Assembly: GCF_016907475.1 (NCBI RefSeq)
Contig: NZ_JAFBCA010000001.1
Coordinates: 2,294,001-2,358,000 of the forward strand
Direction of reading: 5' to 3'
Length of the DNA: 64,000 nt
Source: Nocardioides cavernae
GTDB lineage: Bacteria; Actinomycetota; Actinomycetes; Propionibacteriales; Nocardioidaceae
Shown here: positions 1 to 64,000 of the stretch, in pieces
Position numbering within the stretch: position 1 is the stretch's first letter
Layout: each line of letters begins with the position of its first letter
Notes under the pieces: generated by a model
What the model saw: only the letters and a program-made list of their open reading frames with translations
What the model was told of the DNA's origin: nothing
Database searches by the model: none
Position numbers and translations under genes: made by a program

Positions 1-3000
1 AGGCTGTACGCCCGCCGGGCGAGCAGTCCCGTGACCACGACCGTGTGGCTCCTGCTGAGGGTCGAGTCGAACCCGCGCCTCCGCAGCGGGGCGCCGGCGC
101 GGCCGAGGCGCACGACCGAGGTCGCGGGCTCGTTCGTCCGCCAGGTGACCCGCGCCGACCCGTCGGGCAGCGGCAGGACCCGCAGCCGGCTGACGCGCGG
201 GGCGGTCCGGTCGACGGCCGCCGTCACGAACGACGCCGGCGCGGCGTGAGCCGCCGGCCACACCGTGTGGCGGCCGCCCGGCCCGCGCGACTGGACGCGG
301 TAGTAGTAGCGCGTCGCCGGCCGCAGGTTCCCGAGCGCGGCGAGGTGGTCGGTGGTCCGATCCGCGAGCGCGACCCGGGTGGAGAGCGCGGTGGGCGCAG
401 TGCCGAGCAGCACGACGCTCGTGCCGGGCTGCTCAGTCGTCCAGGTGGCCGTGGTGTCGCCGGTGTCGGACGTGGTGACGGCCGCGCCCGAGACGCGGTT
501 GGCGCCGCCGCCCCCGCCACCCCCGCCCCCGGCGTACGTCGCCTGGTGAGCGCCGCCGATCGCCGGGAAGACGGCGTACTGCTGGCCCTTGACCGTCATC
601 GTCGTGAACGGGACCGAGGTGCTCCCGCGGGTCACCGTCGTGAGGGTGCTGCCACCGGGACCCGTCGTCGGCAGCATCGCCGTCAAGCCAGTTGCGCCGA
701 CTCCGACGCCAATGGTGAAGGAGAGCGTGTTGCCGCTCCAGGAAATGCCGCTGAACGACGATGCGTTGCGACCGTCCGTCCAGGTCAGCAGCTGCCGGGC
801 CGTGATGACGGGGACATTGCGAGCCTGCGCCGACGCCAGCACCTGGGTGTCCTCGAAGGTCGAGGCGCTGTCGGTGTGCAGGTTGGCGGTGAAGGCGCCG
901 TAGTAGCCCTGACTGCCCAACGCCCGGTCCAGCAGCGTGTTCGGGGTGAACGGGTAGGTCTGGCCCGACTCGTCGGTCATGTTGGTGTTGGCCTGGAAGA
1001 CGTCGATCATCGAGCCGTCGGTGTCGGTGAACCGCATGGGCATGCCCGAGCCGTTCATGAACCCGGGTCGGTCGGCGACCCAGGAGCCCGGGTAGTAGTA
1101 GTAGTTGGTGTCGAGGCGCATCCCGTTGGCGAGCTCCGCCTTCGGTTGCGAGACCCAGTCGCTCCAGACGATGCAGTGGTAGCGATTGGTTGTTGGTGAC
1201 GGGAGCGAGTTGTACTTCGTGCGCCACGTCGACAATTGGCTGGTGTACGTGTCGGCAAGCTGTTGGTAAGAGCCGAAGTTGGTGCAGTTGTTCTGCACGT
1301 GGATACCGACCTCGAAGCCCTGGCTGTCGAAGGTCGCGGCCTGCGAGTTGGTCATCGCCGTGCTGGGGAAGATGTACGAGGTGAAGCGCGGGCACTCCCA
1401 ATTGGCCACCGAGCAGCCCGAGGGACTCGCGGCAGCATAGGTGCTGAAACGGCCAGGTGTGCCGTTGTTTCCGTGGTCGTCGCCGGTGGCCACCACGACC
1501 GCCCTGTGGGTGCCTGGGAAGTACCAGAACCGCGGCACCGGGAGCCGGTCGCGAGTCGTCACGGTGACCAGGTTGGCGAGCAGCCGCTGCTGCTCGTCGG
1601 CCTGTGGGATGTGTGCCTTGGACAGGTTGACCCAGTCGGTCGCCCCGCTGCCGCCGAAGAACAGGTCGTTCGACCGGTTGGGCGTGGCTCCGTCGCGGTC
1701 CTGGCCGGCCCACGCGACGTTGCCCTGCCGCGTTGCGATCACCGAGCGGGCGAGGTCGAACGCGAACGTCGCGACTTGGCCACCGTTGGTGCCAACGCTG
1801 CGCAGGGTCACAGCCGGCAGCCCGGTGCTGGTGGTGGCGTTGGAGTAGAGCGTTGCCACCGAGGCCGCACCGTTCAGGGTGTAGCGGCTGGCGGTGCCGT
1901 GGAACTGCATCGTGTCCGTCGTGATGCCGGCCCCGGGCTCCGCGGCCGGGTTGACCGCGAGGTAGCCGTCGGCCACGGTGCCCGCCTGCGCGGTGATGCC
2001 GGCGAGGCCGTAGAGGCGGCTGTCGGGTCGCATGGCGATGAGGTTGCCGCCGGCGTTCACCCAGTCGGTGAGTGCCGTCACCTGGGCGTCGGTGATCGCG
2101 ACGTCCCCGAGGACGACCACGGCGTACGACGCCAGGCTGGTGGCGTTCAGCGTCGAGACCCGCACGTTCGTGAACTCGTTGAGACCCTCGGCCCGGATGA
2201 TCTCGCTGAGGTAGGTCGACGACGGGTTGCCGCTGCTGGTGACGACCCCGATAGGACCGCCAGGCCCGTCTCCGATCCCGGGCGGTGGCTCGCCCGCTGT
2301 CTGGAACGACCACGACACCGGCGCCATCGTGTTGCCGGCCGAGTCCCTCGCGCCGCTGACCTCGACGGTGTAGGTCGACGTGTAGGCCAGATCGGCGGCG
2401 GGCGTGACCGTCGCCGTTGACGTTCCGGCGTCGTAGGACGTGGTTGACGGCACCACCTGACCGCCCGCCGTCTTCAGCACCATCGACACCGAGGACCCGG
2501 TGACCAGCTCGTTGAAGGTGGCGCTAGCTCGGACCCCGACCGCCACGCCGGTCGCGTTCCCCGCGGGTACCCGCGAGACGATGGTCGGCGGGATGGTGTC
2601 GTTGGCCTGCTCGGAGAAGACCACGTCGACCCAGTAGTTCTCGCTGTTGAAGCTCTGGTCGGGGAAGGTGCTCGGTGTGGAGGTGTATCGGTAGGTGCCG
2701 TTGCCGCCGTCGGTGCCGTTCTGGAGGGCCGTCAGCGGCCCGCGGGTGGTGGCCGTGCTGAAGTATCCGCCGTTGACGGCGTAGCGAGTCGGCGTGAAGT
2801 AGGACGCCACGTAGGTCGTGTTGGCGTTGACTGGGATGGGTGAGGCGAAGGTGGCCTCCTGCCAGCCGCTGGCCGACTCGTTGGTGAAGGTGACCTGGCC
2901 GAGCCGGGTCCCGGTCCGGGTCCAGAATGACCCGACGTGGGTGCCGCTGGTCTGGGTGGGCTTCCAGTAGCGGATCCCGGTGATGTAGCCCGCAGTGCTG

Positions 3001-6000
3001 GTGCGGAACTTCACGCCGAGCTCGACCGAGCTGGTGTCCGGGTCGGTGCCGGCGGGGGTGGTGGTCGACGGCCAGATCGTGCACGGGCATCCCGAGGTCG
3101 TCGCAGTGGTGGTGAAGGACCACGACACCGGGTCCATCTGGTTGCCCGAGGCGTCACGGGCACCGCTGATCGAGGCGGTGTAGGTGGTGCTCGTGGCCAG
3201 GTTGCTACCGGGGTCGAAGGTCGCGGTGCGGCTCGCGGCGTCGTACGACGTGGCCCCAGCGACGGCGGTGCCGCCCGGGCCGCGCAGCTCGAAAGTGATG
3301 GTCGAGGACGTCACGGCCTCGCTGAAGGTCGCGGTGGCGTTGGCGGTGGTGGCGACGTTGGTCGCGCCGACCGCGGGGGTGCGCCCAGTCACCGCCGGGC
3401 TGGTGGTGTCGGCCGCCTCAGCGGTGAAGGACCACGACACCGGGTCCATCTGGTTGCCCGCGGTGTCCGTGGCCCCACGGAGCGTCGCCGTGTAGGTGGC
3501 GCTAGCGGTGAGGGCGCTGGTCGGGTCCAAGGTCACCGTTCGGGTCGCCGTGTCGTACGTCGTCTCTCCCGGGACGACGCTTCCGCCGGGAGCGCGTAAC
3601 TCGACGGTGGCTGAGCTGCCCTCCACCGGCTCGCTGAAGGTGCCCGTCACGTTGCCGCCTACTGACACACCGGTGGCGCCCGGCGCCGGAGTCCGCGCCG
3701 TCACGGTCGGCTTCGTCGTGTCGGGCCCGTCCTCGAAGACCACGTCGACCCAGTAGTTCTCGCTGTTGAAGCTCTGGTCGGGGAAGGTGCTCGGTGTGGA
3801 GGTGTATCGGTAGGTGCCGTTGCCGCCGTCGGTGCCGTTCTGGAGGGCCGTCAGCGGCCCGCGGGTGGTGGCCGTGCTGAAGTATCCGCCGTTGACGGCG
3901 TAGCGAGTCGGCGTGAAGTAGGACGCCACGTAGGTCGTGTTGGCGTTGACTGGGATGGGTGAGGCGAAGGTGGCCTCCTGCCAGCCGCTGGCCGACTCGT
4001 TGGTGAAGGTGACCTGGCCGAGCCGGGTCCCGGTCCGGGTCCAGAATGACCCGACGTGGGTGCCGCTGGTCTGGGTGGGCTTCCAGTAGCGGATCCCGGT
4101 GATGTAGCCCGCAGTGCTGGTGCGGAACTTCACGCCGAGCTCGACCGAGCTGGTGTCCGGGTCGGTGCCGGCGGGGGTGGTGGTCGACGGCCAGATCGTG
4201 CACGGGCATCCCGAGGTCGTCGCAGTGGTGGTGAAGGACCACGACACCGGGTCCATCTGGTTGCCCGAGGCGTCACGGGCACCGCTGATCGAGGCGGTGT
4301 AGGTGGTGCTCGTGGCCAGGTTGCTACCGGGGTCGAAGGTCGCGGTGCGGCTCGCGGCGTCGTACGACGTGGCCCCAGCGACGGCGGTGCCGCCCGGGCC
4401 GCGCAGCTCGAAAGTGATGGTCGAGGACGTCACGGCCTCGCTGAACGTCGCGGTCGGGGAGATGGCGAGGGCGACACCGGCGGCGCCGACGGCAGGCGTG
4501 CGGGCCGTGATCGCGGGCTTGGTGGTGTCGGCGGCGGCGGTGGTGAAGGACCAGGTCACGGAGTCCATCTGGTTACCGGCCGCGTCGCGGGCGCCGGACA
4601 GGGCGGCGGTGTAGGTCGTCGTCGCTGACAGGGCCGCGCTCGGCCGCAGCGTCGCAGTCCTGCTCGCAGCGTCGTAGGAGAGGGCGGCGGGCACCACGGC
4701 GCCGCCCGGCGCACGGAGCTCGAACGCGAGCGTGGACTGCTGCACCGCCTCGCTGAAGGTGGCGGTCACGTCCGTACCGACGGCGACGCCAGCGGCGCCG
4801 GCGACGGGGGTGCGGGCCGTCACCGTCGGCTTGGCGGTGTCCGCGCCCTCGGCGAACACCACGTCGACCCAGTAGTTCTCGCTCTGGAAGGTCTGGTCGG
4901 GGAAGGCCCCGGCCGTGCTGCTGTAACGGAAGACGCCGTTGCCACCGTCGGTGCCGTCCTGGAGCGCGGTCAGGGGGCCGCGGGTGGTGGCGCCGCTCTG
5001 GAAGTAGCGCGAGGTGACCACGTACCGACTCGGGGTGAAGTAGGACGCGACATAGGTGGTGCCGGCCGTCACCGGAACGGGCGTGGCGAACAGCGCCTGC
5101 TGCCAGCCGCTGGCCGACTCGTTGGTGAACGTGACTTGGCCGAGGCGGGTCCCGGTTCGCGACCACAACGAGCCCACGTGGGTGCCGGTGGACTCGACGG
5201 GCTTGTAGAAGCGGATCCCCGTCACCAGGCCGTCGGTGGCGGCCCGGAACTTGACTCCCACCTCCACGGGATCGCGGTCGGGGTCGGTCCGCGCCGGCGT
5301 GGCGGTCCCCGGCCAGATCGTGCAGGGGCACGCGGTCGGTGCGGTCCCGACGGTGACGTTGGTGGTCGCCGCCGTGCCGAGGTTGGCGCTGTCGTCCACC
5401 GTGCGTGCCCGCAGGGTCAGGGCGCCCGAGGCAGCTGGTGTGAACGTGTAGGTCCACGAACCGCGGCCGGTGGCGCGTCGCCACGTCGCGCCGCTGTCGG
5501 TCGAGACCTCGACGCCGGCGACCTGGCCACCCCCCGCATCCGTGGCGGTGCCGGTGATGGTGACGGGCGAGCCGACCGGCAGGGTCGCGCCCGCCGCGGG
5601 CGAGGTGATGGCGGTCGTGGGGGCGGTGGTGTCGGTCGACGCGGTCGCCGCTGTGAGACCCGTGCGCAGCGTGTCGGGCTGGACCCCCATGTCGGCGAGC
5701 AGGTTGACGGTCGCCTGCTGGGCGGCCGTGTCCGCCGCGGCCGACCCTCGGTCGTGGTTGCTGTCGAGCGCCCATGCCCACTGGATCGTGCCCGCGCTGA
5801 AGACCAGCGCCCCGCTCGCGGCGCGGTGCGTCGTCATCGCATGGGTGGCCTGGCCCTGTGCGTACGTGTTGCCGTGGTCCTGGAGGCGCTCGCCGGAGCC
5901 GGCTGTCTGGGACACCCGGAACGTGCCCGGTGGTCGGAAGCCGTTGTCGGGGTCCTCGTCCCACTCGTAGCCGATGACGTTGGTGCCGATGGTCGTCGTC

Positions 6001-7217
6001 GCGTTCGTGCCGAGGGCGGCGACGCGAGTGTTGCGCCAGAAGCGCATCTGGCCGTCGGCCTGGCCGACCACCATGTTGATCGCGCAGCAGTTGATCGCGA
6101 ACATCGTGCCGGTCAGCCCGTTCTCGGGCCGCCCCCCGTCGGCCGGCGGGCTGAACCGCGGGTCACGCCAGGTGCCGGTCCAGGTGTTGGGCTGCGGGTC
6201 GATCTTCGCGTTGGCGTGGGTCTCCTTGTAGGACACGAGCGTCCGGTGCGAGGTGCCCGACCCGTCGATGCTGTTCTCCCAGCGCGTCTTCCAGAAGACC
6301 TCGTTGCCCGAGAAGAACGCCAGGTCGACTCCCGCGTCGCGCGCCGCCTCGACGTTGGCGCGCTGGGTGCCGGACCAGTACTCGTCGTGACCGACCGACA
6401 GGAAGGCCTCGTGCTCGAGCAGCTCACCGCCGCGACGATCGGTGTCGACCCCGGACGTGTAGCTCACGTCGTACCCGTTGGACTCGAGGAAGCGCACCAT
6501 CGGGTACTCGGCGTTGAACACCCAGTCCTCCGGCGCGTTGCCGCGCGTCGTGAACGGGCGGTTGTAGCTGACCTTGTAGGCGCGCCCGGCCGGTGCGCCG
6601 CTGTACAGGCTGTTGCCGCCGTAGGTGTTGTAGGCCTGCCACGTGGTGTCGGAGGTCTGGAACAGGAGGTCCGACCCGCCGTCGTCGTCGCGGACCACGA
6701 AGAACACGTGGCTCGCCCCGGCGGTGCCGTCGGTCCGGACCAGGCGAGCGAAGTAGATCCCGGAGACCGCAGTGGCCGGTACAGCCCATGACGCGTTCTG
6801 GGTCCAGTTGCCGCAGTCGACCAGGCCTGTCGCCACAGCGGTGACGCAGTTGGGTTGGTCGTTGAGCACGGTCGGGGTCACGGTCGCGACCCGGCGAGCC
6901 CCGTCGCCGCCGTAGTAGCCCATCCGGTAGATGTCGAGGCGGTACGACGTCGCCGATGTGTCGACCTTGAACCCGATCGACTGACCCTGGTCGACGCTCA
7001 TGTCCGTCGCGAAGCCCTGGATGGTGGTCGACCCGGCACCCGTGATGCCCCACTCGCTCTCAGGGCTGCCGGGCAGCGTGTTCTCGCAGGCGACGGCGTT
7101 GGTGACAGGTGGGTCGCACGGTGCGGCCGAGGCAGGCGTGGAGGCGACCAGAACGGACAGCCCCGAGGCTGCCAGCACGAGCGACATCAGGACGACGAGA
7201 CGTCGAGGACCGGGCAC
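1..7217 (-). CDS. Giant secreted multidomain protein (DMF-beta-like, DUF4082-like, Ig-like, deacetylase-like, Fn3), C-terminus cut by window edge
   Basis: The frame is open from a GTG at 7217 to base 1, giving at least 2405 residues with no stop. AAGGAG lies 6 nt before the start and a signal peptide (VLMSLVLAASGLSVL..ASA) follows. By residue: about 180-480 resembles the beta subunit of N,N-dimethylformamidase (QTSDTTWQAYN, VGHDEYWS, FFSGNEVFWK); an Ig-like segment; DUF4082-like domains at about 627-790, 1001-1160 and 1374-1534 (CTIWP start, WVDVVF end) separated by Big_5-like Ig domains (ARTPxxGAxGV..WSF); a GATase-like stretch at about 1650-1840 (VVVLGDVAITDAQ); a deacetylase-like domain at about 1890-2110 (ATGDDHGNN, GIHVQNN); a nine-glycine linker near 2230; then Fn3-like repeats. 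It is probably an extracellular, surface-associated glycan-active or binding protein. Domain names are from motif memory and the catalytic function is not proven. Confidence 0.85.
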   Translation of the reverse strand, partial: MPGPRRLVVLMSLVLAASGLSVLVASTPASAAPCDPPVTNAVACENTLPGSPESEWGITGAGSTTIQGFATDMSVDQGQSIGFKVDTSATSYRLDIYRMGYYGGDGARRVATVTPTVLNDQPNCVTAVATGLVDCGNWTQNASWAVPATAVSGIYFARLVRTDGTAGASHVFFVVRDDDGGSDLLFQTSDTTWQAYNTYGGNSLYSGAPAGRAYKVSYNRPFTTRGNAPEDWVFNAEYPMVRFLESNGYDVSYTSGVDTDRRGGELLEHEAFLSVGHDEYWSGTQRANVEAARDAGVDLAFFSGNEVFWKTRWENSIDGSGTSHRTLVSYKETHANAKIDPQPNTWTGTWRDPRFSPPADGGRPENGLTGTMFAINCCAINMVVGQADGQMRFWRNTRVAALGTNATTTIGTNVIGYEWDEDPDNGFRPPGTFRVSQTAGSGERLQDHGNTYAQGQATHAMTTHRAASGALVFSAGTIQWAWALDSNHDRGSAAADTAAQQATVNLLADMGVQPDTLRTGLTAATASTDTTAPTTAITSPAAGATLPVGSPVTITGTATDAGGGQVAGVEVSTDSGATWRRATGRGSWTYTFTPAASGALTLRARTVDDSANLGTAATTNVTVGTAPTACPCTIWPGTATPARTDPDRDPVEVGVKFRAATDGLVTGIRFYKPVESTGTHVGSLWSRTGTRLGQVTFTNESASGWQQALFATPVPVTAGTTYVASYFTPSRYVVTSRYFQSGATTRGPLTALQDGTDGGNGVFRYSSTAGAFPDQTFQSENYWVDVVFAEGADTAKPTVTARTPVAGAAGVAVGTDVTATFSEAVQQSTLAFELRAPGGAVVPAALSYDAASRTATLRPSAALSATTTYTAALSGARDAAGNQMDSVTWSFTTAAADTTKPAITARTPAVGAAGVALAISPTATFSEAVTSSTITFELRGPGGTAVAGATSYDAASRTATFDPGSNLATSTTYTASISGARDASGNQMDPVSWSFTTTATTSGCPCTIWPSTTTPAGTDPDTSSVELGVKFRTSTAGYITGIRYWKPTQTSGTHVGSFWTRTGTRLGQVTFTNESASGWQEATFASPIPVNANTTYVASYFTPTRYAVNGGYFSTATTRGPLTALQNGTDGGNGTYRYTSTPSTFPDQSFNSENYWVDVVFEDGPDTTKPTVTARTPAPGATGVSVGGNVTGTFSEPVEGSSATVELRAPGGSVVPGETTYDTATRTVTLDPTSALTASATYTATLRGATDTAGNQMDPVSWSFTAEAADTTSPAVTGRTPAVGATNVATTANATATFSEAVTSSTITFELRGPGGTAVAGATSYDAASRTATFDPGSNLATSTTYTASISGARDASGNQMDPVSWSFTTTATTSGCPCTIWPSTTTPAGTDPDTSSVELGVKFRTSTAGYITGIRYWKPTQTSGTHVGSFWTRTGTRLGQVTFTNESASGWQEATFASPIPVNANTTYVASYFTPTRYAVNGGYFSTATTRGPLTALQNGTDGGNGTYRYTSTPSTFPDQSFNSENYWVDVVFSEQANDTIPPTIVSRVPAGNATGVAVGVRASATFNELVTGSSVSMVLKTAGGQVVPSTTSYDAGTSTATVTPAADLAYTSTYTVEVSGARDSAGNTMAPVSWSFQTAGEPPPGIGDGPGGPIGVVTSSGNPSSTYLSEIIRAEGLNEFTNVRVSTLNATSLASYAVVVLGDVAITDAQVTALTDWVNAGGNLIAMRPDSRLYGLAGITAQAGTVADGYLAVNPAAEPGAGITTDTMQFHGTASRYTLNGAASVATLYSNATTSTGLPAVTLRSVGTNGGQVATFAFDLARSVIATRQGNVAWAGQDRDGATPNRSNDLFFGGSGATDWVNLSKAHIPQADEQQRLLANLVTVTTRDRLPVPRFWYFPGTHRAVVVATGDDHGNNGTPGRFSTYAAASPSGCSVANWECPRFTSYIFPSTAMTNSQAATFDSQGFEVGIHVQNNCTNFGSYQQLADTYTSQLSTWRTKYNSLPSPTTNRYHCIVWSDWVSQPKAELANGMRLDTNYYYYPGSWVADRPGFMNGSGMPMRFTDTDGSMIDVFQANTNMTDESGQTYPFTPNTLLDRALGSQGYYGAFTANLHTDSASTFEDTQVLASAQARNVPVITARQLLTWTDGRNASSFSGISWSGNTLSFTIGVGVGATGLTAMLPTTGPGGSTLTTVTRGSTSVPFTTMTVKGQQYAVFPAIGGAHQATYAGGGGGGGGGANRVSGAAVTTSDTGDTTATWTTEQPGTSVVLLGTAPTALSTRVALADRTTDHLAALGNLRPATRYYYRVQSRGPGGRHTVWPAAHAAPASFVTAAVDRTAPRVSRLRVLPLPDGSARVTWRTNEPATSVVRLGRAGAPLRRRGFDSTLSRSHTVVVTGLLARRAYS
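2616..3326. repeat. Perfect 711-bp internal repeat, copy 2
   Basis: This stretch reads base for base the same as 3735-4445 (offset 1119 bp, exactly 373 codons). It encodes one DUF4082-like domain plus part of an adjacent Ig-like domain. Both edges fall inside the reading frame and the frame is kept. Confidence 0.9.
3735..4445. repeat. Perfect 711-bp internal repeat, copy 1
   Basis: Partner of 2616-3326. I compared the two stretches by eye and found no mismatch. The third DUF4082-like domain of the same gene (about 4850-5340) is clearly diverged at DNA level, so identity between these two copies implies recent duplication or gene conversion, or an assembly artefact. Confidence 0.9.
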
Positions 7218-7314
7218 GGCAGGCTCCTTGCTCCACAGGTCTGTGTCGCCGCACCCAGGACCGACCGCGGTGCACAGGATCAACCCATCCTCGGCGGGAC
7301 CGCGGGCGACGTCA

Positions 7315-7330
7315 TGCCCACTACTGGGCA
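7315..7330. promoter_or_regulatory. Palindrome in the divergent gap between the giant gene and the amidohydrolase
   Basis: TGCCCA-CTAC-TGGGCA is a perfect 6-bp inverted repeat in the 184-bp gap between divergent starts at 7217 and 7402. It could be an operator, but a chance palindrome is possible in such GC-rich DNA. Confidence 0.25.
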
Positions 7331-7388
7331 CGCTGCTGCCGACGTGCGCCCCGGGGCAGGACGGGACGACCCCGCACGGCGGTGTGGC

Positions 7389-7394
7389 TAGGGT
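7389..7394 (+). promoter_or_regulatory. -10 element (TAGGGT) of leaderless amidohydrolase gene
   Basis: TAGGGT lies 7 nt before the ATG at 7402, the spacing expected when transcription starts on the start codon. No Shine-Dalgarno is present. Confidence 0.6.
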
Positions 7395-7401
7395 CGGCCG
7401 C

Positions 7402-8475
7402 ATGACTGCGCAGCGCTTCCGTGGACCGGTCCTGCCCGACGGAGAGGCGCGGGACCTCTACGTCGTCGACGGCCGCATCACCTACGAGGCCCAGCCCGGT
7501 GCGGACACCGTCGCCGAGGGCTGGATCGTCCCCGGCCTGGTCGACGCGCACTGCCACCTCGGGCTCGACGACTTCGGCGCCACCGACGACGCGGCCACCG
7601 AGCAGCAAGCGATCGCCGACCGTGACGGCGGCGCGCTCCTCATCCGTGACGCCGGTTCTGCCGCCGACACGCGCTGGATCCACGACCGCGACGACCTGCC
7701 CCGGCTGATCCGCTGTGGTCGGCACATCGCCGCGACGAAGCGCTACATCCGCGGCTACGCCCACGAGGTCGAGCCGGCCGACCTGGCGTCGTACGCCGCC
7801 CAGGAGGCCCGCAACGGCGACGGCTGGATCAAGCTGGTCGGCGACTGGATCTCGCGCGACGAGGGCGACCTCGCTCCGTCGTTCCCCGCCGATGCCTTCG
7901 CCGACGCCATCGCCGCCGCGCAGGCCGAAGGTGCGAAGGTGACGGCGCACTGCTTCGGCCACGGCGTGCTGCCCGGGCTGATCGAGGCGGGCATCGACTG
8001 CATCGAGCACGGCACCGGGCTCACAGAGGACCTCATCGACGCGATGGTCCAGCACGGCACCCGGCTGGTGCCCACCGTCATGCAGCTCGACAAGTTCCCC
8101 GAGCACGCGGCAGCCGGGCAGGCGAGGTTCCCGGCCTACGCCGACACGATGCTCGACCTCTACGACCGCATGCCCGCCACGATCATGGCGGCCTACGAGG
8201 CAGGGGTGCCGATCTACGCCGGCTCCGACGGTGGCGGCATCAGCCGCCACGGCAACATCGCCGGCGAGATCGAGGCGCTCGTGCGGATCGGGATGCCGGC
8301 CCACGACGCGCTCGGCGCCGCCAGCTGGCGGGCCCGGGAGTGGCTCGGGGTGGACGGCCTCGACGAGGGCGCGTCGGCGGACTTCGTCGTCTACGACCGT
8401 GATCCGCGCGCCGACCTGTCCGTGCTGCGTACGCCGACGCGCGTCGTGCTGCGCGGTCGAGCCGTGGTGGGCTGA
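7402..8475 (+). CDS. Amidohydrolase family protein
   Basis: 357 aa cytoplasmic metal-dependent hydrolase of the amidohydrolase (TIM-barrel) superfamily. Visible metal and active-site motifs: DAHCHLG (His50, His52), WIKLVGDW (Lys144, the usual carboxylated bridging lysine), TAHCFGH (His183), CIEHGTG (His203) and AGSDGG (Asp276). The small N- and C-terminal beta domain is represented by VDGRITYEA and SADFVVYDRDPRADL. This set fits imidazolonepropionase/dipeptidase-like members; the substrate is unknown. It is a single gene divergent from the giant secreted protein. The ATG at 7402 was chosen because of the -10 hexamer 7 nt upstream. Confidence 0.88.
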   Translation: MTAQRFRGPVLPDGEARDLYVVDGRITYEAQPGADTVAEGWIVPGLVDAHCHLGLDDFGATDDAATEQQAIADRDGGALLIRDAGSAADTRWIHDRDDLPRLIRCGRHIAATKRYIRGYAHEVEPADLASYAAQEARNGDGWIKLVGDWISRDEGDLAPSFPADAFADAIAAAQAEGAKVTAHCFGHGVLPGLIEAGIDCIEHGTGLTEDLIDAMVQHGTRLVPTVMQLDKFPEHAAAGQARFPAYADTMLDLYDRMPATIMAAYEAGVPIYAGSDGGGISRHGNIAGEIEALVRIGMPAHDALGAASWRAREWLGVDGLDEGASADFVVYDRDPRADLSVLRTPTRVVLRGRAVVG

Positions 8476-8491
8476 CCCCGCCGACGACGAA

Positions 8492-8519
8492 GGGCGGCCA
8501 CCCGCTCGGGTGACCGCCC
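8492..8519. terminator. Bidirectional terminator hairpin
   Basis: GGGCGG-c-CACCC-gctc-GGGTG-a-CCGCCC forms an 11-bp stem with one C/A mismatch, between the convergent ends of the amidohydrolase and the secreted protein. There is no T-run, which is usual in high-GC actinobacteria. Confidence 0.65.
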
Positions 8520-8539
8520 CTCGGAGGGTGCGACGGCTG

Positions 8540-9106
8540 TCAGGCGGTCGTCGTCCCGCTCTCGAGCTCGGCCTGGGCGGCCTTGACGTGCTCGCGCGCG
8601 GTGCGGAGGTCAGCCTTGGTGCTGGTGGCGGTGATCGCCAGCGCGGCGGCCTCTGCGGCCGCGAGGTGCGTGACTGCCTCCGGGTCGGAGGCAGCGGCCT
8701 CCTCGAGGCCCTCGACCTTCTTCACGATGTTGACGACGATGCGGAAGTTCTCCACGCGGAACGAGCGCAGCTCCTTGCGGGCGGCCCGGGTGTCGACGGT
8801 GCTGTCGGCCGCCTCGACGGTGGTCCTCAGCTCGGTGAGGGCGGTCCGGGCGTCGGTCACGTTGGCCACGACCTCGGTCTCGGTGTCGTCGGCCATGGCC
8901 TCGACGGCAGTGCTGGTCGAGAGCCGCTCGAGGCGCTTGTCCTTGCCCGCGATGTCCTTGAGCAGCTGCTTGGTCTGCGCCTTCACCGTCTTCGCCGGCT
9001 TGGTCGGCTTGTCCGGTGCGGCCACGGCGGTGGCAGTCAGTGCGGACGGCGCGACCAGCGCGACGGTGGCGAGGGCGGTGGCGGTGATACGCCGGGTGGT
9101 GTTCAT
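8540..9106 (-). CDS. Secreted alpha-helical hypothetical protein
   Basis: 188 aa. Residues 1 to about 29 are a signal peptide (MNTTRRITATALATVALVAP...AVAA). The mature part starts with a Lys/Pro-rich segment (APDKPTKPAKTVKAQ) and continues as charged helices rich in Ala, Glu, Lys, Thr and Val with no cysteine, which suggests an extended helical bundle. AGGAG lies about 9 nt before the ATG at 9106. I do not recognise a family; export is the only role that can be inferred. Confidence 0.72.
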   Translation of the reverse strand: MNTTRRITATALATVALVAPSALTATAVAAPDKPTKPAKTVKAQTKQLLKDIAGKDKRLERLSTSTAVEAMADDTETEVVANVTDARTALTELRTTVEAADSTVDTRAARKELRSFRVENFRIVVNIVKKVEGLEEAAASDPEAVTHLAAAEAAALAITATSTKADLRTAREHVKAAQAELESGTTTA

Positions 9107-9320
9107 CTGGGAGTGCTCCTGTGATGGGGGGATGGAGTACTGACGGCGCCCCACCCTGCTGCACGCCACTGGTCCAGACAAGTCGAGGATCGGTCGTCCC
9201 GCGTGGTCACTTCGGGCCATGGTGCGCGGATGCGAGATGTGCACGGGGCGTGATGTCGGACCGGTGATCGGCTCGGGAACCGATTTGAGCCCACGGCGGT
9301 GCAGGCGGTGGGATGGGGGA

Positions 9321-9977
9321 GTGACCACACTCGTCGACCTCTTCCCGCCCTTCGGCCTGCACGTGCAGGCCGGCCCGCTCGAGCTGCGCGGGTTGACCGA
9401 CGACCTCATCCTCGAGCTGTGCGACCTCGCCGAGCAGGGCATCCACGACCCGGCCGAGATGCCGTTCTACTTCCCGTGGACCGCTGCCGCGCCAGGCGAG
9501 CTCGCCCGCAACACCGCGGCCTACCACTGGGGCAAGAGGTCCACCTTCTCGCCGGAGGACTTCTGCCTCGACCTCGCCGTGGTCCTGGACGGCCGCGTGA
9601 TCGGTGCCCAGGGGGTGGCCGCGAAGCACTTCCCGGTGACCCGGACCGGGGAGACCGGCTCGTGGCTGGGCCGCGAGTTCCAGGGCTGCGGGCTCGGCAC
9701 GGCGATGCGTCGGGCGATGTGCGAGCTGCTCTTCGACCACCTCGGCTTCGAGGAGATCACCTCGGCGGCCTTCCTCGACAACCCGGCGTCGCTGGGCGTC
9801 TCCCGCAAGGTCGGCTACCGACCCACCGCGGTGAGCCGGATCAAGCGCCGCGAGGGCGAGCTGGCGCTCAACCAGGGTCTGGTCCTGACCCCAGAGACGT
9901 TCGTCCGGGATGCCGAGCCGATCCACGTCACGGGGGCGGAGGCCGTGCGTTCCTTCCTCGGGCTGGTCGCCGGCTGA
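9321..9977 (+). CDS. GNAT family N-acetyltransferase (RimJ/RimL type)
   Basis: 218 aa acetyl-CoA-dependent acyltransferase. Beta strand 4 and the acetyl-CoA loop are seen as GSWLGREFQGCGLGTAMRRAM (Q/RxxGxG-type P-loop), followed by EEITSAAFLDNPASLGVSRKVGY, the late GNAT motif with Asn and a Tyr/Phe near the end, as in RimJ/RimL. The GTG at 9321 was chosen over an ATG 34 codons upstream because homology begins there (VTTLVDLFPPFGL) and GGGGGA precedes it. Substrate unknown. Confidence 0.82.
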   Translation: MTTLVDLFPPFGLHVQAGPLELRGLTDDLILELCDLAEQGIHDPAEMPFYFPWTAAAPGELARNTAAYHWGKRSTFSPEDFCLDLAVVLDGRVIGAQGVAAKHFPVTRTGETGSWLGREFQGCGLGTAMRRAMCELLFDHLGFEEITSAAFLDNPASLGVSRKVGYRPTAVSRIKRREGELALNQGLVLTPETFVRDAEPIHVTGAEAVRSFLGLVAG

Positions 9978-10006
9978 GGCTGGTCGCTCCCCTCGGCCGT
10001 ACCGGA

Positions 10007-10037
10007 TTGGTCGAGCGCGGCCACCGTCTGGCAGACT
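10007..10037 (+). promoter_or_regulatory. rpsP promoter (TTGGTC / CAGACT, extended -10)
   Basis: TCTGGCAGACT at 10027-10037 carries an extended -10 (TGG-CAGACT), with TTGGTC about 19 nt upstream. The same 11-mer occurs in front of rplS at 12892-12902. It leaves a leader of roughly 125 nt before rpsP. Confidence 0.5.
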
Positions 10038-10168
10038 CTTCACTCGTGTCCTGCGTGCCCGGACCCTCTCATCCGAGCGACGCAGTGCCCTTCGAAGGAC
10101 CAGCACCGGTGACCCCACCTGGGAACTGGTCCCTCACCCACGACAATTCCTGAGGAGACACCACAAAC

Positions 10169-10726
10169 GTGGCCGTCAAGATTCGTTTGAAGCGCCTGGG
10201 CAAGATCCGGGTGCCGCAGTACCGCATCGTCGTCGTCGACTCGCGCAAGAAGCGCGACGGCCGGGTGCTCGAGGAGATCGGCAAGTACCACCCGAAGGAG
10301 GAGCCCTCCTTCATCGAGGTGACCTCCGACCGGGCCCAGTACTGGCTCGGCGTGGGCGCGCAGCCCTCCGAGGCCGTCGAGGCGATCCTCAAGGTGACCG
10401 GCGACTGGCAGAAGTTCAAGGGCCTGCCGGGCGCCGAGGGCACCCTCAAGGTCAAGGAGCCCAAGCGCTCCAAGCTCGACATCTTCAACGAGGCGCTCAA
10501 GGAGGTGTCCGCCGAGTCCAAGGGCTCCGCGACCACCACCAAGAAGAAGACCGAGAAGACCGAGAAGGCTGAGAAGACCGAGAAGGCTGAGAAGGTCGAG
10601 AAGACCGAGGAGCCCGCAGCGGCGCCTGCCGAGGTTCCCGCGGACGAGACCCCCGAGGGCGCGGCCGAGGCTGCCGAGGCCGCTGAGACGGTCACCGCCG
10701 AGGACGCCGGCAAGAGCGAGGCGTGA
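10169..10726 (+). CDS. rpsP: 30S ribosomal protein S16 with long acidic/lysine C-terminal extension
   Basis: 185 aa. Residues 1 to about 110 are canonical S16 ([32 protein letters not shown]..), a small-subunit assembly protein. Residues 115-185 are a low-complexity tail: repeated [10 protein letters not shown] units, then Ala/Pro/Glu-rich sequence. Tails of this kind are common on actinobacterial S16. The GTG start has GAGGAG upstream. First gene of the rpsP-khpA pair; the stop overlaps the khpA start by 4 nt. Confidence 0.95.
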
Positions 10727-10974
10727 GCGACGTGCTCGCCGAGGCACTCGAGCACCTGGTGCGTGGCATCGTCGACCACCCCGACGACGTCATGGTCCGC
10801 GACAAGCAGCTGCGTCGCGGCTCGATCCTCGAGGTCCGGGTCCACCCCGACGACCTCGGCAAGGTGATCGGACGCAACGGCCGCACCGCGACCGCCTTCC
10901 GCACCGTCGTCTCGGCCCTCGCCGGCCGTGGCGGTGCGCGGGTCGACTTCGTCGACACCGACCGGCGCCGCTGA
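10723..10974 (+). CDS. khpA: KH-domain RNA-binding protein KhpA
   Basis: 83 aa single type-II KH domain. The RNA-binding GxxG loop is visible as [11 protein letters not shown] (residues about 46-56). The family binds RNA, in some bacteria as a dimer with KhpB/Jag, and its position right after rpsP is standard. The GTGA overlap with rpsP indicates translational coupling. Confidence 0.93.
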
Positions 10975-10991
10975 GCTCAGCACCGTCCGTC

Positions 10992-11024
10992 GACGGGCGT
11001 CACCCCACCGGGGTGGCGCCCGTC
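10992..11024 (+). terminator. Terminator hairpin after khpA
   Basis: GACGGGCG-t-CACCCC-acc-GGGGTG-g-CGCCCGTC gives a 14-bp stem with one mismatch, 17 nt after the khpA stop. No T-run. Confidence 0.7.
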
Positions 11025-11042
11025 GCGCATTTCCGGGCTCGT

Positions 11043-11073
11043 CAGCGATCCCCGGTCGACCGGGGATCCACTG
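11043..11073. repeat. REP-like palindrome (family also at 30249)
   Basis: GATCCCCGGTC-GACCGGGGATC (11047-11068) is a perfect 22-bp palindrome extended by CAG/CTG. Its core TCAGCGATCCCCGG plus GACCGGGGATC recurs at 30249-30282, so it is a dispersed intergenic repeat. Confidence 0.6.
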
Positions 11074-11081
11074 GGCGGCGA

Positions 11082-11087
11082 TAGCCT
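11082..11087 (+). promoter_or_regulatory. -10 element (TAGCCT) of leaderless rimM
   Basis: TAGCCT then 6 nt (CGGCGG) then the GTG start of rimM. No Shine-Dalgarno. Confidence 0.6.
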
Positions 11088-11093
11088 CGGCGG

Positions 11094-11708
11094 GTGAGTG
11101 ATCAGGAACCGGCCGGCATCGAGGTCGTCATCGGCCGGATCGGCAAGCCCCACGGCCTTCGCGGCGAGGTCACCCTCGACGTACGCACCGACGAGCCCGA
11201 GCGGCGCTTCGCCCCTGGTACGACGCTGCGCGCGGAGGCCCCCGCCGGCGCCGACCGGCGTCCCTCCAGCCTGACCGTCGCCCGCGCCCGCTGGCACCAG
11301 TCCACCCTCCTGGTCACCTTCGAGGAGCTGGCCGACCGCAACGCCGCGGAGGCGGCGCGCGGCACCGTCCTGCACGCGACGATCGCGCACGACGAGACGC
11401 CCGAGGACCCCGAGGAGTACTACGACCACCAGCTCGTCGGCCTCGACGTGGTCGACATCGACGGCTCGCCCCTGGGCAGCGTCAAGGCCCTGGTCCACGG
11501 CTCGGCGCAGGACCTCCTGACCGTCCGCACGCCCGACGGGCGGGACACGCTGGTGCCGTTCGTGTCCGCGCTCGTGCCCGAGGTGGACCTCGCGGCCGGC
11601 CGCATCGTGGTCGCCGACCGGCCGGGCCTGGTGTCGCCGTTCCCCGACGACGCACCCGACGACGCAGCCGAGGGCGCAGCCGAGGGCGCAGGCGAGCCGC
11701 GATCGTGA
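11094..11708 (+). CDS. rimM: Ribosome maturation factor RimM
   Basis: 204 aa factor for 30S head maturation, which binds S19. N-terminal RimM domain: [33 protein letters not shown]-barrel-like second half: [58 protein letters not shown]. The C-terminus adds an Ala/Glu-rich tail ([13 protein letters not shown]). Followed by trmD with a 4-nt overlap; the rimM-trmD pair is conserved. Confidence 0.95.
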
Positions 11709-12883
11709 GGATCGACGTCGTCACGATCTTCCCCGACTACCTCGCACCGCTGGAGCTGAGCCTCCCGGGCAAGGCCCGCGCCAAGGGGCTGCTCGACATC
11801 GAGGTCCACGACCTGCGCCGGTGGACGGCCGACCGACACCGCACCGTCGACGACACGCCCTACGGCGGCGGCGCCGGCATGGTCATGAAGCCGGAGCCCT
11901 GGGGTCAGGCGCTCGACGCCGTGGCCGCGGGAGCGACGATCGTCTTCACCACGCCCAGCGGGGAGCCCTTCACGCAGTCGCTCGCCCACGAGTTGAGCGA
12001 GCAGGAGCACCTCGTCTTCGCCTGCGGGCGCTACGAGGGCATCGACCAGCGGGTCATCGAGCACGCCGCCACCCTCGGCACGGTGCGGGAGGTGTCGCTC
12101 GGCGACTACGTCCTCAACGGCGGCGAGGTCGCCGCGCTGGCCATCACCGAGGCGGTCGTGCGCCTGCTGCCCGGCTTCATGGGCAACGCCGAGTCGCTGG
12201 TCGAGGAGTCGCACGCCGACGGACTGCTGGAGTACCCCGTCTACACCAAGCCGGCCTCGTGGAACGGGCGCGACGTCCCCGACGTGCTGCTGTCGGGCGA
12301 CCACGCGCGGATCGCCGCCTGGCGCCGCGAGCAGGCGGAGCGCCGCACAGCCGACCGCCGTCCCGACCTGCTGCCGGCGACCGCACTCGTCGCGGCGCTC
12401 GCCGACCTCGACGTACGCCCCGCGGTCCCCGCCGACGCCGGCGAGCTCTACACGCTGCAGCGCGCCTGCTGGCTGCAGGAGATGGAGGCCAACCCGGGGG
12501 TCGACATCCCGGCCCTGCGCGAGACGCTCGACGACGTACGCCGTGGGGTGGGGGAGTGGACCGTGAGGGTCGCCCGGGAGCCGTCGTCGGGCCGCCTCCT
12601 GGGGGCCGTCCGCGGACGGCTCGACAGGCACGGCGAGTGGGACATCGGACGGATCATGGTGGCGCCCGACATGCAGGGCCGCGGCCTCGGCCGGGCGCTC
12701 CTGGAGCTGGTCGAGGACCTCGCGCCCGCGGACGTCACGACCTACGTCCTGTTCACCGGCGCAGGGTCCGTGGACAACCAGCGGATGTACAAGAAGGCGG
12801 GGTTCCGGCTGCGGCCGGACCGGAAGGCGCCGCCGGGTGCCGTGGTGATGACCAAGCAGGCCCGACGTCGGATTTCACGCTGA
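11705..12883 (+). CDS. trmD: tRNA (guanine37-N1)-methyltransferase TrmD fused to a GNAT acetyltransferase domain
   Basis: 392 aa, against about 230-270 usual for TrmD. Residues 1 to about 228 are SPOUT-fold TrmD, which uses SAM to make m1G37 in t[16 protein letters not shown] (53-65), [13 protein letters not shown] (105-117), [13 protein letters not shown] (131-143, trefoil-knot SAM site) and [15 protein letters not shown] (169-183, catalytic Asp172). Residues about 236-388 are a complete GNAT domain: [21 protein letters not shown] (acetyl-CoA loop at 324-330) and [14 protein letters not shown]. The GTG start overlaps rimM. TrmD function is certain; the acetylation target is unknown. Confidence 0.95.
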
Positions 12884-12902
12884 CGGCACGCTCTGGCAGA
12901 CT
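12873..12902 (+). promoter_or_regulatory. rplS promoter (TTTCAC / CAGACT, extended -10)
   Basis: TCTGGCAGACT at 12892-12902 is identical to the rpsP promoter core. TTTCAC lies 18 nt before the CAGACT hexamer and overlaps the end of trmD. It would give rplS a separate transcript with a leader of about 170 nt. Confidence 0.5.
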
Positions 12903-13080
12903 TCACCCTTGGCCCGCTCGAGGCCAGGGTCGCCCGGATGCATCACCGATGCGCCGCGCCGGGGTCCCGCCGTACCGCACCTGCCACAGGGGGCGCGCCG
13001 GCCGGCCGCACCGAGCACCAGCCAATTCCATCACCACCAGAATCCGCGGCTGACCTGTGGCACTCGCGAGGAGCAACGTC

Positions 13081-13431
13081 ATGACCAACGTCATCGCCGA
13101 CCTCGGCACCGCCCTCAAGCGCGACGACGTCCCGGCCTTCCGCGCCGGCGACACCGTCAAGGTCCACGTCAAGGTCATCGAGGGCAGCCGCTCGCGTGTC
13201 CAGGTCTTCCAGGGCGTCGTGATCCGCGTCCACGGCTCGGGCATCGGCCGCACCTTCACCGTCCGCAAGGTCTCCTTCGGTGTCGGCGTCGAGCGCACCT
13301 TCCCGGTGAACTCCCCGATCTTCGAGACGATCGAGATCGTCACCCGCGGTGACGTGCGCCGCGCGAAGCTCTACTACCTGCGCAACCTGCGCGGCAAGGC
13401 TGCCAAGATCAAGGAGCGCCGCGACGCGTGA
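13081..13431 (+). CDS. rplS: 50S ribosomal protein L19
   Basis: 116 aa, normal L19 length. Signature [22 protein letters not shown] and [43 protein letters not shown]19 sits at the subunit interface. The ATG at 13081 is preceded by GAGGAG with 7-nt spacing; an in-frame GTG 24 nt upstream is less likely. The 197-nt gap after trmD holds the shared promoter and a leader with no recognised riboregulator. Confidence 0.95.
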
Positions 13432-13476
13432 TCTGTGGCACCGCGCCGCGAGGCGTGGGTTCGACCAGGGACTGGT

Positions 13477-13482
13477 TAGTCT
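13477..13482 (+). promoter_or_regulatory. -10 element (TAGTCT) of lepB
   Basis: TAGTCT then 6 nt (CTGCGA) then GTG at 13489, the leaderless arrangement seen across this window. Confidence 0.5.
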
Positions 13483-13488
13483 CTGCGA

Positions 13489-14346
13489 GTGACTTCCGAC
13501 GGCCGCGGTTCCTCGTCCCTCTCAGCGGGTGAGGAACCGCGGTCGTCGCGTCTTGAGGAGCAGTCGGAGGATGACGCGATGAGTGGTCGCACCCAGCACG
13601 AGCCGGAGCAGAAGACCGGCCGCAGCAAGCGGAAGCAGCTGCCGCTGTGGCAGGAGACGATCCTGCTGCTGGGCGTCGCGCTGGTGCTCGCGATCGTCAT
13701 CAAGACGTTCTTCGTCCAGGCCTTCTACATCCCCTCGGAGTCCATGGAGCCGGGGCTGATCCTCAACGACCGGATCCTGATCCAGAAGGTCTCCTACTGG
13801 GGCGACGGCGAGCCCGAGCGCGGCGACGTCGTCGTCTTCAAGGACCCGGGTGGCTGGCTGCCGCCGATCGACTCGGCAGGCCCCACCAACCCGGTCGCCA
13901 AGGCGATGGCCAAGATCGGCCTCTACCCGACCGGCGGCCACCTCGTGAAGCGCGTGATCGGCGTCGCCGGCGACACGATCGAGTGCTGCGACGAGCAGGG
14001 CCGCCTCATCGTCAACGGGCATCCCCTCGACGAGTCCGACTACGTCAAGCGCGGCGGTGCGACCTGCAACGGCCCGATGCCCACCAACGGTGCGTGCGAC
14101 GAGAAGTGGTCGGTGGGGCCCATCCCCGGCGGCCACATCTTCGTGATGGGTGACAACCGCTCGCGCTCGGCCGACAGCTCTCAGAAGATGTGCCAGTCCG
14201 ACGAGACCGAGTGCGTGCCCGGCGACGAGTTCGTCCCGGTCGACCTGGTCGTCGGCAAGGTCTTCGTGCTCCTGTGGCCCGCCGACCGCTTCCGCTGGAA
14301 CACCCGTCCGGACACGTTCGAGGACGTGCCGGCACCGTCCTCGTGA
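13489..14346 (+). CDS. lepB: Signal peptidase I
   Basis: 285 aa from the leaderless GTG, or 255 aa from the ATG at 13579, which has a good GGAGG. Membrane-anchored serine protease that removes Sec/Tat signal peptides. One N-terminal membrane segment (TILLLGVALVLAIVIKTFFV), then catalytic Ser in YIPSESMEPGL, catalytic Lys in GGHLVKRVIGVAGDTIEC, and the C-terminal box FVMGDNRSRSADS. A region of extra cysteines (IECCDEQ, TCNGP, ACDEK, MCQSDETEC) suggests disulfides in the extracytoplasmic part. The stop overlaps rnhB. Confidence 0.93.
   Translation: MTSDGRGSSSLSAGEEPRSSRLEEQSEDDAMSGRTQHEPEQKTGRSKRKQLPLWQETILLLGVALVLAIVIKTFFVQAFYIPSESMEPGLILNDRILIQKVSYWGDGEPERGDVVVFKDPGGWLPPIDSAGPTNPVAKAMAKIGLYPTGGHLVKRVIGVAGDTIECCDEQGRLIVNGHPLDESDYVKRGGATCNGPMPTNGACDEKWSVGPIPGGHIFVMGDNRSRSADSSQKMCQSDETECVPGDEFVPVDLVVGKVFVLLWPADRFRWNTRPDTFEDVPAPSS
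13497..13548 (+). other. 18-bp hairpin at the 5' end of lepB
   Basis: CGACGGCCGCGGTTCCTC (13497-13514) pairs with GAGGAACCGCGGTCGTCG (13531-13548), 18 pairs with one G-U. If lepB starts at 13489 it lies within the first codons; if lepB starts at 13579 it is a leader hairpin or the rplS terminator. Confidence 0.7.
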
Positions 14347-15089
14347 CCGTGGCCGCCCAGCTGCCGCCCCAACCCCTCCCCGGAGGCGTGACCGTCCGTC
14401 GCGACGCCGGGATCTACGGCTACGAGCGCGCGCTGCGCCGCGCCGGCCTGGAGCCGATCGCGGGCGTCGACGAGGCCGGACGTGGTGCCTGTGCGGGACC
14501 GCTCGTCGCGGGCGCGGTGATCCTCCCGCCGGGCAAGGCGGGCATCGTGCCGGGGCTGGCCGACAGCAAGCTCCTCACCGAGGCCGCGCGCGAGCGGGTC
14601 TACGCCCAGGTGGTGCGCCGGGCGCTGGCCTGGTCGGTCGTCGTCATCGACAACGAGGAGTGCGACCGGCTCGGCATGCACGTCGCCAACCTCGAGGCGC
14701 TCCGGCGCGCGGTCGCGCGCCTCGGGACACGGCCGTCGTACGTCCTCACCGACGGGTTCCCCGTCGACGGCCTCGGCGTCCCCGGCCTCGCGGTCTGGAA
14801 GGGCGACCGGGTCGCCGCGTGCATCGCCGCCGCCTCGGTCATCGCCAAGGTGACCCGCGACCGGTTGATGGTCGGGCTCCACGACGAGTGGCCCGACTAC
14901 GACTTCCGCACCCACAAGGGCTACATCACCGCCGACCACGAGGCGGCGCTGGCGCAGCACGGTCCGTGCCCGCTCCACCGGATGCGGTTCGTCAACGTGC
15001 GGCGTGCGGCGGGTCTCGAGCCGGTCCCCGGGGCAGAGGTGGCTAGTCTCGGCTCCACGCCGGACAGCACCACCGAGGAGGACCGATGA
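14343..15089 (+). CDS. rnhB: Ribonuclease HII
   Basis: 248 aa endonuclease that cuts RNA in RNA-DNA hybrids and at single ribonucleotides. Active-site acids are visible: Asp43 and Glu44 in IAGVDEAGRGACAGPLVAGAV, Asp137 in YVLTDGFPVDG and Asp155 in WKGDRVAACIAAASVIAKVTRD. The GTG start overlaps the lepB stop by 4 nt and the stop overlaps the next gene (ATGA). The C-terminal 20 residues are low-complexity. Confidence 0.94.
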   Translation: MTVAAQLPPQPLPGGVTVRRDAGIYGYERALRRAGLEPIAGVDEAGRGACAGPLVAGAVILPPGKAGIVPGLADSKLLTEAARERVYAQVVRRALAWSVVVIDNEECDRLGMHVANLEALRRAVARLGTRPSYVLTDGFPVDGLGVPGLAVWKGDRVAACIAAASVIAKVTRDRLMVGLHDEWPDYDFRTHKGYITADHEAALAQHGPCPLHRMRFVNVRRAAGLEPVPGAEVASLGSTPDSTTEEDR

Positions 15090-15394
15090 GCGCCGAGGAT
15101 CTCGAGAAGTACGAGACCGAGATGGAGCTCACCCTCTATCGCGAGTACCGCGACGTCGTGGGCATCTTCAAGTACGTCGTGGAGACCGACCGCCGCTTCT
15201 ACCTCTGCAACCAGGTCGACGTGAAGGCCCGCTCGGAGAGCGGCGACGTCTTCTTCGAGGTCTCGATGACCGATGCCTGGGTCTGGGACATGTACCGCCC
15301 CGCGCGGTTCGCCAAGAACGTGAAGGTGCTGACGTTCAAGGACGTCAACGTCGAGGAGCTGGCGCCGCAGGACATCGACCCGCCCAAGGACTGA
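15086..15394 (+). CDS. DUF2469 family protein
   Basis: 102 aa, very conserved small actinobacterial protein (MSAEDLEKYETEMELTLYREYRDVVGIFKYVVETDRRFY..). It is found immediately after rnhB in most actinobacteria. Acidic and soluble, no catalytic motif visible. Function unknown. ATGA overlap with rnhB. Confidence 0.9.
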   Translation: MSAEDLEKYETEMELTLYREYRDVVGIFKYVVETDRRFYLCNQVDVKARSESGDVFFEVSMTDAWVWDMYRPARFAKNVKVLTFKDVNVEELAPQDIDPPKD

Positions 15395-15559
15395 CGTCCG
15401 GGCCGGCGTTGGTCGGTCCGCCGCCTACCTGGCCACGGATCGTCCACAGGCGACCTCCTCCGGCCGATCTCCACAGGCCGCCGCCCGGGCCGTCGAGGGG
15501 CGTCGGTGGGGCGCGGTGTGCTGGTTCCTCCCGAACCTGCCCACCGGAAGGCACCCACG

Positions 15560-15961
15560 ATGGCCCGACGAGCTGCCGCTTCCCCCTTCGCCCTCGACCC
15601 CGGCGCCGAGCACCGTCGCCGGCTGGGGGAGCGCGGCGAGACCATCGCGGCGCGCCACCTCTGCCGGCTCGGGCTGGTCCTGCTCGACCGCAACTGGCGC
15701 TGCGACGCGGGTGAGATCGACCTGGTGCTGCGCGACGGCAACGTCCTGGTGATCTGCGAGGTCAAGACCCGCACGTCCACCGACTACGGCGCTCCGCTCG
15801 AGGCGGTCGACCGACGCAAGGCCGACCGCCTGCGACGGCTCGGGGCGCGGTGGCTTCTCGTGCACGACTGCCATCCCGACGACGTCCGCATCGACCTGGT
15901 GGGCGTGCTGGCCCCACGCGGTGGACCGGTCGAGGTCGAGCACGTCGAGGGGGTCGGCTGA
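15560..15961 (+). CDS. YraN/UPF0102 family endonuclease-like protein
   Basis: 133 aa. The restriction-endonuclease-like core is visible: LGERGETIAARHLCRLGLVLLDRNWRCDAGEIDLVLRDGNVLVICEVKTR, with the ExxxD..(D/E)xK pattern (GEIDLV, EVKTR). Family members are predicted Holliday-junction or DNA-repair nucleases. GGAAGG precedes the ATG. The stop overlaps yifB. The 165-nt upstream gap has two TCCACAGG motifs, see findings. Confidence 0.9.
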   Translation: MARRAAASPFALDPGAEHRRRLGERGETIAARHLCRLGLVLLDRNWRCDAGEIDLVLRDGNVLVICEVKTRTSTDYGAPLEAVDRRKADRLRRLGARWLLVHDCHPDDVRIDLVGVLAPRGGPVEVEHVEGVG

Positions 15962-17562
15962 TGGCCTTCGCGACCGCTCGCTCGTTGGCGCTCAAGGGCG
16001 CCGACGGCCACGTGATCGACGTCCAGGTCGACGTCTCCCCGGGCCTGGTCAACACCACGATCGTCGGCCGGGTGGACAAGACCCTCTCCGAGGCGCGCGA
16101 CCGGGTGCGGATGGCGATCAACAACGACTGCGGACGGTGGCCCGCGACCAAGCGGGTGACGATCCTCCTCGCGCCCGCCGACCTCCCCAAGAGCGGCACT
16201 CACTACGACCTCGCGATCGCGATGGCGGTCATGGCCGCCGACAAGAAGCACGAAGAGCTGACGCCCGACCTGCTGGAGGGGTGGGCGTTCATCGGCGAGC
16301 TGTCCGTGGCCGGGGCCCTGCGACCGGTGCCGGGGGTGCTGCCCATGGTCATCGCCGCCGCCGCTCACGGCATCACGCACGTCTTCGTGCCCGAGCCGCA
16401 GGCCGGCGAGGCCGGCCTCGTGCCGGGGATGACGGTCTTCGGCGTCCGCTCGCTGGCACAGGTGTCCGCCGTGCTCCGCGGCGCCGAGGTGCCCGAGGCC
16501 GCCCCGGTCGTCGGCCCGTCGTCCAGCCCGTTGTCGACCTGGCGCGGCGAGGACCGCCTGGCCGACGTCGACCTGCGCGACCTCGACGGGCTCGAGGACG
16601 TCCGCTACGCCGTCGAGGTCGCCGCGGCGGGCGGCCACCCCACGATGCTGATCGGCCCCCGTGGGACCGGCAAGACGTCGATCGCCGAGCGCATCCCGAC
16701 GATCCTGCCCGACCTGACGACCGAGCAGGCGCTCGAGGTCACGGCACTGCACTCCGTCGCCGGCGTCCTGCCGGAGGGAAGCGGGCTGGTGCGTCGTCCA
16801 CCGTGGTTCGCCCCACACCACTCGGCGACCGCGGCGAGCGTGCTCGGGGGCGGCACCGGTCGGGTGCGGCCGGGGCAGGTCAGCCTCGCGCACCACGGCG
16901 TGCTGTTCCTCGACGAGTTCCCGCACTTCCGCGCCGACGTCGTCGAGGCGATGCGGCAGCCGCTCGAGTCGGGGGAGGTGACGATCGCCCGCGGCGAGGA
17001 GTCGGCCACCTACCCGGCCCGCTCGCTGGTCGTCCTGGCGGCCAACCCGTGCCCGTGCGGCAACTTCCACGGCCTCTCGGGCAGCAGCTGCGAGTGCACC
17101 GAGCTCCAGCGCTCCCACTACCGCCGCAAGCTCACGGGTCCGATCCTCGACCGGGTCGACATCTGGATGGAGGTGCGACCACAGGGGCGCCGACGGGGGC
17201 TGTCCTTCGGCCCGGAGCCGGAGTCCTCCACCGAGGTGCGAGCCCGGGTGGTCGAGGCCAGGCTGCGTCAGGCCCGGCGCTACCGCGACTGCTCCTGGCT
17301 CCTCAACGCCTCGTGTCCAGGTCCGGTCCTCGTCGAGCGGTGGCCGCTCGAGCCCGACGGCCAGGCGCTCATCGACAAGGAGCTGTCCGACGGCAAGCTC
17401 ACCCGGCGTGGGCTGACCCGCGTGCAGCGCCTTGCCTGGACGGTGGCGGACTGCGCGGGGGTGCTGAGGCCAGGGGAGCGCGAGGCGCAGATCGCGTTGG
17501 CGCTGCGGTCCGACGACAGCGCGCGCTCGCTGCCGGCGAGTGTGGTTCGCGTGGCGTCATGA
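15961..17562 (+). CDS. YifB/ComM-family Mg-chelatase-like AAA+ ATPase
   Basis: 533 aa. N-terminal Lon-like fold (SLALKGADGHVIDVQVDVSPGLVNTTIVG..), central Mg-chelatase AAA+ domain with Walker A GPRGTGKTS near residue 235 and Walker B GVLFLDEF, then the C-terminal domain with the Cys-rich NPCPCG..SSCECT segment and LTGPILDRVDI. ComM members are hexameric branch-migration helicases used in natural transformation and recombination. It lies in a yraN-yifB-dprA operon, with overlaps on both sides. The ATG at 15961 overlaps the yraN stop. Confidence 0.93.
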   Translation: MAFATARSLALKGADGHVIDVQVDVSPGLVNTTIVGRVDKTLSEARDRVRMAINNDCGRWPATKRVTILLAPADLPKSGTHYDLAIAMAVMAADKKHEELTPDLLEGWAFIGELSVAGALRPVPGVLPMVIAAAAHGITHVFVPEPQAGEAGLVPGMTVFGVRSLAQVSAVLRGAEVPEAAPVVGPSSSPLSTWRGEDRLADVDLRDLDGLEDVRYAVEVAAAGGHPTMLIGPRGTGKTSIAERIPTILPDLTTEQALEVTALHSVAGVLPEGSGLVRRPPWFAPHHSATAASVLGGGTGRVRPGQVSLAHHGVLFLDEFPHFRADVVEAMRQPLESGEVTIARGEESATYPARSLVVLAANPCPCGNFHGLSGSSCECTELQRSHYRRKLTGPILDRVDIWMEVRPQGRRRGLSFGPEPESSTEVRARVVEARLRQARRYRDCSWLLNASCPGPVLVERWPLEPDGQALIDKELSDGKLTRRGLTRVQRLAWTVADCAGVLRPGEREAQIALALRSDDSARSLPASVVRVAS

Positions 17563-18734
17563 GTGCCGCACACGTGCGGTCAGCGCCGCCCGTCGCGGAG
17601 CCGGTGGGTCAGGTGCCCGAGGCCGAGCGCCTCGCCCGGGTGGCCCTGAGCTGCGCGGTGGAGCCTGGTGACGGCACGACGTCGTCCCTCATCCGCCAGA
17701 TGGGCGCGGAGCGCGCGCTGGAGAAGGCGCGGTCCGCGACCGAGGGCGAGCCCGGGGAGATGCTGGCGCAGCGGCTGGTCGAGCTCGACCCGGTCCGACA
17801 GCTCGACCAGGCCGCCCGGTGCGGCATCCGCTTCCTCGTCCCGGGCGACGCCGAGTGGCCCACCGGCCTCGACCAGCTCGACGACGCCATCACCGTGGAC
17901 GGGTTCGGGGGCACTCCGCCGGGCCTGTGGGTGAAGGGTCCGATGCCGCTCACCGAGCTCGCCACCTCGGTCGCCGTGGTCGGCTCACGCGCCGCCTCGG
18001 TCTACGGCGTCGAGCTGGCCCGCGCGGTGTGCGAGCACCTCGCGCTCTCAGGTGTGCCGGTCGTCTCGGGCGGCGCACTCGGCATCGATTTCGAGGCCCA
18101 CAACGCGACGCTGTCCGCCGACGGCGTCACTGCCGCCGTCCTGGCCTGCGGGGTGGACCGGGTCTATCCCGAGCAGAACCGGCCCCTGCTCCAGCACCTC
18201 GCCGCCGAGTTCGCTGTCGTGTCCGAGCAACCGCCCGCGTCGGCGCCGACGCGGCCGCGATTCCTGGCGCGCAACCGGTTGATCGCCGCCATGACCACCG
18301 GCACCGTGGTGGTCGAGGCCGCCCTGCGCAGTGGCGCCCTCAACACCGCAGGGTGGGCCGAGAGCCTGCACCGCCACGTGATGTGCGTGCCGGGCCCGGT
18401 CACCAGCTACACATCGCAGGGCGTCAACAACTTCCTCCGTGAGGGCCGAGGCACGGTGGTCACCCACGGCGCTGAAGTGCTCGAGCTGATCGGTGCAGCG
18501 GGGGAGCACCTGGTCGACCCTCCGCGGGGCGAGCACCGGCCGCGCGACGGGCTCACCCCGACCGAGCGGACCGTCGTGGAGTGGGTTCCGGTCAGCGAGC
18601 CGGCGCGGGTCGACTCGATCTCACGCCTGTGCGGGCTCCCACTCCGCACCACCGAGGGTGCGCTGCGCCGGCTGAGGTCGAAGGGTTTCGTCCAGCGGAC
18701 CGATGAGGGGTGGCGCCTCGTGCCTGACGTGTGA
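17559..18734 (+). CDS. dprA: DNA-processing protein DprA
   Basis: 391 aa Rossmann-fold protein that binds single-stranded DNA and loads RecA. Motifs: [31 protein letters not shown] (usual form SGxAxGID), [37 protein letters not shown]. The C-terminal 65 residues form a winged-helix DprA C-domain ([25 protein letters not shown]). ATGA overlap with yifB. No type-IV pilus genes are in the window, so natural competence is not implied. Confidence 0.93.
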
Positions 18735-18750
18735 GTCGCCCTCGCCCGCC

Positions 18751-18756
18751 TACGCT
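18751..18756 (+). promoter_or_regulatory. -10 element (TACGCT) of leaderless xerC-like gene
   Basis: TACGCT then 6 nt (GCGTGG) then GTG at 18763. No Shine-Dalgarno. Confidence 0.55.
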
Positions 18757-18762
18757 GCGTGG

Positions 18763-19716
18763 GTGAGCAAGCCGGAGGCGTCCGACCAGGACACGGGGGA
18801 GGGCCTGCCCGAGTCCTTCGTCCGCCTCCTGGGTGACTACGAGCGCCACCTCGTCTCCGAGCGCGACCTCACCCCCCACACCGTGCGCGCCTACCTCGGC
18901 GACATCGCCGGACTGCTCGACCACTGCCAGCGCCTAGGGGTCACCGACGTGACCGACCTCGACCTCCGCGCGCTGCGCAGCTGGCTGGCGCGGCTCCAGA
19001 CCACGGGCCGCAGCCGGACGACGATCGCGCGGCGCGCCACGGCCGCACGGGTGTTCACGGCCTGGCTGCACCGGACCGGCCGGCTGCCGACCGACCCGGG
19101 AGCCGCGCTCGGCTCGCCCAAGAAGCACAAGACCCTTCCGCCGGTCCTGCGGGCCGACGAGGCCGAGTCGCTCATCCGGTCGGCCGCCGACCTCGCCGAC
19201 GACGGCAGCCCCGTCGGGCTACGTGACGTCGCGATGCTCGAGCTGCTCTACGCGACCGGGATCCGGGTCGGCGAGCTCGTCGGGCTCGACATCGACGACG
19301 TCGACGACGAGCGCCGGGTCGTGCGCGTCTTCGGCAAGGGCCGCAAGGAACGCTCCGTGCCCTATGGCACGCCGGCTGGCCGTGCTGTCGACCGCTGGCT
19401 GACCGGCGGCCGGCCCGCCCTGCGCGTGGAGGGGTCCGGCCCGGCGCTGTTCCTGGGCGTGCGCGGTCGGCGGATCGACCAGCGGGCGGTCCGCGAGCTC
19501 GTGCACCGTCGCATCGCCGACGTGCCCGGAGCGCCCGACATCGGGCCGCACGGCCTGCGCCACACCGCAGCCACCCACCTGCTCGAGGGCGGGGCCGACC
19601 TCCGCTCGGTCCAGGAGCTGCTCGGCCACGCCTCGCTCGCCACCACCCAGCTCTACACGCACGTCACGACCGACCGGCTGCGTCGGGCGTACCAGCAGGC
19701 CCACCCCCGCGCCTGA
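18763..19716 (+). CDS. xerC: Tyrosine recombinase XerC-like
   Basis: 317 aa. N-terminal SAM-like DNA-binding domain ([30 protein letters not shown]..), then the catalytic domain with all six residues: Arg168 ([12 protein letters not shown]), Lys192 ([10 protein letters not shown]), His263 and Arg266 ([15 protein letters not shown]), His289 ([11 protein letters not shown]) and Tyr298 (LYTHV). XerC/D resolves chromosome dimers at dif. Its place between dprA and rpsB is the normal actinobacterial site, so it is a housekeeping recombinase, not a phage integrase. Confidence 0.9.
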
Positions 19717-19745
19717 GCGGCCGAGCGCGACCCTCCGGATGGGGG

Positions 19746-19857
19746 GCTGCGTCATACGAACCGGCACGTATGGGTTCGGGTCTGCATGACGCAGCGGGCT
19801 GGCGTCGACTGAGCGTCATGCAGAACGACACGTATGGGTGCGAGTTCGTATGACGCT
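19746..19857. repeat. Pair of palindromic intergenic repeats with a shared core
   Basis: Unit 1 (19746-19795) and unit 2 (19812-19857) both begin with GCGTCAT and end with ATGACGC, and both contain CACGTATGGGT. The outer arms are in opposite order in the two units (ATACGAAC..TCTGCAT against ATGCAGAAC..TTCGTAT) while the core keeps one orientation. They sit between convergent xerC and the M23-like gene. Resembles a REP-type pair; no coding. Confidence 0.75.
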
Positions 19858-19907
19858 GCGGGCGCTGGCCGAGAGCGAGGGGCGGCGGGCATGCGGGACG
19901 GGTCCGG

Positions 19908-20495
19908 TCAGGCGACCCACTCGACCGGGCGGCGCCACGTCGCGAGCGGCGGGCTCCACGGGAGCCGGACCGTGACCGGGTCGTCGCGCCAGAGCGGTAG
20001 CAGCCGCACCGGGCCGCCACCGACGAGGGAGAGCGGGTCGAGGTAGGTCCGTGCGTCGCCGTCGCCCTCGACCAGGCCCCAGTGCAGGCAGGCGGCCGGG
20101 AAGCAGTGGCTGTCGGCGACCACCAGGCGCCCCAGCACGTCGCCGGCGGCCACCACCTGGCCGCGCTCGACGGACGCGACGACCGGCTCGTACGTCGTAC
20201 GACGACCGACGTGCAGCACGGTGACGACCGGCTTGCCGCCGATCGAGCCGACGAAGCCGACCGTGCCGGCGAGCGACGCCCGCACCGCCTGGCCGGGGGA
20301 TCCGGCGAGGTCGACGCCTCGGTGCCCGGCGGCGTAGGGGGTCGGCGGCGGCTCGAAGTGTCGGACGACGTCGGGTCGGGGATCGAGGGGCCACACGCCG
20401 ACCGGGTCGTCGGGACGCGCGTCCGCAGGTCCGGTGACACCGAGAAGGAACATGTGCACCAGCACGAGGAGGACAGCTCCGAGGACGGCTCGCAT
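19908..20495 (-). CDS. M23-like (lysostaphin-type) peptidase domain protein, possibly inactive
   Basis: 195 aa. N-terminal hydrophobic segment (VLGAVLLVLVHMFLLGVTG) targets it for export or anchoring. M23 zinc ligands His58 and Asp62 are in AAGHRGVDLAG and His138 is in CLHWGLVEGD, but the first His of the usual HxH is Cys136. LytM-type beta-sheet motifs GQAVRASLAGTVGFVG and GDVLGRLVVADSHCFP are clear. It is probably a cell-wall hydrolase relative or an amidase activator. The ATG at 20495 was chosen; GTGAGGAT lies just upstream. Confidence 0.82.
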   Translation of the reverse strand: MRAVLGAVLLVLVHMFLLGVTGPADARPDDPVGVWPLDPRPDVVRHFEPPPTPYAAGHRGVDLAGSPGQAVRASLAGTVGFVGSIGGKPVVTVLHVGRRTTYEPVVASVERGQVVAAGDVLGRLVVADSHCFPAACLHWGLVEGDGDARTYLDPLSLVGGGPVRLLPLWRDDPVTVRLPWSPPLATWRRPVEWVA

Positions 20496-20913
20496 CGGGC
20501 GATCCTCACCCGGTCCGCGACGCCGGACGAGCAGCGACGACGCCGCCTGTGGACGAGCGCTCGGAGCCCCCGGGTTGTGGACGCCTGGTGGCCACCCGAT
20601 CACGCCCGGAGCCGGGGGGCGACTGGATTCGCCTCGCGGGGAGGCTCTGGCCTACGATGTGCGGAGCAGTCCACCGGACTGACTTCGCACGCTCGCCGAC
20701 CGTGCCCGGGATGCTCTTCGATCCCGGACCACCCGCGGGCGTCGGTCCTCAGTTCCCACCAGCTCCACCGGTGCGGATCGGACCGACGTGTGAGCGTCAG
20801 GGCTCCCGGCTCCCGCCGGGCGCATCAACTGTAAACAACAGGAGTCCGCTCCCGGTCCGACCTGCCGAAGGTCGGGCACGTCGGTGAGCGTCTCCGCCAC
20901 AACAGGAGAACCC
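20496..20913 (+). promoter_or_regulatory. rpsB promoter and structured 5' leader
   Basis: This 418-bp gap has no gene. A TACGAT -10 sits at 20653-20658, leaving a leader of about 250 nt. The leader holds stems at 20704-20725 (CCGGGAT..ATCCCGG) and 20857-20875 (CCGACCT..AGGTCGG). ACAACAGGAG occurs twice, at about 20836 with no start codon behind it and at about 20899 directly before the rpsB ATG. This could be an autoregulatory r-protein leader; no known Rfam class is recognised. Confidence 0.45.
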
Positions 20914-21969
20914 ATGGCAGTCGTCACCATGCGCCAGCTGCTCGAGAGCGGCGTCCACTTCGGTCACCAGACCCGTCGCTGGAACCCCAAGATGAAGCGC
21001 TTCATCATGACCGAGCGCAACGGCATCTACATCATCGACCTGCAGCAGTCGCTCGCCTACATCGACCGCTCCTACGCCTTCGTCAAGGAGACCGTCGCCA
21101 AGGGCGGCGTCATCATGTTCGTCGGCACCAAGAAGCAGGCCCAGGAGGCCATCGCCGAGCAGGCGACGCGCGTCGGGATGCCCTACGTCAACCAGCGTTG
21201 GCTCGGCGGCATGCTCACGAACTTCCAGACCGTGCACCAGCGGATCAACCGCCTCAAGGAGCTCGACGAGATCGACTTCGACGACGTCGCGGGCTCCAAC
21301 CGCACGAAGAAGGAGCTGCTCCAGATGCGCCGCGAGCGCACCAAGCTGGACAAGACGCTCGGCGGCATCCGTGACATGACGAAGGTCCCCTCCGCGGTGT
21401 GGATCGTCGACACCAACAAGGAGCACCTGGCCGTCGAGGAGGCGCGCAAGCTCCGGATCCCGATCATCGGCATCCTCGACTCCAACTGCGACCCCGACCT
21501 GGTCGACTTCCCGATCCCGGGCAACGACGACGCCATCCGCGCGGTCGGCCTGCTGACCCGCGTGGTCGCCGACGCCGTCGCCGAGGGCCTCATCGCCCGC
21601 TCCGGTGCCAAGGCCGGCGACGCCGACGAGACCGTCGGTGCCGAGGAGCCCCTGGCCGAGTGGGAGCGCGAGCTCCTCGGTGGCGACGCCGAGAAGGCTG
21701 CCGCGGCCGCCACCGGTGACGCTGCTGCCGAGACCCCGGCCGCCGAGGCCACCGGTGCCGCGTCCGAGGCCCCGCAGGCCGACGCCGCTGCCGACGCCGT
21801 GACCGAGGCGCCCGCCGAGACCGCGACCGAGGCCCCCGCCGAGGCTGCGACCGAGGCCCCCGCCGAGGCCGAGGCCGCCACCGAGGCCCCCGCCGAGACC
21901 GAGGCCCCCGCCGCCGAGGCGCCCGCCGCCGAGGCGCCCGCCGAGGCCGAGGCCGACAAGAAGGACTGA
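20914..21969 (+). CDS. rpsB: 30S ribosomal protein S2 with long Ala/Glu/Pro tail
   Basis: 351 aa. Residues 1 to about 245 are canonical S2 ([60 protein letters not shown]). Residues about 250-351 are low-complexity repeats of TEAPAE and AAEAP types, ending EADKKD. Such tails are frequent in actinobacterial S2. The ATG at 20914 follows AACAGGAGAACCC. First gene of rpsB-tsf. Confidence 0.95.
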
Positions 21970-22083
21970 GCAGGTCAGCCGGCCGCGGGCTCACGTCCGC
22001 GGCCGGCGCCCCGCGTCGTCCCACCCACCGCAGGGTCGCCTCGAGCCGGCCCGCGAACCCCCTGGACCAAAGGAAGAAGGACC

Positions 22084-22896
22084 ATGGCCAACTTCACCGC
22101 CGCCGACGTCAAGAAGCTCCGTGAGCTGACCCAGGCCGGGATGATGGACTGCAAGAAGGCGCTGACCGAGGCGGACGGCGACTTCGACAAGGCTGTCGAG
22201 CTGCTCCGCGTCAAGGGTGCCGCCAAGGCTGCCGCCCGCGGCGCCGAGCGCGAGGCCGTCGCCGGGCTCGTCGCCACCGCCGGCAACGCGCTGGTCGAGC
22301 TCAAGAGCGAGACCGACTTCGTCGCCAAGAACGAGGACTTCATCGCCAAGGCGCAGCAGATCGCCGAGGTCGCCAACACGGTCAAGGCCACCGACACCGC
22401 GGCCCTCAAGGCGGCCGAGCTCGACGGCAAGACCGTCGGCGAGGTCGTCCAGGACCTGGCCATCACCATCGGCGAGAAGATCGAGCTGGGCGAGGTCGCC
22501 TACTTCGACGGCACCACCGTCACCTACATGCACAAGCGTGCCGCCGACCTGCCGCCCGCCGTGGGCGTGCTGGTGGAGTTCGAGGGTGACGAGGCCGCCG
22601 CCCGCGCCGCTGCGATGCAGATCGCCGCGATGAAGGCGCAGTACCTCACCCGCGACGAGGTCCCCGCCGACGTCGTCGAGTCCGAGCGCTCCATCGCTGA
22701 GCAGAAGACCCGCGAGGAGGGCAAGCCCGAGCAGGCGATCGCCAAGATCGTCGAGGGTCGCCTCGGTGGGTTCTACAAGGAGATCGTCCTGCTCGAGCAG
22801 GAGTCGGTCACCGAGTCGAAGAAGTCGGTCAAGGCCGTCCTCGACGCGGCCGGCACCACCGTGAAGCGGTTCGCCCGCTTCGAGGTCGGCGCCTGA
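22084..22896 (+). CDS. tsf: Elongation factor Ts
   Basis: 270 aa guanine-nucleotide exchange factor for EF-Tu. N-terminal UBA-like region [36 protein letters not shown], and the signature [28 protein letters not shown] precedes the ATG. It follows rpsB by 114 nt and ends at a strong hairpin. Confidence 0.96.
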
Positions 22897-22917
22897 GCCA
22901 CGCCTCACCCGATCACC

Positions 22918-22957
22918 GACGAGGGGTCGTACGCCACACGGCGTACGACCCCTCGTC
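22918..22957 (+). terminator. Terminator hairpin after tsf
   Basis: A perfect 18-bp stem: GACGAGGGGTCGTACGCC, loop ACAC, GGCGTACGACCCCTCGTC. No T-run. Confidence 0.8.
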
Positions 22958-23140
22958 GCGTCTGTGGCGGCGGTGCCGCAGCCACCTCCGGGACGTCAGG
23001 AAGGTGGCTCAGCCACCGCTCGTACGACGCCTCACGCCGACCCGCCCGAGTGGCGGTGCGGCACGCGGACAGTCCGGGTTCGTGGGCCCCCGTCCGTTCC
23101 GGTAGGTTTCGGATGACCCACCCAGTTTGGCTGTGAAGGG

Positions 23141-23860
23141 ATGCACGTGGCGTACAAGCGAGTCCTGCTCAAGCTCTCCGGTGAAGTGTTCGGCGGAGGT
23201 GAGGTGGGGTTGGACCTCGACGTCATCAACTCCCTCGCCGGCGAGGTGGCCGAGGTCGCCAAGTCGGGCGTCCAGATCGCGATCGTCGTGGGCGGCGGCA
23301 ACTTCTTCCGCGGCGCCGAGCTCCAGCAGCGTGGCATGGAGCGGGCCCGCGCCGACTACATGGGCATGCTCGGCACGGTCATGAACTGCCTCGCGCTCCA
23401 AGACTTCATCGAGAAGCACGGCGTCGAGACGCGCGTGCAGACGGCCATCACGATGGGCCAGGTCGCCGAGCCCTACATCCCGCGCCGGGCCATCCGGCAC
23501 ATGGAGAAGGGTCGCGTCGTGATCTTCGGCGCCGGCGCCGGCATGCCGTTCTTCTCCACCGACACCGTGGCCGCCCAGCGTGCGCTGGAGACGCGCTGCG
23601 AGGTGATCCTGATGGGCAAGCAGGGCGTCGACGGCGTCTACGACTCCGACCCCAAGACCAACCCCGACGCGGTGAAGTTCGACCAGCTGAGCTACGACGA
23701 GTACCTCGCGCGCGACCTCAAGGTCGCCGACGCGACCGGCATCGCCATGGCCCGCGACAACCGGATGGACATCGTCTTCTTCAACCTCTCCACCCCGGGC
23801 ACCATCGGGCGGGCGGTGCGGGGTGAGAAGATCGGCACGCTGGTGAGCAGCACGGCCTGA
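23141..23860 (+). CDS. pyrH: UMP kinase
   Basis: 239 aa hexameric amino-acid-kinase-fold enzyme, UMP + ATP to UDP + ADP. Motifs: [81 protein letters not shown] lies before the ATG; a TAGGTT -10-like hexamer is about 30 nt upstream. First gene of pyrH-frr-cdsA. Confidence 0.96.
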
Positions 23861-23920
23861 CCGGCCCGCCCCACCTGCCTGCGCCACCAGCACCACGACG
23901 TACGACGAGAGAGAGCAACC

Positions 23921-24478
23921 GTGATCAACGACGTCATGAACGATGCCGACGCCAAGATGGGCAAGTCCGTCGAGGCGACGCGCGAGGAGTTCGCCGCCAT
24001 CCGCGCCGGCCGTGCCAACCCGGCGATGTTCGCCAAGATCACGGCCGACTACTACGGCACCCAGACCCCGCTGCAGCAGCTCGCCAGCTTCTCCTCGCAG
24101 GACGCCCGCACCATCCTCATCCAGCCCTTCGACATGGGCGCGATGGGCAACATCGAGCGGGCCATCCGCGACTCCGACCTCGGCGTCAACCCGGCCAACG
24201 ACGGCAAGGTGCTGCGCTGCGTCTTCCCCGAGCTGACCGAGGAGCGTCGCAAGGAGTACATCAAGCTCGCCAAGTCGAAGGCGGAGGACGGCCGGGTCTC
24301 GGTGCGCAACGTGCGCCGCACCGCCAAGCAGGCCCTCGAGAAGCTCGAGAAGGACGGCGAGGTCGGCAAGGACGACGTCACGGGTGCGGAGAAGCGCCTC
24401 GACGCCGTCACCAAGACCCACACCGACAAGATCGACGAGCTCCTCAAGCACAAGGAAGCCGAGCTGCTCGAGGTCTGA
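23921..24478 (+). CDS. frr: Ribosome recycling factor
   Basis: 185 aa three-helix tRNA-mimic that splits ribosomes with EF-G after termination. RAGRANPAMFAKITADYYGTQTPLQQLASF, RTILIQPFD and LTEERRKEYIKLAKSKAEDGRVSVRNVRR are diagnostic. GAGAGAG precedes the GTG start. Confidence 0.96.
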   Translation: MINDVMNDADAKMGKSVEATREEFAAIRAGRANPAMFAKITADYYGTQTPLQQLASFSSQDARTILIQPFDMGAMGNIERAIRDSDLGVNPANDGKVLRCVFPELTEERRKEYIKLAKSKAEDGRVSVRNVRRTAKQALEKLEKDGEVGKDDVTGAEKRLDAVTKTHTDKIDELLKHKEAELLEV

Positions 24479-24490
24479 GCCACCCTGTCG

Positions 24491-25390
24491 ATGACCACTC
24501 CTGACCCTCCGGCGGCGCCCGCCCCTCCACCGAACGCACCAAAGGACCACGGTCGCGCCGGTCGCGACCTGCGGGCTGCCGTCGTCTCGGCGGTCGTCCT
24601 CGTCGCGGCGATCCTGCTGTCGCTGCTGTTCTGGAAGCCCGCCTTCATGGGCATCGTGGCGGTCGCCGTCGTCGTCGCGGTCTGGGAGCTGCACCAGGGG
24701 TTGGCCGCCAAGGGCGTCGACATCCCCGAGCAGCCGCTGATGCTCGGCGGGGTCGTGATGGTCGTCGTGGCCTACGTCTGGGGAGCGCCGGCGCTGGTCA
24801 CCGCGACCGCGGTCACCGCGCTCGTCATCATGCTGTGGCTGCTGAGGCGCGGGGTCGACGGCTACGTCATGAACGCCACCGCGTCGGTCTTCACCCTCAT
24901 CTACGTGCCGTTCCTGGCGTCCTTCGTGGCGCTGCTGCTCGGTGAGGGCGGCACCGCCCCCGCATTCGGCCTCGACCTCGACGACCCGGGCGTGCGCGGC
25001 GTCATCACCTTCATCGCCATCACCGTCGCCTCCGACACCGGCGGCTACGTCGCCGGCGTCCTCTTCGGCCGGCACCCGATGGCTCGCGTGATCTCGCCCA
25101 AGAAGTCGTGGGAGGGCTTCGCCGGCTCGATGGTCGCCACCATCGCGGTCGGCGTCTGGCTGGTGACCTCGTTCCTCGGTGGCGACTGGTGGGTCGGCGT
25201 GCTCCTCGGGGTGATCGCCGCGGTGATGGCCACGCTGGGCGACCTCTGCGAGTCGGTCATGAAGCGTGATCTCGGCATCAAGGACATGAGCCAGGTGATC
25301 CCCGGCCACGGCGGCCTGATGGACCGGCTCGACTCGCTGCTGGCCACGGTCGCCCCGATCTGGCTGGTCCTCTACTACCTCGTCTTCTGA
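24491..25390 (+). CDS. cdsA: Phosphatidate cytidylyltransferase
   Basis: 299 aa integral membrane enzyme, phosphatidate + CTP to CDP-diacylglycerol. A Pro/Ala-rich cytoplasmic N-terminus (TPDPPAAPAPPPN) is followed by about eight membrane segments. The CDS signature is near the C-terminus: ISPKKSWEGFAGS and LGDLCESVMKRDLGIKDM..IPGHGGLMDRLDS. The stop overlaps the next ATG by 1 nt. Confidence 0.95.
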   Translation: MTTPDPPAAPAPPPNAPKDHGRAGRDLRAAVVSAVVLVAAILLSLLFWKPAFMGIVAVAVVVAVWELHQGLAAKGVDIPEQPLMLGGVVMVVVAYVWGAPALVTATAVTALVIMLWLLRRGVDGYVMNATASVFTLIYVPFLASFVALLLGEGGTAPAFGLDLDDPGVRGVITFIAITVASDTGGYVAGVLFGRHPMARVISPKKSWEGFAGSMVATIAVGVWLVTSFLGGDWWVGVLLGVIAAVMATLGDLCESVMKRDLGIKDMSQVIPGHGGLMDRLDSLLATVAPIWLVLYYLVF

Positions 25391-26172
25391 TGCGCCTGCT
25401 CGTCACCGGTGGCCGCACCGGCTACCTGGGCCGGCACGTCGTCGCTGCGGCCGCCGGGAACGACGTCGTCGCCGTCGGGTCGGCCGACGCCGACGTCCGC
25501 GACCGCGCGGCCGTGGTCGCGCTCCTCGAGCGGCACCGCCCCGATGTGATCATCCACACGGCCTACGTCCAGTCGGACGACGAGGTCACGGCCGCCGGTG
25601 CAGCCCACGTGGCCGAGGCGGCGGCGCACGTCGGCGCACGGCTGGTCCTGGTGTCCTCGGACGTCGTCTTCGGCGGCTCCGACCAGCCGTACGACGAGAC
25701 GGCGGTGCCGGACCCGGTGTCGGCCTACGGCGCCGCCAAGGTCGCGGCCGAGACCGCTGCCCTCACGTCCGGCCCGGACGTCGTCGTGGCGCGGACCTCG
25801 CTGATCCTCGGCGACGGGTCGTCGAAGCACGAGGAGCTGTTCCACAGGCTGGCCGGGGGCGCCGGTGGGGCGCTGTTCGAGGACGAACGCCGCTGCCCGG
25901 TCCACGTCGCCGACCTGGCGACCGCCCTCGTCGAGCTCGCAGGCAATGACGTCCGCGGCCTCCTGCACGTGGGTGGGGCCGACCCGGTGAGCCGGCTCGA
26001 GCTCGGCCGGCTCGTCGCCCGGCGCGACGGCCTCGACCCCGACGTCCTGCGTGCCGGTCGCCGGTCCGACCTGGCCGACCCCGGCCCCATCGACGTACGC
26101 CTCGACTCCTCCCTGGCCGGCCGCATGCTGACCACCCGCCTGCGCGGCGCCACGGAGTTCCTCTCGCCCTGA
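25390..26172 (+). CDS. NAD(P)-dependent sugar reductase/epimerase-like (RmlD-type SDR)
   Basis: 260 aa extended short-chain dehydrogenase. Cofactor loop LLVTGGRTGYLGRHV, acidic segment ADADVRDRAAV, LVSSDVVFGG and catalytic YGAAK (YxxxK). The layout resembles dTDP-4-dehydrorhamnose reductase, but no dTDP-rhamnose genes are nearby, so the substrate is uncertain. It overlaps cdsA and is probably co-transcribed with it. Confidence 0.8.
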   Translation: MRLLVTGGRTGYLGRHVVAAAAGNDVVAVGSADADVRDRAAVVALLERHRPDVIIHTAYVQSDDEVTAAGAAHVAEAAAHVGARLVLVSSDVVFGGSDQPYDETAVPDPVSAYGAAKVAAETAALTSGPDVVVARTSLILGDGSSKHEELFHRLAGGAGGALFEDERRCPVHVADLATALVELAGNDVRGLLHVGGADPVSRLELGRLVARRDGLDPDVLRAGRRSDLADPGPIDVRLDSSLAGRMLTTRLRGATEFLSP

Positions 26173-26304
26173 AGCTCCACCTGCCCGAGTGAAAGTCCAT
26201 CCGGCTGCGAGCCCCGAACCGGGCCGTGTGCCCTGCATTTCCGCGCGTGTGGGTGGAAAAGCGTTCCACCGCGTGCCCAACGTCCCGCGGCGCGGTCGAC
26301 GGCC

Positions 26305-26310
26305 TAGGCT
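26305..26310 (+). promoter_or_regulatory. -10 element (TAGGCT) of leaderless membrane protein gene
   Basis: TAGGCT then 6 nt (GGTGGC) then GTG at 26317. Confidence 0.6.
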
Positions 26311-26316
26311 GGTGGC

Positions 26317-26664
26317 GTGGAGACGGAAGAGGCCCAGCAGGTCGACGGGTCGCAGCGGCAGCACTTCGAGTGGTGGCACCACAGCCATCCCACGTTCGCG
26401 GGGATCACCGGCTTCTTCGCCGGGATGCTCTTCGTCACCGCCCTGCCGGGGGCGTTCGCAGGGCTGCTCCGGCTGCTGTTCGACCACGAGACGTCCGAGC
26501 AGCTGTTCCCGTTCGTGCTCCTCGCCCTGGCCCTGCCGATCGCGATGCTGATCAAGCGCAAGACCCGCCGGTTCGCCCAGTTCATGTTCGTGGGCATGGT
26601 CGTCACCGCCCTGGTGGTCCTCGGCGTCGCCTCGCTGGTGCTCTACTTCATGGTCGACGCCTGA
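26317..26664 (+). CDS. Small membrane protein, unknown function
   Basis: 115 aa. The N-terminal 30 residues are hydrophilic with His/Trp clusters ([12 protein letters not shown]). Three likely membrane segments follow ([52 protein letters not shown]) with a positive loop KRKTRRF between the last two. No family recognised. Confidence 0.75.
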
Positions 26665-26710
26665 CCCGCTGAATCGACCCGGCGCCCGCCGGGGTGGGAG
26701 GATCGGAGCG

Positions 26711-27835
26711 ATGTCCGAGCCGATCAAGACCCTGCCCCTCGTCTTCGACGAGCCCCGCGGCCGCAAGAAGCCGCCGCGGCACCTCGCCGACCTCGACGAC
26801 GCGGGCCGCAAGGCGCTGCTGGAGGAGATGGGACTGCCGGGCTTCCGCGCCAAGCAGCTCTCCACGCACTACTTCGGCCGCCTCGTCGACGACCCGGCAG
26901 AGATGACCGACCTCCCGGCCACCCAGCGCGACGAGCTCGTCGCCGCGCTGCTGCCCGACCTGATGACGCCGCTGCGCACGCTGGAGGCCGACAAGGGCAC
27001 CACGCGCAAGACCCTGTGGAAGCTCTTCGACGGCGCGCTCGTCGAGTCGGTGCTGATGCGCTACCCCGACCGCGCCACCGTCTGCGTCTCGAGCCAGGCC
27101 GGCTGCGGCATGGCGTGCCCGTTCTGCGCGACCGGCATGGGCGGCCTGCAGCGCAACATGTCGACCGCCGAGATCGTCGAGCAGGTCGTCGCCGGTGCCC
27201 GCTCGATGGCGCGCGGCGAGGTCCCCGGCGGACCGGGCCGGGTCTCCAACGTGGTCTTCATGGGCATGGGGGAGCCGCTCGCCAACTACAAGGCCGTCAT
27301 CGGTGCCGTACGCCGCCTCGTCGACCCGTCGCCGTCCGGGCTGGGCATGAGCGCCCGCGGCATCACGGTCTCGACCGTGGGTCTGGTGCCGCGGATCAAC
27401 CAGCTGACCGAGGAGGGCATCCCGGTCACGCTCGCGCTGAGCCTGCACGCCCCCGACGACGAGCTGCGCAACGAGCTGGTGCCGATCAACACCCGGTTCT
27501 CGGTCGCCGAGACCGTCGAGGCGGCGTGGAACTACGCCCGCGTGACCAAGCGGCGCGTGTCGATCGAGTACGCCATGATGCGCGGCATCAACGACCAGGC
27601 CCACCGCGCGGACCTGCTCGGTGACGTGCTCAACTCCTACGGCGACTGGGGCTGGGTGCACGTCAACCTGATCCCGCTGAACCCGATCGAGGGCTCGAAG
27701 TGGACGGCGTCCGACCCGGCCGACGAGCGCGAGTTCGTCCGCAGGCTCGAGGCGAAGGGCATCCCGACGACCGTCCGCGACACCCGTGGGCGCGAGATCG
27801 ACGGCGCCTGCGGCCAGCTCGCCGCCAAGGAGTAG
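26711..27835 (+). CDS. rlmN: 23S rRNA (adenine2503-C2)/tRNA (adenine37-C2) methyltransferase RlmN
   Basis: 374 aa radical-SAM enzyme. The [4Fe-4S] cysteines are Cys132, Cys136 and Cys139 ([19 protein letters not shown]). [12 protein letters not shown] binds SAM, and the C-terminal catalytic cysteine is Cys367 ([12 protein letters not shown]). The length is typical. A GGAGGATCGGAGCG run precedes the ATG. Confidence 0.95.
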
Positions 27836-27915
27836 CCCGAACGCCGCCGCCGAGACGTCGCGGTCCGTTCACGTGTCGTCCGTCCGCGGCGGGTCGTGCG
27901 TTGCGACGACCTTCC

Positions 27916-27921
27916 TAGCGT
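27916..27921 (+). promoter_or_regulatory. -10 element (TAGCGT) of leaderless glycosyltransferase gene
   Basis: TAGCGT then 7 nt (CCGTGGC) then ATG at 27929. Confidence 0.55.
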
Positions 27922-27928
27922 CCGTGGC

Positions 27929-29146
27929 ATGGACCTGCACGAGAGGCGGCGTCGCAGCCGCACCGTCCCGGCCACCGTCGTCCCCCTCGCGCCCGAGCGG
28001 CCGGCGCCTGCCCGTGCCGGGCGGCTCCGCGTGCTCGTCGTCACCGAGTCGTTCCTGCCCCAGGTCAACGGCGTCACCAACTCCGTGCGCCGGGTGCTGG
28101 AGCACCTGGCGGCCGAGGGGCACGAGGCCGAGCTGGTCGCGCCGACCGGCCCCGCGACGTACGCCGGGTTCCCGGTGACCATCGCGCGCGGCGCGAGCCT
28201 GCCGTTCTACGCCGACTTCCGCATCGGACTGGAGACCCGGCGCCGGCTGCGTGCCACCATGGAGCGGTTCCGGCCCGACGTCGTGCACATCGCGTCACCC
28301 GCTGCGCTCGGCCTGCAGGCGGCGCGGGCGGCGCGATCGCTCGGCATCCCCACGGTCGCGATCTACCAGACCGACCTGGTCGGCTTCGCGGAGCAGTACG
28401 GCGTCCCCGGTGGCGCGCGGGCGATGGGGGCGCTGACCCGCCGGATCCACCTGGGGGTCGATCGCACGCTGGCGCCGTCCACCGCGAGCATCGCGCAGCT
28501 CGAAGGGCTCGGCGTGCACGCGGTCGCCCGCTGGCCGCGGGGCGTGGACCAGGAGCTGTTCGCACCGGCGCGCCGCGACGAGGCCCTCCATTCCGAGCTC
28601 GCCCCCGACGGCAGCCTCCTGGTGGGGTACGTCGGCCGGCTGGCCGCGGAGAAGGAGCTGGAGCTGCTGGCCCACGTCGACCGGCTCCCGGGCGTGCGCC
28701 TCGTGCTCGTCGGCGGCGGACCCGAGGAGGCCAGGCTCAAGGCGCTGCTACCGGACGCGGCCTTCCTCGGCGTCCTCCACGGCGAGGAGCTCGCGCGCGC
28801 CCACGCCACGCTCGACGTCTTCGTGCACACCGGGCGCCACGAGACCTACTGCCAGTCGGCCCAGGAGGCGCTGGCCAGCGGGGTGCCCGTGGTCGCACCG
28901 CGGTCGGGCGGGCCGATCGACGTCGTGCCCGACGGCATCGCCGGTCACCTCTACGAGCCCGGTGACGCGGCGGATCTGTTGTCCCACGTCGAGCGCCTGG
29001 TGGCCCACCCCGTGCTCCGGCGCCGGATGGCGCTCGCCGCCCGCCAGAGCGTGCAGGGCCGGACGTGGCAGGCGGTCAACGAGCTGCTGGTGGACCACTA
29101 CCGTGAGGTCAGCAGGGCCGCCGTCACCCGTCGCCGCGCCGGCTGA
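27929..29146 (+). CDS. Glycosyltransferase family 4 (GDP-mannose-dependent mannosyltransferase-like)
   Basis: 405 aa GT-B enzyme. N-terminal acceptor half: RVLVVTESFLPQVNGVTNSVRRVLEHL, PDVVHIASPAALGLQAARAARSLGIPTVAIYQTDLVGFAEQYG. C-terminal donor half: LVGYVGRLAAEKELELL, VFVHTGRHETYCQSAQEALASGVPVVAPRSGGPIDVV (EX7E motif). It closely resembles actinobacterial MgtA/PimB-type alpha-mannosyltransferases of glycolipid or lipomannan synthesis; the exact acceptor is inferred. It overlaps the LOG gene tail to tail by 23 nt. Confidence 0.85.
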   Translation: MDLHERRRRSRTVPATVVPLAPERPAPARAGRLRVLVVTESFLPQVNGVTNSVRRVLEHLAAEGHEAELVAPTGPATYAGFPVTIARGASLPFYADFRIGLETRRRLRATMERFRPDVVHIASPAALGLQAARAARSLGIPTVAIYQTDLVGFAEQYGVPGGARAMGALTRRIHLGVDRTLAPSTASIAQLEGLGVHAVARWPRGVDQELFAPARRDEALHSELAPDGSLLVGYVGRLAAEKELELLAHVDRLPGVRLVLVGGGPEEARLKALLPDAAFLGVLHGEELARAHATLDVFVHTGRHETYCQSAQEALASGVPVVAPRSGGPIDVVPDGIAGHLYEPGDAADLLSHVERLVAHPVLRRRMALAARQSVQGRTWQAVNELLVDHYREVSRAAVTRRRAG

Positions 29147-30218
29147 GCGTGTCCCGCACGACGTGCACGGCCTCCTCGACGGTGTCGACGAGGTGCACGT
29201 GCGGCTCCATCGCCCGACCCGAGGCCAGCGCCTGGAGCAGCGGCCACACCGGCAGCTCCTCGGTCCAGTAGCGCCGGCCGAGCAGCACCATCGGCGCGAC
29301 GGCGCTCTGGCCTGCGTAGTAGTTCTCGCAGGCGTCCTGGAAGATCTCCTGCACGGTGCCCCCGGCGCCCGGCAGGAAGACGATCCCCCCGGTGCACACC
29401 TCGAGCAGCAGCGCCTCGCGCGGCGCGTTGGCGAAGAACTTCGCGATCGCGGTGGCGAAGACGTTGGGCGGCTCGTGGCCGTAGTGCCACGTCGGGATGC
29501 CGAGCGACTCCCGGCCGTCCGACGTCGCGCCCACGACGTCGAGGGCCACCCGCGCCCACGCACCCACGTCCGGCCGGAACGACGGCACTGTCGCGAGCTG
29601 TCCCAGCGCGTCGTCGAGGCCGTCGGGCAGGAACGCGCCGAGGTTCGCCGCCTCCATGGCTCCCGGACCGCCGCCCGTGGCTACCGTGAGGTGGTCGCCG
29701 AGCGCGTGCCCGAGGCGGGCCGCGGCGGCGTACGCCGGGCTGCCCCGCTCGAGCGCGTGACCGCCCATGACGCCGACCAGGTCACGTCCGGCCACCCACG
29801 CTGCGAGAGCCGTGTCGACGTGGTGGTCGTGCAGCGCCATCGCCAGGGTGTCCTCGGGACTGGTGGCGTCGCGCGACCAGGCGTAGGTGCGCGCGTCGAG
29901 GGTGTCGTGGTAGCGCGCGGCGTCGTAGAGGTCGACGGGGGAGTAGAGCGTGGCCCGGTAGGTGTCGACAGGGATGCCGGGGATCTCGGGCAGCACGATC
30001 GCACCGGCACGACGTACGACGTCGTCGTCGCCGTCGGTGAAGTCGCAGCCCAGGAACAGCGCCCCGCCGAGCGACCTCTCGAGCAGCGCTTCCCCCCGCT
30101 CGGTGAGGTCCAGCCCGACGACGCGCCACCCGGCGAGCGAGCGGGCGCCGGCGGCGAGCCTGCGGTCGAGGTCGGGGAGGGTCGTGACGTCGATGACACG
30201 TCCGTGGGAGTGCTTCAC
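29124..30218 (-). CDS. LOG family (lysine-decarboxylase-like) protein
   Basis: 364 aa. The Rossmann core carries TVATGGGPGAMEAANLGAF and LPGAGGTVQEIFQ, the variant PGGxGT motif of LOG nucleotide-processing enzymes. The first 110 residues (LFLGCDFTDGDDDVVRRAG.., YSPVDLYDAARYHDTLDART) are an extra domain absent from small cytokinin-activating LOGs. Probably a nucleoside-monophosphate phosphoribohydrolase relative; activity not assured. Leaderless GTG at 30218. Confidence 0.85.
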   Translation of the reverse strand: MKHSHGRVIDVTTLPDLDRRLAAGARSLAGWRVVGLDLTERGEALLERSLGGALFLGCDFTDGDDDVVRRAGAIVLPEIPGIPVDTYRATLYSPVDLYDAARYHDTLDARTYAWSRDATSPEDTLAMALHDHHVDTALAAWVAGRDLVGVMGGHALERGSPAYAAAARLGHALGDHLTVATGGGPGAMEAANLGAFLPDGLDDALGQLATVPSFRPDVGAWARVALDVVGATSDGRESLGIPTWHYGHEPPNVFATAIAKFFANAPREALLLEVCTGGIVFLPGAGGTVQEIFQDACENYYAGQSAVAPMVLLGRRYWTEELPVWPLLQALASGRAMEPHVHLVDTVEEAVHVVRDTLSRRGDG

Positions 30219-30224
30219 GGGGCC

Positions 30225-30230
30225 AACCTA
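30225..30230 (-). promoter_or_regulatory. -10 element (TAGGTT, minus strand) of leaderless LOG gene
   Basis: Read on the minus strand: TAGGTT, 6 nt (GGCCCC), GTG at 30218. Confidence 0.6.
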
Positions 30231-30248
30231 GGCGGCGGGTGGCCGTAC

Positions 30249-30352
30249 TTCAGCGATCCCCGGCTGACCGGGGATCGCTGAACTTGTCAGGCCGTGCACG
30301 GGTCGACAAGTTGAGGAAGAGCCTGACAACCCCGGCGACGCCGACGCCGGGG
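30249..30352. repeat. REP-like palindromes and hairpins between RIO kinase and LOG genes
   Basis: TTCAGCGATCCCCGG-CTGA-CCGGGGATCGCTGAA (30249-30282) is a perfect 15-bp stem whose core matches 11043-11068. Next, AACTTGTC (30281-30288) pairs with GACAAGTT (30305-30312), and TTGTCAGGC alternatively pairs with GCCTGACAA at 30321-30329. A third stem is CCCCGGCG..CGCCGGGG (30330-30352), a possible terminator for the RIO gene. Confidence 0.65.
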
Positions 30353-30462
30353 AGGCTCAGATCTCGGTACGGTCCTGAGGCGGCTTCGTTCCTCAGCCGC
30401 GGGACCACTCGATCTTGCCGGGCCCACCCGGCGATCTCGTGCCTCCGTCGCCGCTGCCCGGC

Positions 30463-31356
30463 TCAGAAGGCGTGCGCCATGAGCTCGCCGAACAGCTCCT
30501 GGTCGTCGACCTCGAGCCCGCGGGAGCGGAACCAGGCGCACATGTTGGCGCAGTCGCGCATCAGGAAGTCCATGCCGCGCGGGTTGCCGACGAGGTCCAC
30601 CATCTGCGGCAGGTCGATGATCACGAGCCGGTCGCCCGCAGCCAGGGTGTTGTAGGGCGACAGGTCGCCGTGGACCAGCCCCGCCTGGACGAGCGTGGTC
30701 AGCGCGTCGCGCAGCTGGTCGTAGTAGCCCTCGACCACCGACCGATCCGGCCGCACCTGCGCGACCCGCGGGGCGGTCTCGGTCTCGCCGTCGACGGTCA
30801 CGGTGATCCACTCCATCAGGATCTCGGTCTCGTCGATCTGCACCGGGTAGGGGACGGGCAGGCCGAGGTCCCAGCAGCGGCAGAGTGCGTTCCACTCCGA
30901 GACGGCCCACTCGCCGGCCGCGACCTGCTTGCCCCACGTGGACTTGCGCTTGAGGGCGCGGTTGTCGCGGGACCGCTTCATCGAGCGGCCCTCGGTGTAG
31001 GACGCGGCACGGTGGAAGGTCCGGTGGTCGGTGTCGCGGTAGCGCTTGGCGGCCATCACGACCGCCTCGTCCGGACGGTGCGGGTCCTCGCGCTCGAGCA
31101 GGAAGACGTCGGCCTCCTTGCCGGTCTTGAGGACGCCGAGCTCGGTGTCGATGGCGCCGCTGGAGGTCACGACCCAGTCGGGGCGCGGCTCGGGGCCCTT
31201 CATGAGGGCTTCGAGGTCCTGCCAGCGGGACCAGCGTTGACCCCTGCCGAGCTCGTCGGCGTAGGTGTCGTAGGTGAAGACGAACGACTCGTCGATGCCC
31301 TCGAGGGGCGAACGGTCGTCAGGCCGGAGGAAGTCCTCCGGGATGCGGTGAGTCAA
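30463..31356 (-). CDS. RIO1-type atypical serine protein kinase
   Basis: 297 aa from a TTG at 31356 with GGAG 8 nt upstream. Kinase motifs: nucleotide loop LGVLKTGKEADVFLLE, AAKRYRD (ATP-binding Lys), MEWITV hinge, catalytic loop LVHGDLSPYNTLA and metal motif VIIDLPQMVD (IDxxQ replaces DFG, as in RIO kinases). RIO kinases act in ribosome maturation in archaea and eukaryotes; the bacterial role is unclear. No in-frame ATG exists nearby, so the TTG start is preferred. A 32-codon ORF overlaps its start. Confidence 0.85.
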   Translation of the reverse strand: MTHRIPEDFLRPDDRSPLEGIDESFVFTYDTYADELGRGQRWSRWQDLEALMKGPEPRPDWVVTSSGAIDTELGVLKTGKEADVFLLEREDPHRPDEAVVMAAKRYRDTDHRTFHRAASYTEGRSMKRSRDNRALKRKSTWGKQVAAGEWAVSEWNALCRCWDLGLPVPYPVQIDETEILMEWITVTVDGETETAPRVAQVRPDRSVVEGYYDQLRDALTTLVQAGLVHGDLSPYNTLAAGDRLVIIDLPQMVDLVGNPRGMDFLMRDCANMCAWFRSRGLEVDDQELFGELMAHAF

Positions 31357-31417
31357 GGTAGGTGCTCCGTGGGTGCGAGAGGTGGTCGGCGGGCAGGCCG
31401 AGGACAGCGATGGACAT
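31319..31417 (-). CDS. Short upstream ORF (32 aa) overlapping the RIO kinase start
   Basis: MSIAVLGLPADHLSHPRSTY is followed by LDSPHPGGLPPA. It has a consensus GAGGAG 7 nt before its ATG and runs in a different frame from the RIO gene. Its stop lies 35 nt inside the RIO coding region. It may be a leader peptide or a translational-coupling ORF; it shows no known attenuator run of one amino acid. Seen in sequence only; expression unproven. Confidence 0.4.
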   Translation of the reverse strand: MSIAVLGLPADHLSHPRSTYLDSPHPGGLPPA

Positions 31418-31541
31418 GTCACGGCTCCTCTCGTCTCACGGCACCGGCGTGCGATCGGCACGTGGTGGGCGCGCACACATTCGCGGCGCGTCGCCCTATC
31501 GTCGCTGGCCCTGCGCGGCACCGCAACGCAATTAAGGGCGC

Positions 31542-31547
31542 TAGGTT
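31542..31547 (+). promoter_or_regulatory. -10 element (TAGGTT) of leaderless M1 peptidase gene
   Basis: TAGGTT then 6 nt (CGGACG) then GTG at 31554. Confidence 0.6.
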
Positions 31548-31553
31548 CGGACG

Positions 31554-32999
31554 GTGACCACGCGACCGATGCACCGCCCCGCCCTGTCCGCTGCCCTCGC
31601 GACGGCGTTGGCCGCCGGCCTGGCCGTCGGGGGTGGTGCCACGGCGACCGCGGGGGCCTCCGCGGCGCCCGTCGACGGGGCGTCCGGCATCGGCGACCCC
31701 TACTGGCCGCTCGACGGCAACGGCGGCATCGACGTGACGTCCTACGAGATCCGCAACCGCTACGCGTTCGCCAGCAAGGGTCTCTCGGGGCGCACCCGGG
31801 TCGAGCTGACGGCGACCAGCGACCTCCGCAGCTTCTCCCTCGACTTCCTGCTCGACGTGTCGAAGGTGACCGTCGACGGCGCGCGCGCCGACTTCACCAA
31901 GTCCGACGGTGACCACGAGCTGCGGATCACCCCCGCTGCGCCCTTGGCCGCCGGCACCGACCACGCCGTCGCGGTTACCTACGCCGACTACCCGGCGGAC
32001 CACTCCTACGCGGGCGAGTTCAACTGGCTGGCCAACAGGCGCGAGGTCGTCACGATGAACGAGCCGCACATGGCGCCGTGGTGGTTCCCGGCCAACGACC
32101 ACCCGCTCGACAAGGCGAAGGTCGACGTCCGGATCCGGGTGCCCAACGGTCGCGAAGTGATCTCGAACGGCGAGCTCAAGGGCCGCCGCGTCGGCAAGCA
32201 CTCGACCCAGTGGCACTGGCGTGCCGACGAGCCGATGGTGCCCTACCTCGCGTTCTTCGCCGCGGGCGACTTCGCGATCGAGAAGGGCAAGCACCGCGGC
32301 GTGCCGTGGCTCGTCGCGGTCTCGGAGGACCTGGCCGAGCGCGACCAGGCGGCCAGCATGCGGCTGATGAAGAAGACCCCGGCGGTCGTCGCCGGCCTCG
32401 AGAAGGACCTCGGCGACTACCCGTTCTCGGTCGTCGGCGGCCTCACGACGGGCCTCGCCCCGGGCTTCGCGCTGGAGAACCAGACCCGGCCGACCTACCC
32501 GGCGGTCGGCGGCAGCGACACGAGCCTCGTCGTCCACGAGCTCGCCCACCAGTGGTTCGGCGACGACATCGCGGTGGAGCAGTGGTCCGACATCTGGCTC
32601 AACGAGGGCTTCGCCACCTTCATGGAGTGGCGCTGGGCCGAGAAGCACGGTGGCCGCTCCGCCGACGCCGTCCTCCGCAGCTACTACGCCAACGTCGACG
32701 CGAGCTCCGCGTTCTGGAAGGTCGCCGTCGACGACCCGGGCGCTGCCAAGGTGTTCGACGGCGCGGTCTACGGTCGCGGCGCGATGGCGCTCCAGGCCCT
32801 GCGCAACCGGGTCGGGGACGAGGCCTTCTGGCGGGTCGTACGCACCTGGATCCGCGAGCAGCGTGGGGGCAACGGCTCCACCGCGGAGTTCGAGGAGGTG
32901 GCCGCCCGGGTGAGCGGGCAGGACCTCGGCTCGTTCTTCGGCACCTGGCTCCGTACGCTCGCGAAGCCGGCCGCCACCGCCACCAACGGGCTCGGCTGA
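31554..32999 (+). CDS. Secreted M1-family zinc metallopeptidase
   Basis: 481 aa. A signal peptide of about 38 residues (ALSAALATALAAGLAVGGGATATAGASA). N-terminal beta domain of M1 aminopeptidases, then the exopeptidase-like motif FALENQTRP in place of GAMEN, the zinc site HELAHQWFGDD and the third ligand in WLNEGFATFMEW. It lacks the large C-terminal helical domain of aminopeptidase N, as in short actinobacterial M1 enzymes. Extracellular peptide hydrolysis is inferred. Confidence 0.9.
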   Translation: MTTRPMHRPALSAALATALAAGLAVGGGATATAGASAAPVDGASGIGDPYWPLDGNGGIDVTSYEIRNRYAFASKGLSGRTRVELTATSDLRSFSLDFLLDVSKVTVDGARADFTKSDGDHELRITPAAPLAAGTDHAVAVTYADYPADHSYAGEFNWLANRREVVTMNEPHMAPWWFPANDHPLDKAKVDVRIRVPNGREVISNGELKGRRVGKHSTQWHWRADEPMVPYLAFFAAGDFAIEKGKHRGVPWLVAVSEDLAERDQAASMRLMKKTPAVVAGLEKDLGDYPFSVVGGLTTGLAPGFALENQTRPTYPAVGGSDTSLVVHELAHQWFGDDIAVEQWSDIWLNEGFATFMEWRWAEKHGGRSADAVLRSYYANVDASSAFWKVAVDDPGAAKVFDGAVYGRGAMALQALRNRVGDEAFWRVVRTWIREQRGGNGSTAEFEEVAARVSGQDLGSFFGTWLRTLAKPAATATNGLG

Positions 33000-33001
33000 C
33001 G

Positions 33002-33610
33002 ATGACCAGCCAGACCACGGGCGTGGCGTGGTTCCGGGCGCCGGTCGACGGCCACCCCGGCATCCTCAACGCCTGCTACAACGCGCTCGACATCCACGTC
33101 GTCCGCGGCCGTGCCGACGACGTCGCGGCCGACCTCGACGGCACGAGGCACACCTTCGCGTGGCTGCTCACCGAGGTGGCCGCGTGCGCCGGGGTGCTGC
33201 GCGCCTTCGGCGTCGACGTCGGTGACCAGGTCGCGCTCGGGGCCGTGCCGCAGGGCACCGGTGTCGTGACCGTGCTCGCGGCCGCCCGGGTGGGCGCCGT
33301 CGTGCAGTACGACGACTCGCCGGGCGCCACTGGGAAGGTCGTGGTCCGCGGCACCACCGACGGCGTCGTCGTGTCGGTCGACGGCGAGGACCTCGCGTGG
33401 GACGTCGCGATGCGCGCCGGTCGTACCGACCCGGCCGGGTGCGCCGACGTACCCGGCGACGCGGTCCTCGCCCGGCACGGCGCCGACACGCTCACGGTCC
33501 TCGACGCCCTCGGCGCGTCGGACGACCAGAAGCTGCCGGTGCCCGCCGGGGCCACGCTCGTCGAGGTCGGCGGTCTGAGCTTCTGGTCGTTCGACGCGCC
33601 GCAGGACTAG
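33002..33610 (+). CDS. Truncated acyl-CoA-synthetase-like protein, N-terminal region only
   Basis: 202 aa, 2 nt after the M1 stop, so co-transcribed. Residues 8-110 (GVAWFRAPVDGHPGILNACY.., FAWLLTEVAACAGVLRAFGVDVGDQVALGAVPQGTGVVTVLAAARVGAVVQY) look like the start of acetyl/propionyl-CoA synthetases (ACAS_N plus the first part of the AMP-binding fold). The phosphate loop (TSGTTGKPK type), the adenylate motifs and the whole C-terminal lid are missing, and residues 111-202 match nothing I know. Probably a non-enzymatic relic or regulator. Confidence 0.65.
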   Translation: MTSQTTGVAWFRAPVDGHPGILNACYNALDIHVVRGRADDVAADLDGTRHTFAWLLTEVAACAGVLRAFGVDVGDQVALGAVPQGTGVVTVLAAARVGAVVQYDDSPGATGKVVVRGTTDGVVVSVDGEDLAWDVAMRAGRTDPAGCADVPGDAVLARHGADTLTVLDALGASDDQKLPVPAGATLVEVGGLSFWSFDAPQD

Positions 33611-33614
33611 CGGC

Positions 33615-34859
33615 TCAGCGTCGCTTGCGCAGCCACTTGGCGAGCTCGTCGTACTCCCCGGACGCGTTGGCGTAGAGCGCGACGTTGCGCGCGGTCTCCA
33701 CCCAGGGGCCGATCGAGGGGCGGATCTCGGACAGCGCCTGGTCGAAGTCGGACATCCCGATCATCCGCACCTGCCCGGAGCCGACCGACTCCATCAGGGC
33801 GTTCTCCGAGGCCGACTCGCACAGGTGGGCGAGGTCGGCGCCGCTGAAGCCCTCGGTCGCCTTGGCGAGGCGCCGGGTGTCGATGCGCTCGACGGGCCGG
33901 TCGCGCAGGTGGGTGCGCAGGATCGCCTCGCGCGCCTCGCGGTCCGGAGGCAGCACGAGCAGGGTGCGGTCCAACCGGCCGGGGCGGCGCAGCGCGGGGT
34001 CGACGTCCCACGGGTGGTTGGTCGCGGCGAGCACGAAGACGCCCTCGTTGTCCGACCCGACGCCGTCGAGCTCGGTGAGCAGCTGGTTGACCGTCGTCCG
34101 CGCCCCGGAGCTGCGGTTGAGGGAGCGCTTGCCGCCGATGGCGTCGAGCTCGTCGAGGAACAGCACGCACGGCGCCGACGAACGGGCGACCTCGAACAGC
34201 TCCTTGACGTTGCGCTCGCTCTGGCCGATGTACATGTCGAGCACGTCGGCGAGCGACACGTGCAGGAACGACGCCCCCAGCTCGCCTGCGACGGCCTTGG
34301 CGAGGAACGTCTTGCCGCAGCCGGGCGGCCCGTAGAGCAGCAGCCCGCCGCGCAGCGACTTGCCGTAGAGGGCTCGCAGCTCGGGGTTGCGCAGCGGCGC
34401 GAGGAAGCTCGCCTCCAGGCGCTTCTTGACCTCCGTCAGCCCTCCGACGTCGGCGAGCCGCACCCCGGCACTCTCGACGTCGTACGCCGACGGGCCGGGG
34501 TCCTCGGTGGAGCCGTCGACGAACATCGGGCCCACCGTCTCGCCGAGGTCGGACTCGGCGGCGCGCCAGTCGAACGTCGCCGGCTTCGCCGGAGGCGCGT
34601 CGTCCGACGGGGCGGCAGGACCCGCCGCGGGAGCCGCCTCGGCGCCAGCCTCGCCCGGCGCGGTGCCCATCGCCCGCGCCATCAGTTCGCGTGCCTGCGC
34701 CGAGGTCGGGTCCTTGGCGAGCGCCGTCGCGACGTGCTCGACCGCCTCGGCGCCACGGTCGGCCTCGACGAGCAGGCCGGCCAGGTGCAGCCGCAGCGGC
34801 AGGTCGTCGGGGGCGGCCCGCACGGCGGCGGCCAGGCTCTCGATCAGGCGCTCGTCCAC
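33615..34859 (-). CDS. CDC48/FtsH-like AAA ATPase with N-terminal TPR-like region
   Basis: 414 aa. Residues 1-65 form one or two TPR-like helical hairpins (DERLIESLAAAVRAAPDDLPLRLHLAGLL..), residues 66-100 an Ala/Pro linker, and residues about 130-400 one AAA domain: Walker A GPPGCGKT, Walker B CVLFLDELDA, second region of homology NRSSGARTTVNQLLTELDG and arginine finger RRPGRLDR. It has no FtsH protease domain, so it is a remodelling ATPase with unknown client. Leaderless GTG; adjacent to a TPR membrane protein. Confidence 0.85.
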   Translation of the reverse strand: MDERLIESLAAAVRAAPDDLPLRLHLAGLLVEADRGAEAVEHVATALAKDPTSAQARELMARAMGTAPGEAGAEAAPAAGPAAPSDDAPPAKPATFDWRAAESDLGETVGPMFVDGSTEDPGPSAYDVESAGVRLADVGGLTEVKKRLEASFLAPLRNPELRALYGKSLRGGLLLYGPPGCGKTFLAKAVAGELGASFLHVSLADVLDMYIGQSERNVKELFEVARSSAPCVLFLDELDAIGGKRSLNRSSGARTTVNQLLTELDGVGSDNEGVFVLAATNHPWDVDPALRRPGRLDRTLLVLPPDREAREAILRTHLRDRPVERIDTRRLAKATEGFSGADLAHLCESASENALMESVGSGQVRMIGMSDFDQALSEIRPSIGPWVETARNVALYANASGEYDELAKWLRKRR

Positions 34860-34865
34860 GGCCCC

Positions 34866-34871
34866 ACCCTA
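34866..34871 (-). promoter_or_regulatory. -10 element (TAGGGT, minus strand) of leaderless AAA ATPase gene
   Basis: On the minus strand TAGGGT, 6 nt (GGGGCC), GTG at 34859. It lies in the 21-nt gap after the TPR gene, so the ATPase can be expressed separately. Confidence 0.6.
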
Positions 34872-34880
34872 GGAGAGCCG

Positions 34881-35954
34881 TCAGCGGCCGCGCACGAGGT
34901 TGACGAGCGCCATGACCAACCAGCCGACCACGCAGATGACGCCGACCGTGCGGAGGACGCCGGCCAGGACGATCCCGGCGCCAGCCGCGACGGCGTACGG
35001 CGCGAACGCCATCACGACCACGGCGACCGACAGCAGCGCGAGCAGGGCGAGGAGGTACTTGCCCTGCCACTGCGCGCGCCGGAACAGCCCGCGACCCCAG
35101 CTCCCGACGCCGCGCGGCAGGTCGCGGACCACGCCCCGCACGAGGACGACCACCACGGCGACGTACGCCGCTCCCGCGAGCGCCCGCGACCACCACGGGG
35201 CGCCGGTCACGAGCAGGATGCCGAGCACCACGGCCGCGGCGAACAGCGACCACATCACCCGCCGGCCGAGCAGCAGGAGCACCGTGTCGAGGTTGTCGCG
35301 GACCTGCTTCTGCTGGGGGTCGCTGCCGACCGCGCCGCGGAGCAGCCCGGCCGCCCTGCCGAGCCGCCCGCGGTCCATCTCCGACGCCGCGAGGTTGTTC
35401 TGGGCGAGCGTGTGCTGCGGGTCGAGCGCCATCGCGTTGCGGAACGCCGCCTGCGCGCCCTCGTGGTTGCCGAGGGCGTCGAGGCAGAGACCGACGAGGT
35501 TGTGGGCGTCGGGGCTGTGCGGCGCCGCCTCCACCGCGCGCCGTGCCGCCTCGTAGGCGTCGCGGGTGCGCGGGCGGCGCAGGCTCAGCAGCGCGCGGGC
35601 GTACTGGTAGTGCGAGGTGAAGTCGTGCGGCGCCAGCCGGAGGCCGGACTCCGCAGCCGTGACGGCGCCCGTCCCGTCCTTGCGGTCGCACAGCACGTCG
35701 ACCAGCACGTGGTGGGCGCCGGCGTCCTCCGGGTCGAGGGCGAGCGCGCTGCGCACGACCTGCTCAGCCTCGGCGTGGCGGTCCTGGCGGTTGAGGGCGC
35801 GGGCCAGCCCCAGCAGGGCGCGGCCCGACCCGGGGTCACCGGTCAGCACGTCGCGGAAGCGCTGCTCCGCCTCGACGTCGCGGCGCAGGTCGAGCAACTG
35901 CTCGGCGTGCGCGAGCGCCCGCCAGTCCGCCCCTCCGCTGTCCACGGGGCCCAT
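34881..35954 (-). CDS. TPR-repeat membrane protein
   Basis: 357 aa. Residues 10-220 hold about five or six tetratricopeptide repeats (ALNRQDRHAEAEQVVRSALALDPED, LVGLCLDALGNHEGAQAAFRNAMALDPQH). The C-terminal 130 residues carry about four membrane segments (WSLFAAAVVLGILLV, AGAAYVAVVVVLV, YLLALLALLSVAVVVMAF, GVICVVGWLVMALVNLV). The TPRs face the cytoplasm in the simplest model. Start: ATG at 35954, or GTG at 35945 if leaderless. The adjacent ATPase suggests a membrane docking partner (inference). Confidence 0.82.
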   Translation of the reverse strand: MGPVDSGGADWRALAHAEQLLDLRRDVEAEQRFRDVLTGDPGSGRALLGLARALNRQDRHAEAEQVVRSALALDPEDAGAHHVLVDVLCDRKDGTGAVTAAESGLRLAPHDFTSHYQYARALLSLRRPRTRDAYEAARRAVEAAPHSPDAHNLVGLCLDALGNHEGAQAAFRNAMALDPQHTLAQNNLAASEMDRGRLGRAAGLLRGAVGSDPQQKQVRDNLDTVLLLLGRRVMWSLFAAAVVLGILLVTGAPWWSRALAGAAYVAVVVVLVRGVVRDLPRGVGSWGRGLFRRAQWQGKYLLALLALLSVAVVVMAFAPYAVAAGAGIVLAGVLRTVGVICVVGWLVMALVNLVRGR

Positions 35955-35965
35955 CCTGACAAACT
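35953..35965. promoter_or_regulatory. Overlapping divergent promoters of dxr and the TPR gene
   Basis: On the plus strand CAAACT (35960-35965) lies 6 nt before the dxr GTG. On the minus strand CAGGAT (35958-35953) lies 7 nt before a GTG at 35945. The two -10 hexamers are separated by only one base. Confidence 0.4.
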
Positions 35966-35971
35966 GCAGGG

Positions 35972-37057
35972 GTGACTGCCCGCGACATCGTGATCCTCGG
36001 CTCGACCGGGTCCATCGGCACCCAGGCGCTCGACCTCGTCCGCGCCCACCCCGACCGGTTCCGCGTGGTCGGCCTGACGGCCGGCGGGTCCAACCCCGAG
36101 CTGTTCGAGGCCCAGGTCGCGGAGTTCGCGCCGGCGTACTCCGGGCTGGGGGAGGAGGCGTCCACCGAGGCCGCCGGACGACCCTGCGACGTCGTGCTCA
36201 ACGGCATCACCGGAGCCGTCGGCCTCCGCCCCACCCTCGCCGCCCTCGACGCCGGCACCACGCTGGCCCTCGCCAACAAGGAGTCGCTCATCATCGGCGG
36301 CCCGCTGGTGAAGGAGCGCGCCCGCCCGGGCCAGATCGTGCCGGTCGACTCCGAGCACAGCGCCATCGCCCAGAGCCTCCGTGCCGGCTCCGCCGAGGAG
36401 GTACGACGCCTCGTCCTCACCGCCTCCGGTGGCCCGTTCCGCGGTCGCACGGGCGAGGAGCTCGCCGACGTCACCCCGGAGCAGGCGCTGGCGCACCCCA
36501 ACTTCGCGATGGGCCGGGTGATCACCACCAACTCCGCGACGCTGGTCAACAAGGGCCTCGAGGTCATCGAGGCGCACCTGCTCTTCGACATCCCCTTCGA
36601 CCGCATCGACGTCGTCGTCCACCCGCAGCAGCTCATCCACTCGATGGTCGAGTTCGTCGACGGCGCGGTGGTGGCCCAGCTCGGCCTGCCCACCATGCTG
36701 GTCCCGATCTCCCTCGGGATGGGCTGGCCCGACCGGGTCCCCGACGCCGAGACGCCGATCGACTGGACCCGGGCGGCGGACTGGCGCTTCGAGCCCCTCG
36801 ACGACGTGGTCTTCCCCGCCGTCACCCTCGCCCGGACCGCGGGGGAGCGCGGCGGCACCGCGCCCGCCGTCTACAACGCCGCCAACGAGGTCGCCGTCGA
36901 CGCCTTCCACGACGGCCGGCTGCGCTTCCCCGACATCGTTTCCACGGTGGCACACGTCCTGGACCGTCACGACGTACCATCGAAGGCGCACCTCACCGTC
37001 GACGACGTCCTCGCCGCGGACTCCTGGGCGCGAGCCGAGGCCGCAGCCCTCATCTGA
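35972..37057 (+). CDS. dxr: 1-deoxy-D-xylulose 5-phosphate reductoisomerase
   Basis: 361 aa, second step of the MEP isoprenoid pathway (DXP + NADPH to MEP). NADPH loop [17 protein letters not shown], active-site blocks [68 protein letters not shown] and [12 protein letters not shown]. The GTG start is possibly leaderless. Followed by rseP and then ispG, a conserved actinobacterial order. Confidence 0.95.
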
Positions 37058-37087
37058 CGCCCCTCCCCAGAAGGACCCTCCACGCAC

Positions 37088-38434
37088 ATGTCCGCCCTGC
37101 TCTACACCCTGGGTGTCGTCGCCTTCGTCCTGGCGATCCTCGTCTCGATCGGGCTGCACGAGTTCGGGCACCTCGTGCCCGCGAAGAAGTTCGGCTGCAA
37201 GGTGCCCCAGTGGTTCATCGGCTTCGGCCCCACGGTGTGGAGCAAGCAGATCGGTGACACCGAGTACGGCGTCAAGGCGATCCCGCTCGGCGGCTACGTC
37301 AAGATCGTCGGGATGCTGCCCCCCGGCGCCGAGGACCTCGTCGAGGAGACGACGTACGACGAGGACGGCGAGGCGGTCCACAAGGTCCGCCGCTCCAACA
37401 CGGGCCTCTTCACCCAGCTGATCTCCGACGCGCGAGCAGCGGAGTGGGAGTACGTCAAGCAGCACGAGACCGACCGGCTCTTCTACCGCCTCCCGTGGTG
37501 GAAGAAGGTGATCGTGATGGCGGGCGGGCCGATGGTCAACATCGCCATCGCGTTCGGCCTGTTCGTCCTGCTCTTCGCGACCTACGGCAACCCGCGCGAC
37601 GAGGTCGTCGAGCCGGTCGTGGCCGCCGTGCCCGCGTGCGTGGTGCCCGTCGAGGAGCAGGGCCGCGCCTGCGCCGCCGACGACCCGCCCACGCCCGCGA
37701 AGGAGGCCGGGCTCCGGGCCGGCGACGAGATCCTCAGCTTCAACGGCACGCCCTTCAGCGACTGGGACAGCCTCCAGTCGCAGATCCGCGCGAACGCCGA
37801 CGGCGACGCCGTCATCGAGGTACGACGCGGCGACGAGCAGCTCACGCTGACCACCAACACCACCGTCACGCTGCGCCAGACCTCGATGGAGGACCAGACC
37901 CTCACCGAGGTGGGCTTCCTCGGCGTGCAGCCCGAGACCCGGCTCGAGACCGGCGGCGTCGTCTACACCGCGATCCAGATGGAGACGATGACCGTCGAGA
38001 CGGTCAAGGCTCTCGGCCAGCTGCCGGTCAAGGTCTACGAGGTCGGGCGCGCCATCGTCGGCCTGCAGGAGCGCGACCCCGAGAGCCCGGTGTCGATCGT
38101 GGGTGGCGGCCGCTTCGCCGGCGAGGCGGCGGCCAGCGAGGCCTTCCCGCTCACCGAGAAGGTCGTCACGCTGCTGTTCCTCATCGCCAGCTTCAACTTC
38201 TTCATCGGCATGTTCAACTTCGTGCCGCTGCTGCCCCTCGACGGTGGCCACATCGCGGGGGCGCTCTACGAAGGCCTCAAGCGGGGCATCGCCCGGCTCC
38301 TCGGCCGCCCCGATCCTGGTCACGTCGACGTCGCCAAGCTGCTGCCGGTGGCCTACGTCGTGGGGCTCGCGATGCTGGTCATGGGCGTGGTCCTGATCGT
38401 CGCCGACATCGTCGTACCGCTGCGCCTGAGCTGA
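37088..38434 (+). CDS. rseP: RseP/Rip1-like site-2 zinc metalloprotease
   Basis: 448 aa intramembrane M50 protease. Active-site HEFGH is in the first membrane helix ([17 protein letters not shown]). A PDZ domain follows the second helix ([21 protein letters not shown]..), and the third zinc ligand is in [20 protein letters not shown]. In mycobacteria the homologue Rip1 cleaves anti-sigma factors after a site-1 cut. Its substrate here is unknown; it lies about 3 kb from the ECF sigma gene but in its usual dxr-ispG context. Confidence 0.93.
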
Positions 38435-38437
38435 CCC

Positions 38438-38462
38438 GGCCCGCACCCGAGCGGGTGGGGCC
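38438..38462 (+). terminator. Terminator hairpin after rseP
   Basis: GGCCCGCACCCG-ag-CGGGTGGGGCC forms an 11-bp stem with one bulged G, right after the rseP stop. Confidence 0.6.
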
Positions 38463-38585
38463 GCAGGCAAAAGTTCACGCAACCGTCTGAGCGGTCGCGA
38501 TCGCTGTGGAATCCTGCGAGACGTGCCGCTGCCCGGGCGTGCGCGGGAGGCGTGCCCGAGCAGCGGTGCCGTGCTGCCCGGCCCG

Positions 38586-38591
38586 TACGAT
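38586..38591 (+). promoter_or_regulatory. -10 element (TACGAT) of leaderless ispG
   Basis: TACGAT then 6 nt (GAGGCC) then ATG at 38598. No Shine-Dalgarno. Confidence 0.55.
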
Positions 38592-38597
38592 GAGGCC

Positions 38598-39749
38598 ATG
38601 ACTTCCGTCGGCTTGGGCATGCCTGCGCTCCCGCCCCCCGTCCTGGCCCCCCGCCGCAAGACCCGCCAGATCAAGGTGGGCTCGGTGGGTGTCGGCAGCG
38701 ACTCGCCGATCTCGGTCCAGTCGATGACCACGACGCTGACCTCCGACGTCAACGCCACCCTCCAGCAGATCGCCGAGCTCACCGCGACGGGCTGCGACAT
38801 CGTGCGCGTCGCGTGCCCGAGCCAGGACGACGCCGACGCGTTGCCGGAGATCGCCCAGCACTCGCAGATCCCGGTCATCGCCGACATCCACTTCCAGCCC
38901 AAGTACGTCTTCGCCGCCATCGACGCCGGCTGCGCGGCGGTGCGGGTCAACCCGGGCAACATCCGCAAGTTCGACGACCAGGTCAAGGAGATCGCGCGGG
39001 CCGCCAAGGACCGCGGCACCTCGATCCGCATCGGCGTCAACGCCGGTTCGCTCGACAAGCGGATCCTCGACAAGTACGGCAAGGCCACCCCCGAGGCGCT
39101 CGTCGAGTCCGCGGTGTGGGAGGCCAGCCTCTTCGAGGAGCACGACTTCCACGACTTCAAGATCTCGGTCAAGCACAACGACCCGGTCGTGATGGTCCGG
39201 GCCTACGAGCTGCTGGCCGCGGCCGGCGACTGGCCGCTGCACCTCGGTGTCACCGAGGCCGGCCCCGCGTTCCAGGGCACCATCAAGTCCTCGGTCGCCT
39301 TCGGCCACCTGCTCAGCAAGGGCATCGGCGACACGATCCGCGTCTCGCTGTCCGCGCCGCCGGTCGAGGAGGTCAAGGTGGGCCTCCAGATCCTGGAGTC
39401 GCTCAACCTCAAGCCGCGCCGCCTCGAGATCGTCTCCTGCCCGTCCTGCGGCCGCGCCCAGGTCGACGTCTACAAGCTCGCCGAGGAGGTCACCGCCGGC
39501 CTCGACGGCTTGGAGGTGCCGCTGCGCGTCGCCGTCATGGGCTGCGTCGTCAACGGTCCCGGCGAGGCGCGCGAGGCCGACCTCGGTGTCGCCTCGGGCA
39601 ACGGTAAGGGCCAGATCTTCGTCAAGGGCGAGGTCGTCAAGACCGTCCCCGAGTCGCAGATCGTGGAGACCCTCATCGAGGAGGCCATGCGCATCGCCGA
39701 GGGCATGGAACCGGTCGACGGCGCGGAGGCCACCGTCAGCGTCTCCTGA
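38598..39749 (+). CDS. ispG: 4-hydroxy-3-methylbut-2-en-1-yl diphosphate synthase (flavodoxin)
   Basis: 383 aa [4Fe-4S] enzyme of the MEP pathway that reductively opens MEcPP to HMBPP. N-terminal TIM barrel ([43 protein letters not shown]) and C-terminal cluster domain with the three ligand cysteines in [10 protein letters not shown] and [16 protein letters not shown]. An ATG at 38598 is preferred over an in-frame GTG 25 codons upstream. Confidence 0.95.
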
Positions 39750-39786
39750 CCGTCGCGGGGCGCGACAGCGAGCCGCTCGGTCCCAT

Positions 39787-39792
39787 TAGGCT
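39787..39792 (+). promoter_or_regulatory. -10 element (TAGGCT) of leaderless GNAT gene
   Basis: TAGGCT then 6 nt (CCAAGC) then GTG at 39799. Confidence 0.6.
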
Positions 39793-39798
39793 CCAAGC

Positions 39799-40650
39799 GT
39801 GCTGAGGACCCGCGAGCAGGTGCGCGTGCTGGGCCCGGGCGACCGGGACGCCTTTATCGCGCTCGCGGAGCAGGACCCCGTCGTCAACGTCTTCGCCGAC
39901 TACCGCGCCCGGCTCACCAACCTCGACGAACGGTGGCTCGGCGGACAGGTGTGGGGCCGCTTCGAGGGGGACCGGCTCGTCGCGGGCTGCCACCTCGGGG
40001 CCAACCTCGTCCCGGTGCAGTGCACGCGCGACGACGTGGGCGCCTTCGCCGACGTGGCGCTCCGCCGGCGCAACACCGTCGGCACCATCGTCGGCCCCGC
40101 CGCCGTCGTGGCGGCGCTGTGGGAGCAGATCGAGCCGCGCTGGGCGACGCCGCGGGAGATCCGTCCCGACCAGCCGCACCTCGAGATGGGTCGGGTTCCG
40201 ACCATTGCCGCCGACCCCGGTGTGCGGGTCACCACCCCGCAGGACCTCGACCGGCTCTACCCCGCGTGCGTGGCGATGTACACCGAGGAGGTCGGCGTCT
40301 CGCCGGAGAACGACGCGGGTGGGGGAGACCTCTACCGCGCGCGCATCCAGCAGCTGATCGGCCGCGGTTGGTCGATGGCGAGCTTCGACGACCAGGGCGT
40401 GGTCTTCAAGGCGGAGATCGCCTGCGTGACGCCGTACGCCGCCCAGGTGCAGGGCGTGTGGGTCCGCCCCGACCGTCGGGGCGAGGGGCTCTCGACGAGC
40501 GGCATGGCGGCCGTGGTCTCCCATGTCGTCTCCTCCGGCGTGGCACCGGTGGTCTCGCTCTACGTCAATGAGTGGAACACCGCCGCGCGGGCGGCCTACG
40601 CGCGGGTCGGCTTCGAGCAGACGGCGACCTTCGCGACGCTGATGTTCTAG
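39799..40650 (+). CDS. DUF4081 plus GNAT acetyltransferase protein
   Basis: 283 aa. N-terminal DUF4081-like region (DPVVNVFADYRARLTNLDERWLGGQVWGRF), then a C-terminal GNAT fold (AQVQGVWVRPDRRGEGLSTSGMAAVV, acetyl-CoA loop RRGEGLS; VSLYVNEWNTAARAAYARVGFEQ). It follows ispG directly, a common actinobacterial arrangement. Substrate unknown. Confidence 0.88.
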   Translation: MLRTREQVRVLGPGDRDAFIALAEQDPVVNVFADYRARLTNLDERWLGGQVWGRFEGDRLVAGCHLGANLVPVQCTRDDVGAFADVALRRRNTVGTIVGPAAVVAALWEQIEPRWATPREIRPDQPHLEMGRVPTIAADPGVRVTTPQDLDRLYPACVAMYTEEVGVSPENDAGGGDLYRARIQQLIGRGWSMASFDDQGVVFKAEIACVTPYAAQVQGVWVRPDRRGEGLSTSGMAAVVSHVVSSGVAPVVSLYVNEWNTAARAAYARVGFEQTATFATLMF

Positions 40651-40666
40651 GCCGGTCGAGGTGCAG

Positions 40667-40706
40667 AAAAAAGTTCTTGTCCGGGTGTATCACGCAGGGG
40701 TGTACG
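40667..40706 (+). promoter_or_regulatory. Candidate promoter of the ECF sigma operon
   Basis: An A6 run (40667-40672), rare in this GC-rich DNA, is followed by GTTCTTGTCC and GGGTGTATCACG. It lies 16-55 nt upstream of the sigma gene, where an autoregulated ECF promoter would be expected, and does not match the TANNNT leaderless pattern of other genes. No consensus was tested. Confidence 0.3.
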
Positions 40707-40721
40707 CGCACCTGTGCTGAC

Positions 40722-41333
40722 ATGGGGACAATGGTCACCATGTCAGAGGACCGAAGGACTGAGGGGCAGTCCGACCAGTCACCGTGGGACATGGCCAGTG
40801 GGGCGTTCATCGCCTGGCGTTCGGGGGACGCCGCAGCGATGGACGAGCTGGTTGCCACGATGACGCCGATCCTGTGGCACGTGGTGCGGGCATACGGGCA
40901 CGACCGCCAGACCGCCGAGGACGTGATCCAGGCGACCTGGCTCGGTTTCGTACGCCTCCACCGGACCATCGAGGACCCGCAGGCGGTCGCGTCCTGGTTG
41001 ATCACCTCAGCCAGGCGCGGCGCAGCCGCACATACCAGGGCCGCGCGACGTGCGACCCCGGTGCAGGACGAGACGCTGCACGCCGCACTCCCGGACGCGG
41101 AGTCGGCCGAGGCGCTCGCGATGCTCGACGACGAGGCGTCACGGTTGTGGGGGGCCGTGGCGACCGTCGACGAGCGCTGCCGCAAGCTGCTGAGAGTCGT
41201 GGCCTTCATGGACCGCCCCGACTACCAGTCGATCAGCCAGGACCTCGACATGCCGGTCGGGAGCATCGGGCCCACGCGGGCGCGGTGTCTGGCGAAGGTC
41301 CGGACCGCTCTGATGAAAGGAGGCGAGCGATGA
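40722..41333 (+). CDS. ECF-type RNA polymerase sigma factor
   Basis: 203 aa from ATG 40722 (40731 and 40740 are also possible starts). Region 2 reads DAAAMDELVATMTPILWHVVRAYGHDRQTAEDVIQATWLGF; a variable linker follows; region 4 reads VDERCRKLLRVVAFMDRPDYQSISQDLDMPVGSIGPTRARCLAKVRTAL (HTH). No region 1 or 3, so ECF class. The partner at 41330 overlaps by 4 nt with a strong AAAGGAGG. Its place next to S8 and TPR-CHAT proteases suggests a protease-gated sigma factor (inference). Confidence 0.9.
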   Translation: MGTMVTMSEDRRTEGQSDQSPWDMASGAFIAWRSGDAAAMDELVATMTPILWHVVRAYGHDRQTAEDVIQATWLGFVRLHRTIEDPQAVASWLITSARRGAAAHTRAARRATPVQDETLHAALPDAESAEALAMLDDEASRLWGAVATVDERCRKLLRVVAFMDRPDYQSISQDLDMPVGSIGPTRARCLAKVRTALMKGGER

Positions 41334-41788
41334 CTGATGGGGACGCCGCTCTCCTCGAGGAACTGCGTGACATGTGGATGACCTATGACCCGCCGCCGCC
41401 CGGCCTCGTCGCGACGATGATCGCTGCCGTCGCTGCCGCCGACCTCGACGCGGAATGGGAGATGCTCACCCTCGTCCGCGACTCGCGCGACGAGCCCGCT
41501 GCCCAGGTGAGGGGACTCGCCACTTCGCGCATCCTCTACTTCACCGCCGCAGAGGGCTGGTCGCTCGACGCCGAGCTCGACGACGGCCAGGTCCGTGGAC
41601 AGCTGCTCGACTTCGACGGTGACATGGGGGCCGTCGAGATCGTGGTCGATACGACCGACGGGCAGAGCTGGACCACCGCGCTCGACGAGGTGGGTTTCTT
41701 CACCCTCGGCGCCGAGCCGACCGGATCCGTGCGCTTCACGGTGCGCGACAGCGGCCGGTCGGCGACCAGTCGCTGGATCGAGCTCTGA
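41330..41788 (+). CDS. Sigma-factor partner protein, possible non-classical anti-sigma factor
   Basis: 152 aa, coupled to the sigma gene (ATGA overlap, AAAGGAGG). Residues 1-60 are helical (ALLEELRDMWMTYDPPPPGLVATMIAAVAAADLDAEWEML), residues 62-152 are predicted beta-rich (RILYFTAAEGWSLDAELDDGQVRGQLLDFDG..VRFTVRDSGRSATSRWIEL). There are no cysteines, so not a zinc anti-sigma (ZAS), and no membrane segment. I recall similar helix-plus-beta proteins beside such ECF genes in actinobacteria. Function is inferred from context. Confidence 0.7.
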   Translation: MTDGDAALLEELRDMWMTYDPPPPGLVATMIAAVAAADLDAEWEMLTLVRDSRDEPAAQVRGLATSRILYFTAAEGWSLDAELDDGQVRGQLLDFDGDMGAVEIVVDTTDGQSWTTALDEVGFFTLGAEPTGSVRFTVRDSGRSATSRWIEL

Positions 41789-41824
41789 CCTCGTTCGATC
41801 CTGACGCCGGCCCTGCCCTTCCCC

Positions 41825-43108
41825 TCAGGGGCCGGGGTAGGGCTGGCGCAGCTCCTGGTGGGGGCCGATCGTCGGGTCGGAGTCGTACACCGACCTGGCG
41901 AGCACGGCGTCGCGCGCGTCACGTGCCGACACGCCCGTCTCGCTGATCTCCCGGGCGATGAGGCCGGCCACGACCGGAGCGGAGAACGAGGTGCCGCTCC
42001 ACCGCGCCATCCCCGTGGTGAAGACCCGGACGTCACCCTTGTTCGGTGTCTCGTGGCACTCGAAGGTCCCGTCGGGGAAGGCGTTGACCACGTTGCGGCC
42101 CAGCGCGTAGACGTCGGCGGACACGCCGAAGTTGGAGAAGCTGGAGACGCGCCCGTCCCGGTCGAGGGAGCCGACGCCGACGCACCAGTCGAAGGCGGCG
42201 GGCCAGAAGGGGGCCGCCCAGGAGTCGTTGCCGGCAGCGGCGACGAGCACGCAGTCGCGCTCCTTGAGGTGCTTGTGGTGGAACTTCCGCATCGCGATCG
42301 AGGGCCGGTCGCGCCGGGTGCGGCAGCCGGCCGAGAGGTTGATGACCTGCGGGTCGTGCCGGAGCGCCTCCTCGAGCTGCACGACGAGGTCGGACTCCAG
42401 GATCCCGCCGCCACCGACACCACCGATCGCGAAACCCTCCACGTAGACATTCGTCTCCGGGGCGACGCACCGCACGACCCCGGCGATGAACGTGCCGTGG
42501 CCGGCGTACGGACGCAGGTCGGGGCCGTTGAGCTCGTCGTCGCCCTTCACGCCCTTGAGCCACGGGGTGCGGGGGTCGGTCGCGGCCGGCGGGTGCCAGC
42601 CGGTGTCGACCACGACGACGCTGACCTCGCGGCCCTTCTCCAGCGGCGCGACCGGCGGCCACGGCTCGGTGAGGCCGGTCTCCTGGGCTTCGATCGCCGG
42701 GCACATGCTGCCTCCGCCGCCGCCGGGGGAGACGTGCACCCAGTGGTCGGGTGACGCGGCACCGCGCGGCAGGCCGTTGTCCTCGAGGAGGTCGAGCACC
42801 TCGGGCACCGACTGTCCGTCACGACGCTCGGGCAGGACGTAGCGGACGACCTCGCCGTCGAGCAGATTGACGTCGTCGCGACGCAGCTCGCCGGTCAGGA
42901 TCCGATCGCCCACCTGGGCCACGAGGCGCTCGAACGCCTCGACGTCCTCGACGCCCACCAGGACCCGGTCGGGATGGAAGACGTACGTGAAGTCGGCGGG
43001 GGCCAGCGTGTCCCACGCGACCTCACCGTCGTTGGCCTTCTGGAAGGCGCGGATCTGGTCGGTGGTACGTCGTCGTCGGTCGTCGCCGATCTTCCAGTCA
43101 CCTGACAT
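41825..43108 (-). CDS. Cytoplasmic subtilisin-like (S8) serine protease
   Basis: 427 aa with no signal peptide. Complete catalytic set: Asp168 (VSVVVVDTGWH), His204 (AGHGTFIAGV), oxyanion Asn294 (AAAGNDS) and Ser374 (WSGTSFSAPVVAG). Residues 1-140 are a distinct N-domain (VAWDTLAPADFTYVFHPDRVLV..) that may act as an intramolecular inhibitor or sensor, ending in a Gly5 linker. Leaderless ATG. Its start faces the TPR-CHAT gene and its stop faces the sigma operon. Confidence 0.88.
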   Translation of the reverse strand: MSGDWKIGDDRRRRTTDQIRAFQKANDGEVAWDTLAPADFTYVFHPDRVLVGVEDVEAFERLVAQVGDRILTGELRRDDVNLLDGEVVRYVLPERRDGQSVPEVLDLLEDNGLPRGAASPDHWVHVSPGGGGGSMCPAIEAQETGLTEPWPPVAPLEKGREVSVVVVDTGWHPPAATDPRTPWLKGVKGDDELNGPDLRPYAGHGTFIAGVVRCVAPETNVYVEGFAIGGVGGGGILESDLVVQLEEALRHDPQVINLSAGCRTRRDRPSIAMRKFHHKHLKERDCVLVAAAGNDSWAAPFWPAAFDWCVGVGSLDRDGRVSSFSNFGVSADVYALGRNVVNAFPDGTFECHETPNKGDVRVFTTGMARWSGTSFSAPVVAGLIAREISETGVSARDARDAVLARSVYDSDPTIGPHQELRQPYPGP

Positions 43109-43114
43109 GGTCCG

Positions 43115-43120
43115 ACGCTA
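43115..43120 (-). promoter_or_regulatory. -10 element (TAGCGT, minus strand) of leaderless S8 protease gene
   Basis: On the minus strand TAGCGT, 6 nt (CGGACC), ATG at 43108. Confidence 0.6.
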
Positions 43121-43187
43121 GCGTCGTCGGGGTCCCGGGCCGAGGGGTTCTCGAGAGATTTCCGCGCGGATCCGCGAGGATGGACCC

Positions 43188-45773
43188 GTGGATCGGGACG
43201 AGGCGGAGGAGCTGCTCCGCACCCTGTTCGCCGATCCCGGAGCCGCTCGGGCCACGGCCGAGGCCGTCCTCGTCACCGACGACGACCCGGCGGTCTCGTC
43301 GATAGGCCACCAGATCATCGGCATCGTGCTCCGCGACCTCGGCCACGCCGATGTCGCACTCCACGAGCTGCGGACGGCCCTGCGCCTGGCCAGGCGATCG
43401 GGCGACACCGCCCGCGCCGGCGACGTGCTGGCCACGCTCGGCGCGTCCCTCTGCCTCGGCGGCCGGACCACCGAGGGGCTCCGCCTGCTCGGCGAGGCCG
43501 AGGCCGCGCTGCACGGCGTCCCGCTCGGGCGCATGCTGGTGCGTAGGGCCCTCGTGCTGGGCCATCTGCTCGCGCGCTTCGAGGACAGCGCGTCAGACCT
43601 GCGGCGGGCACGTGAGCTGTTCGCCGGCAGTGGGGACCACGTCTGGGAGGCGCGAGCACTCAACCTGCAGGGCCTCGTCGACGTCAACCAGGGCGACATC
43701 GAGTCGGCGGAGCGGGCCTTCGCGGAGTACGGCGTGCTGGCCGCCGAGGTCGGCGACGGGGAGGCCGTCGCGGTCAGCGTCCACAACCGCGGCTGGCTCG
43801 CCTTCGTGCGCGGTGACCTGCCGGAGGCGATGGAGCGATTCGCCGACGCGGCGGCTCGCTTCGAGGGGCTGGGCGTCACCAACGTGGACCTCGTCTTCGA
43901 CCAGGCGTCCGCCTACCTGGCCGGGGGTCTCGCCGAGGACGCCGTCGCCATCGTCGAGGCGGCCCTCGTCGCTCGCCCCCTGCAGGGTCGCGAACGTGCC
44001 GACCTGCTGATCGGGGTCGCGGAGGCCGCCCTCGCGGCCGGTGACTCGCGGCGGGCGATGTCCGCCGCCGACGAGGGCGCGGCGATGCTGCGCGCCCAGG
44101 CGAGGCCCGTTCACCGGCTGGAGGCGGAGCTGCTGTCGATCACCGCCCGAGACCGGGCGGGCCAGCAGCCCGGCCCGCTCCTGCGCCGGGCGGAGCGCGT
44201 CGTGGCCGGCCTGCGGGACGCTCGTGCCCCCCAGCTGCCGCACGCGCTCCTGCTGGGTGCCGGGCTGGCGAGCCGCGTCCGGTCGGCTCGTGCGGCCGGG
44301 CTCGCGTCCGACTGGCTCGCCGAGGCGGCGTCCTTCCGGCAGGCCCCCACCGGCGCCGTCCGAGCGCTCGGCTGGTTCGCCCAGGCACGAGCCCGCGACC
44401 TGCTCGGGGACTCCGGCGGCGTGCTGCGTGCGTGCGAGCTCGGTCTGCGCGCGCTCGACGAGCACCGTGCGACCCTCGGGAGCCAGGAGCTACGGGCCGG
44501 GTCGGCCGGGCACGGCGCGGCGCTCGCCGAGCTGGGCACACGCACCGCGATGGCCAGCGGCGACGCCAGGCAGCTGCTGCGGTGGTCCGAGCGGTGGCGG
44601 GCGACCGCCCTCTCGACGCCGGCCAGGAGCGCGGGCCACGATGAGGAGACCGCTGCCGACCTCACAGCGCTCCGGGCCCAGCGCCGACGGCTGGACGAGG
44701 CCCGCTCGGAGGGCGCACCCACCGACGCGCTGGAGGCGCGGGCGACGCGGCTCGAGCAGACGGTGCGCCGCCGGTTGCTGCAGGAGCGGGGTTCGGGCGA
44801 GGCGGCCGCGACCCTCGACGTCGAGCCCCTGCTCGCGGCGCTCACCGAGGACGACACGGTCCTCGTCGAGCTGACCGAGCTCGACGGCGTCCTGCACGCG
44901 CTCGTGGCGGGTCGCGGGCGCGTACGCCACCGGGTGGTCGGCGATGCCGCTGCCGCTGCCGCTGCCGTGGATTTCTCGTTGTTCACCCTGCGCCAGGCCG
45001 CTCGCGGGCGCCGGGCCCAGCTCGAGGTGGCCGGCGGCCGGCTCGAGCGCGCGCTGCTCGGGGCCGCGCTGGACGGCCTGGGGGAGCAGCGTGTCGTGGT
45101 CTGCGCACCCGCAGCGCTGCAAGGCGTCCCCTGGGGCCTGCTCCCGTCCCTGGCGCACGGACCCGTGACCGGCACGCCGTCGGCGCGGTTGTGGCTACGG
45201 GCCCGGACGTCCGCGCCGGCGGACGACCGTCGGGTGATGCTCGTCGGGCCGGGGCTCGGCAGCGGTGGCGCAGAGGTCCCGGCGGTGGCGGCCGAGGACC
45301 CGCGGGCAGAGGTGCTCGACGGCGAGGCGGCGACCGTGTCGGCCGCGCTCGCGGCGCTGGACGGGGTCGCGCTGGCGCACGTCGCCGCCCACGGTCACTT
45401 CCGCGAGGACAGCCCGCTCTTCTCCTCGCTCACCCTCGCCGACGGGCCCCTGCTCGTGCACGACCTCCAGGGCTTGGGGCGCCCGCCCCACCGGGTCGTG
45501 CTGTCGGCCTGCGAGTCGGGCGTCATGCAGCCGGTCGGCGACCAGGAGCTCCTCGGCCTGGCGGCCGCGCTACTGTCCATGGGCACCGCCGGGGTGGTCT
45601 CGAGCCTCGCCGAGGTCGACGACGCCGCGACCGTCGACGTGATGGTCGCCCTCCACGCCCGGCTCCGGCAGGGAGGCGGGCTCGGCGACGCGATGCTCGC
45701 GGCTCGCGAGGCCGCGGCGGGTGACTCCGTGCTGGCCGCGACCGCCGCGTCGTTCACCGTGCTCGGGATCTGA
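43188..45773 (+). CDS. TPR-CHAT caspase-like protease
   Basis: 861 aa. Residues about 15-480 are TPR-type helical repeats (ALHELRTALRLARRSGDTARAGDVLATLGASL, NLQGLVDVNQGDIESAERAFAEYG, NRGWLAFVRGDLPEAMERFADAAARFEGLG). A coiled-coil-like stretch follows (LRAQRRRLDEARSEG.., 490-520). Residues about 540-861 are a CHAT domain with the dyad His735 (VAAHGHF) and Cys775 (VVLSACESG) and the family end motif GTAGVVSSLAEVDD. No signal peptide. The GTG start follows GAGGAT-6nt, so it is leaderless, or GAGGA acts as a ribosome-binding site. Divergent from the S8 gene. Confidence 0.9.
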   Translation: MDRDEAEELLRTLFADPGAARATAEAVLVTDDDPAVSSIGHQIIGIVLRDLGHADVALHELRTALRLARRSGDTARAGDVLATLGASLCLGGRTTEGLRLLGEAEAALHGVPLGRMLVRRALVLGHLLARFEDSASDLRRARELFAGSGDHVWEARALNLQGLVDVNQGDIESAERAFAEYGVLAAEVGDGEAVAVSVHNRGWLAFVRGDLPEAMERFADAAARFEGLGVTNVDLVFDQASAYLAGGLAEDAVAIVEAALVARPLQGRERADLLIGVAEAALAAGDSRRAMSAADEGAAMLRAQARPVHRLEAELLSITARDRAGQQPGPLLRRAERVVAGLRDARAPQLPHALLLGAGLASRVRSARAAGLASDWLAEAASFRQAPTGAVRALGWFAQARARDLLGDSGGVLRACELGLRALDEHRATLGSQELRAGSAGHGAALAELGTRTAMASGDARQLLRWSERWRATALSTPARSAGHDEETAADLTALRAQRRRLDEARSEGAPTDALEARATRLEQTVRRRLLQERGSGEAAATLDVEPLLAALTEDDTVLVELTELDGVLHALVAGRGRVRHRVVGDAAAAAAAVDFSLFTLRQAARGRRAQLEVAGGRLERALLGAALDGLGEQRVVVCAPAALQGVPWGLLPSLAHGPVTGTPSARLWLRARTSAPADDRRVMLVGPGLGSGGAEVPAVAAEDPRAEVLDGEAATVSAALAALDGVALAHVAAHGHFREDSPLFSSLTLADGPLLVHDLQGLGRPPHRVVLSACESGVMQPVGDQELLGLAAALLSMGTAGVVSSLAEVDDAATVDVMVALHARLRQGGGLGDAMLAAREAAAGDSVLAATAASFTVLGI

Positions 45774-45788
45774 GGGGCTGCTGCCGCG

Positions 45789-45899
45789 GGGTGGCGGCAC
45801 ATCGCACGTCGAGGGGTCTGTTGGGTGCGATCTGCCGCCACCCGGGGTGGCGGCACATCGCACGTGGAGGGGTCTCTCTGTTGCGATCTGCCGCCACCC
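45789..45899. repeat. Two tandem 55-bp palindromic repeats between convergent genes
   Basis: Units 45789-45843 and 45844-45899 each open with GGGTGGCGGCACATCGCACG and close with TGCGATCTGCCGCCACCC. Each can form a 17-bp stem with one C/C mismatch; the inner loops differ slightly. REP-type pair; could also terminate both convergent genes. Confidence 0.75.
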
Positions 45900-45941
45900 A
45901 CGGACGGACCGCGGCGAACGCAACCAGTGCCCTGAGCCCAA

Positions 45942-46946
45942 TCAGGGAGGCGTGACCTTGACCGGGTCGGTCGCGTTCTCGCACTCCGCGAGCGTGCAGC
46001 GTACGGTCGCCGACTTCCGCGTGCCGTTCACCTCGAGCAGCACCGTGCCGGGGGACTCCCACTGCCAGCCGCTGATCCACCCCGTCGTCCAGGTGGCGAG
46101 CCGCGTCCCGCGGAGGGTGCGCAGCGTGATCCTGCCCGGGCCCACGCCATCGGTGAGGATGTGGAAGGTCAGCAGCTGCGTGCCGTCCGGCGAGATGGCG
46201 GCGACGCGCTCCTTGCAGGACCGCCACACCGTCGTGCCCGGGTCGCTCAACCGCACGAGACGCGTGCACCCGCCGATGTAGGGGTCGGTCGTGGAGGTGG
46301 CGAGCAGGTCGTGCTCGATGCTGACGGCGCCGGCGGCATCGCGCGTCACAGTCCCCACGCGGTCCGGCCCGACGCGCCAGAGCACGGTGCGTCGCAGCGT
46401 CTGCACCACAACCTTGCGGTCGTCGGCCGTGACGGCCTGGGGCCAGCCGTCGAAGACCCGGCTGCGGACCTCGGAGCCGTCGCTCGCCGACCGCACCGTC
46501 ACCGCCGCCCTGCGGAAGCCGGACTCCGCCATCGTCACCAGCCGCGAGCCGTCCTCGCTGAGCAGCGCCCAGCGGGACTCGAAACCGACGAAGATCGTGC
46601 GCACGGACCCGTCGGGCTCGACCCGCACGATCCGGGCCCGTCGCTGCTCGCCGACCCGGTTGTTCGTCCAGGTCGCGGCGATCCAGGCGGCCCCCGACGC
46701 GCCGAGGACGTCCCCGTCGTTGCCCGGCAGCTCGATGCGGCGCTCCCCGTCGACGAAGAGGCCGTCCTCGATGTGGGGGACGGCGATGTCAGCGCCGCGG
46801 GCCAGCGCCTGCGGCTGCAGGTCGACGGTGGGCGCTGCCGCCCGAGCGGCGGGCAGGCCGACAGCGGCGCTGACGGCGACCGCGGCGACGGCGGTGGCGA
46901 GCACGGGCCGCATGGCGGCCGCGAGGACGGTGGTGGAGCGCGGCAT
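45942..46946 (-). CDS. Secreted beta-propeller-like protein
   Basis: 334 aa. Signal peptide of about 40 residues ([26 protein letters not shown]). The mature part is built from repeating short strands with motifs such as [36 protein letters not shown] and [16 protein letters not shown], typical of WD40/TolB-like propellers. The C-terminus has a Cys pair ([10 protein letters not shown]). No enzymatic motif. ATG at 46946 is preferred; another in-frame ATG is at 46970. Confidence 0.72.
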
Positions 46947-47057
46947 GGTGGTTACCCCCGAAAAGGACATGGTGTCACCCGGGAGACGCCGACGGGGCCG
47001 TCGGGGTTGCCTCCGCCCACCCGGCAATCTGGTTCGCGGCCGCAACAGGCGCACCCC

Positions 47058-47063
47058 TATCGT
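47058..47063 (+). promoter_or_regulatory. -10 element (TATCGT) of leaderless proS
   Basis: TATCGT then 7 nt (TGCGCCC) then ATG at 47071. Confidence 0.6.
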
Positions 47064-47070
47064 TGCGCCC

Positions 47071-48849
47071 ATGACTGGCCGCATCCTCCGCATGTCGACC
47101 CTGTTCGTGCGCACCCTGCGCGACGACCCCAACGACGCCGAGGTGCCGAGCCACAGGCTGCTCGTCCGCGCCGGCTACATCCGCCGTGCCGCACCCGGCA
47201 TCTACACGTGGCTGCCGCTGGGGCTCCGCGTCCTCCGCAGGATCGAGGACGTCATCCGCGACGAGATGGACGAGATCGGCGCCCAGGAGCTGTCGTTCCC
47301 GGCGCTGCTGCCCAAGGAGCCCTACGAGGCGAGCGGGCGCTGGGCGGACTACGGCCCCAACATCTTCCGGCTGCAGGACCGCAAGGGCGCCGACTACCTG
47401 CTCGGACCCACGCACGAGGAGATGTTCACCCTCCTGGTGAAGGACCTCTACTCGTCCTACAAGGACCTGCCGCTCTCGATCTACCAGATCCAGACGAAGT
47501 ACCGCGACGAGGCGCGTCCCCGTGCCGGGCTGCTGCGCGGCCGCGAGTTCATCATGAAGGACTCCTACTCCTTCGACATCGACGACGCCGGGCTCGAGGA
47601 GTCCTACCAGAAGCACCGCGACGCCTACATCCGGATCTTCGACCGGCTCGGCTTCGAGTACGTCATCGTCAAGGCGACCTCCGGCGCGATGGGCGGCTCG
47701 GCCAGCGAGGAGTTCCTCGCCAAGGCCTCCGTCGGTGAGGACACCTACGTCCGCTGCACCCTCTGCGACTACGCCGCCAACGTCGAGGCCGTCGCCGTGC
47801 CCGCGCCGCCCGCACTGCCGTACGACGACGCGCCCGCCGCGCACGCCGAGGACACCCCCGACACCCCGACCATCGGCACCCTCGTCGCCCACCTCAACGA
47901 CGCCTACCCGCGCGACGACCGACCCTGGGCCGCCGGTGACACCCTCAAGAACGTCCTGGTCGTCCTCAAGCACCCCGACGGCACCCGCGAGCCGCTCGCG
48001 ATCGGCGTGCCCGGTGACCGCGACGTCGACCAGAAGCGTCTCGAGGGCCAGCTCGAGCCGATCGAGGTCGAGGCGATGGACGAGGCCGAGATGGCCAAGC
48101 ACCCCGCCCTGGTCAAGGGATACATCGGCCCCGAGGCGCTGGGGGAGGAGTCCAAGTCGGGCATCCGCTACCTCGTCGACCCCCGGGTCGTGGAGGGCAC
48201 CCGCTGGGTCACCGGCGCCAACGTGCCGGGCTCCCACGTGCTCGACCTCGTCGTCGGCCGCGACTTCACGCCCGACGGCACGATCGAGGCGGCCGACGTG
48301 CGCGACGGCGACCCCTGCCCGAACTGTGACGCAGGCACGCTCGAGTCCGCCCGCGGCATCGAGATGGGCCACATCTTCCAGCTCGGCCGCAAGTACGCCG
48401 AGGCGCTCGGGCTGAAGGTGCTCGACGAGAACGGCAAGCTCGTCACCGTCACGATGGGCTCCTACGGCATCGGTCCGTCCCGCGCCGTGGCCGCGATCGC
48501 CGAGGGCACGCTGGACGACCTGGGCCTGTGCTGGCCGCGCGACGTCGCCCCCGCCGACGTCCACGTGGTGGCCGCAGGCAAGGACGAGGCGATCTTCTCC
48601 GCCGCCGAGGTGCTCGCCCAGGGCCTGAAGGGCGCCGGCGTCGAGGTGCTCCTCGACGACCGCGCCGGGAAGGTCAGCCCCGGCGTGAAGTTCAAGGACG
48701 CCGAGCTCATCGGCGTACCGACGATCGTCACCGTCGGCCGTGGCCTGGCCGACGGCAACGTCGAGGTCCGCGACCGCCGCACCGGCGAGCGCGAGGACGT
48801 CCCGGTCGCCTCCGCGGTCGCGCGCATCACCGAGATCGTCCGCAGCTAG
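47071..48849 (+). CDS. proS: Prolyl-tRNA synthetase (bacterial type)
   Basis: 592 aa class II synthetase. Motif 1 region [34 protein letters not shown], motif 2 [25 protein letters not shown], the inserted editing (INS) domain at about 240-400 with [17 protein letters not shown].., motif 3 [19 protein letters not shown], and a C-terminal anticodon-binding domain. Starts at 47071 by the leaderless promoter. It marks the far side of the accessory island. Confidence 0.96.
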
Positions 48850-48856
48850 GCGCCGC

Positions 48857-49738
48857 GTGGGCCGGTCGAGGAAGGACGAAGCGCCCTCACGCGACCTGGC
48901 TGCGTGGCGCGCCCACCTCTCCGCCATCCGCCCTGACGCCGACCCGTCCGAGGCGGACTGGTGGGACACCACCTGGGAGTCAGGGACGCCGGCAGCCGTC
49001 GGCTTCCTCATCCCGCGTGGCTTCGAGGCGTACGCCCGGGTGCTCCACCCGGCACGCGACCGGGAGGGGCGCGGCGTCAGGTGGGCCGCGGTGGCTGTGG
49101 AGAGCGGCACCACGCTCCACCCCGAGGCCCAGTGGCACCGCCTGGCCGGTGGTCGCGACCTGGACCCCCGCGGGGCAGGTCCGGACCCAGCGCGGTGGCC
49201 GGGCAACGAGCCCATGGTCGGGACGCTCGAGCGGCCACTGTTCGAGGCACTCGCCGACGTGCTGGCCTCGCACACCGCCACCCCGGACCCGACGTTCGTC
49301 GCGTTCTGGGTGGGCCATGGTCTGTGGCCGCGTTCCTGGGACGACGCACCGACGACCCACCGCCCAGCACGCGAGTCGTACGTGTTCGAGCGCCCGATCT
49401 CCGAGGTGGTGACACTGTGCGCCGAGGCGCCGGCCGTGGGGTACGCCCTCGGCACACCGACGGGCACGGCCATCGCCTTCGCCGAAGGCACGCCGTCGTG
49501 GATCCCGACGCCCGACGAGCAGTTCGAGTCGTTCGCGCCGCACCAGTGGCAGAGTCCCAGCGCCTGGTGGCCGGCGGACCACACGTGGGCGACGTCCAGC
49601 GACACCGACCTCGACTCCACCCTGGTCGGTGGAAGCCGCGCACTGGTCGACGACCTGCTGGCCGACGAGCGGCTCGAAGTGCTGCCGTGGCCGGTCGACG
49701 GCTCACTGTGGGCAGGCGCCGACATCGTCAACGCGTGA
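48857..49738 (+). CDS. Hypothetical protein
   Basis: 293 aa, starting 8 nt after proS at a GTG with no clear ribosome-binding site. Trp-rich soluble protein (ADWWDTTWESGTPAAVGFLIPRGFEAYARVLHPA, FVAFWVGHGLWPRSWDD, TWATSSDTDLDSTLVGGS). Segments RGFEAYARVLHPA and RALVDDLLADERLEVLPWPVD look conserved in style with actinobacterial hypotheticals. No family recognised. Ends in a palindromic terminator. Confidence 0.75.
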   Translation: MGRSRKDEAPSRDLAAWRAHLSAIRPDADPSEADWWDTTWESGTPAAVGFLIPRGFEAYARVLHPARDREGRGVRWAAVAVESGTTLHPEAQWHRLAGGRDLDPRGAGPDPARWPGNEPMVGTLERPLFEALADVLASHTATPDPTFVAFWVGHGLWPRSWDDAPTTHRPARESYVFERPISEVVTLCAEAPAVGYALGTPTGTAIAFAEGTPSWIPTPDEQFESFAPHQWQSPSAWWPADHTWATSSDTDLDSTLVGGSRALVDDLLADERLEVLPWPVDGSLWAGADIVNA

Positions 49739-49782
49739 TGGTGGAGTCCCGGGGTCACCCGGTGACCCCACGACTCCGCCAT
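49738..49782. terminator. Long palindromic terminator
   Basis: ATGGTGGAGTC pairs with GACTCCGCCAT, and inside it GGGGTCACC pairs with GGTGACCCC across a single-base loop; about 20 pairs in total. It follows the hypothetical gene and precedes the HAD gene promoter. Confidence 0.65.
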
Positions 49783-49800
49783 CTGCGCGGCGGCGACCGA

Positions 49801-49806
49801 TAGGTT
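49801..49806 (+). promoter_or_regulatory. -10 element (TAGGTT) of leaderless HAD hydrolase gene
   Basis: TAGGTT then 7 nt (CGCGCAC) then ATG at 49814. Confidence 0.6.
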
Positions 49807-49813
49807 CGCGCAC

Positions 49814-50539
49814 ATGGCTCATGCGCGGATCGAGGCGGTCATCTTCGACTGGGGCGGCACCCTGACGCGCTGGCACGACGTGGACTTCCACGCCGAGTCG
49901 GTGGCGCTCGCCCAGGCCGTACGTCGCACGCCCTCGCCGGACGACGACCACCACGCCCACGCCGAGCGCCTGCACCGCGCCGGCGACGTCATCTGGGGGC
50001 GCAGCCGCGACCACCAGCAGAGCGCCACCATCGCCGACCTCTTCACCGAGGCAGGGCTCGACCACGACCCCGACCTGCTCGCGGCCTACTACGAGTTCTG
50101 GGAGCCGCACACGCTCACCGACCCCGAGGTGCGGCCGATGTGGGAGGAGCTGCGCTCGGCAGGGGTCAAGGTCGGCGTGCTGTCCAACACCATCTGGCCG
50201 CGGGAGTGGCACGTCGGCTTCTTCGAGCGCGACGGGGTGTACGACCTCGTGGACGGCGACGTCTACACCAGCGAGGTCCCCTGGACGAAGCCCTCCCCGC
50301 TCGCGTTCGGGGCGGCGATGGACGCCGTGGGCGTGAGCGATCCGGCTGCGTGCGTCTACGTGGGGGACCGGCTCTTCGACGACGTGTGGGGCGCCCACAA
50401 CGCGGGGATGCGGGCGATCCACGTCCCGCTGTCGTCGATCCCCGCCAACCAGGTCGGCCACACCGAGGGCGAGCCGGACGCCACAATCACGTCCCTGCGC
50501 GAGGTCCCGGACGTCGTACGCCGGCTCGACGCCTCCTGA
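49814..50539 (+). CDS. HAD-superfamily hydrolase
   Basis: 241 aa. Motif I is VIFDWGGTLT: the nucleophile Asp is present, but the usual second Asp of DxDxT is Gly. Motif II: VGVLSNTIW; motif III: PWTKPSPLAF; motif IV: CVYVGDRLFDDVWGAHNAGM. The cap sits between motifs I and II. Probably a phosphatase-like hydrolase; the Asp-to-Gly change is seen in a subset of HAD proteins and may weaken phosphatase activity. A His-rich stretch (DDDHHAHAERLH) lies in the cap. Confidence 0.87.
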   Translation: MAHARIEAVIFDWGGTLTRWHDVDFHAESVALAQAVRRTPSPDDDHHAHAERLHRAGDVIWGRSRDHQQSATIADLFTEAGLDHDPDLLAAYYEFWEPHTLTDPEVRPMWEELRSAGVKVGVLSNTIWPREWHVGFFERDGVYDLVDGDVYTSEVPWTKPSPLAFGAAMDAVGVSDPAACVYVGDRLFDDVWGAHNAGMRAIHVPLSSIPANQVGHTEGEPDATITSLREVPDVVRRLDAS

Positions 50540-50821
50540 GGAGGAGGCCGCCGCGACTCCTGAGCGTGGCACTTCTGCAACTTCGTGCGTTGCAGGAACA
50601 TGCAAGTGGATCCGGCTTTCGCTTCTGGTGGATCGAATGCATGATTGTGCATGTCGCTCCACCACCCCCACAGGTTGGGCGACACAGGGTGATGCTGACC
50701 AACCCCACGAAGCGGTCCGCGTCCTCGGCTTTTGGGAGAGATCTCGGGACTTTCCCAAAGGCTGAGGCCGCGGGCCGCTTTCCCTGTGTCGGGGCACGGA
50801 GCGCCCGGCCGCAGGGGCCGG
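50540..50821 (+). other. Structured, AT-richer intergenic region with a 28-bp hairpin
   Basis: 282 bp between convergent genes. 50710-50737 pairs with 50753-50780 over 28 bases with three G-U wobbles and one mismatch when read as plus-strand RNA. Upstream are smaller stems (TGCAAC..GTTGCA near 50575-50594; ATGCA..TGCAT near 50637-50652). No convincing coding sequence. Candidate terminator or small RNA. Confidence 0.5.
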
Positions 50822-51256
50822 TCAGGCCCGGTCGAGCTCGGGAGCTCCCGGCCACGTCTCGGCGGTCCCGCCGAGCTGGAGGCGCCACACCGCCGACCAC
50901 GTCGCCTCGGTGAGCGCCCACTCGCGCACGGATCCCGTCGACTGCGCGACGAGCGCGAGCAGCCCCTCGACGCTCGCGGCCTCGAGGTCCGCCGCGGCAC
51001 GCTCGAGCTGAGGCGGACGGAGCAGGGAGCCGTCGAGGTCGTACGCCACCTCGGCGGCGACGGGATCGCCGCCCGCGTCGCGCACCATGAGCTGCAGCTG
51101 GTCGCGACGTGCACGGTGGCGGCGGTAGCCGGACGTCAGGGTCTCGAAGAGCGCGGGCGCGGTGGCCTGCGACGTCCGCGCGCCGAGGACGCCGTAGGTG
51201 TAGAGCGCGGCGTGCTCGTCGGCGAGGGTCGCCTGCAGGGCGTCGAGGACGGTCAC
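50822..51256 (-). CDS. DUF4439 ferritin-like protein
   Basis: 144 aa four-helix protein. VTVLDALQATLADEHAALYTYGVLGARTS carries the first Glu-x-x-His-like pair (DEHAALYTYG); YRRHRARRDQLQLMVRDAGGDP begins the second helix pair. This matches DUF4439, a ferritin-like domain found beside rimP in actinobacteria. The GTG start overlaps the lipoprotein gene stop by 4 nt, so the two work together. Metal binding not proven. Confidence 0.8.
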   Translation of the reverse strand: MTVLDALQATLADEHAALYTYGVLGARTSQATAPALFETLTSGYRRHRARRDQLQLMVRDAGGDPVAAEVAYDLDGSLLRPPQLERAAADLEAASVEGLLALVAQSTGSVREWALTEATWSAVWRLQLGGTAETWPGAPELDRA

Positions 51257-51768
51257 GACCCCTCCTGTCCGGCCGGGGGCTCGGCGAGCGCCGCTCCGTG
51301 CTGTGCCGTGGACGCGGCCATGCTGGCCAGCACCCGGGCGAGGTCGCCGCTCGCCGCGTCGACGGACCCGCGGCGCACCTCGCGCAGCAGCCGCTGCTCC
51401 GAGCGGCGCACCGCCGTCAACGCCCCGGCTCGATCGGCAGGGACGAGGGGTGGTGGCGGGGTCGGGACGTCCGCGTCGGCGACCGCCCCCTCGAGCACCT
51501 GCAGGTGAGCGGCGTGCGCGGTCGCCACCGGCTCCAGGAGGGGCGTCAGGTCGGGGACCGAGAGCGTCGCGGCCTCCACCACCGACCGGGCGCGGACCAG
51601 TGCCGCGACGACGGCTGTCACGAGCTCGGAGTCCTCGGGCGGGGGCGGCGCCGCGTCGGCGGACCCGTCGTCGCGAGACGGCGGATCGATGTCGCAGGCG
51701 GTCACCACCAGGGGAGCGACGAGTGCCGCGCCCACCGCCGTACGACGGGTCAGCGAGCGTCCGGGCAC
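51253..51768 (-). CDS. Lipoprotein
   Basis: 171 aa. Twin-Arg-like start SLTRRTAVGAALVAPLVVTAC with a lipobox (LVVTAC) at residue 25. The mature part has a Pro-rich linker (AAPPPPEDS) and then helices (LVTAVVAALVRARSVVEAA.., HAAHLQVLEGAVADA). It may be a second ferritin-like helical domain. Leaderless GTG. Divergent from rimP, coupled to DUF4439. Confidence 0.78.
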   Translation of the reverse strand: MPGRSLTRRTAVGAALVAPLVVTACDIDPPSRDDGSADAAPPPPEDSELVTAVVAALVRARSVVEAATLSVPDLTPLLEPVATAHAAHLQVLEGAVADADVPTPPPPLVPADRAGALTAVRRSEQRLLREVRRGSVDAASGDLARVLASMAASTAQHGAALAEPPAGQEGS

Positions 51769-51774
51769 CCCCGA

Positions 51775-51780
51775 ACCCTA
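51775..51780 (-). promoter_or_regulatory. -10 element (TAGGGT, minus strand) of leaderless lipoprotein gene
   Basis: On the minus strand TAGGGT, 6 nt (TCGGGG), GTG at 51768. Confidence 0.6.
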
Positions 51781-51842
51781 GCCGCCCCATGGCCCGGTCC
51801 GGACCGGCCACGGGTGTTTGTCGCCGCTCGGGTCGGGACGGC

Positions 51843-51848
51843 TATCGT
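51843..51848 (+). promoter_or_regulatory. -10 element (TATCGT) of the rimP-nusA-infB operon
   Basis: TATCGT lies 36 nt before the rimP ATG, which unlike the leaderless genes has a strong AAGGAGG at 51868-51874. It is the likely operon promoter. Confidence 0.55.
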
Positions 51849-51884
51849 GGTCCCCGGACAACTACACAAGGAGGTCGCAACCCG

Positions 51885-52382
51885 ATGAGCACCCCCAAGC
51901 AGGACGCCACCCGGGACCGCATAGAGGCGGAGCTGGTCGACCCCTTGCGAGCGATGGACCTCGATGTCGAGGCCGTCGAGGTCACCCCCGCGGGGAAGCG
52001 CCGCGTCCTCCGCGTCGCCGTCGACAAGGACGGCGGGGTCACCCTCGACGATGTCGCCGACGCAACGCGCGAGGTGTCGCGGGTGCTCGACGAGTCCGAC
52101 GTGATGGGGGAGATGCCCTACACGCTGGAGGTCACCTCGCGCGGCGTCGACCGTCCGCTGACGCTGCCGCGCCACTGGCGCCGCAACGAGGACCGCCTCG
52201 TCAAGGCCACCCTCGCCGACGGGTCGAGCCTGACCGGCCGCATCCTGACGTCGTCGGAGGAGTCGGCGACCATCGACGTGTCCGGGGAGCAGCTCGAGGT
52301 CGCCTACGCCGACGTGGCCAAGGCGCTCGTGCAGATCGAGTTCAACCGCAAGACCGAGAAGCCCGAGAAGAAGGACGACTGA
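51885..52382 (+). CDS. rimP: Ribosome maturation factor RimP
   Basis: 165 aa factor for 30S assembly. N-domain [46 protein letters not shown] and the highly conserved [32 protein letters not shown], followed by an SH3-like C-domain. Overlaps nusA (TGATG). Confidence 0.94.
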
Positions 52383-53359
52383 TGGACATCGACCTGAGCA
52401 TCCTGCGCATGCTGGAGCGGGAGAAGGAGATCTCCTTCGAGGTGCTGGCCGAGGCCATCGAGCAGGCCCTGCTGACCGCCTACCAGCGCGCCACCGAGTC
52501 CTCGCACCCTGCGCGCGTGGAGCTGGACCGCAAGACCGGTCACGTCACCGTCTGGGCGCGCGAGATCGACGAGGACGGCACGGCCGGTGCGGAGTACGAC
52601 GACACGCCCCAGGGCTTCGGCCGGATCGCGGCGACGACCGCCAAGCAGGTCATGCTCCAGCGGCTGCGCGACGCCGAGGACGAGATCAAGTTCGGGGAGT
52701 TCGCCGGCAAGGAGGGCGACATCATCTCCGGGATCATCCAGCAGGGGCGCAACCCCGACGACGTGATGGTCGACCTCGGCAAGATCGAGGCCATCCTGCC
52801 GGTCAGCGAGCGCGTGCCGGGGGAGAAGTACGTCCACGGCGAGCGCATCAAGTGCCTGGTCACGTCGGTCCGCAAGGGCATGCGCGGCCCCCAGATCACG
52901 CTCTCCCGGTCCCACCCCACCCTGGTCAAGAAGCTGTTCGCGCTCGAGGTGCCCGAGATCGCCGACGGCACCGTGGAGGTCGCCGCCATCGCTCGCGAGG
53001 CCGGTCACCGCACCAAGATCGCGGTGCACTCGACCGTCCCCGGCGTGAACGCCAAGGGCGCCTGCATCGGTCCGATGGGTCAGCGCGTGCGCAACGTGAT
53101 GAGCGAGCTGCACGGCGAGAAGATCGACATCGTCGACTGGGCCGAGGACCCCGCTGAGCTCGTTGGGCACGCGCTCTCGCCGGCCCGGGTCACGTCGGTG
53201 GAGATCGTCGACCTGGCCGCTCGCTCGTGCCGGGTGGTCGTGCCCGACTTCCAGCTCTCCCTGGCCATCGGCAAGGAGGGGCAGAACGCCCGCCTCGCCG
53301 CCCGGCTCACCGGTTGGCGCATCGACATCCGTTCGGACGAGGCGCCCGCGCCGGAGTAG
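52382..53359 (+). CDS. nusA: Transcription termination/antitermination protein NusA
   Basis: 325 aa. N-domain binding RNA polymerase ([34 protein letters not shown]), S1 domain ([23 protein letters not shown]), KH1 ([26 protein letters not shown]) and KH2 ([28 protein letters not shown]). The acidic C-terminal repeats of E. coli NusA are absent, as is normal in actinobacteria. Confidence 0.95.
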
Positions 53360-53421
53360 CCCCGGCCCCCGCGACCGCCCAGTTCGTAAACCAGTGGCCG
53401 CACCGGCTAGAGTGGAGGTCA

Positions 53422-53763
53422 GTGGCCACCACGTCTGACACCCCTGCGCCCGGACCTGTCCGGACATGTGTGGGTTGTCGGGCGAAGGCCGCTGCGAGCG
53501 AGTTGCTGCGCGTGGTCGCAGGCTCGGACGCCGAGGGCAGACCCGCCCTGGTGCCCGATCCGGACCGCCGGGCACCCGGCCGCGGGGCGCACGTCCACCC
53601 CACGCCCGAGTGTTGGCAGCTCGCGGTGCGACGCCGAGCACTTCCCCGGGCCCTCCGCTCGAGCGAGGGGCTCAGCGCGGCGCCGGTGGCCGACCACCTC
53701 GCCGAGATCCACCAGTCCGATTCACCGCAGCACCGACCAGAAACTGGAGCACGCAGCTCATGA
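53422..53763 (+). CDS. ylxR: YlxR family (DUF448) RNA-binding protein
   Basis: 113 aa. VRTCVGCRAKAAASELLRVV and PGRGAHVHPTPECW are the family signature; the RTCVGC/GRGAHVHP..C set is typical. YlxR binds RNA or RNase P and acts with NusA. TAGAGT lies 8 nt before the GTG at 53422 and GGAGG lies between them. Confidence 0.92.
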   Translation: MATTSDTPAPGPVRTCVGCRAKAAASELLRVVAGSDAEGRPALVPDPDRRAPGRGAHVHPTPECWQLAVRRRALPRALRSSEGLSAAPVADHLAEIHQSDSPQHRPETGARSS

Positions 53764-53862
53764 GCACTCGATGAGTAACTCGTAATGAGTGTGCACACCC
53801 ACTAGCTGTTCCGTTTCCCCTCTCCTTCTGGGGTCACGGACCAGAAGGAGACAGAAACAACC

Positions 53863-56688
53863 GTGGCAAAGACCCGAGTCCACGAACTCGCCAAGGAGTT
53901 CGGAGTCGAGAGCAAGTTCGTTCTCGAGAAGCTCAAGGAGATGGGGGAGTTCGTCAAGTCGGCATCGTCGACTGTCGAACCGCCCGTCGAGATGCGCTTC
54001 AAGAAGCAGTACGGCGACGAGCTGAAGGCCGCAGCGGCCGCAGCCCCCGCCGAGACTGCGGCGCCGGCCGAGAAGCCTGCCGCCAAGAAGGCCGCGCCCA
54101 AGCCCGGCCCCAAGTCCGCACCGGCCCCCGCTGCCGTCGAGGCCCCCGAGGTCGCCGAGGTCGCTGAGGCCCCCGCGGCTCCCGAGGCCCCGGCCGAGGC
54201 GCCTGCAGAGGTCGCGGCCCCGGCCGCCGAGCCGGCGGCCCCTGCTGCCCGGCCCGGCCCGAAGCCCGGTCCGAAGGCGCCGGCCGCCGAGCCGAAGGCT
54301 CCGCCGGCCGAGCCCGAGGCACCTGCTGCCCCGGCAGCGAAGGCCCCGAGCCCCGCACCTCGTCCGGTCGGTCGCCCCGGCGCCCCGCGCCCGGGCAACA
54401 ACCCGTTCGCCCCGAGCCAGGGCATGGGCCAGCGCCCCGCCCCGCGCACCGGTGGCGACGACAGCCGTCCGCCCCGTCCGCCGGCTGGCGGCGAGGGCCG
54501 TCCCGGCATGCCGCGCCCCAACCCGGCGATGATGCCGAAGTCCCCTGCGGCCTTCGGTGCCGGTCCGGGTGGTCGTCCGGCCCGTGGCGGTCCCGGCGGC
54601 GGTCCCGGTGGCGGTCCCGGCCGTCCGGGTGCCCCCAGCCGCGGCGGTGCTCCGGGTCGTCCCGGCGCCGGCGCCCCCGGTGGTGCTCCCGGTCGTCCCG
54701 GTGGCTTCGGCCCGTCCGGTGGCGGTCGCCCCGGTGGCGGTCGTCCCGGCCAGCGTGGCCAGACCCAGGGTGCCTTCGGTCGCCCCGGTGGCCCCTCGCG
54801 TCGTGGTCGCAAGTCGAAGCGCGCGCGTCGTCAAGAGTTCGAGGCCATGGACGCCCCGACCCTGGGTGGCGTGCGGGTCCGCAAGGGCAACGGCGAGACC
54901 GTGCGTCTCCCGCGTGGCGCCTCGCTGACCGACTTTGCCGAGCGCATCAACGTGGACGCCGCTGCCCTCGTGCAGATGCTGTTCTCGCTCGGCGAGATGG
55001 TCACTTCGACCCAGTCGGTGGGTGACGAGACGTTCGAGCTGCTCGCCGAGGAGCTCAACTACGTCGTCCAGATCGTCTCTCCCGAGGACGAGGACCGCGA
55101 GCTGCTCGAGACGTTCGACCTCGAGTTCGGTGCCGACGAGGGCGACGAGTCCGACCTGGTCATCCGTCCGCCGGTCGTGACCGTCATGGGTCACGTCGAC
55201 CACGGAAAGACCAAGCTCCTCGACGCGCTGCGTGACGCCAACGTGGTCGACAAGGAGGCCGGTGGCATCACCCAGCACATCGGTGCCTACCAGGTCCACA
55301 CCGAGGTCGACGGCGACGACCGTCGCATCACCCTCATCGACACCCCGGGCCACGAGGCGTTCACCGCCATGCGTGCCCGTGGTGCCCAGGCCACCGACAT
55401 CGCGATCCTGGTCGTCGCGGCCGACGACGGCGTCATGCCGCAGACGGTCGAGGCGCTCAACCACGCCAAGGCGGCCAACGTGCCGATCGTGGTGGCGGTC
55501 AACAAGATCGACAAGCCGGAGGCCGACTCCACCAAGGTCCGTGGCCAGCTCACCGAGTACGGCCTGATCCCTGAGGAGTACGGCGGCGACGCGATGTTCG
55601 TCGACGTCTCGGCCAAGGCCGGGCTCAACCTCGACAAGCTGCTCGAGGCCGTCGTCCTCACCGCCGACGCGTCGCTCGACCTGCGCGCCAACCCCGACCA
55701 GGACGCCCAGGGCCTCGTGGTCGAGGCGCACCTCGACCGCGGTCGCGGTCCGGTCGCCACGGTGCTCGTCCAGCGCGGAACGCTCCGCGTGGGCGACTCG
55801 ATCGTGGCCGGTCCGGCCCACGGTCGTGTGCGCGCCATGCTCGACGAGCACGGCCAGGAGATCACCGAGGCCGACCCGTCGCGTCCGGCGATGGTGCTGG
55901 GTCTCTCGGCGGTGCCGGGTGCGGGCCAGAACTTCATCGTGGTCGAGGACGACCGCATGGCCCGCCAGATCGCCGAGAAGCGCGAGGCGCGCGAGCGGGC
56001 GGCCATGCAGGCCAAGCGTCGCGTGCGCCGCAGCCTCGAGGACTTCATGGCCTCCATGGAGAAGGGCGAGAGCCAGGAGCTCAACCTCATCCTCAAGGGC
56101 GACGTGTCCGGTTCGGTCGAGGCGCTCGAGGACGCGCTGTCGCAGATCGACGTGGGTGACGAGGTCTCCCTCCGCGTGATCGACCGCGGTGTCGGTGCGA
56201 TCACCGAGACCAACGTCGACCTCGCGGCCGCCTCCGACGCCATCATCATCGGCTTCAACGTCCGCCCGCAGGGCAAGGCGAGCCAGATGGCCGACAAGGA
56301 AGGTGTCGAGATCCGCTACTACTCGGTCATCTACCAGGCGATCGAGGAGATCGAGGCGGCGCTCAAGGGCATGCTCAAGCCCATCTACGAGGAGTCGACC
56401 CTCGGCCAGGCGGAGATCCGCGAGATCTTCCGCTCGTCCAAGGCCGGCAACATCGCGGGCTGCATGGTCACGTCGGGTCTCATCCGCCGCAACGCCAAGG
56501 TGCGGATCCTGCGCGACGGAGCGGTGGTGGCCGACAACCTCGACCTGTCCTCGCTGCGCCGCGAGAAGGACGACGCGTCCGAGGTCCGCGAGGGCTTCGA
56601 GTGCGGTCTGGTGCTCCGGAACTTCCAGGACATCAAGATCGGCGACATCGTCGAGGCGTTCGAGATGCGCGAGATCGCGCGCACCTGA
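53863..56688 (+). CDS. infB: Translation initiation factor IF-2
   Basis: 941 aa GTPase that places fMet-tRNA on the 30S. IF2_N domain at 1-50 ([24 protein letters not shown]), a long Ala/Pro then Gly/Pro/Arg-rich disordered segment at about 55-320, a second IF2_N near 340-395, then the G domain: G1 GHVDHGKT (about 445), G3 DTPGHEAF, G4 NKID. C-terminal beta-barrel domains follow ([16 protein letters not shown]). The GTG start is 99 nt after ylxR, with GAAGGAG upstream. Confidence 0.96.
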
Positions 56689-56690
56689 TC

Positions 56691-56796
56691 GACCGGGCAC
56701 TTCGTGCCCGCTGTGTCACCGACCGGGCACTTCCTCGCGCACCAGCGCGAGGAGGTGCCCGGTCAGCACGTCCGGGCGCGAGGAAGTGCCCGGTCA
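56691..56796. repeat. Palindromic repeat with one left arm and two right arms
   Basis: GACCGGGCACTTCCTCGCGC (56721-56740) pairs with GCGCGAGGAGGTGCCCGGTC (56745-56764, one G-U) or, perfectly, with GCGCGAGGAAGTGCCCGGTC (56777-56796). A short extra hairpin GGGCACttcGTGCCC is at about 56695-56709. It lies between infB and rbfA. Confidence 0.7.
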
Positions 56797-56818
56797 CCGA
56801 GTAGGAGAGACTGGAGCC

Positions 56819-57322
56819 ATGACCAATCCCCGCGTCCGCAAGATCGCCGACCGGATCCAGGTGATCGTCGCCGAGATGCTCGAGCGTCGGATCAAGGACC
56901 CTCGCCTCGGCTTCGTCACCATCACCGACGTCCGCGTCACCGGTGACTCCCAGCAGGCCTCGGTCTTCTACACGGTGCTCGGCGCCGAGGACGAGCTGGC
57001 CAGCACCGCCGCCGCCCTCGAGTCGGCCAAGGGCGTGATCCGCTCCGAGGTCGCCAAGCAGCTCGGGATGCGCATCGTGCCGTCGCTGACGTTCATCCCC
57101 GACGCCCTGCCCGAGAACGCCCGCGCCCTGAACGAGGTGCTGGCGCGCGCCAAGCAGCAGGACGAGGAGGTCGCCGCCCGTCGCGTCGAGGCGTACGCGG
57201 GCGAGGCCGACCCCTACAAGAAGCCCCGGGTGGCCGAGGACGAGCTCGCCGACGACCTCGAGGACCCTGCCGACGAGGGCGACGACCTCGACGACCTCGG
57301 CGCCGAGGACGACCGCGCCTGA
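56819..57322 (+). CDS. rbfA: Ribosome-binding factor A
   Basis: 167 aa KH-fold factor for 16S rRNA 5'-end maturation. [50 protein letters not shown] is diagnostic. The C-terminal 45 residues form an acidic tail ([20 protein letters not shown]). CTGGAGCC precedes the ATG; the stop overlaps truB by 1 nt. Confidence 0.95.
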
Positions 57323-58194
57323 TGGTCGACCCCGGTCTGGTCGTCGTCGACAAGGCCCCGGGCATGACCTCGCACGACGTGGTGGCCCGGGTACGCCGGC
57401 TCGCCGGCACCCGCAAGGTCGGCCACGCCGGCACGCTCGACCCGATGGCCACGGGCGTGCTCGTGCTGGGCGTGGACCGCGCCACCCGGCTGCTCGGTCA
57501 CCTCATGCTCACCGAGAAGGCGTACGACGCCACGGTGCGGCTCGGGGTCTCGACGACCACCGACGACGCCGAGGGTGAGGTCACCGCGTCCACCCCGGCG
57601 TCCCACCTGCAGCCGGGTCTGGTGCAGACCGAGCTCGAGGAGCTGGTCGGCGACATCCTCCAGGTCCCGACCGCGGTCTCCGCGATCAAGGTCGACGGCA
57701 AGCGGGCCTACCAGCGCGTCCGCGACGGCGAGCAGGTCGAGCTCAAGGCCCGGCCCGTGACGATCCACGAGCTGGTGGTGCACGACCAGCGCGTCGCCGG
57801 CGACTGGCTCGACGTCGACATCTCGGTGCGGTGCTCGTCCGGCACCTACATCCGCGCCATCGCACGCGACGTCGGGGCGGCGCTCGGTGTTGGCGGCCAC
57901 CTGACCGCGCTGCGGCGTACGGCCGTCGGGCCCTTCGACCTCTCCGCCGCCCGCACCCTCGAGCAGCTGGCCGACGACTTCGCGGTCCTGCCGATCGCCG
58001 AGGCGGCGCGCGCGAGCTTCGCGTCGCTCGACCTCGACGAGGACCAGGCCGGCGACGTGCGGGTCGGTCGTGGGCTCGACCTGACCCTCCCCGGGGACGG
58101 CCCCCATGCGGTGTTCGCGCCTGACGGGCAGTTCCTCGCGCTCTACGAGCAGCGCGGGCAGCAGGCCCGCTCGGTGGCGGTCTTCGTCGGATGA
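57322..58194 (+). CDS. truB: tRNA pseudouridine(55) synthase TruB
   Basis: 290 aa. Catalytic Asp40 in KVGHAGTLDPMATGVLVLGV; conserved KAYDATVRLGVSTTTDDAEG and VRCSSGTYIRAIARDVG; C-terminal PUA-like tail. Converts U55 of the T-loop to pseudouridine. Confidence 0.95.
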   Translation: MVDPGLVVVDKAPGMTSHDVVARVRRLAGTRKVGHAGTLDPMATGVLVLGVDRATRLLGHLMLTEKAYDATVRLGVSTTTDDAEGEVTASTPASHLQPGLVQTELEELVGDILQVPTAVSAIKVDGKRAYQRVRDGEQVELKARPVTIHELVVHDQRVAGDWLDVDISVRCSSGTYIRAIARDVGAALGVGGHLTALRRTAVGPFDLSAARTLEQLADDFAVLPIAEAARASFASLDLDEDQAGDVRVGRGLDLTLPGDGPHAVFAPDGQFLALYEQRGQQARSVAVFVG

Positions 58195-58349
58195 CGCGGC
58201 ACCGGACGGACCGCGGACAGGCGTACCCCTGAAGGGTCGACATCCCTGGTCTTGACCACCCCACCGAGCGCTGGTGGGACCCGGTGCGGGAGGCGCAGGG
58301 TTGAGGTCTGGGTCGCAAGGTGCGAGCCACTGCCCGAGGGAGGTACGGC

Positions 58350-59210
58350 ATGTCCATCCATCGCATCGCCACGCTCGGGGCCAGCATCACGGTGCTGACC
58401 GCAGGAGCGCTCACTGGTAGCACGGTCGGCGCCACGGGTCAGCCCGCTCCGTCGGAGAGAGCAGCCACCATGGTGCAGGTCAGCATCGACCGGGCCAGCA
58501 CCGTCACGATGCCGAGCGTGGTCGCGCCCGGCGTCACCACCTACAAGATCTCCACGACCAAGCGGAGGGCAGCGTTCCAGGTGCTCAGCCTGGCCACCGG
58601 CTACAGCGTCGACCAGGCCATGGCCGACGGGAACCAGGGCCTGGAGAAGAACAACATCAAGGCGCTCAAGCGGTTCGAGGCCAACGTGACGCTGCTCGGC
58701 GGCACCGGCGCCACTCGGGACAAGGCGGGCAAGCTGGTGCTCGACCTCGAGCCGGGCACCTACTACGGGCTGGAGACGAACAGGTTCGGGGCGCCCTGGA
58801 CCCCGTTCACGGTCGCGGGCGTCGACACCGGCGCCACCATGCCGTCCGGCGCGACCCTCAAGGCCGTCGACAGCACGAAGTGGGCCAAGGAACCCGCGTC
58901 CATCCCGCGGTCGGGCTGGTTGCGGTTCAAGAACCGCGCTGACCAGAACCACTTCATCATCCTGGCCAAGCTGGCCAGGGGGAAGACGATCGACGACTTC
59001 GACGACTTCATCAAGGACGAGTCCGGCCCGCCGCCGATCGACCCGCGCTTCGGTCTCGACTCCGGCGCGCTCAGCCCCGGCCACGACATGGCGATGAAGT
59101 ACCGGCTGCCGAAGGGCAACTACGTCCTGACCTGCTTCTGGCCGGACGCCTCGATGAAGGGCATGCCGCACGCGTTCATGGGCATGTACCGGGTCGTCAC
59201 GGTCCGCTGA
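58350..59210 (+). CDS. Secreted cupredoxin-like protein
   Basis: 286 aa. A signal peptide of about 35 residues (IATLGASITVLTAGALTGSTVGA). The rest is a beta-rich exported domain ending LPKGNYVLTCFWPDASMKGMPHAFMGMYRVVTV, which resembles the C-terminus of actinobacterial secreted cupredoxin-fold proteins (Cys..Pro..His..Met pattern around a possible copper site). GAGGGAGG precedes the ATG. The copper role is inferred from the motif only. Confidence 0.72.
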   Translation: MSIHRIATLGASITVLTAGALTGSTVGATGQPAPSERAATMVQVSIDRASTVTMPSVVAPGVTTYKISTTKRRAAFQVLSLATGYSVDQAMADGNQGLEKNNIKALKRFEANVTLLGGTGATRDKAGKLVLDLEPGTYYGLETNRFGAPWTPFTVAGVDTGATMPSGATLKAVDSTKWAKEPASIPRSGWLRFKNRADQNHFIILAKLARGKTIDDFDDFIKDESGPPPIDPRFGLDSGALSPGHDMAMKYRLPKGNYVLTCFWPDASMKGMPHAFMGMYRVVTVR

Positions 59211-59227
59211 GGCCCACCGCACGGCAC

Positions 59228-59267
59228 GGACGTCCCCGTCGCCCCGGCCTGGGCGACGGGGACGTCC
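59228..59267. terminator. Terminator hairpin before ribF
   Basis: GGACGTCCCCGTCGCCC, loop CGGCCT, GGGCGACGGGGACGTCC: a perfect 17-bp stem 17 nt after the secreted-protein stop. Confidence 0.8.
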
Positions 59268-59278
59268 GCCGCTGCTAC

Positions 59279-59284
59279 TAGGCT
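59279..59284 (+). promoter_or_regulatory. -10 element (TAGGCT) of leaderless ribF
   Basis: TAGGCT then 6 nt (CGGCCC) then GTG at 59291. Confidence 0.6.
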
Positions 59285-59290
59285 CGGCCC

Positions 59291-60226
59291 GTGCAGATCT
59301 GGCGAGACGTCGACGACGTGCCGGCCGACCTCGGCCGCACCGTGGTGAGCATCGGCAACTTCGACGGCGTGCACCTCGGGCACGCCCACGTGCTCCGCGA
59401 GGCGCGGGCCAGCGCCGCGCGCCTGGGCATCGACACGGTCGTGGCGGTGACGTTCGACCCGCACCCGATGGCGGTCCTGCGGCCCGAGCACGCCCCGCCC
59501 ACCCTGACCTCGATCCACACGCGCGCCCGGCTGCTCGAGGGCGCCGGCGTCGACGCGATCCTGGTGATCGGCTTCGACCGCGAGATCGCGTCCTGGTCGC
59601 CGCTGGAGTTCATCGACCGGATCCTCGTCGACACGCTGCACGCCGGTGCGGTCGTCGTCGGCTCCAACTTCCGCTTCGGCGCCAAGGCCGCCGGCGAGGT
59701 CGCGACGCTGGTCGGGGCCGGGGCGTCCCGCGACTTCGAGACCGTCGGCGTGGCGCTCGACGGCGGACCGCAGGTGTGGAGCTCGACCTACGTCCGTCAG
59801 TGCCTGGCCACCGGTGACGTCGCGGGAGCAGCGGAGGCGCTGGGACGTCCGTTCACCGTCCGCGGCACCGTCGTCGAGGGCGACAAGCGTGGCCGCGAGA
59901 TGGGCTACCCGACGGCCAACGTCCCGATCCCGCCCGTCGACGCGGCCCCCGCCGACGGCGTGTACGCCGGCCGGCTGACCCGGCTCGACACGGGGGAGAC
60001 CTACCCCGCCGCCATCTCGGTCGGCACCAACCCGACCTTCGACGGTGAGCGGGACCGTCGTGTGGAGTCCTACGTCCTCGACCGCGACGACCTCGAGCTC
60101 TACGGCGTCGAGGTCGAGGTCGCCTTCGTCGACCGGCTGCGCGGGATGGTGAAGTTCGAGGGCATGGAGGCCCTGATCGAAACCATGCACGACGACGTAC
60201 GCCGCGCCCGGGACCTCCTGGCGTGA
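59291..60226 (+). CDS. ribF: Bifunctional riboflavin kinase/FAD synthetase
   Basis: 311 aa, makes FMN then FAD. N-terminal adenylyltransferase: VSIGNFDGVHLGHAHVL, VTFDPHPMAVLRPEHAPPTL, VVGSNFRFGAKAAGEV. C-terminal kinase: VVEGDKRGREMGYPTANV, GVYAGRLTRLDTGETYPAAISVGTNPTF. The stop overlaps the next gene by 4 nt. Confidence 0.95.
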   Translation: MQIWRDVDDVPADLGRTVVSIGNFDGVHLGHAHVLREARASAARLGIDTVVAVTFDPHPMAVLRPEHAPPTLTSIHTRARLLEGAGVDAILVIGFDREIASWSPLEFIDRILVDTLHAGAVVVGSNFRFGAKAAGEVATLVGAGASRDFETVGVALDGGPQVWSSTYVRQCLATGDVAGAAEALGRPFTVRGTVVEGDKRGREMGYPTANVPIPPVDAAPADGVYAGRLTRLDTGETYPAAISVGTNPTFDGERDRRVESYVLDRDDLELYGVEVEVAFVDRLRGMVKFEGMEALIETMHDDVRRARDLLA

Positions 60227-61215
60227 CGCGACACCACACCAGCGTCGAGGCCTGGTTCCTCTCGCACGGCCTGCCCTACTTCGTCGCCGAGGAGCGCGCC
60301 GCCGCCCGTGCCGGGCTGCGGCCCCGCCGCCTGGTCTCCCTGGCGCTGGTCCTCGTCCTGTTCGCCGCCGGCGTGGGGGCGCTGGCCTGGGCCACCGAGA
60401 CGTCGTACGCCGTCGGCCCGGCGGTCTGGCTCTCGGTCGCGGGGCTCGCGCTGCTGTGGTACGCCGCGACCGCCCTGCACGCGCGACCGATCCTGGGGTT
60501 CGCCCTGTCACGCACCCTGGGAAGCGTGCGCTTCCTGGTGCCGATGGCCTCGCGCGCGCTGCCGCTGCTGCTCGTCTTCGTGACCTTCCTCTTCGTCAAC
60601 GCCGAGGCGTGGCAGATGACCACGAACCTCCCGTTCGGACTGCTGTGGTTCACCGTCCTGCTGATGTTCGGCCTGGCGGTGCTGTTCCTGCTCGTGCGGC
60701 TGCCCGAGGAGGTCGACCGGGTCGACGACGAGGTGGACGACGACTTCGTCGTGCGCGCATGCGCCGGCACGCCGCTGGAGCAGGCGAGCCGGGAGGTCGC
60801 CGCGGACCCGAGCATCGACCCGCAGGACCACGCGCAGGTCTCCGGCTTCGAGCGGTGGAACCTCATCCTCGTGCTGCTGGTCATCCAGACCGTGCAGGTG
60901 CTGCTGCTCTCGGTGACGGTGTTCGTGTTCTTCATGCTGTTCGGCTCGTTGGTGATGGAGACCGAGACCCAGCTGGCCTGGACCGGGGCGGACACGGTCG
61001 GGCAGGCTCCGCTGTTGTCCCACGTCTCGCTGTCGCTGGTGAAGGTCTCGCTGTTCCTCGCGTCGTTCAGCGGCTTCTACTTCACCGTCTCCGCGGTCAC
61101 CGACGACACCTACCGACGGCAGTTCTTCTCCGTGGTCGAGAGCCAGCTCGCGCGGGCTGTCGGGATGCGTGCGGTCTACCTCGCCACCCGCGAGCGGGAC
61201 GGCCACGGCGCCTGA
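60223..61215 (+). CDS. Multi-pass membrane protein, unknown function
   Basis: 330 aa coupled to ribF (GTGA). About six to seven membrane segments (LVSLALVLVLFAAGVGALAWA, AVWLSVAGLALLWYAATAL, ALPLLLVFVTFLFVNAEAW, GLLWFTVLLMFGLAVLFLLV, WNLILVLLVIQTVQVLLLSVTVFVFFMLF, VSLSLVKVSLFLASFSGFYFTVSAV), with an acidic cytoplasmic loop (EEVDRVDDEVDDDF). No catalytic motif recognised. Confidence 0.8.
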   Translation: MTRHHTSVEAWFLSHGLPYFVAEERAAARAGLRPRRLVSLALVLVLFAAGVGALAWATETSYAVGPAVWLSVAGLALLWYAATALHARPILGFALSRTLGSVRFLVPMASRALPLLLVFVTFLFVNAEAWQMTTNLPFGLLWFTVLLMFGLAVLFLLVRLPEEVDRVDDEVDDDFVVRACAGTPLEQASREVAADPSIDPQDHAQVSGFERWNLILVLLVIQTVQVLLLSVTVFVFFMLFGSLVMETETQLAWTGADTVGQAPLLSHVSLSLVKVSLFLASFSGFYFTVSAVTDDTYRRQFFSVVESQLARAVGMRAVYLATRERDGHGA

Positions 61216-61242
61216 CGGGCGCGTTCGCCCGGACACGCGCGT

Positions 61243-61378
61243 GGGCGGTGTGTGAGGGGCATTCGGCGGCGTCGGAGTACTCCTCACGCACCGCTCGTAC
61301 GACGACACGCCGGTGAACGCCGACGGGCGGTGCATGAGGGGTGTTCCGGCTGCCCGGAACCCTCCTCACGCACCGCCC
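61243..61378. repeat. Two 54-bp palindromic repeats between convergent genes
   Basis: Units 61243-61296 and 61325-61378 share ends GGGCGGTGxxTGAGGGG and CTCCTCACGCACCGC(C/T)C. Each folds on itself through its ends; unit 2 also has an inner stem GTTCCGG..CCGGAAC. REP-type pair in the 183-bp gap before ptsH. Confidence 0.75.
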
Positions 61379-61398
61379 GACGACGGTGGTGCCTGAGG

Positions 61399-61641
61399 TC
61401 AGGCGTCGAGGTCCTGCTCGACCAGCGCGGCGATCGTGTCGACCGCGGCCTGGTCGTCACCGGCGACCTCGACCGTGTCGCCGTTGCCGGCGCCCAGGGT
61501 CATGATCATCAGCGAGGAGCTCGCGTCGACGCCGTTGATGGTCACGTCCGAGCCGAGCTCGGCGGCCTTCTCGGCGATGATCGCGGCGGGACGGGCGTGG
61601 AGGCCGACGGCGGAGCCGACGACGACGGACTTGCTGGGCAT
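61399..61641 (-). CDS. ptsH: Phosphocarrier protein HPr
   Basis: 80 aa PTS phosphocarrier. The phosphorylated His15 is in SAVGLHARPAA; the second conserved segment is SSSLMIMTLGAGNGD. GAAGGAG precedes the ATG. Last gene of the fruK-fruA-ptsH operon; the 55-nt gap after fruA makes co-transcription likely. Confidence 0.95.
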   Translation of the reverse strand: MPSKSVVVGSAVGLHARPAAIIAEKAAELGSDVTINGVDASSSLMIMTLGAGNGDTVEVAGDDQAAVDTIAALVEQDLDA

Positions 61642-61696
61642 GGTTCTCCTTCAGGTCTGGACTGGGGTCGGGACGGGGTCGGACGGGTGATGGTGC

Positions 61697-63826
61697 TCAG
61701 ACAGTAGCGACGTCCGTGTCGCGCTTGCCGATGCTCTTGAGCGCGATGACGGCGAAGGCGCCGACGACCGTGCCGGCGGCGAGCGCGATCAGGAAGCCGA
61801 GGACGTTCTGCACGGCGAAGAGGACGAAGATGCCTCCGTGCGGGGCGCGGACGGCGACGTCCATCGCCATCGAGAGGCCGCCCGTGACGGCGCTGCCGAG
61901 CATGATCCCGGGGATGACGCGCAGCGGGTCGGCGGCGGCGAACGGGATGGCTCCCTCGGTGATGAAGGAGGCGCCGAGTGCCCAGCCCGCCTTGCCGTTC
62001 TCCCGCTCCGGGATGGAGAACAGGCCGGGGCGGATGACCGTGGCCAGGGCCAGCGCGAGGGGCGGGACCATGCCGGCGAGCATGACCGCGGCCATGATCT
62101 TCAGCTCGGGCGCGTCGCTGGCCAGGGCTGCCCCTCCGACGCCGGCGGCGGCGAAGCTGTAGGCGACCTTGTTGAGCGGACCGCCCATGTCGAAGGCCAT
62201 CATCAGGCCGAGGATGACGCCGAGCAGGACGGCGCTCTCACCGGTCATCGAGTTCAGGCCCTCGGTCAGCTGCTCCATCAGCCAGGCGATCGGCTTGCCG
62301 AGCACCACGATCATGATCAGTCCGGCGATGAGGGTGGTCAGGAGCGGGATGATCAGCACGGGCATCAGGCCGCGGGCCCAGGTGGGCGCCTTCCAGCTGG
62401 CGATCCAGTGCGCGATCACGCCGGCGAGCACACCACCCACGATGGCGCCGAGGAAGCCGCTCTGCGGGGCGCCGAAGGCCGAGATGTCGGTGACCAGGCC
62501 GCCCATCACGAAGCCCGGGGCGATGCCGGGGCGGTCGGCGATGGCGTACGCGATGTAGCCGGCGAGCGCCGGGACGAAGAAGGCGAAGGCGATCTTGCCC
62601 AGCATGAACAGCGCGGCCCCGAGGTAGGCCATGACGCTCGAGTCGAAGAGCACGTGGTCGAGGCCGGGGTCGGAGTACGCCGAGATGTCCGGCGGGTTGA
62701 ACAGCGTCGAGTCGGCCAGCACGGCACCGGCGTGGTTGGCGATCTCGTAGCCGCCCAGCAGGAAGCTGATCGCGATCAGGAGGCCACCCGCCGCGACGAA
62801 CGGGATCATGTAGGAGACGCCGGTCATCAGGACCCGGCGGACGCGAGCGCCCCAGGACTCCTCGCCGCCGGTGTCGCCTCCGGCAGCCGCGGCGTCGCCC
62901 TCGACCCTCGGTGAATTGGTGGGGTCGGCGGCGTAGCGCAGCGCCTCGCTGATCATGGCGTCGGCGTCGTCGATCGGCCGCTTCACGCTCGAGCTGACCA
63001 TGGGCTTCCCGGCGAACCGGCCACGGTCGCGCACGCCGACGTCGACGGCGAAGATGACCGCGCCGGCGCGGGCGATGGTGTCGTGGGCGAGCGGGGTCGA
63101 CCCGGCGGAGCCCTGCGTCTCGACCTGGATGTCGACCCCGGCGCGCTCGGCGGCGGCCTCGAGGGCCTCGGCGGCCATGTAGGTGTGGGCGATGCCGGTC
63201 GGGCAGGCGGTGACCGCGACGAGGGAGGTCGTTCCCGCGGGAGCAGCGACGGCTGTCGCCGCAGGAGCCGCGGCTCCGGCGGCCTGCCCGGGGGCGGTCT
63301 CCCCGCCACCGGGGACGGCTGCGCCGGAGGCCGCACCCGACGCCGGGGCGGCGGCGTGCTTCGGGGCCGGGGCGGGCTCGCCGAGCTCGTGGGCGACGAG
63401 GTCCACGACCTCCTCGTCGCTCTCCGCGGCCCGGAGCGCGTCGGTGAAGGCGGGCTTGACCAGGGCGCGGGCCAGCTTGGTGAGGATGGTGAGGTGGTCG
63501 GCGTCGCCGCCGGCCGGCGCGGCGATGAGGAACGCCAGGTCGGCCGGACCGTCCTTCGCGCCGAAGTCGACGGGCGGATCCAGCCGCGCGAAGGCGAGCG
63601 TCGGCACCTCGACCCCGGCCGTGCGGCAGTGCGGGATCGCGATGCCACCCGGGAGGCCGGTGGCGGAGGTGGACTCGCGCGCGAACGCGTCCTCGATGAG
63701 CTGGTCCTTGCCGGTGGCTCGGCCGGCGTCGTCGACGACGCCGGCGAGGGCGCGGATGACGTCGTGCTTGTCCGAGCCCCAGTCGGCGCCCAGGCGGACG
63801 AGGTCGGTGGTGATCAGTGAGGTCAT
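61697..63826 (-). CDS. fruA: PTS fructose transporter subunit IIABC
   Basis: 709 aa, imports fructose as fructose-1-phosphate. EIIA domain 1-148 with phospho-His66 (GGIAIPHCRTAG), Ala/Pro linker 150-198, EIIB domain about 200-300 with phospho-Cys208 (VAVTACPTGIAHTYMAAEAL), then EIIC with about ten membrane segments (VLMTGVSYMIPFVAAGGLLIAISFLLGGYE, GPLNKVAYSFAAAGVGGA). GGGAGG precedes the ATG, which overlaps the fruK stop (ATGA). Confidence 0.95.
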   Translation of the reverse strand: MTSLITTDLVRLGADWGSDKHDVIRALAGVVDDAGRATGKDQLIEDAFARESTSATGLPGGIAIPHCRTAGVEVPTLAFARLDPPVDFGAKDGPADLAFLIAAPAGGDADHLTILTKLARALVKPAFTDALRAAESDEEVVDLVAHELGEPAPAPKHAAAPASGAASGAAVPGGGETAPGQAAGAAAPAATAVAAPAGTTSLVAVTACPTGIAHTYMAAEALEAAAERAGVDIQVETQGSAGSTPLAHDTIARAGAVIFAVDVGVRDRGRFAGKPMVSSSVKRPIDDADAMISEALRYAADPTNSPRVEGDAAAAGGDTGGEESWGARVRRVLMTGVSYMIPFVAAGGLLIAISFLLGGYEIANHAGAVLADSTLFNPPDISAYSDPGLDHVLFDSSVMAYLGAALFMLGKIAFAFFVPALAGYIAYAIADRPGIAPGFVMGGLVTDISAFGAPQSGFLGAIVGGVLAGVIAHWIASWKAPTWARGLMPVLIIPLLTTLIAGLIMIVVLGKPIAWLMEQLTEGLNSMTGESAVLLGVILGLMMAFDMGGPLNKVAYSFAAAGVGGAALASDAPELKIMAAVMLAGMVPPLALALATVIRPGLFSIPERENGKAGWALGASFITEGAIPFAAADPLRVIPGIMLGSAVTGGLSMAMDVAVRAPHGGIFVLFAVQNVLGFLIALAAGTVVGAFAVIALKSIGKRDTDVATV

Positions 63827-64000
63827 GCTGTGCCTCCCGTTGAGGGGGTGAGGGCGGTGACGCCGACGAGCTCCGTGCGGAGCTGCGACGGTTGGGGGAT
63901 GGTGGTTCCGGGGAGCCCTGCGGCGGCGCTGCCGTAGGCGACGGCCAGTGCCAGGCGCTCCGGGGCGGGCAGCCCCCGGATGTCGCCGAGCAGGTAGCCG
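63823..64000 (-). CDS. fruK: 1-phosphofructokinase, C-terminal 58 residues only
   Basis: The frame enters from the right edge as GYLLGDIRGLPAPERLALAV, continues AYGSAAAGLPGTTIPQPSQL, and ends ...STGGTA. AVAYGSAAAGLPGTTIP is typical of the C-terminal helix of PfkB-family 1-phosphofructokinases. Its stop overlaps the fruA start, so the operon order is fruK-fruA-ptsH. The start and active site lie outside the window. Confidence 0.8.
   Translation of the reverse strand, partial: GYLLGDIRGLPAPERLALAVAYGSAAAGLPGTTIPQPSQLRTELVGVTALTPSTGGTA

Follow-up and report, generated by a model that had tools for sequence, protein, structure and literature searches.

A chromosomal module of Nocardioides cavernae brings together the genes of an ECF sigma factor, a 152-aa partner protein, an S8 subtilase and a TPR-CHAT cysteine protease, and its recurrence in Actinomycetota lies far beyond chance, as judged from co-occurrence counts. 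The sequences and a structural model of the partner are best read as an anti-sigma factor that would be cut by the CHAT protease, the subtilase or both. The window, a stretch of 64,000 nucleotides, holds the four adjoining open reading frames just as the original prediction described them, with their catalytic residues intact. The sigma gene (203 aa; 40722..41333, forward strand) overlaps with its TGA the ATG of the partner gene (41330..41788, forward strand) by 4 bases; the subtilase gene (427 aa; 41825..43108, reverse strand) and the CHAT gene (861 aa; 43188..45773, forward strand) follow.

The original prediction was to fall if the four genes rarely occurred together; they do so frequently across Actinomycetota and in several gene orders. 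In 196 genomes of the order, 105 CHAT places were kept, down to E 4e-28 and leaving out second fragments of split matches and weaker rows. Within 10 kb of these lay a sigma factor in at least 100 cases, an S8 gene in at least 92 and, among the matches listed, a partner in 78; all three accompanied at least 70 places, in six gene orders. The sigma and S8 counts are lower bounds, since only part of the weakest sigma and S8 matches entered them. Seen from the partner, 78 of 83 listed matches had a kept CHAT place no more than 10 kb away. A phylum-wide query with the partner only matched 60 of 396 genomes, and 16 of the 20 loci taken held both CHAT and S8, which were absent from the stretch taken at the other four. 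With CHAT as the query in named genomes, S8 was present at 78 of 80 loci, the partner at 75 and sigma at 71, and the CHAT-anchored module was seen in Nocardioides, Kribbella, Streptomyces, Nonomuraea, Actinoplanes and others. S8 also occurred in all 58 island stretches holding CHAT, including three without sigma. The loci of the 58-locus and 80-locus samples come partly from the same species, and distinct proteins are counted separately below. Two kinds of rearrangement were encountered: partner, CHAT and S8 are duplicated beside a single sigma gene at two loci (L156, L157), and the sigma-partner pair sits apart from the S8-CHAT pair in three genomes (G126, G012, G042). In close relatives the island occupies a fixed place in the core chromosome, where sigma adjoins the same GNAT gene in 11/11 cases and genes for an M50 protease and gcpE in 10/11.

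The sigma factor is best matched in the profile search by TIGR02937 (sigma70-ECF, 3e-16, over the cut-off), followed by Sigma70_r2 (1.8e-9), and by its gene context beside CHAT it probably belongs to group ECF54. Sigma factors of this group and their gene neighbourhood are reportedly also treated in work by Casas-Pastor in 2021 and Huang in 2015. In its account of the group, a 2022 review sets ECF54 beside 'carboxypeptidase, subtilase and CHAT' genes, among mechanisms mainly of Actinobacteria (PMC8999054). The island carries all three, the carboxypeptidase-type domain as a sub-threshold CarboxypepD_reg match in the partner. The neighbourhood is thus already in print and its supposed novelty does not hold; what is probably new here are the proposals of a lock (the partner), a cutting site and an output. 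This review was the only paper on the gene set found by a search whose scope left most subscription papers outside; the text of Kaur 2020 (PMC7159879) contains neither 'sigma' nor 'CHAT'.

A gene of partner size follows sigma in 58/58 loci, the kind of coupling expected of an anti-sigma gene; our script took a gene of 130-180 aa as the partner and preferred a 4-base overlap where present, which is possible in 47 of the 58. The AlphaFold2 (AF2) model of the partner begins with two helices (residues 3-19 and 26-37; region 3-37 at 41336..41440, forward strand), which may form the sigma-binding part. A linker with pLDDT below 50 follows (residues 42-64; 41453..41521, forward strand), in which E44, L48 and an invariant R61 are found, and residues 65-152 (41522..41785, forward strand) are modelled as an Ig-like beta-sandwich. 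The latter carries the weak CarboxypepD_reg match (PF13620), at 18 bits against a cut-off of 32.3, and neither the profile search nor the best 50 rows of a structure comparison of the model gave an enzyme match for the partner. Compared by sequence with solved structures it gave nothing below E 0.06; compared by structure, its best 50 rows include generic beta-sandwiches, and Csx30 and CalpT are not among these 50, which excludes nothing. The 'carboxypeptidase' of ECF54 neighbourhoods is, on this model, best read as a non-enzymatic partner made of two helices, a disordered linker and a beta-sandwich. By eye, the partner has no membrane segment. RseA and RsiW, unlike it, are membrane proteins.

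Arg61 (codon 41510..41512, forward strand) stands out for its conservation: with the window counted each time, it is Arg in 58/58 island partners, in 230/230 partners of the best-hit lists, among the matches listed and largely Nocardioides-like, and in 74/75 partners of a third set, the exception (L237) having His. We propose it as the cut site, and it could instead be a contact to sigma. An anti-sigma factor cut by proteases gains indirect support from the partner's place after sigma in all 58 loci, from the invariance of Arg61 within a disordered stretch, and from the two loci where partner, CHAT and S8 are duplicated together.

Both proteases have intact active sites. The subtilase matches PF00082 at 1.1e-23 (84.4 bits, cut-off 21.8) and carries the Asp/His/Ser triad; Asp168, His204, Asn294 and Ser374 are identical in 58/58 aligned S8 proteins (57 relatives and the window). 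Its start, MSGDWKIGDDRRRR, shows no signal peptide by eye, in line with the original prediction, and a region of about 155 aa precedes the catalytic domain; in sister clades this long N-terminal region contains conserved hexapeptide arrays. The CHAT protein combines a PF12770 domain (3.3e-24; 86.3 bits, cut-off 24) and a TPR_12 match (2.8e-8) with the catalytic pair of the family, His735 (45390..45392, forward strand) and Cys775 (45510..45512, forward strand), whose predicted integrity is borne out by identity in 58/58 aligned CHAT proteins (57 relatives and the window). Among solved structures, its sequence found one weak TPR match. An acidic pocket residue was considered as a sign of Arg specificity and discarded, position 809 being E or D in only 25/58. 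Asp812 is present in 56/58 and lends no support to such specificity, because we take it to be general in CHAT. A 101-aa protein encoded behind CHAT in one genome (G163), which by eye resembles a chagasin-type inhibitor, was likewise set aside, having no Pfam support.

When the upstream DNA of 12 Nocardioides was aligned, GTATCA-N16-CACCTG emerged as the sigma operon's putative promoter, with an exact match at 40687..40714 (forward strand). It ends 7 bases before the sigma ATG, so the transcript would be leaderless if the promoter is real. The strict motif GTATCA-N16-C(A/T)CC lies upstream of 39/129 sigma loci (shuffled mean 0.00), or 31 of 118 distinct sigma factors, 30 of these 31 being from Nocardioides (exception L115); the strict form is missing in the other 87. 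The motif would be the one that the island's sigma uses. Upstream of the other module genes it occurs at 0/128 distinct CHATs, 1/125 distinct S8s and 0/122 distinct partners. Of the original prediction for the S8-CHAT gap, the divergent spacing of about 80 bp stands (79 bases, 43109-43187); joint control of the gap by the sigma is not supported by these counts. The genome has four strict sites: sigma's own, one before a small RNA, and two (L143, L145) without a suitable start close by. A larger regulon was rejected on these two sites and on a looser pattern, which gave 6 sites against 2 reversed-control sites in six Nocardioides genomes and 13 against 8 control sites in twelve more distant ones.

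The small RNA, of about 75 nt with two hairpins, is encoded elsewhere in the genome and appears to be new by comparison with Rfam. A model of the RNA only finds it in 8 of 118 Nocardioides genomes, and TGTATCA stands at the same distance before it in all eight, five of which lay outside the model. A close sigma (83-100% identity) is present in 8/8 RNA-positive genomes and in three of the 14 RNA-negative genomes checked (Fisher p 5e-4, with kinship ignored and 14 of 110 RNA-negative genomes covered). Seen from the island, the RNA was located in only 6/12 checked genomes with a close island (G000, G032, G128, G130, G146, G148). The copy in G000 lies at C1:3301614-3301691. The RNA is the only candidate output found.

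We suggest a protease-gated sigma switch, to which, taken as a whole, we give an even chance. A soluble anti-sigma partner would bind the sigma factor through its N-terminal helices and dock to the proteases with its beta-sandwich, the two parts being tethered by the disordered linker with the invariant Arg. Some signal would activate the TPR-CHAT protease, with the TPR part as the presumed sensor, and CHAT, S8, or CHAT via S8 would cut the partner within its linker, with Arg61 as the probable site. Sigma, once released, could transcribe from TGTATCA-N16-C(A/T)CC promoters: that of the operon it shares with the partner and, in some members of the window's Nocardioides clade, that of the two-hairpin RNA. 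Against the switch count the loci where sigma and partner stand apart from S8 and CHAT or where the stretch taken holds neither protease, the near-restriction of the motif to Nocardioides, and the patchy match between the RNA and the island. A stricter version, in which a TPR-CHAT protease and a dedicated subtilase form a CRISPR-free pathway from protease to RNA, severing a soluble anti-sigma factor at a single near-universal Arg, and sigma thus released acts in Nocardioides chiefly through one small regulatory RNA, is tentative, and we lean against it.

Other schemes would use the same genes differently. The proteases might keep the system off by degrading sigma with no anti-sigma factor involved, as has been proposed for ECF54, for which the review cites only this proposal (PMC8999054); in our extension, the partner would be an adaptor presenting sigma to CHAT or S8. 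An adaptor could equally be coupled to sigma and duplicated with the proteases, but it gives no reason to expect the linker's invariant Arg, and the review counts the 'carboxypeptidase' as a protease (PMC8999054), whereas the gene following sigma is modelled as a beta-sandwich without an enzyme match; we regard this scheme as unlikely. Similarly doubtful is a cascade in which CHAT would leave the partner alone and cleave the N-terminal region of S8, so activating it to cut the partner in turn. The constant company of S8 and CHAT, even where sigma is missing, and the long S8 N-terminal region with its arrays in sister clades favour it. A SAVED-CHAT cascade whose last step acts on a sigma regulator has been reported.

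A role in infection, raised by the original prediction, found little support, and that sigma switches on an antiviral programme seems to us quite improbable. The idea draws on the analogy with CRISPR-linked Csx29/Csx30/CASP-sigma (PMC10028731) and CalpL/CalpT/CalpS (PMC11417357), and on matches of S8 to the PADLOC subtilase (1e-10) and IetS (9e-7) and of CHAT to BovA (0.012). But these matches cover the peptidase domains only, PADLOC models are unmatched by sigma and partner, the neighbours are fixed in close relatives, a single match, 19 residues long, came from viral contigs, and the sole candidate output is the small RNA.

Returning to the protease-gated switch, its best reading by analogy is that the island would work like Csx29/Csx30/CASP-sigma of type III-E CRISPR, a candidate likeness that falls short of showing membership. 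Both combine an ECF sigma factor with a partner protein and a TPR-CHAT protease, and in the CRISPR system Csx30 inhibits sigma and Csx29 cuts Csx30 (PMC10028731). The S8 protease is extra here, the partner has 152 aa as against 565 aa there (PMC10028731), and the window's CHAT scores 26.3 bits on the NCBIfam Csx29 model, far from its cut-off of 300. None of the five neighbouring ORFs that Pfam could name is a Cas protein; three more, of the eight in all, had no match. In the papers found, it is in CRISPR systems that CHAT proteases act on sigma regulators, and the module here is chromosomal; under the stricter version above, modules of this kind could have supplied the material for building CRISPR-linked CHAT/sigma systems. 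In CalpL/CalpT/CalpS, too, an anti-sigma factor is cut while in complex with an ECF sigma, but by a Lon-type protease with a SAVED sensor, with neither CHAT nor S8 described (PMC11417357), and RseA and RsiW share the freeing of an ECF sigma by anti-sigma cleavage (mentioned in PMC10028731). The ECF54 context shares the ECF sigma gene and its subtilase, CHAT and 'carboxypeptidase' neighbours; where the review proposes that sigma is degraded without an anti-sigma factor (PMC8999054), we read the 'carboxypeptidase' differently, as a partner that is no enzyme but carries a likely cut site, and add a putative promoter and a candidate RNA output, so that the module offers concrete candidates for substrate, cut site, promoter and output.

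The four genes proposed to form one island in the window coincide with its open reading frames. An ECF sigma factor gene of 203 aa (40722-41333, plus strand), which scores over the cut-off of the ECF superfamily model, is followed by a 152-aa partner gene (41330-41788, plus) whose start overlaps the sigma stop by four bases; an S8 subtilase gene (41825-43108, minus) and a TPR-CHAT gene (43188-45773, plus) then diverge, with 79 bases between their starts. Both proteases have intact catalytic residues, which do not vary among the 58 aligned S8 sequences or among the 58 aligned CHAT sequences. Upstream of the island lie dxr, an M50 protease gene, gcpE and a GNAT gene. The gene neighbourhood is already known as the ECF54 context outlined in a review (PMC8999054), and the window's sigma factor is probably an ECF54 member, judged by gene context. 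The "carboxypeptidase" of that published neighbourhood is likely a misreading, because the conserved partner gene looks, as modelled, like a regulatory-domain beta-sandwich rather than an enzyme.

When 196 genomes of this order were searched, the partner matched in 72, CHAT in 100, S8 in 120 and sigma in 151. The same gene set recurs around CHAT homologues, where the original prediction proposed to look for it: within 10 kb of 105 kept CHAT places, sigma lies at no fewer than 100, S8 at no fewer than 92, the partner at 78 and all three at 70 or more. Gene order differs among the 70 complete places, with six arrangements in all; the commonest are S8< CHAT> sig> par> (24), sig> par> S8< CHAT> (20) and sig> par> CHAT< S8> (15). 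One more arrangement, in which S8 comes first and diverges from CHAT, accounts for 31 of 80 loci of named genomes. The gene set is thus kept while its order varies, which argues for a functional link between the four genes. Across 60 fetched stretches and the window, CHAT and S8 occur in exactly the same 58 stretches. Independent search starts agree on the module. A profile of the partner alone, searched across 396 genomes of the phylum, matched in 60. Of 20 loci fetched from these, mostly strong partner matches, 16 also hold CHAT and S8, whereas the stretches taken at the other four (L159, L160, L169 and L173) show neither. Searching named genomes with CHAT yielded at least 509 relatives. Of the 80 loci retained (Nocardioides, Kribbella, Streptomyces, Nonomuraea, Actinoplanes, Planomonospora, Actinomadura and others), 78 have S8, 75 the partner and 71 sigma; part of the missing genes fall where the stretch is short or at a contig end.

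A partner-size gene follows each of the 58 sigma genes in the 60 fetched stretches and the window. The 58 products align as a single family, including those invisible to BLAST, and a four-base overlap with sigma is possible in 47 of them. At each of the loci L156 and L157, CHAT and S8 are both present twice and the partner two or three times, yet there is one sigma; the partner has multiplied alongside the proteases and so goes with them too, as expected for a protein linking protease to sigma. In three genomes the pairs are separated, sigma-partner lying about 880 kb from S8-CHAT in G126 and on different contigs in G012 and G042, so that the two halves of the module either act in trans there or have parted.

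Exact tandem hexapeptide arrays of 3-13 copies precede the catalytic domain in 22 of 58 S8 subtilases (loci L103-L117, L119 and L137-L142), with units such as NPYATG, PFTRGA, HPITGG and PYYAGV; the S8 of the window lacks such an array. Inside one protein the units are nearly always identical, between species they differ, and their DNA copies vary at synonymous sites (pS 0.55, pN 0.014, the latter lowered by choosing arrays for exact repeats). The genomes G058 and G103 each have one in-frame TGA in the CHAT match or its frame.

Upstream of sigma, GTATCA-N16-C(A/T)CCT(G/C)-N7-ATG is kept in 12 Nocardioides while the surrounding DNA drifts. The strict form of this putative promoter (GTATCA-N16-C(A/T)CC) precedes sigma at 39 of 129 loci (shuffled, 0.00), S8 at 1 of 135, CHAT at 0 of 138 and the partner at 0 of 132; per distinct protein, the counts are 31/118, 1/125, 0/128 and 0/122. 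Nocardioides contributes 30 of the 31 distinct motif-bearing sigmas, the remaining one being at locus L115. In the S8/CHAT gap, conserved -10-like boxes were the only feature seen by eye.

A looser pattern gave 6 sites in six Nocardioides genomes, against 2 reversed-control sites. One site away from sigma is conserved across species, and it is followed by a short two-hairpin RNA (G000:C1:3301614-3301691, in a genome region outside the window; further loci L262, L263, L266, L267, L269 and L275-L279), present in two tandem copies in genome G146. Of the 18 base pairs predicted, 6 have changed on both sides among 11 copies with pairing kept; the RNA is new by comparison with Rfam, which gave no match. 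An RNA model built without the promoter and run on 118 Nocardioides genomes detected it in 8, of which 5 were new to the model, and TGTATCA starts 30 bases before it in all eight. A CCCCAGGGGTG-like box also lies upstream of its -35 in 8 of 8. A close sigma is present in all eight; 14 of the 110 RNA-negative genomes were checked, and a close sigma turned up in 3 of these, a distant one alone in 6, and none at E 1e-50 in 5. Counting against a link to sigma, the RNA was located in just 6 of 12 followed genomes with a close island. We regard it as a candidate target of sigma.

Other clades may have other targets. Directly behind CHAT in genome G163, a 101-aa protein has its own sigma-type promoter (L303, 1560-1862; L117 is the same place), with homologues at L106, L107 and L116. 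In G106 and G142 (loci L305 and L296), a small conserved protein divergent from sigma, with no Pfam match, follows a sigma-type promoter, and about ten further islands hold homologues. The loose pattern gave 13 sites in 12 more distant genomes, against 8 reversed-control sites, so single far-off sites mean little.

In close relatives, GNAT adjoins sigma in 11 of 11, and M50 and gcpE lie beside it in 10 of 11; such fixed neighbours favour a resident response over a mobile defence island. The best reading of the sequences, to which we give an even chance, is that a protease would cut the partner and thereby release sigma. On this reading the module would work like Csx29/Csx30/CASP-sigma (as described in PMC10028731) and CalpL/T/S (as described in PMC11417357), a likeness of mechanism that does not establish membership in either.
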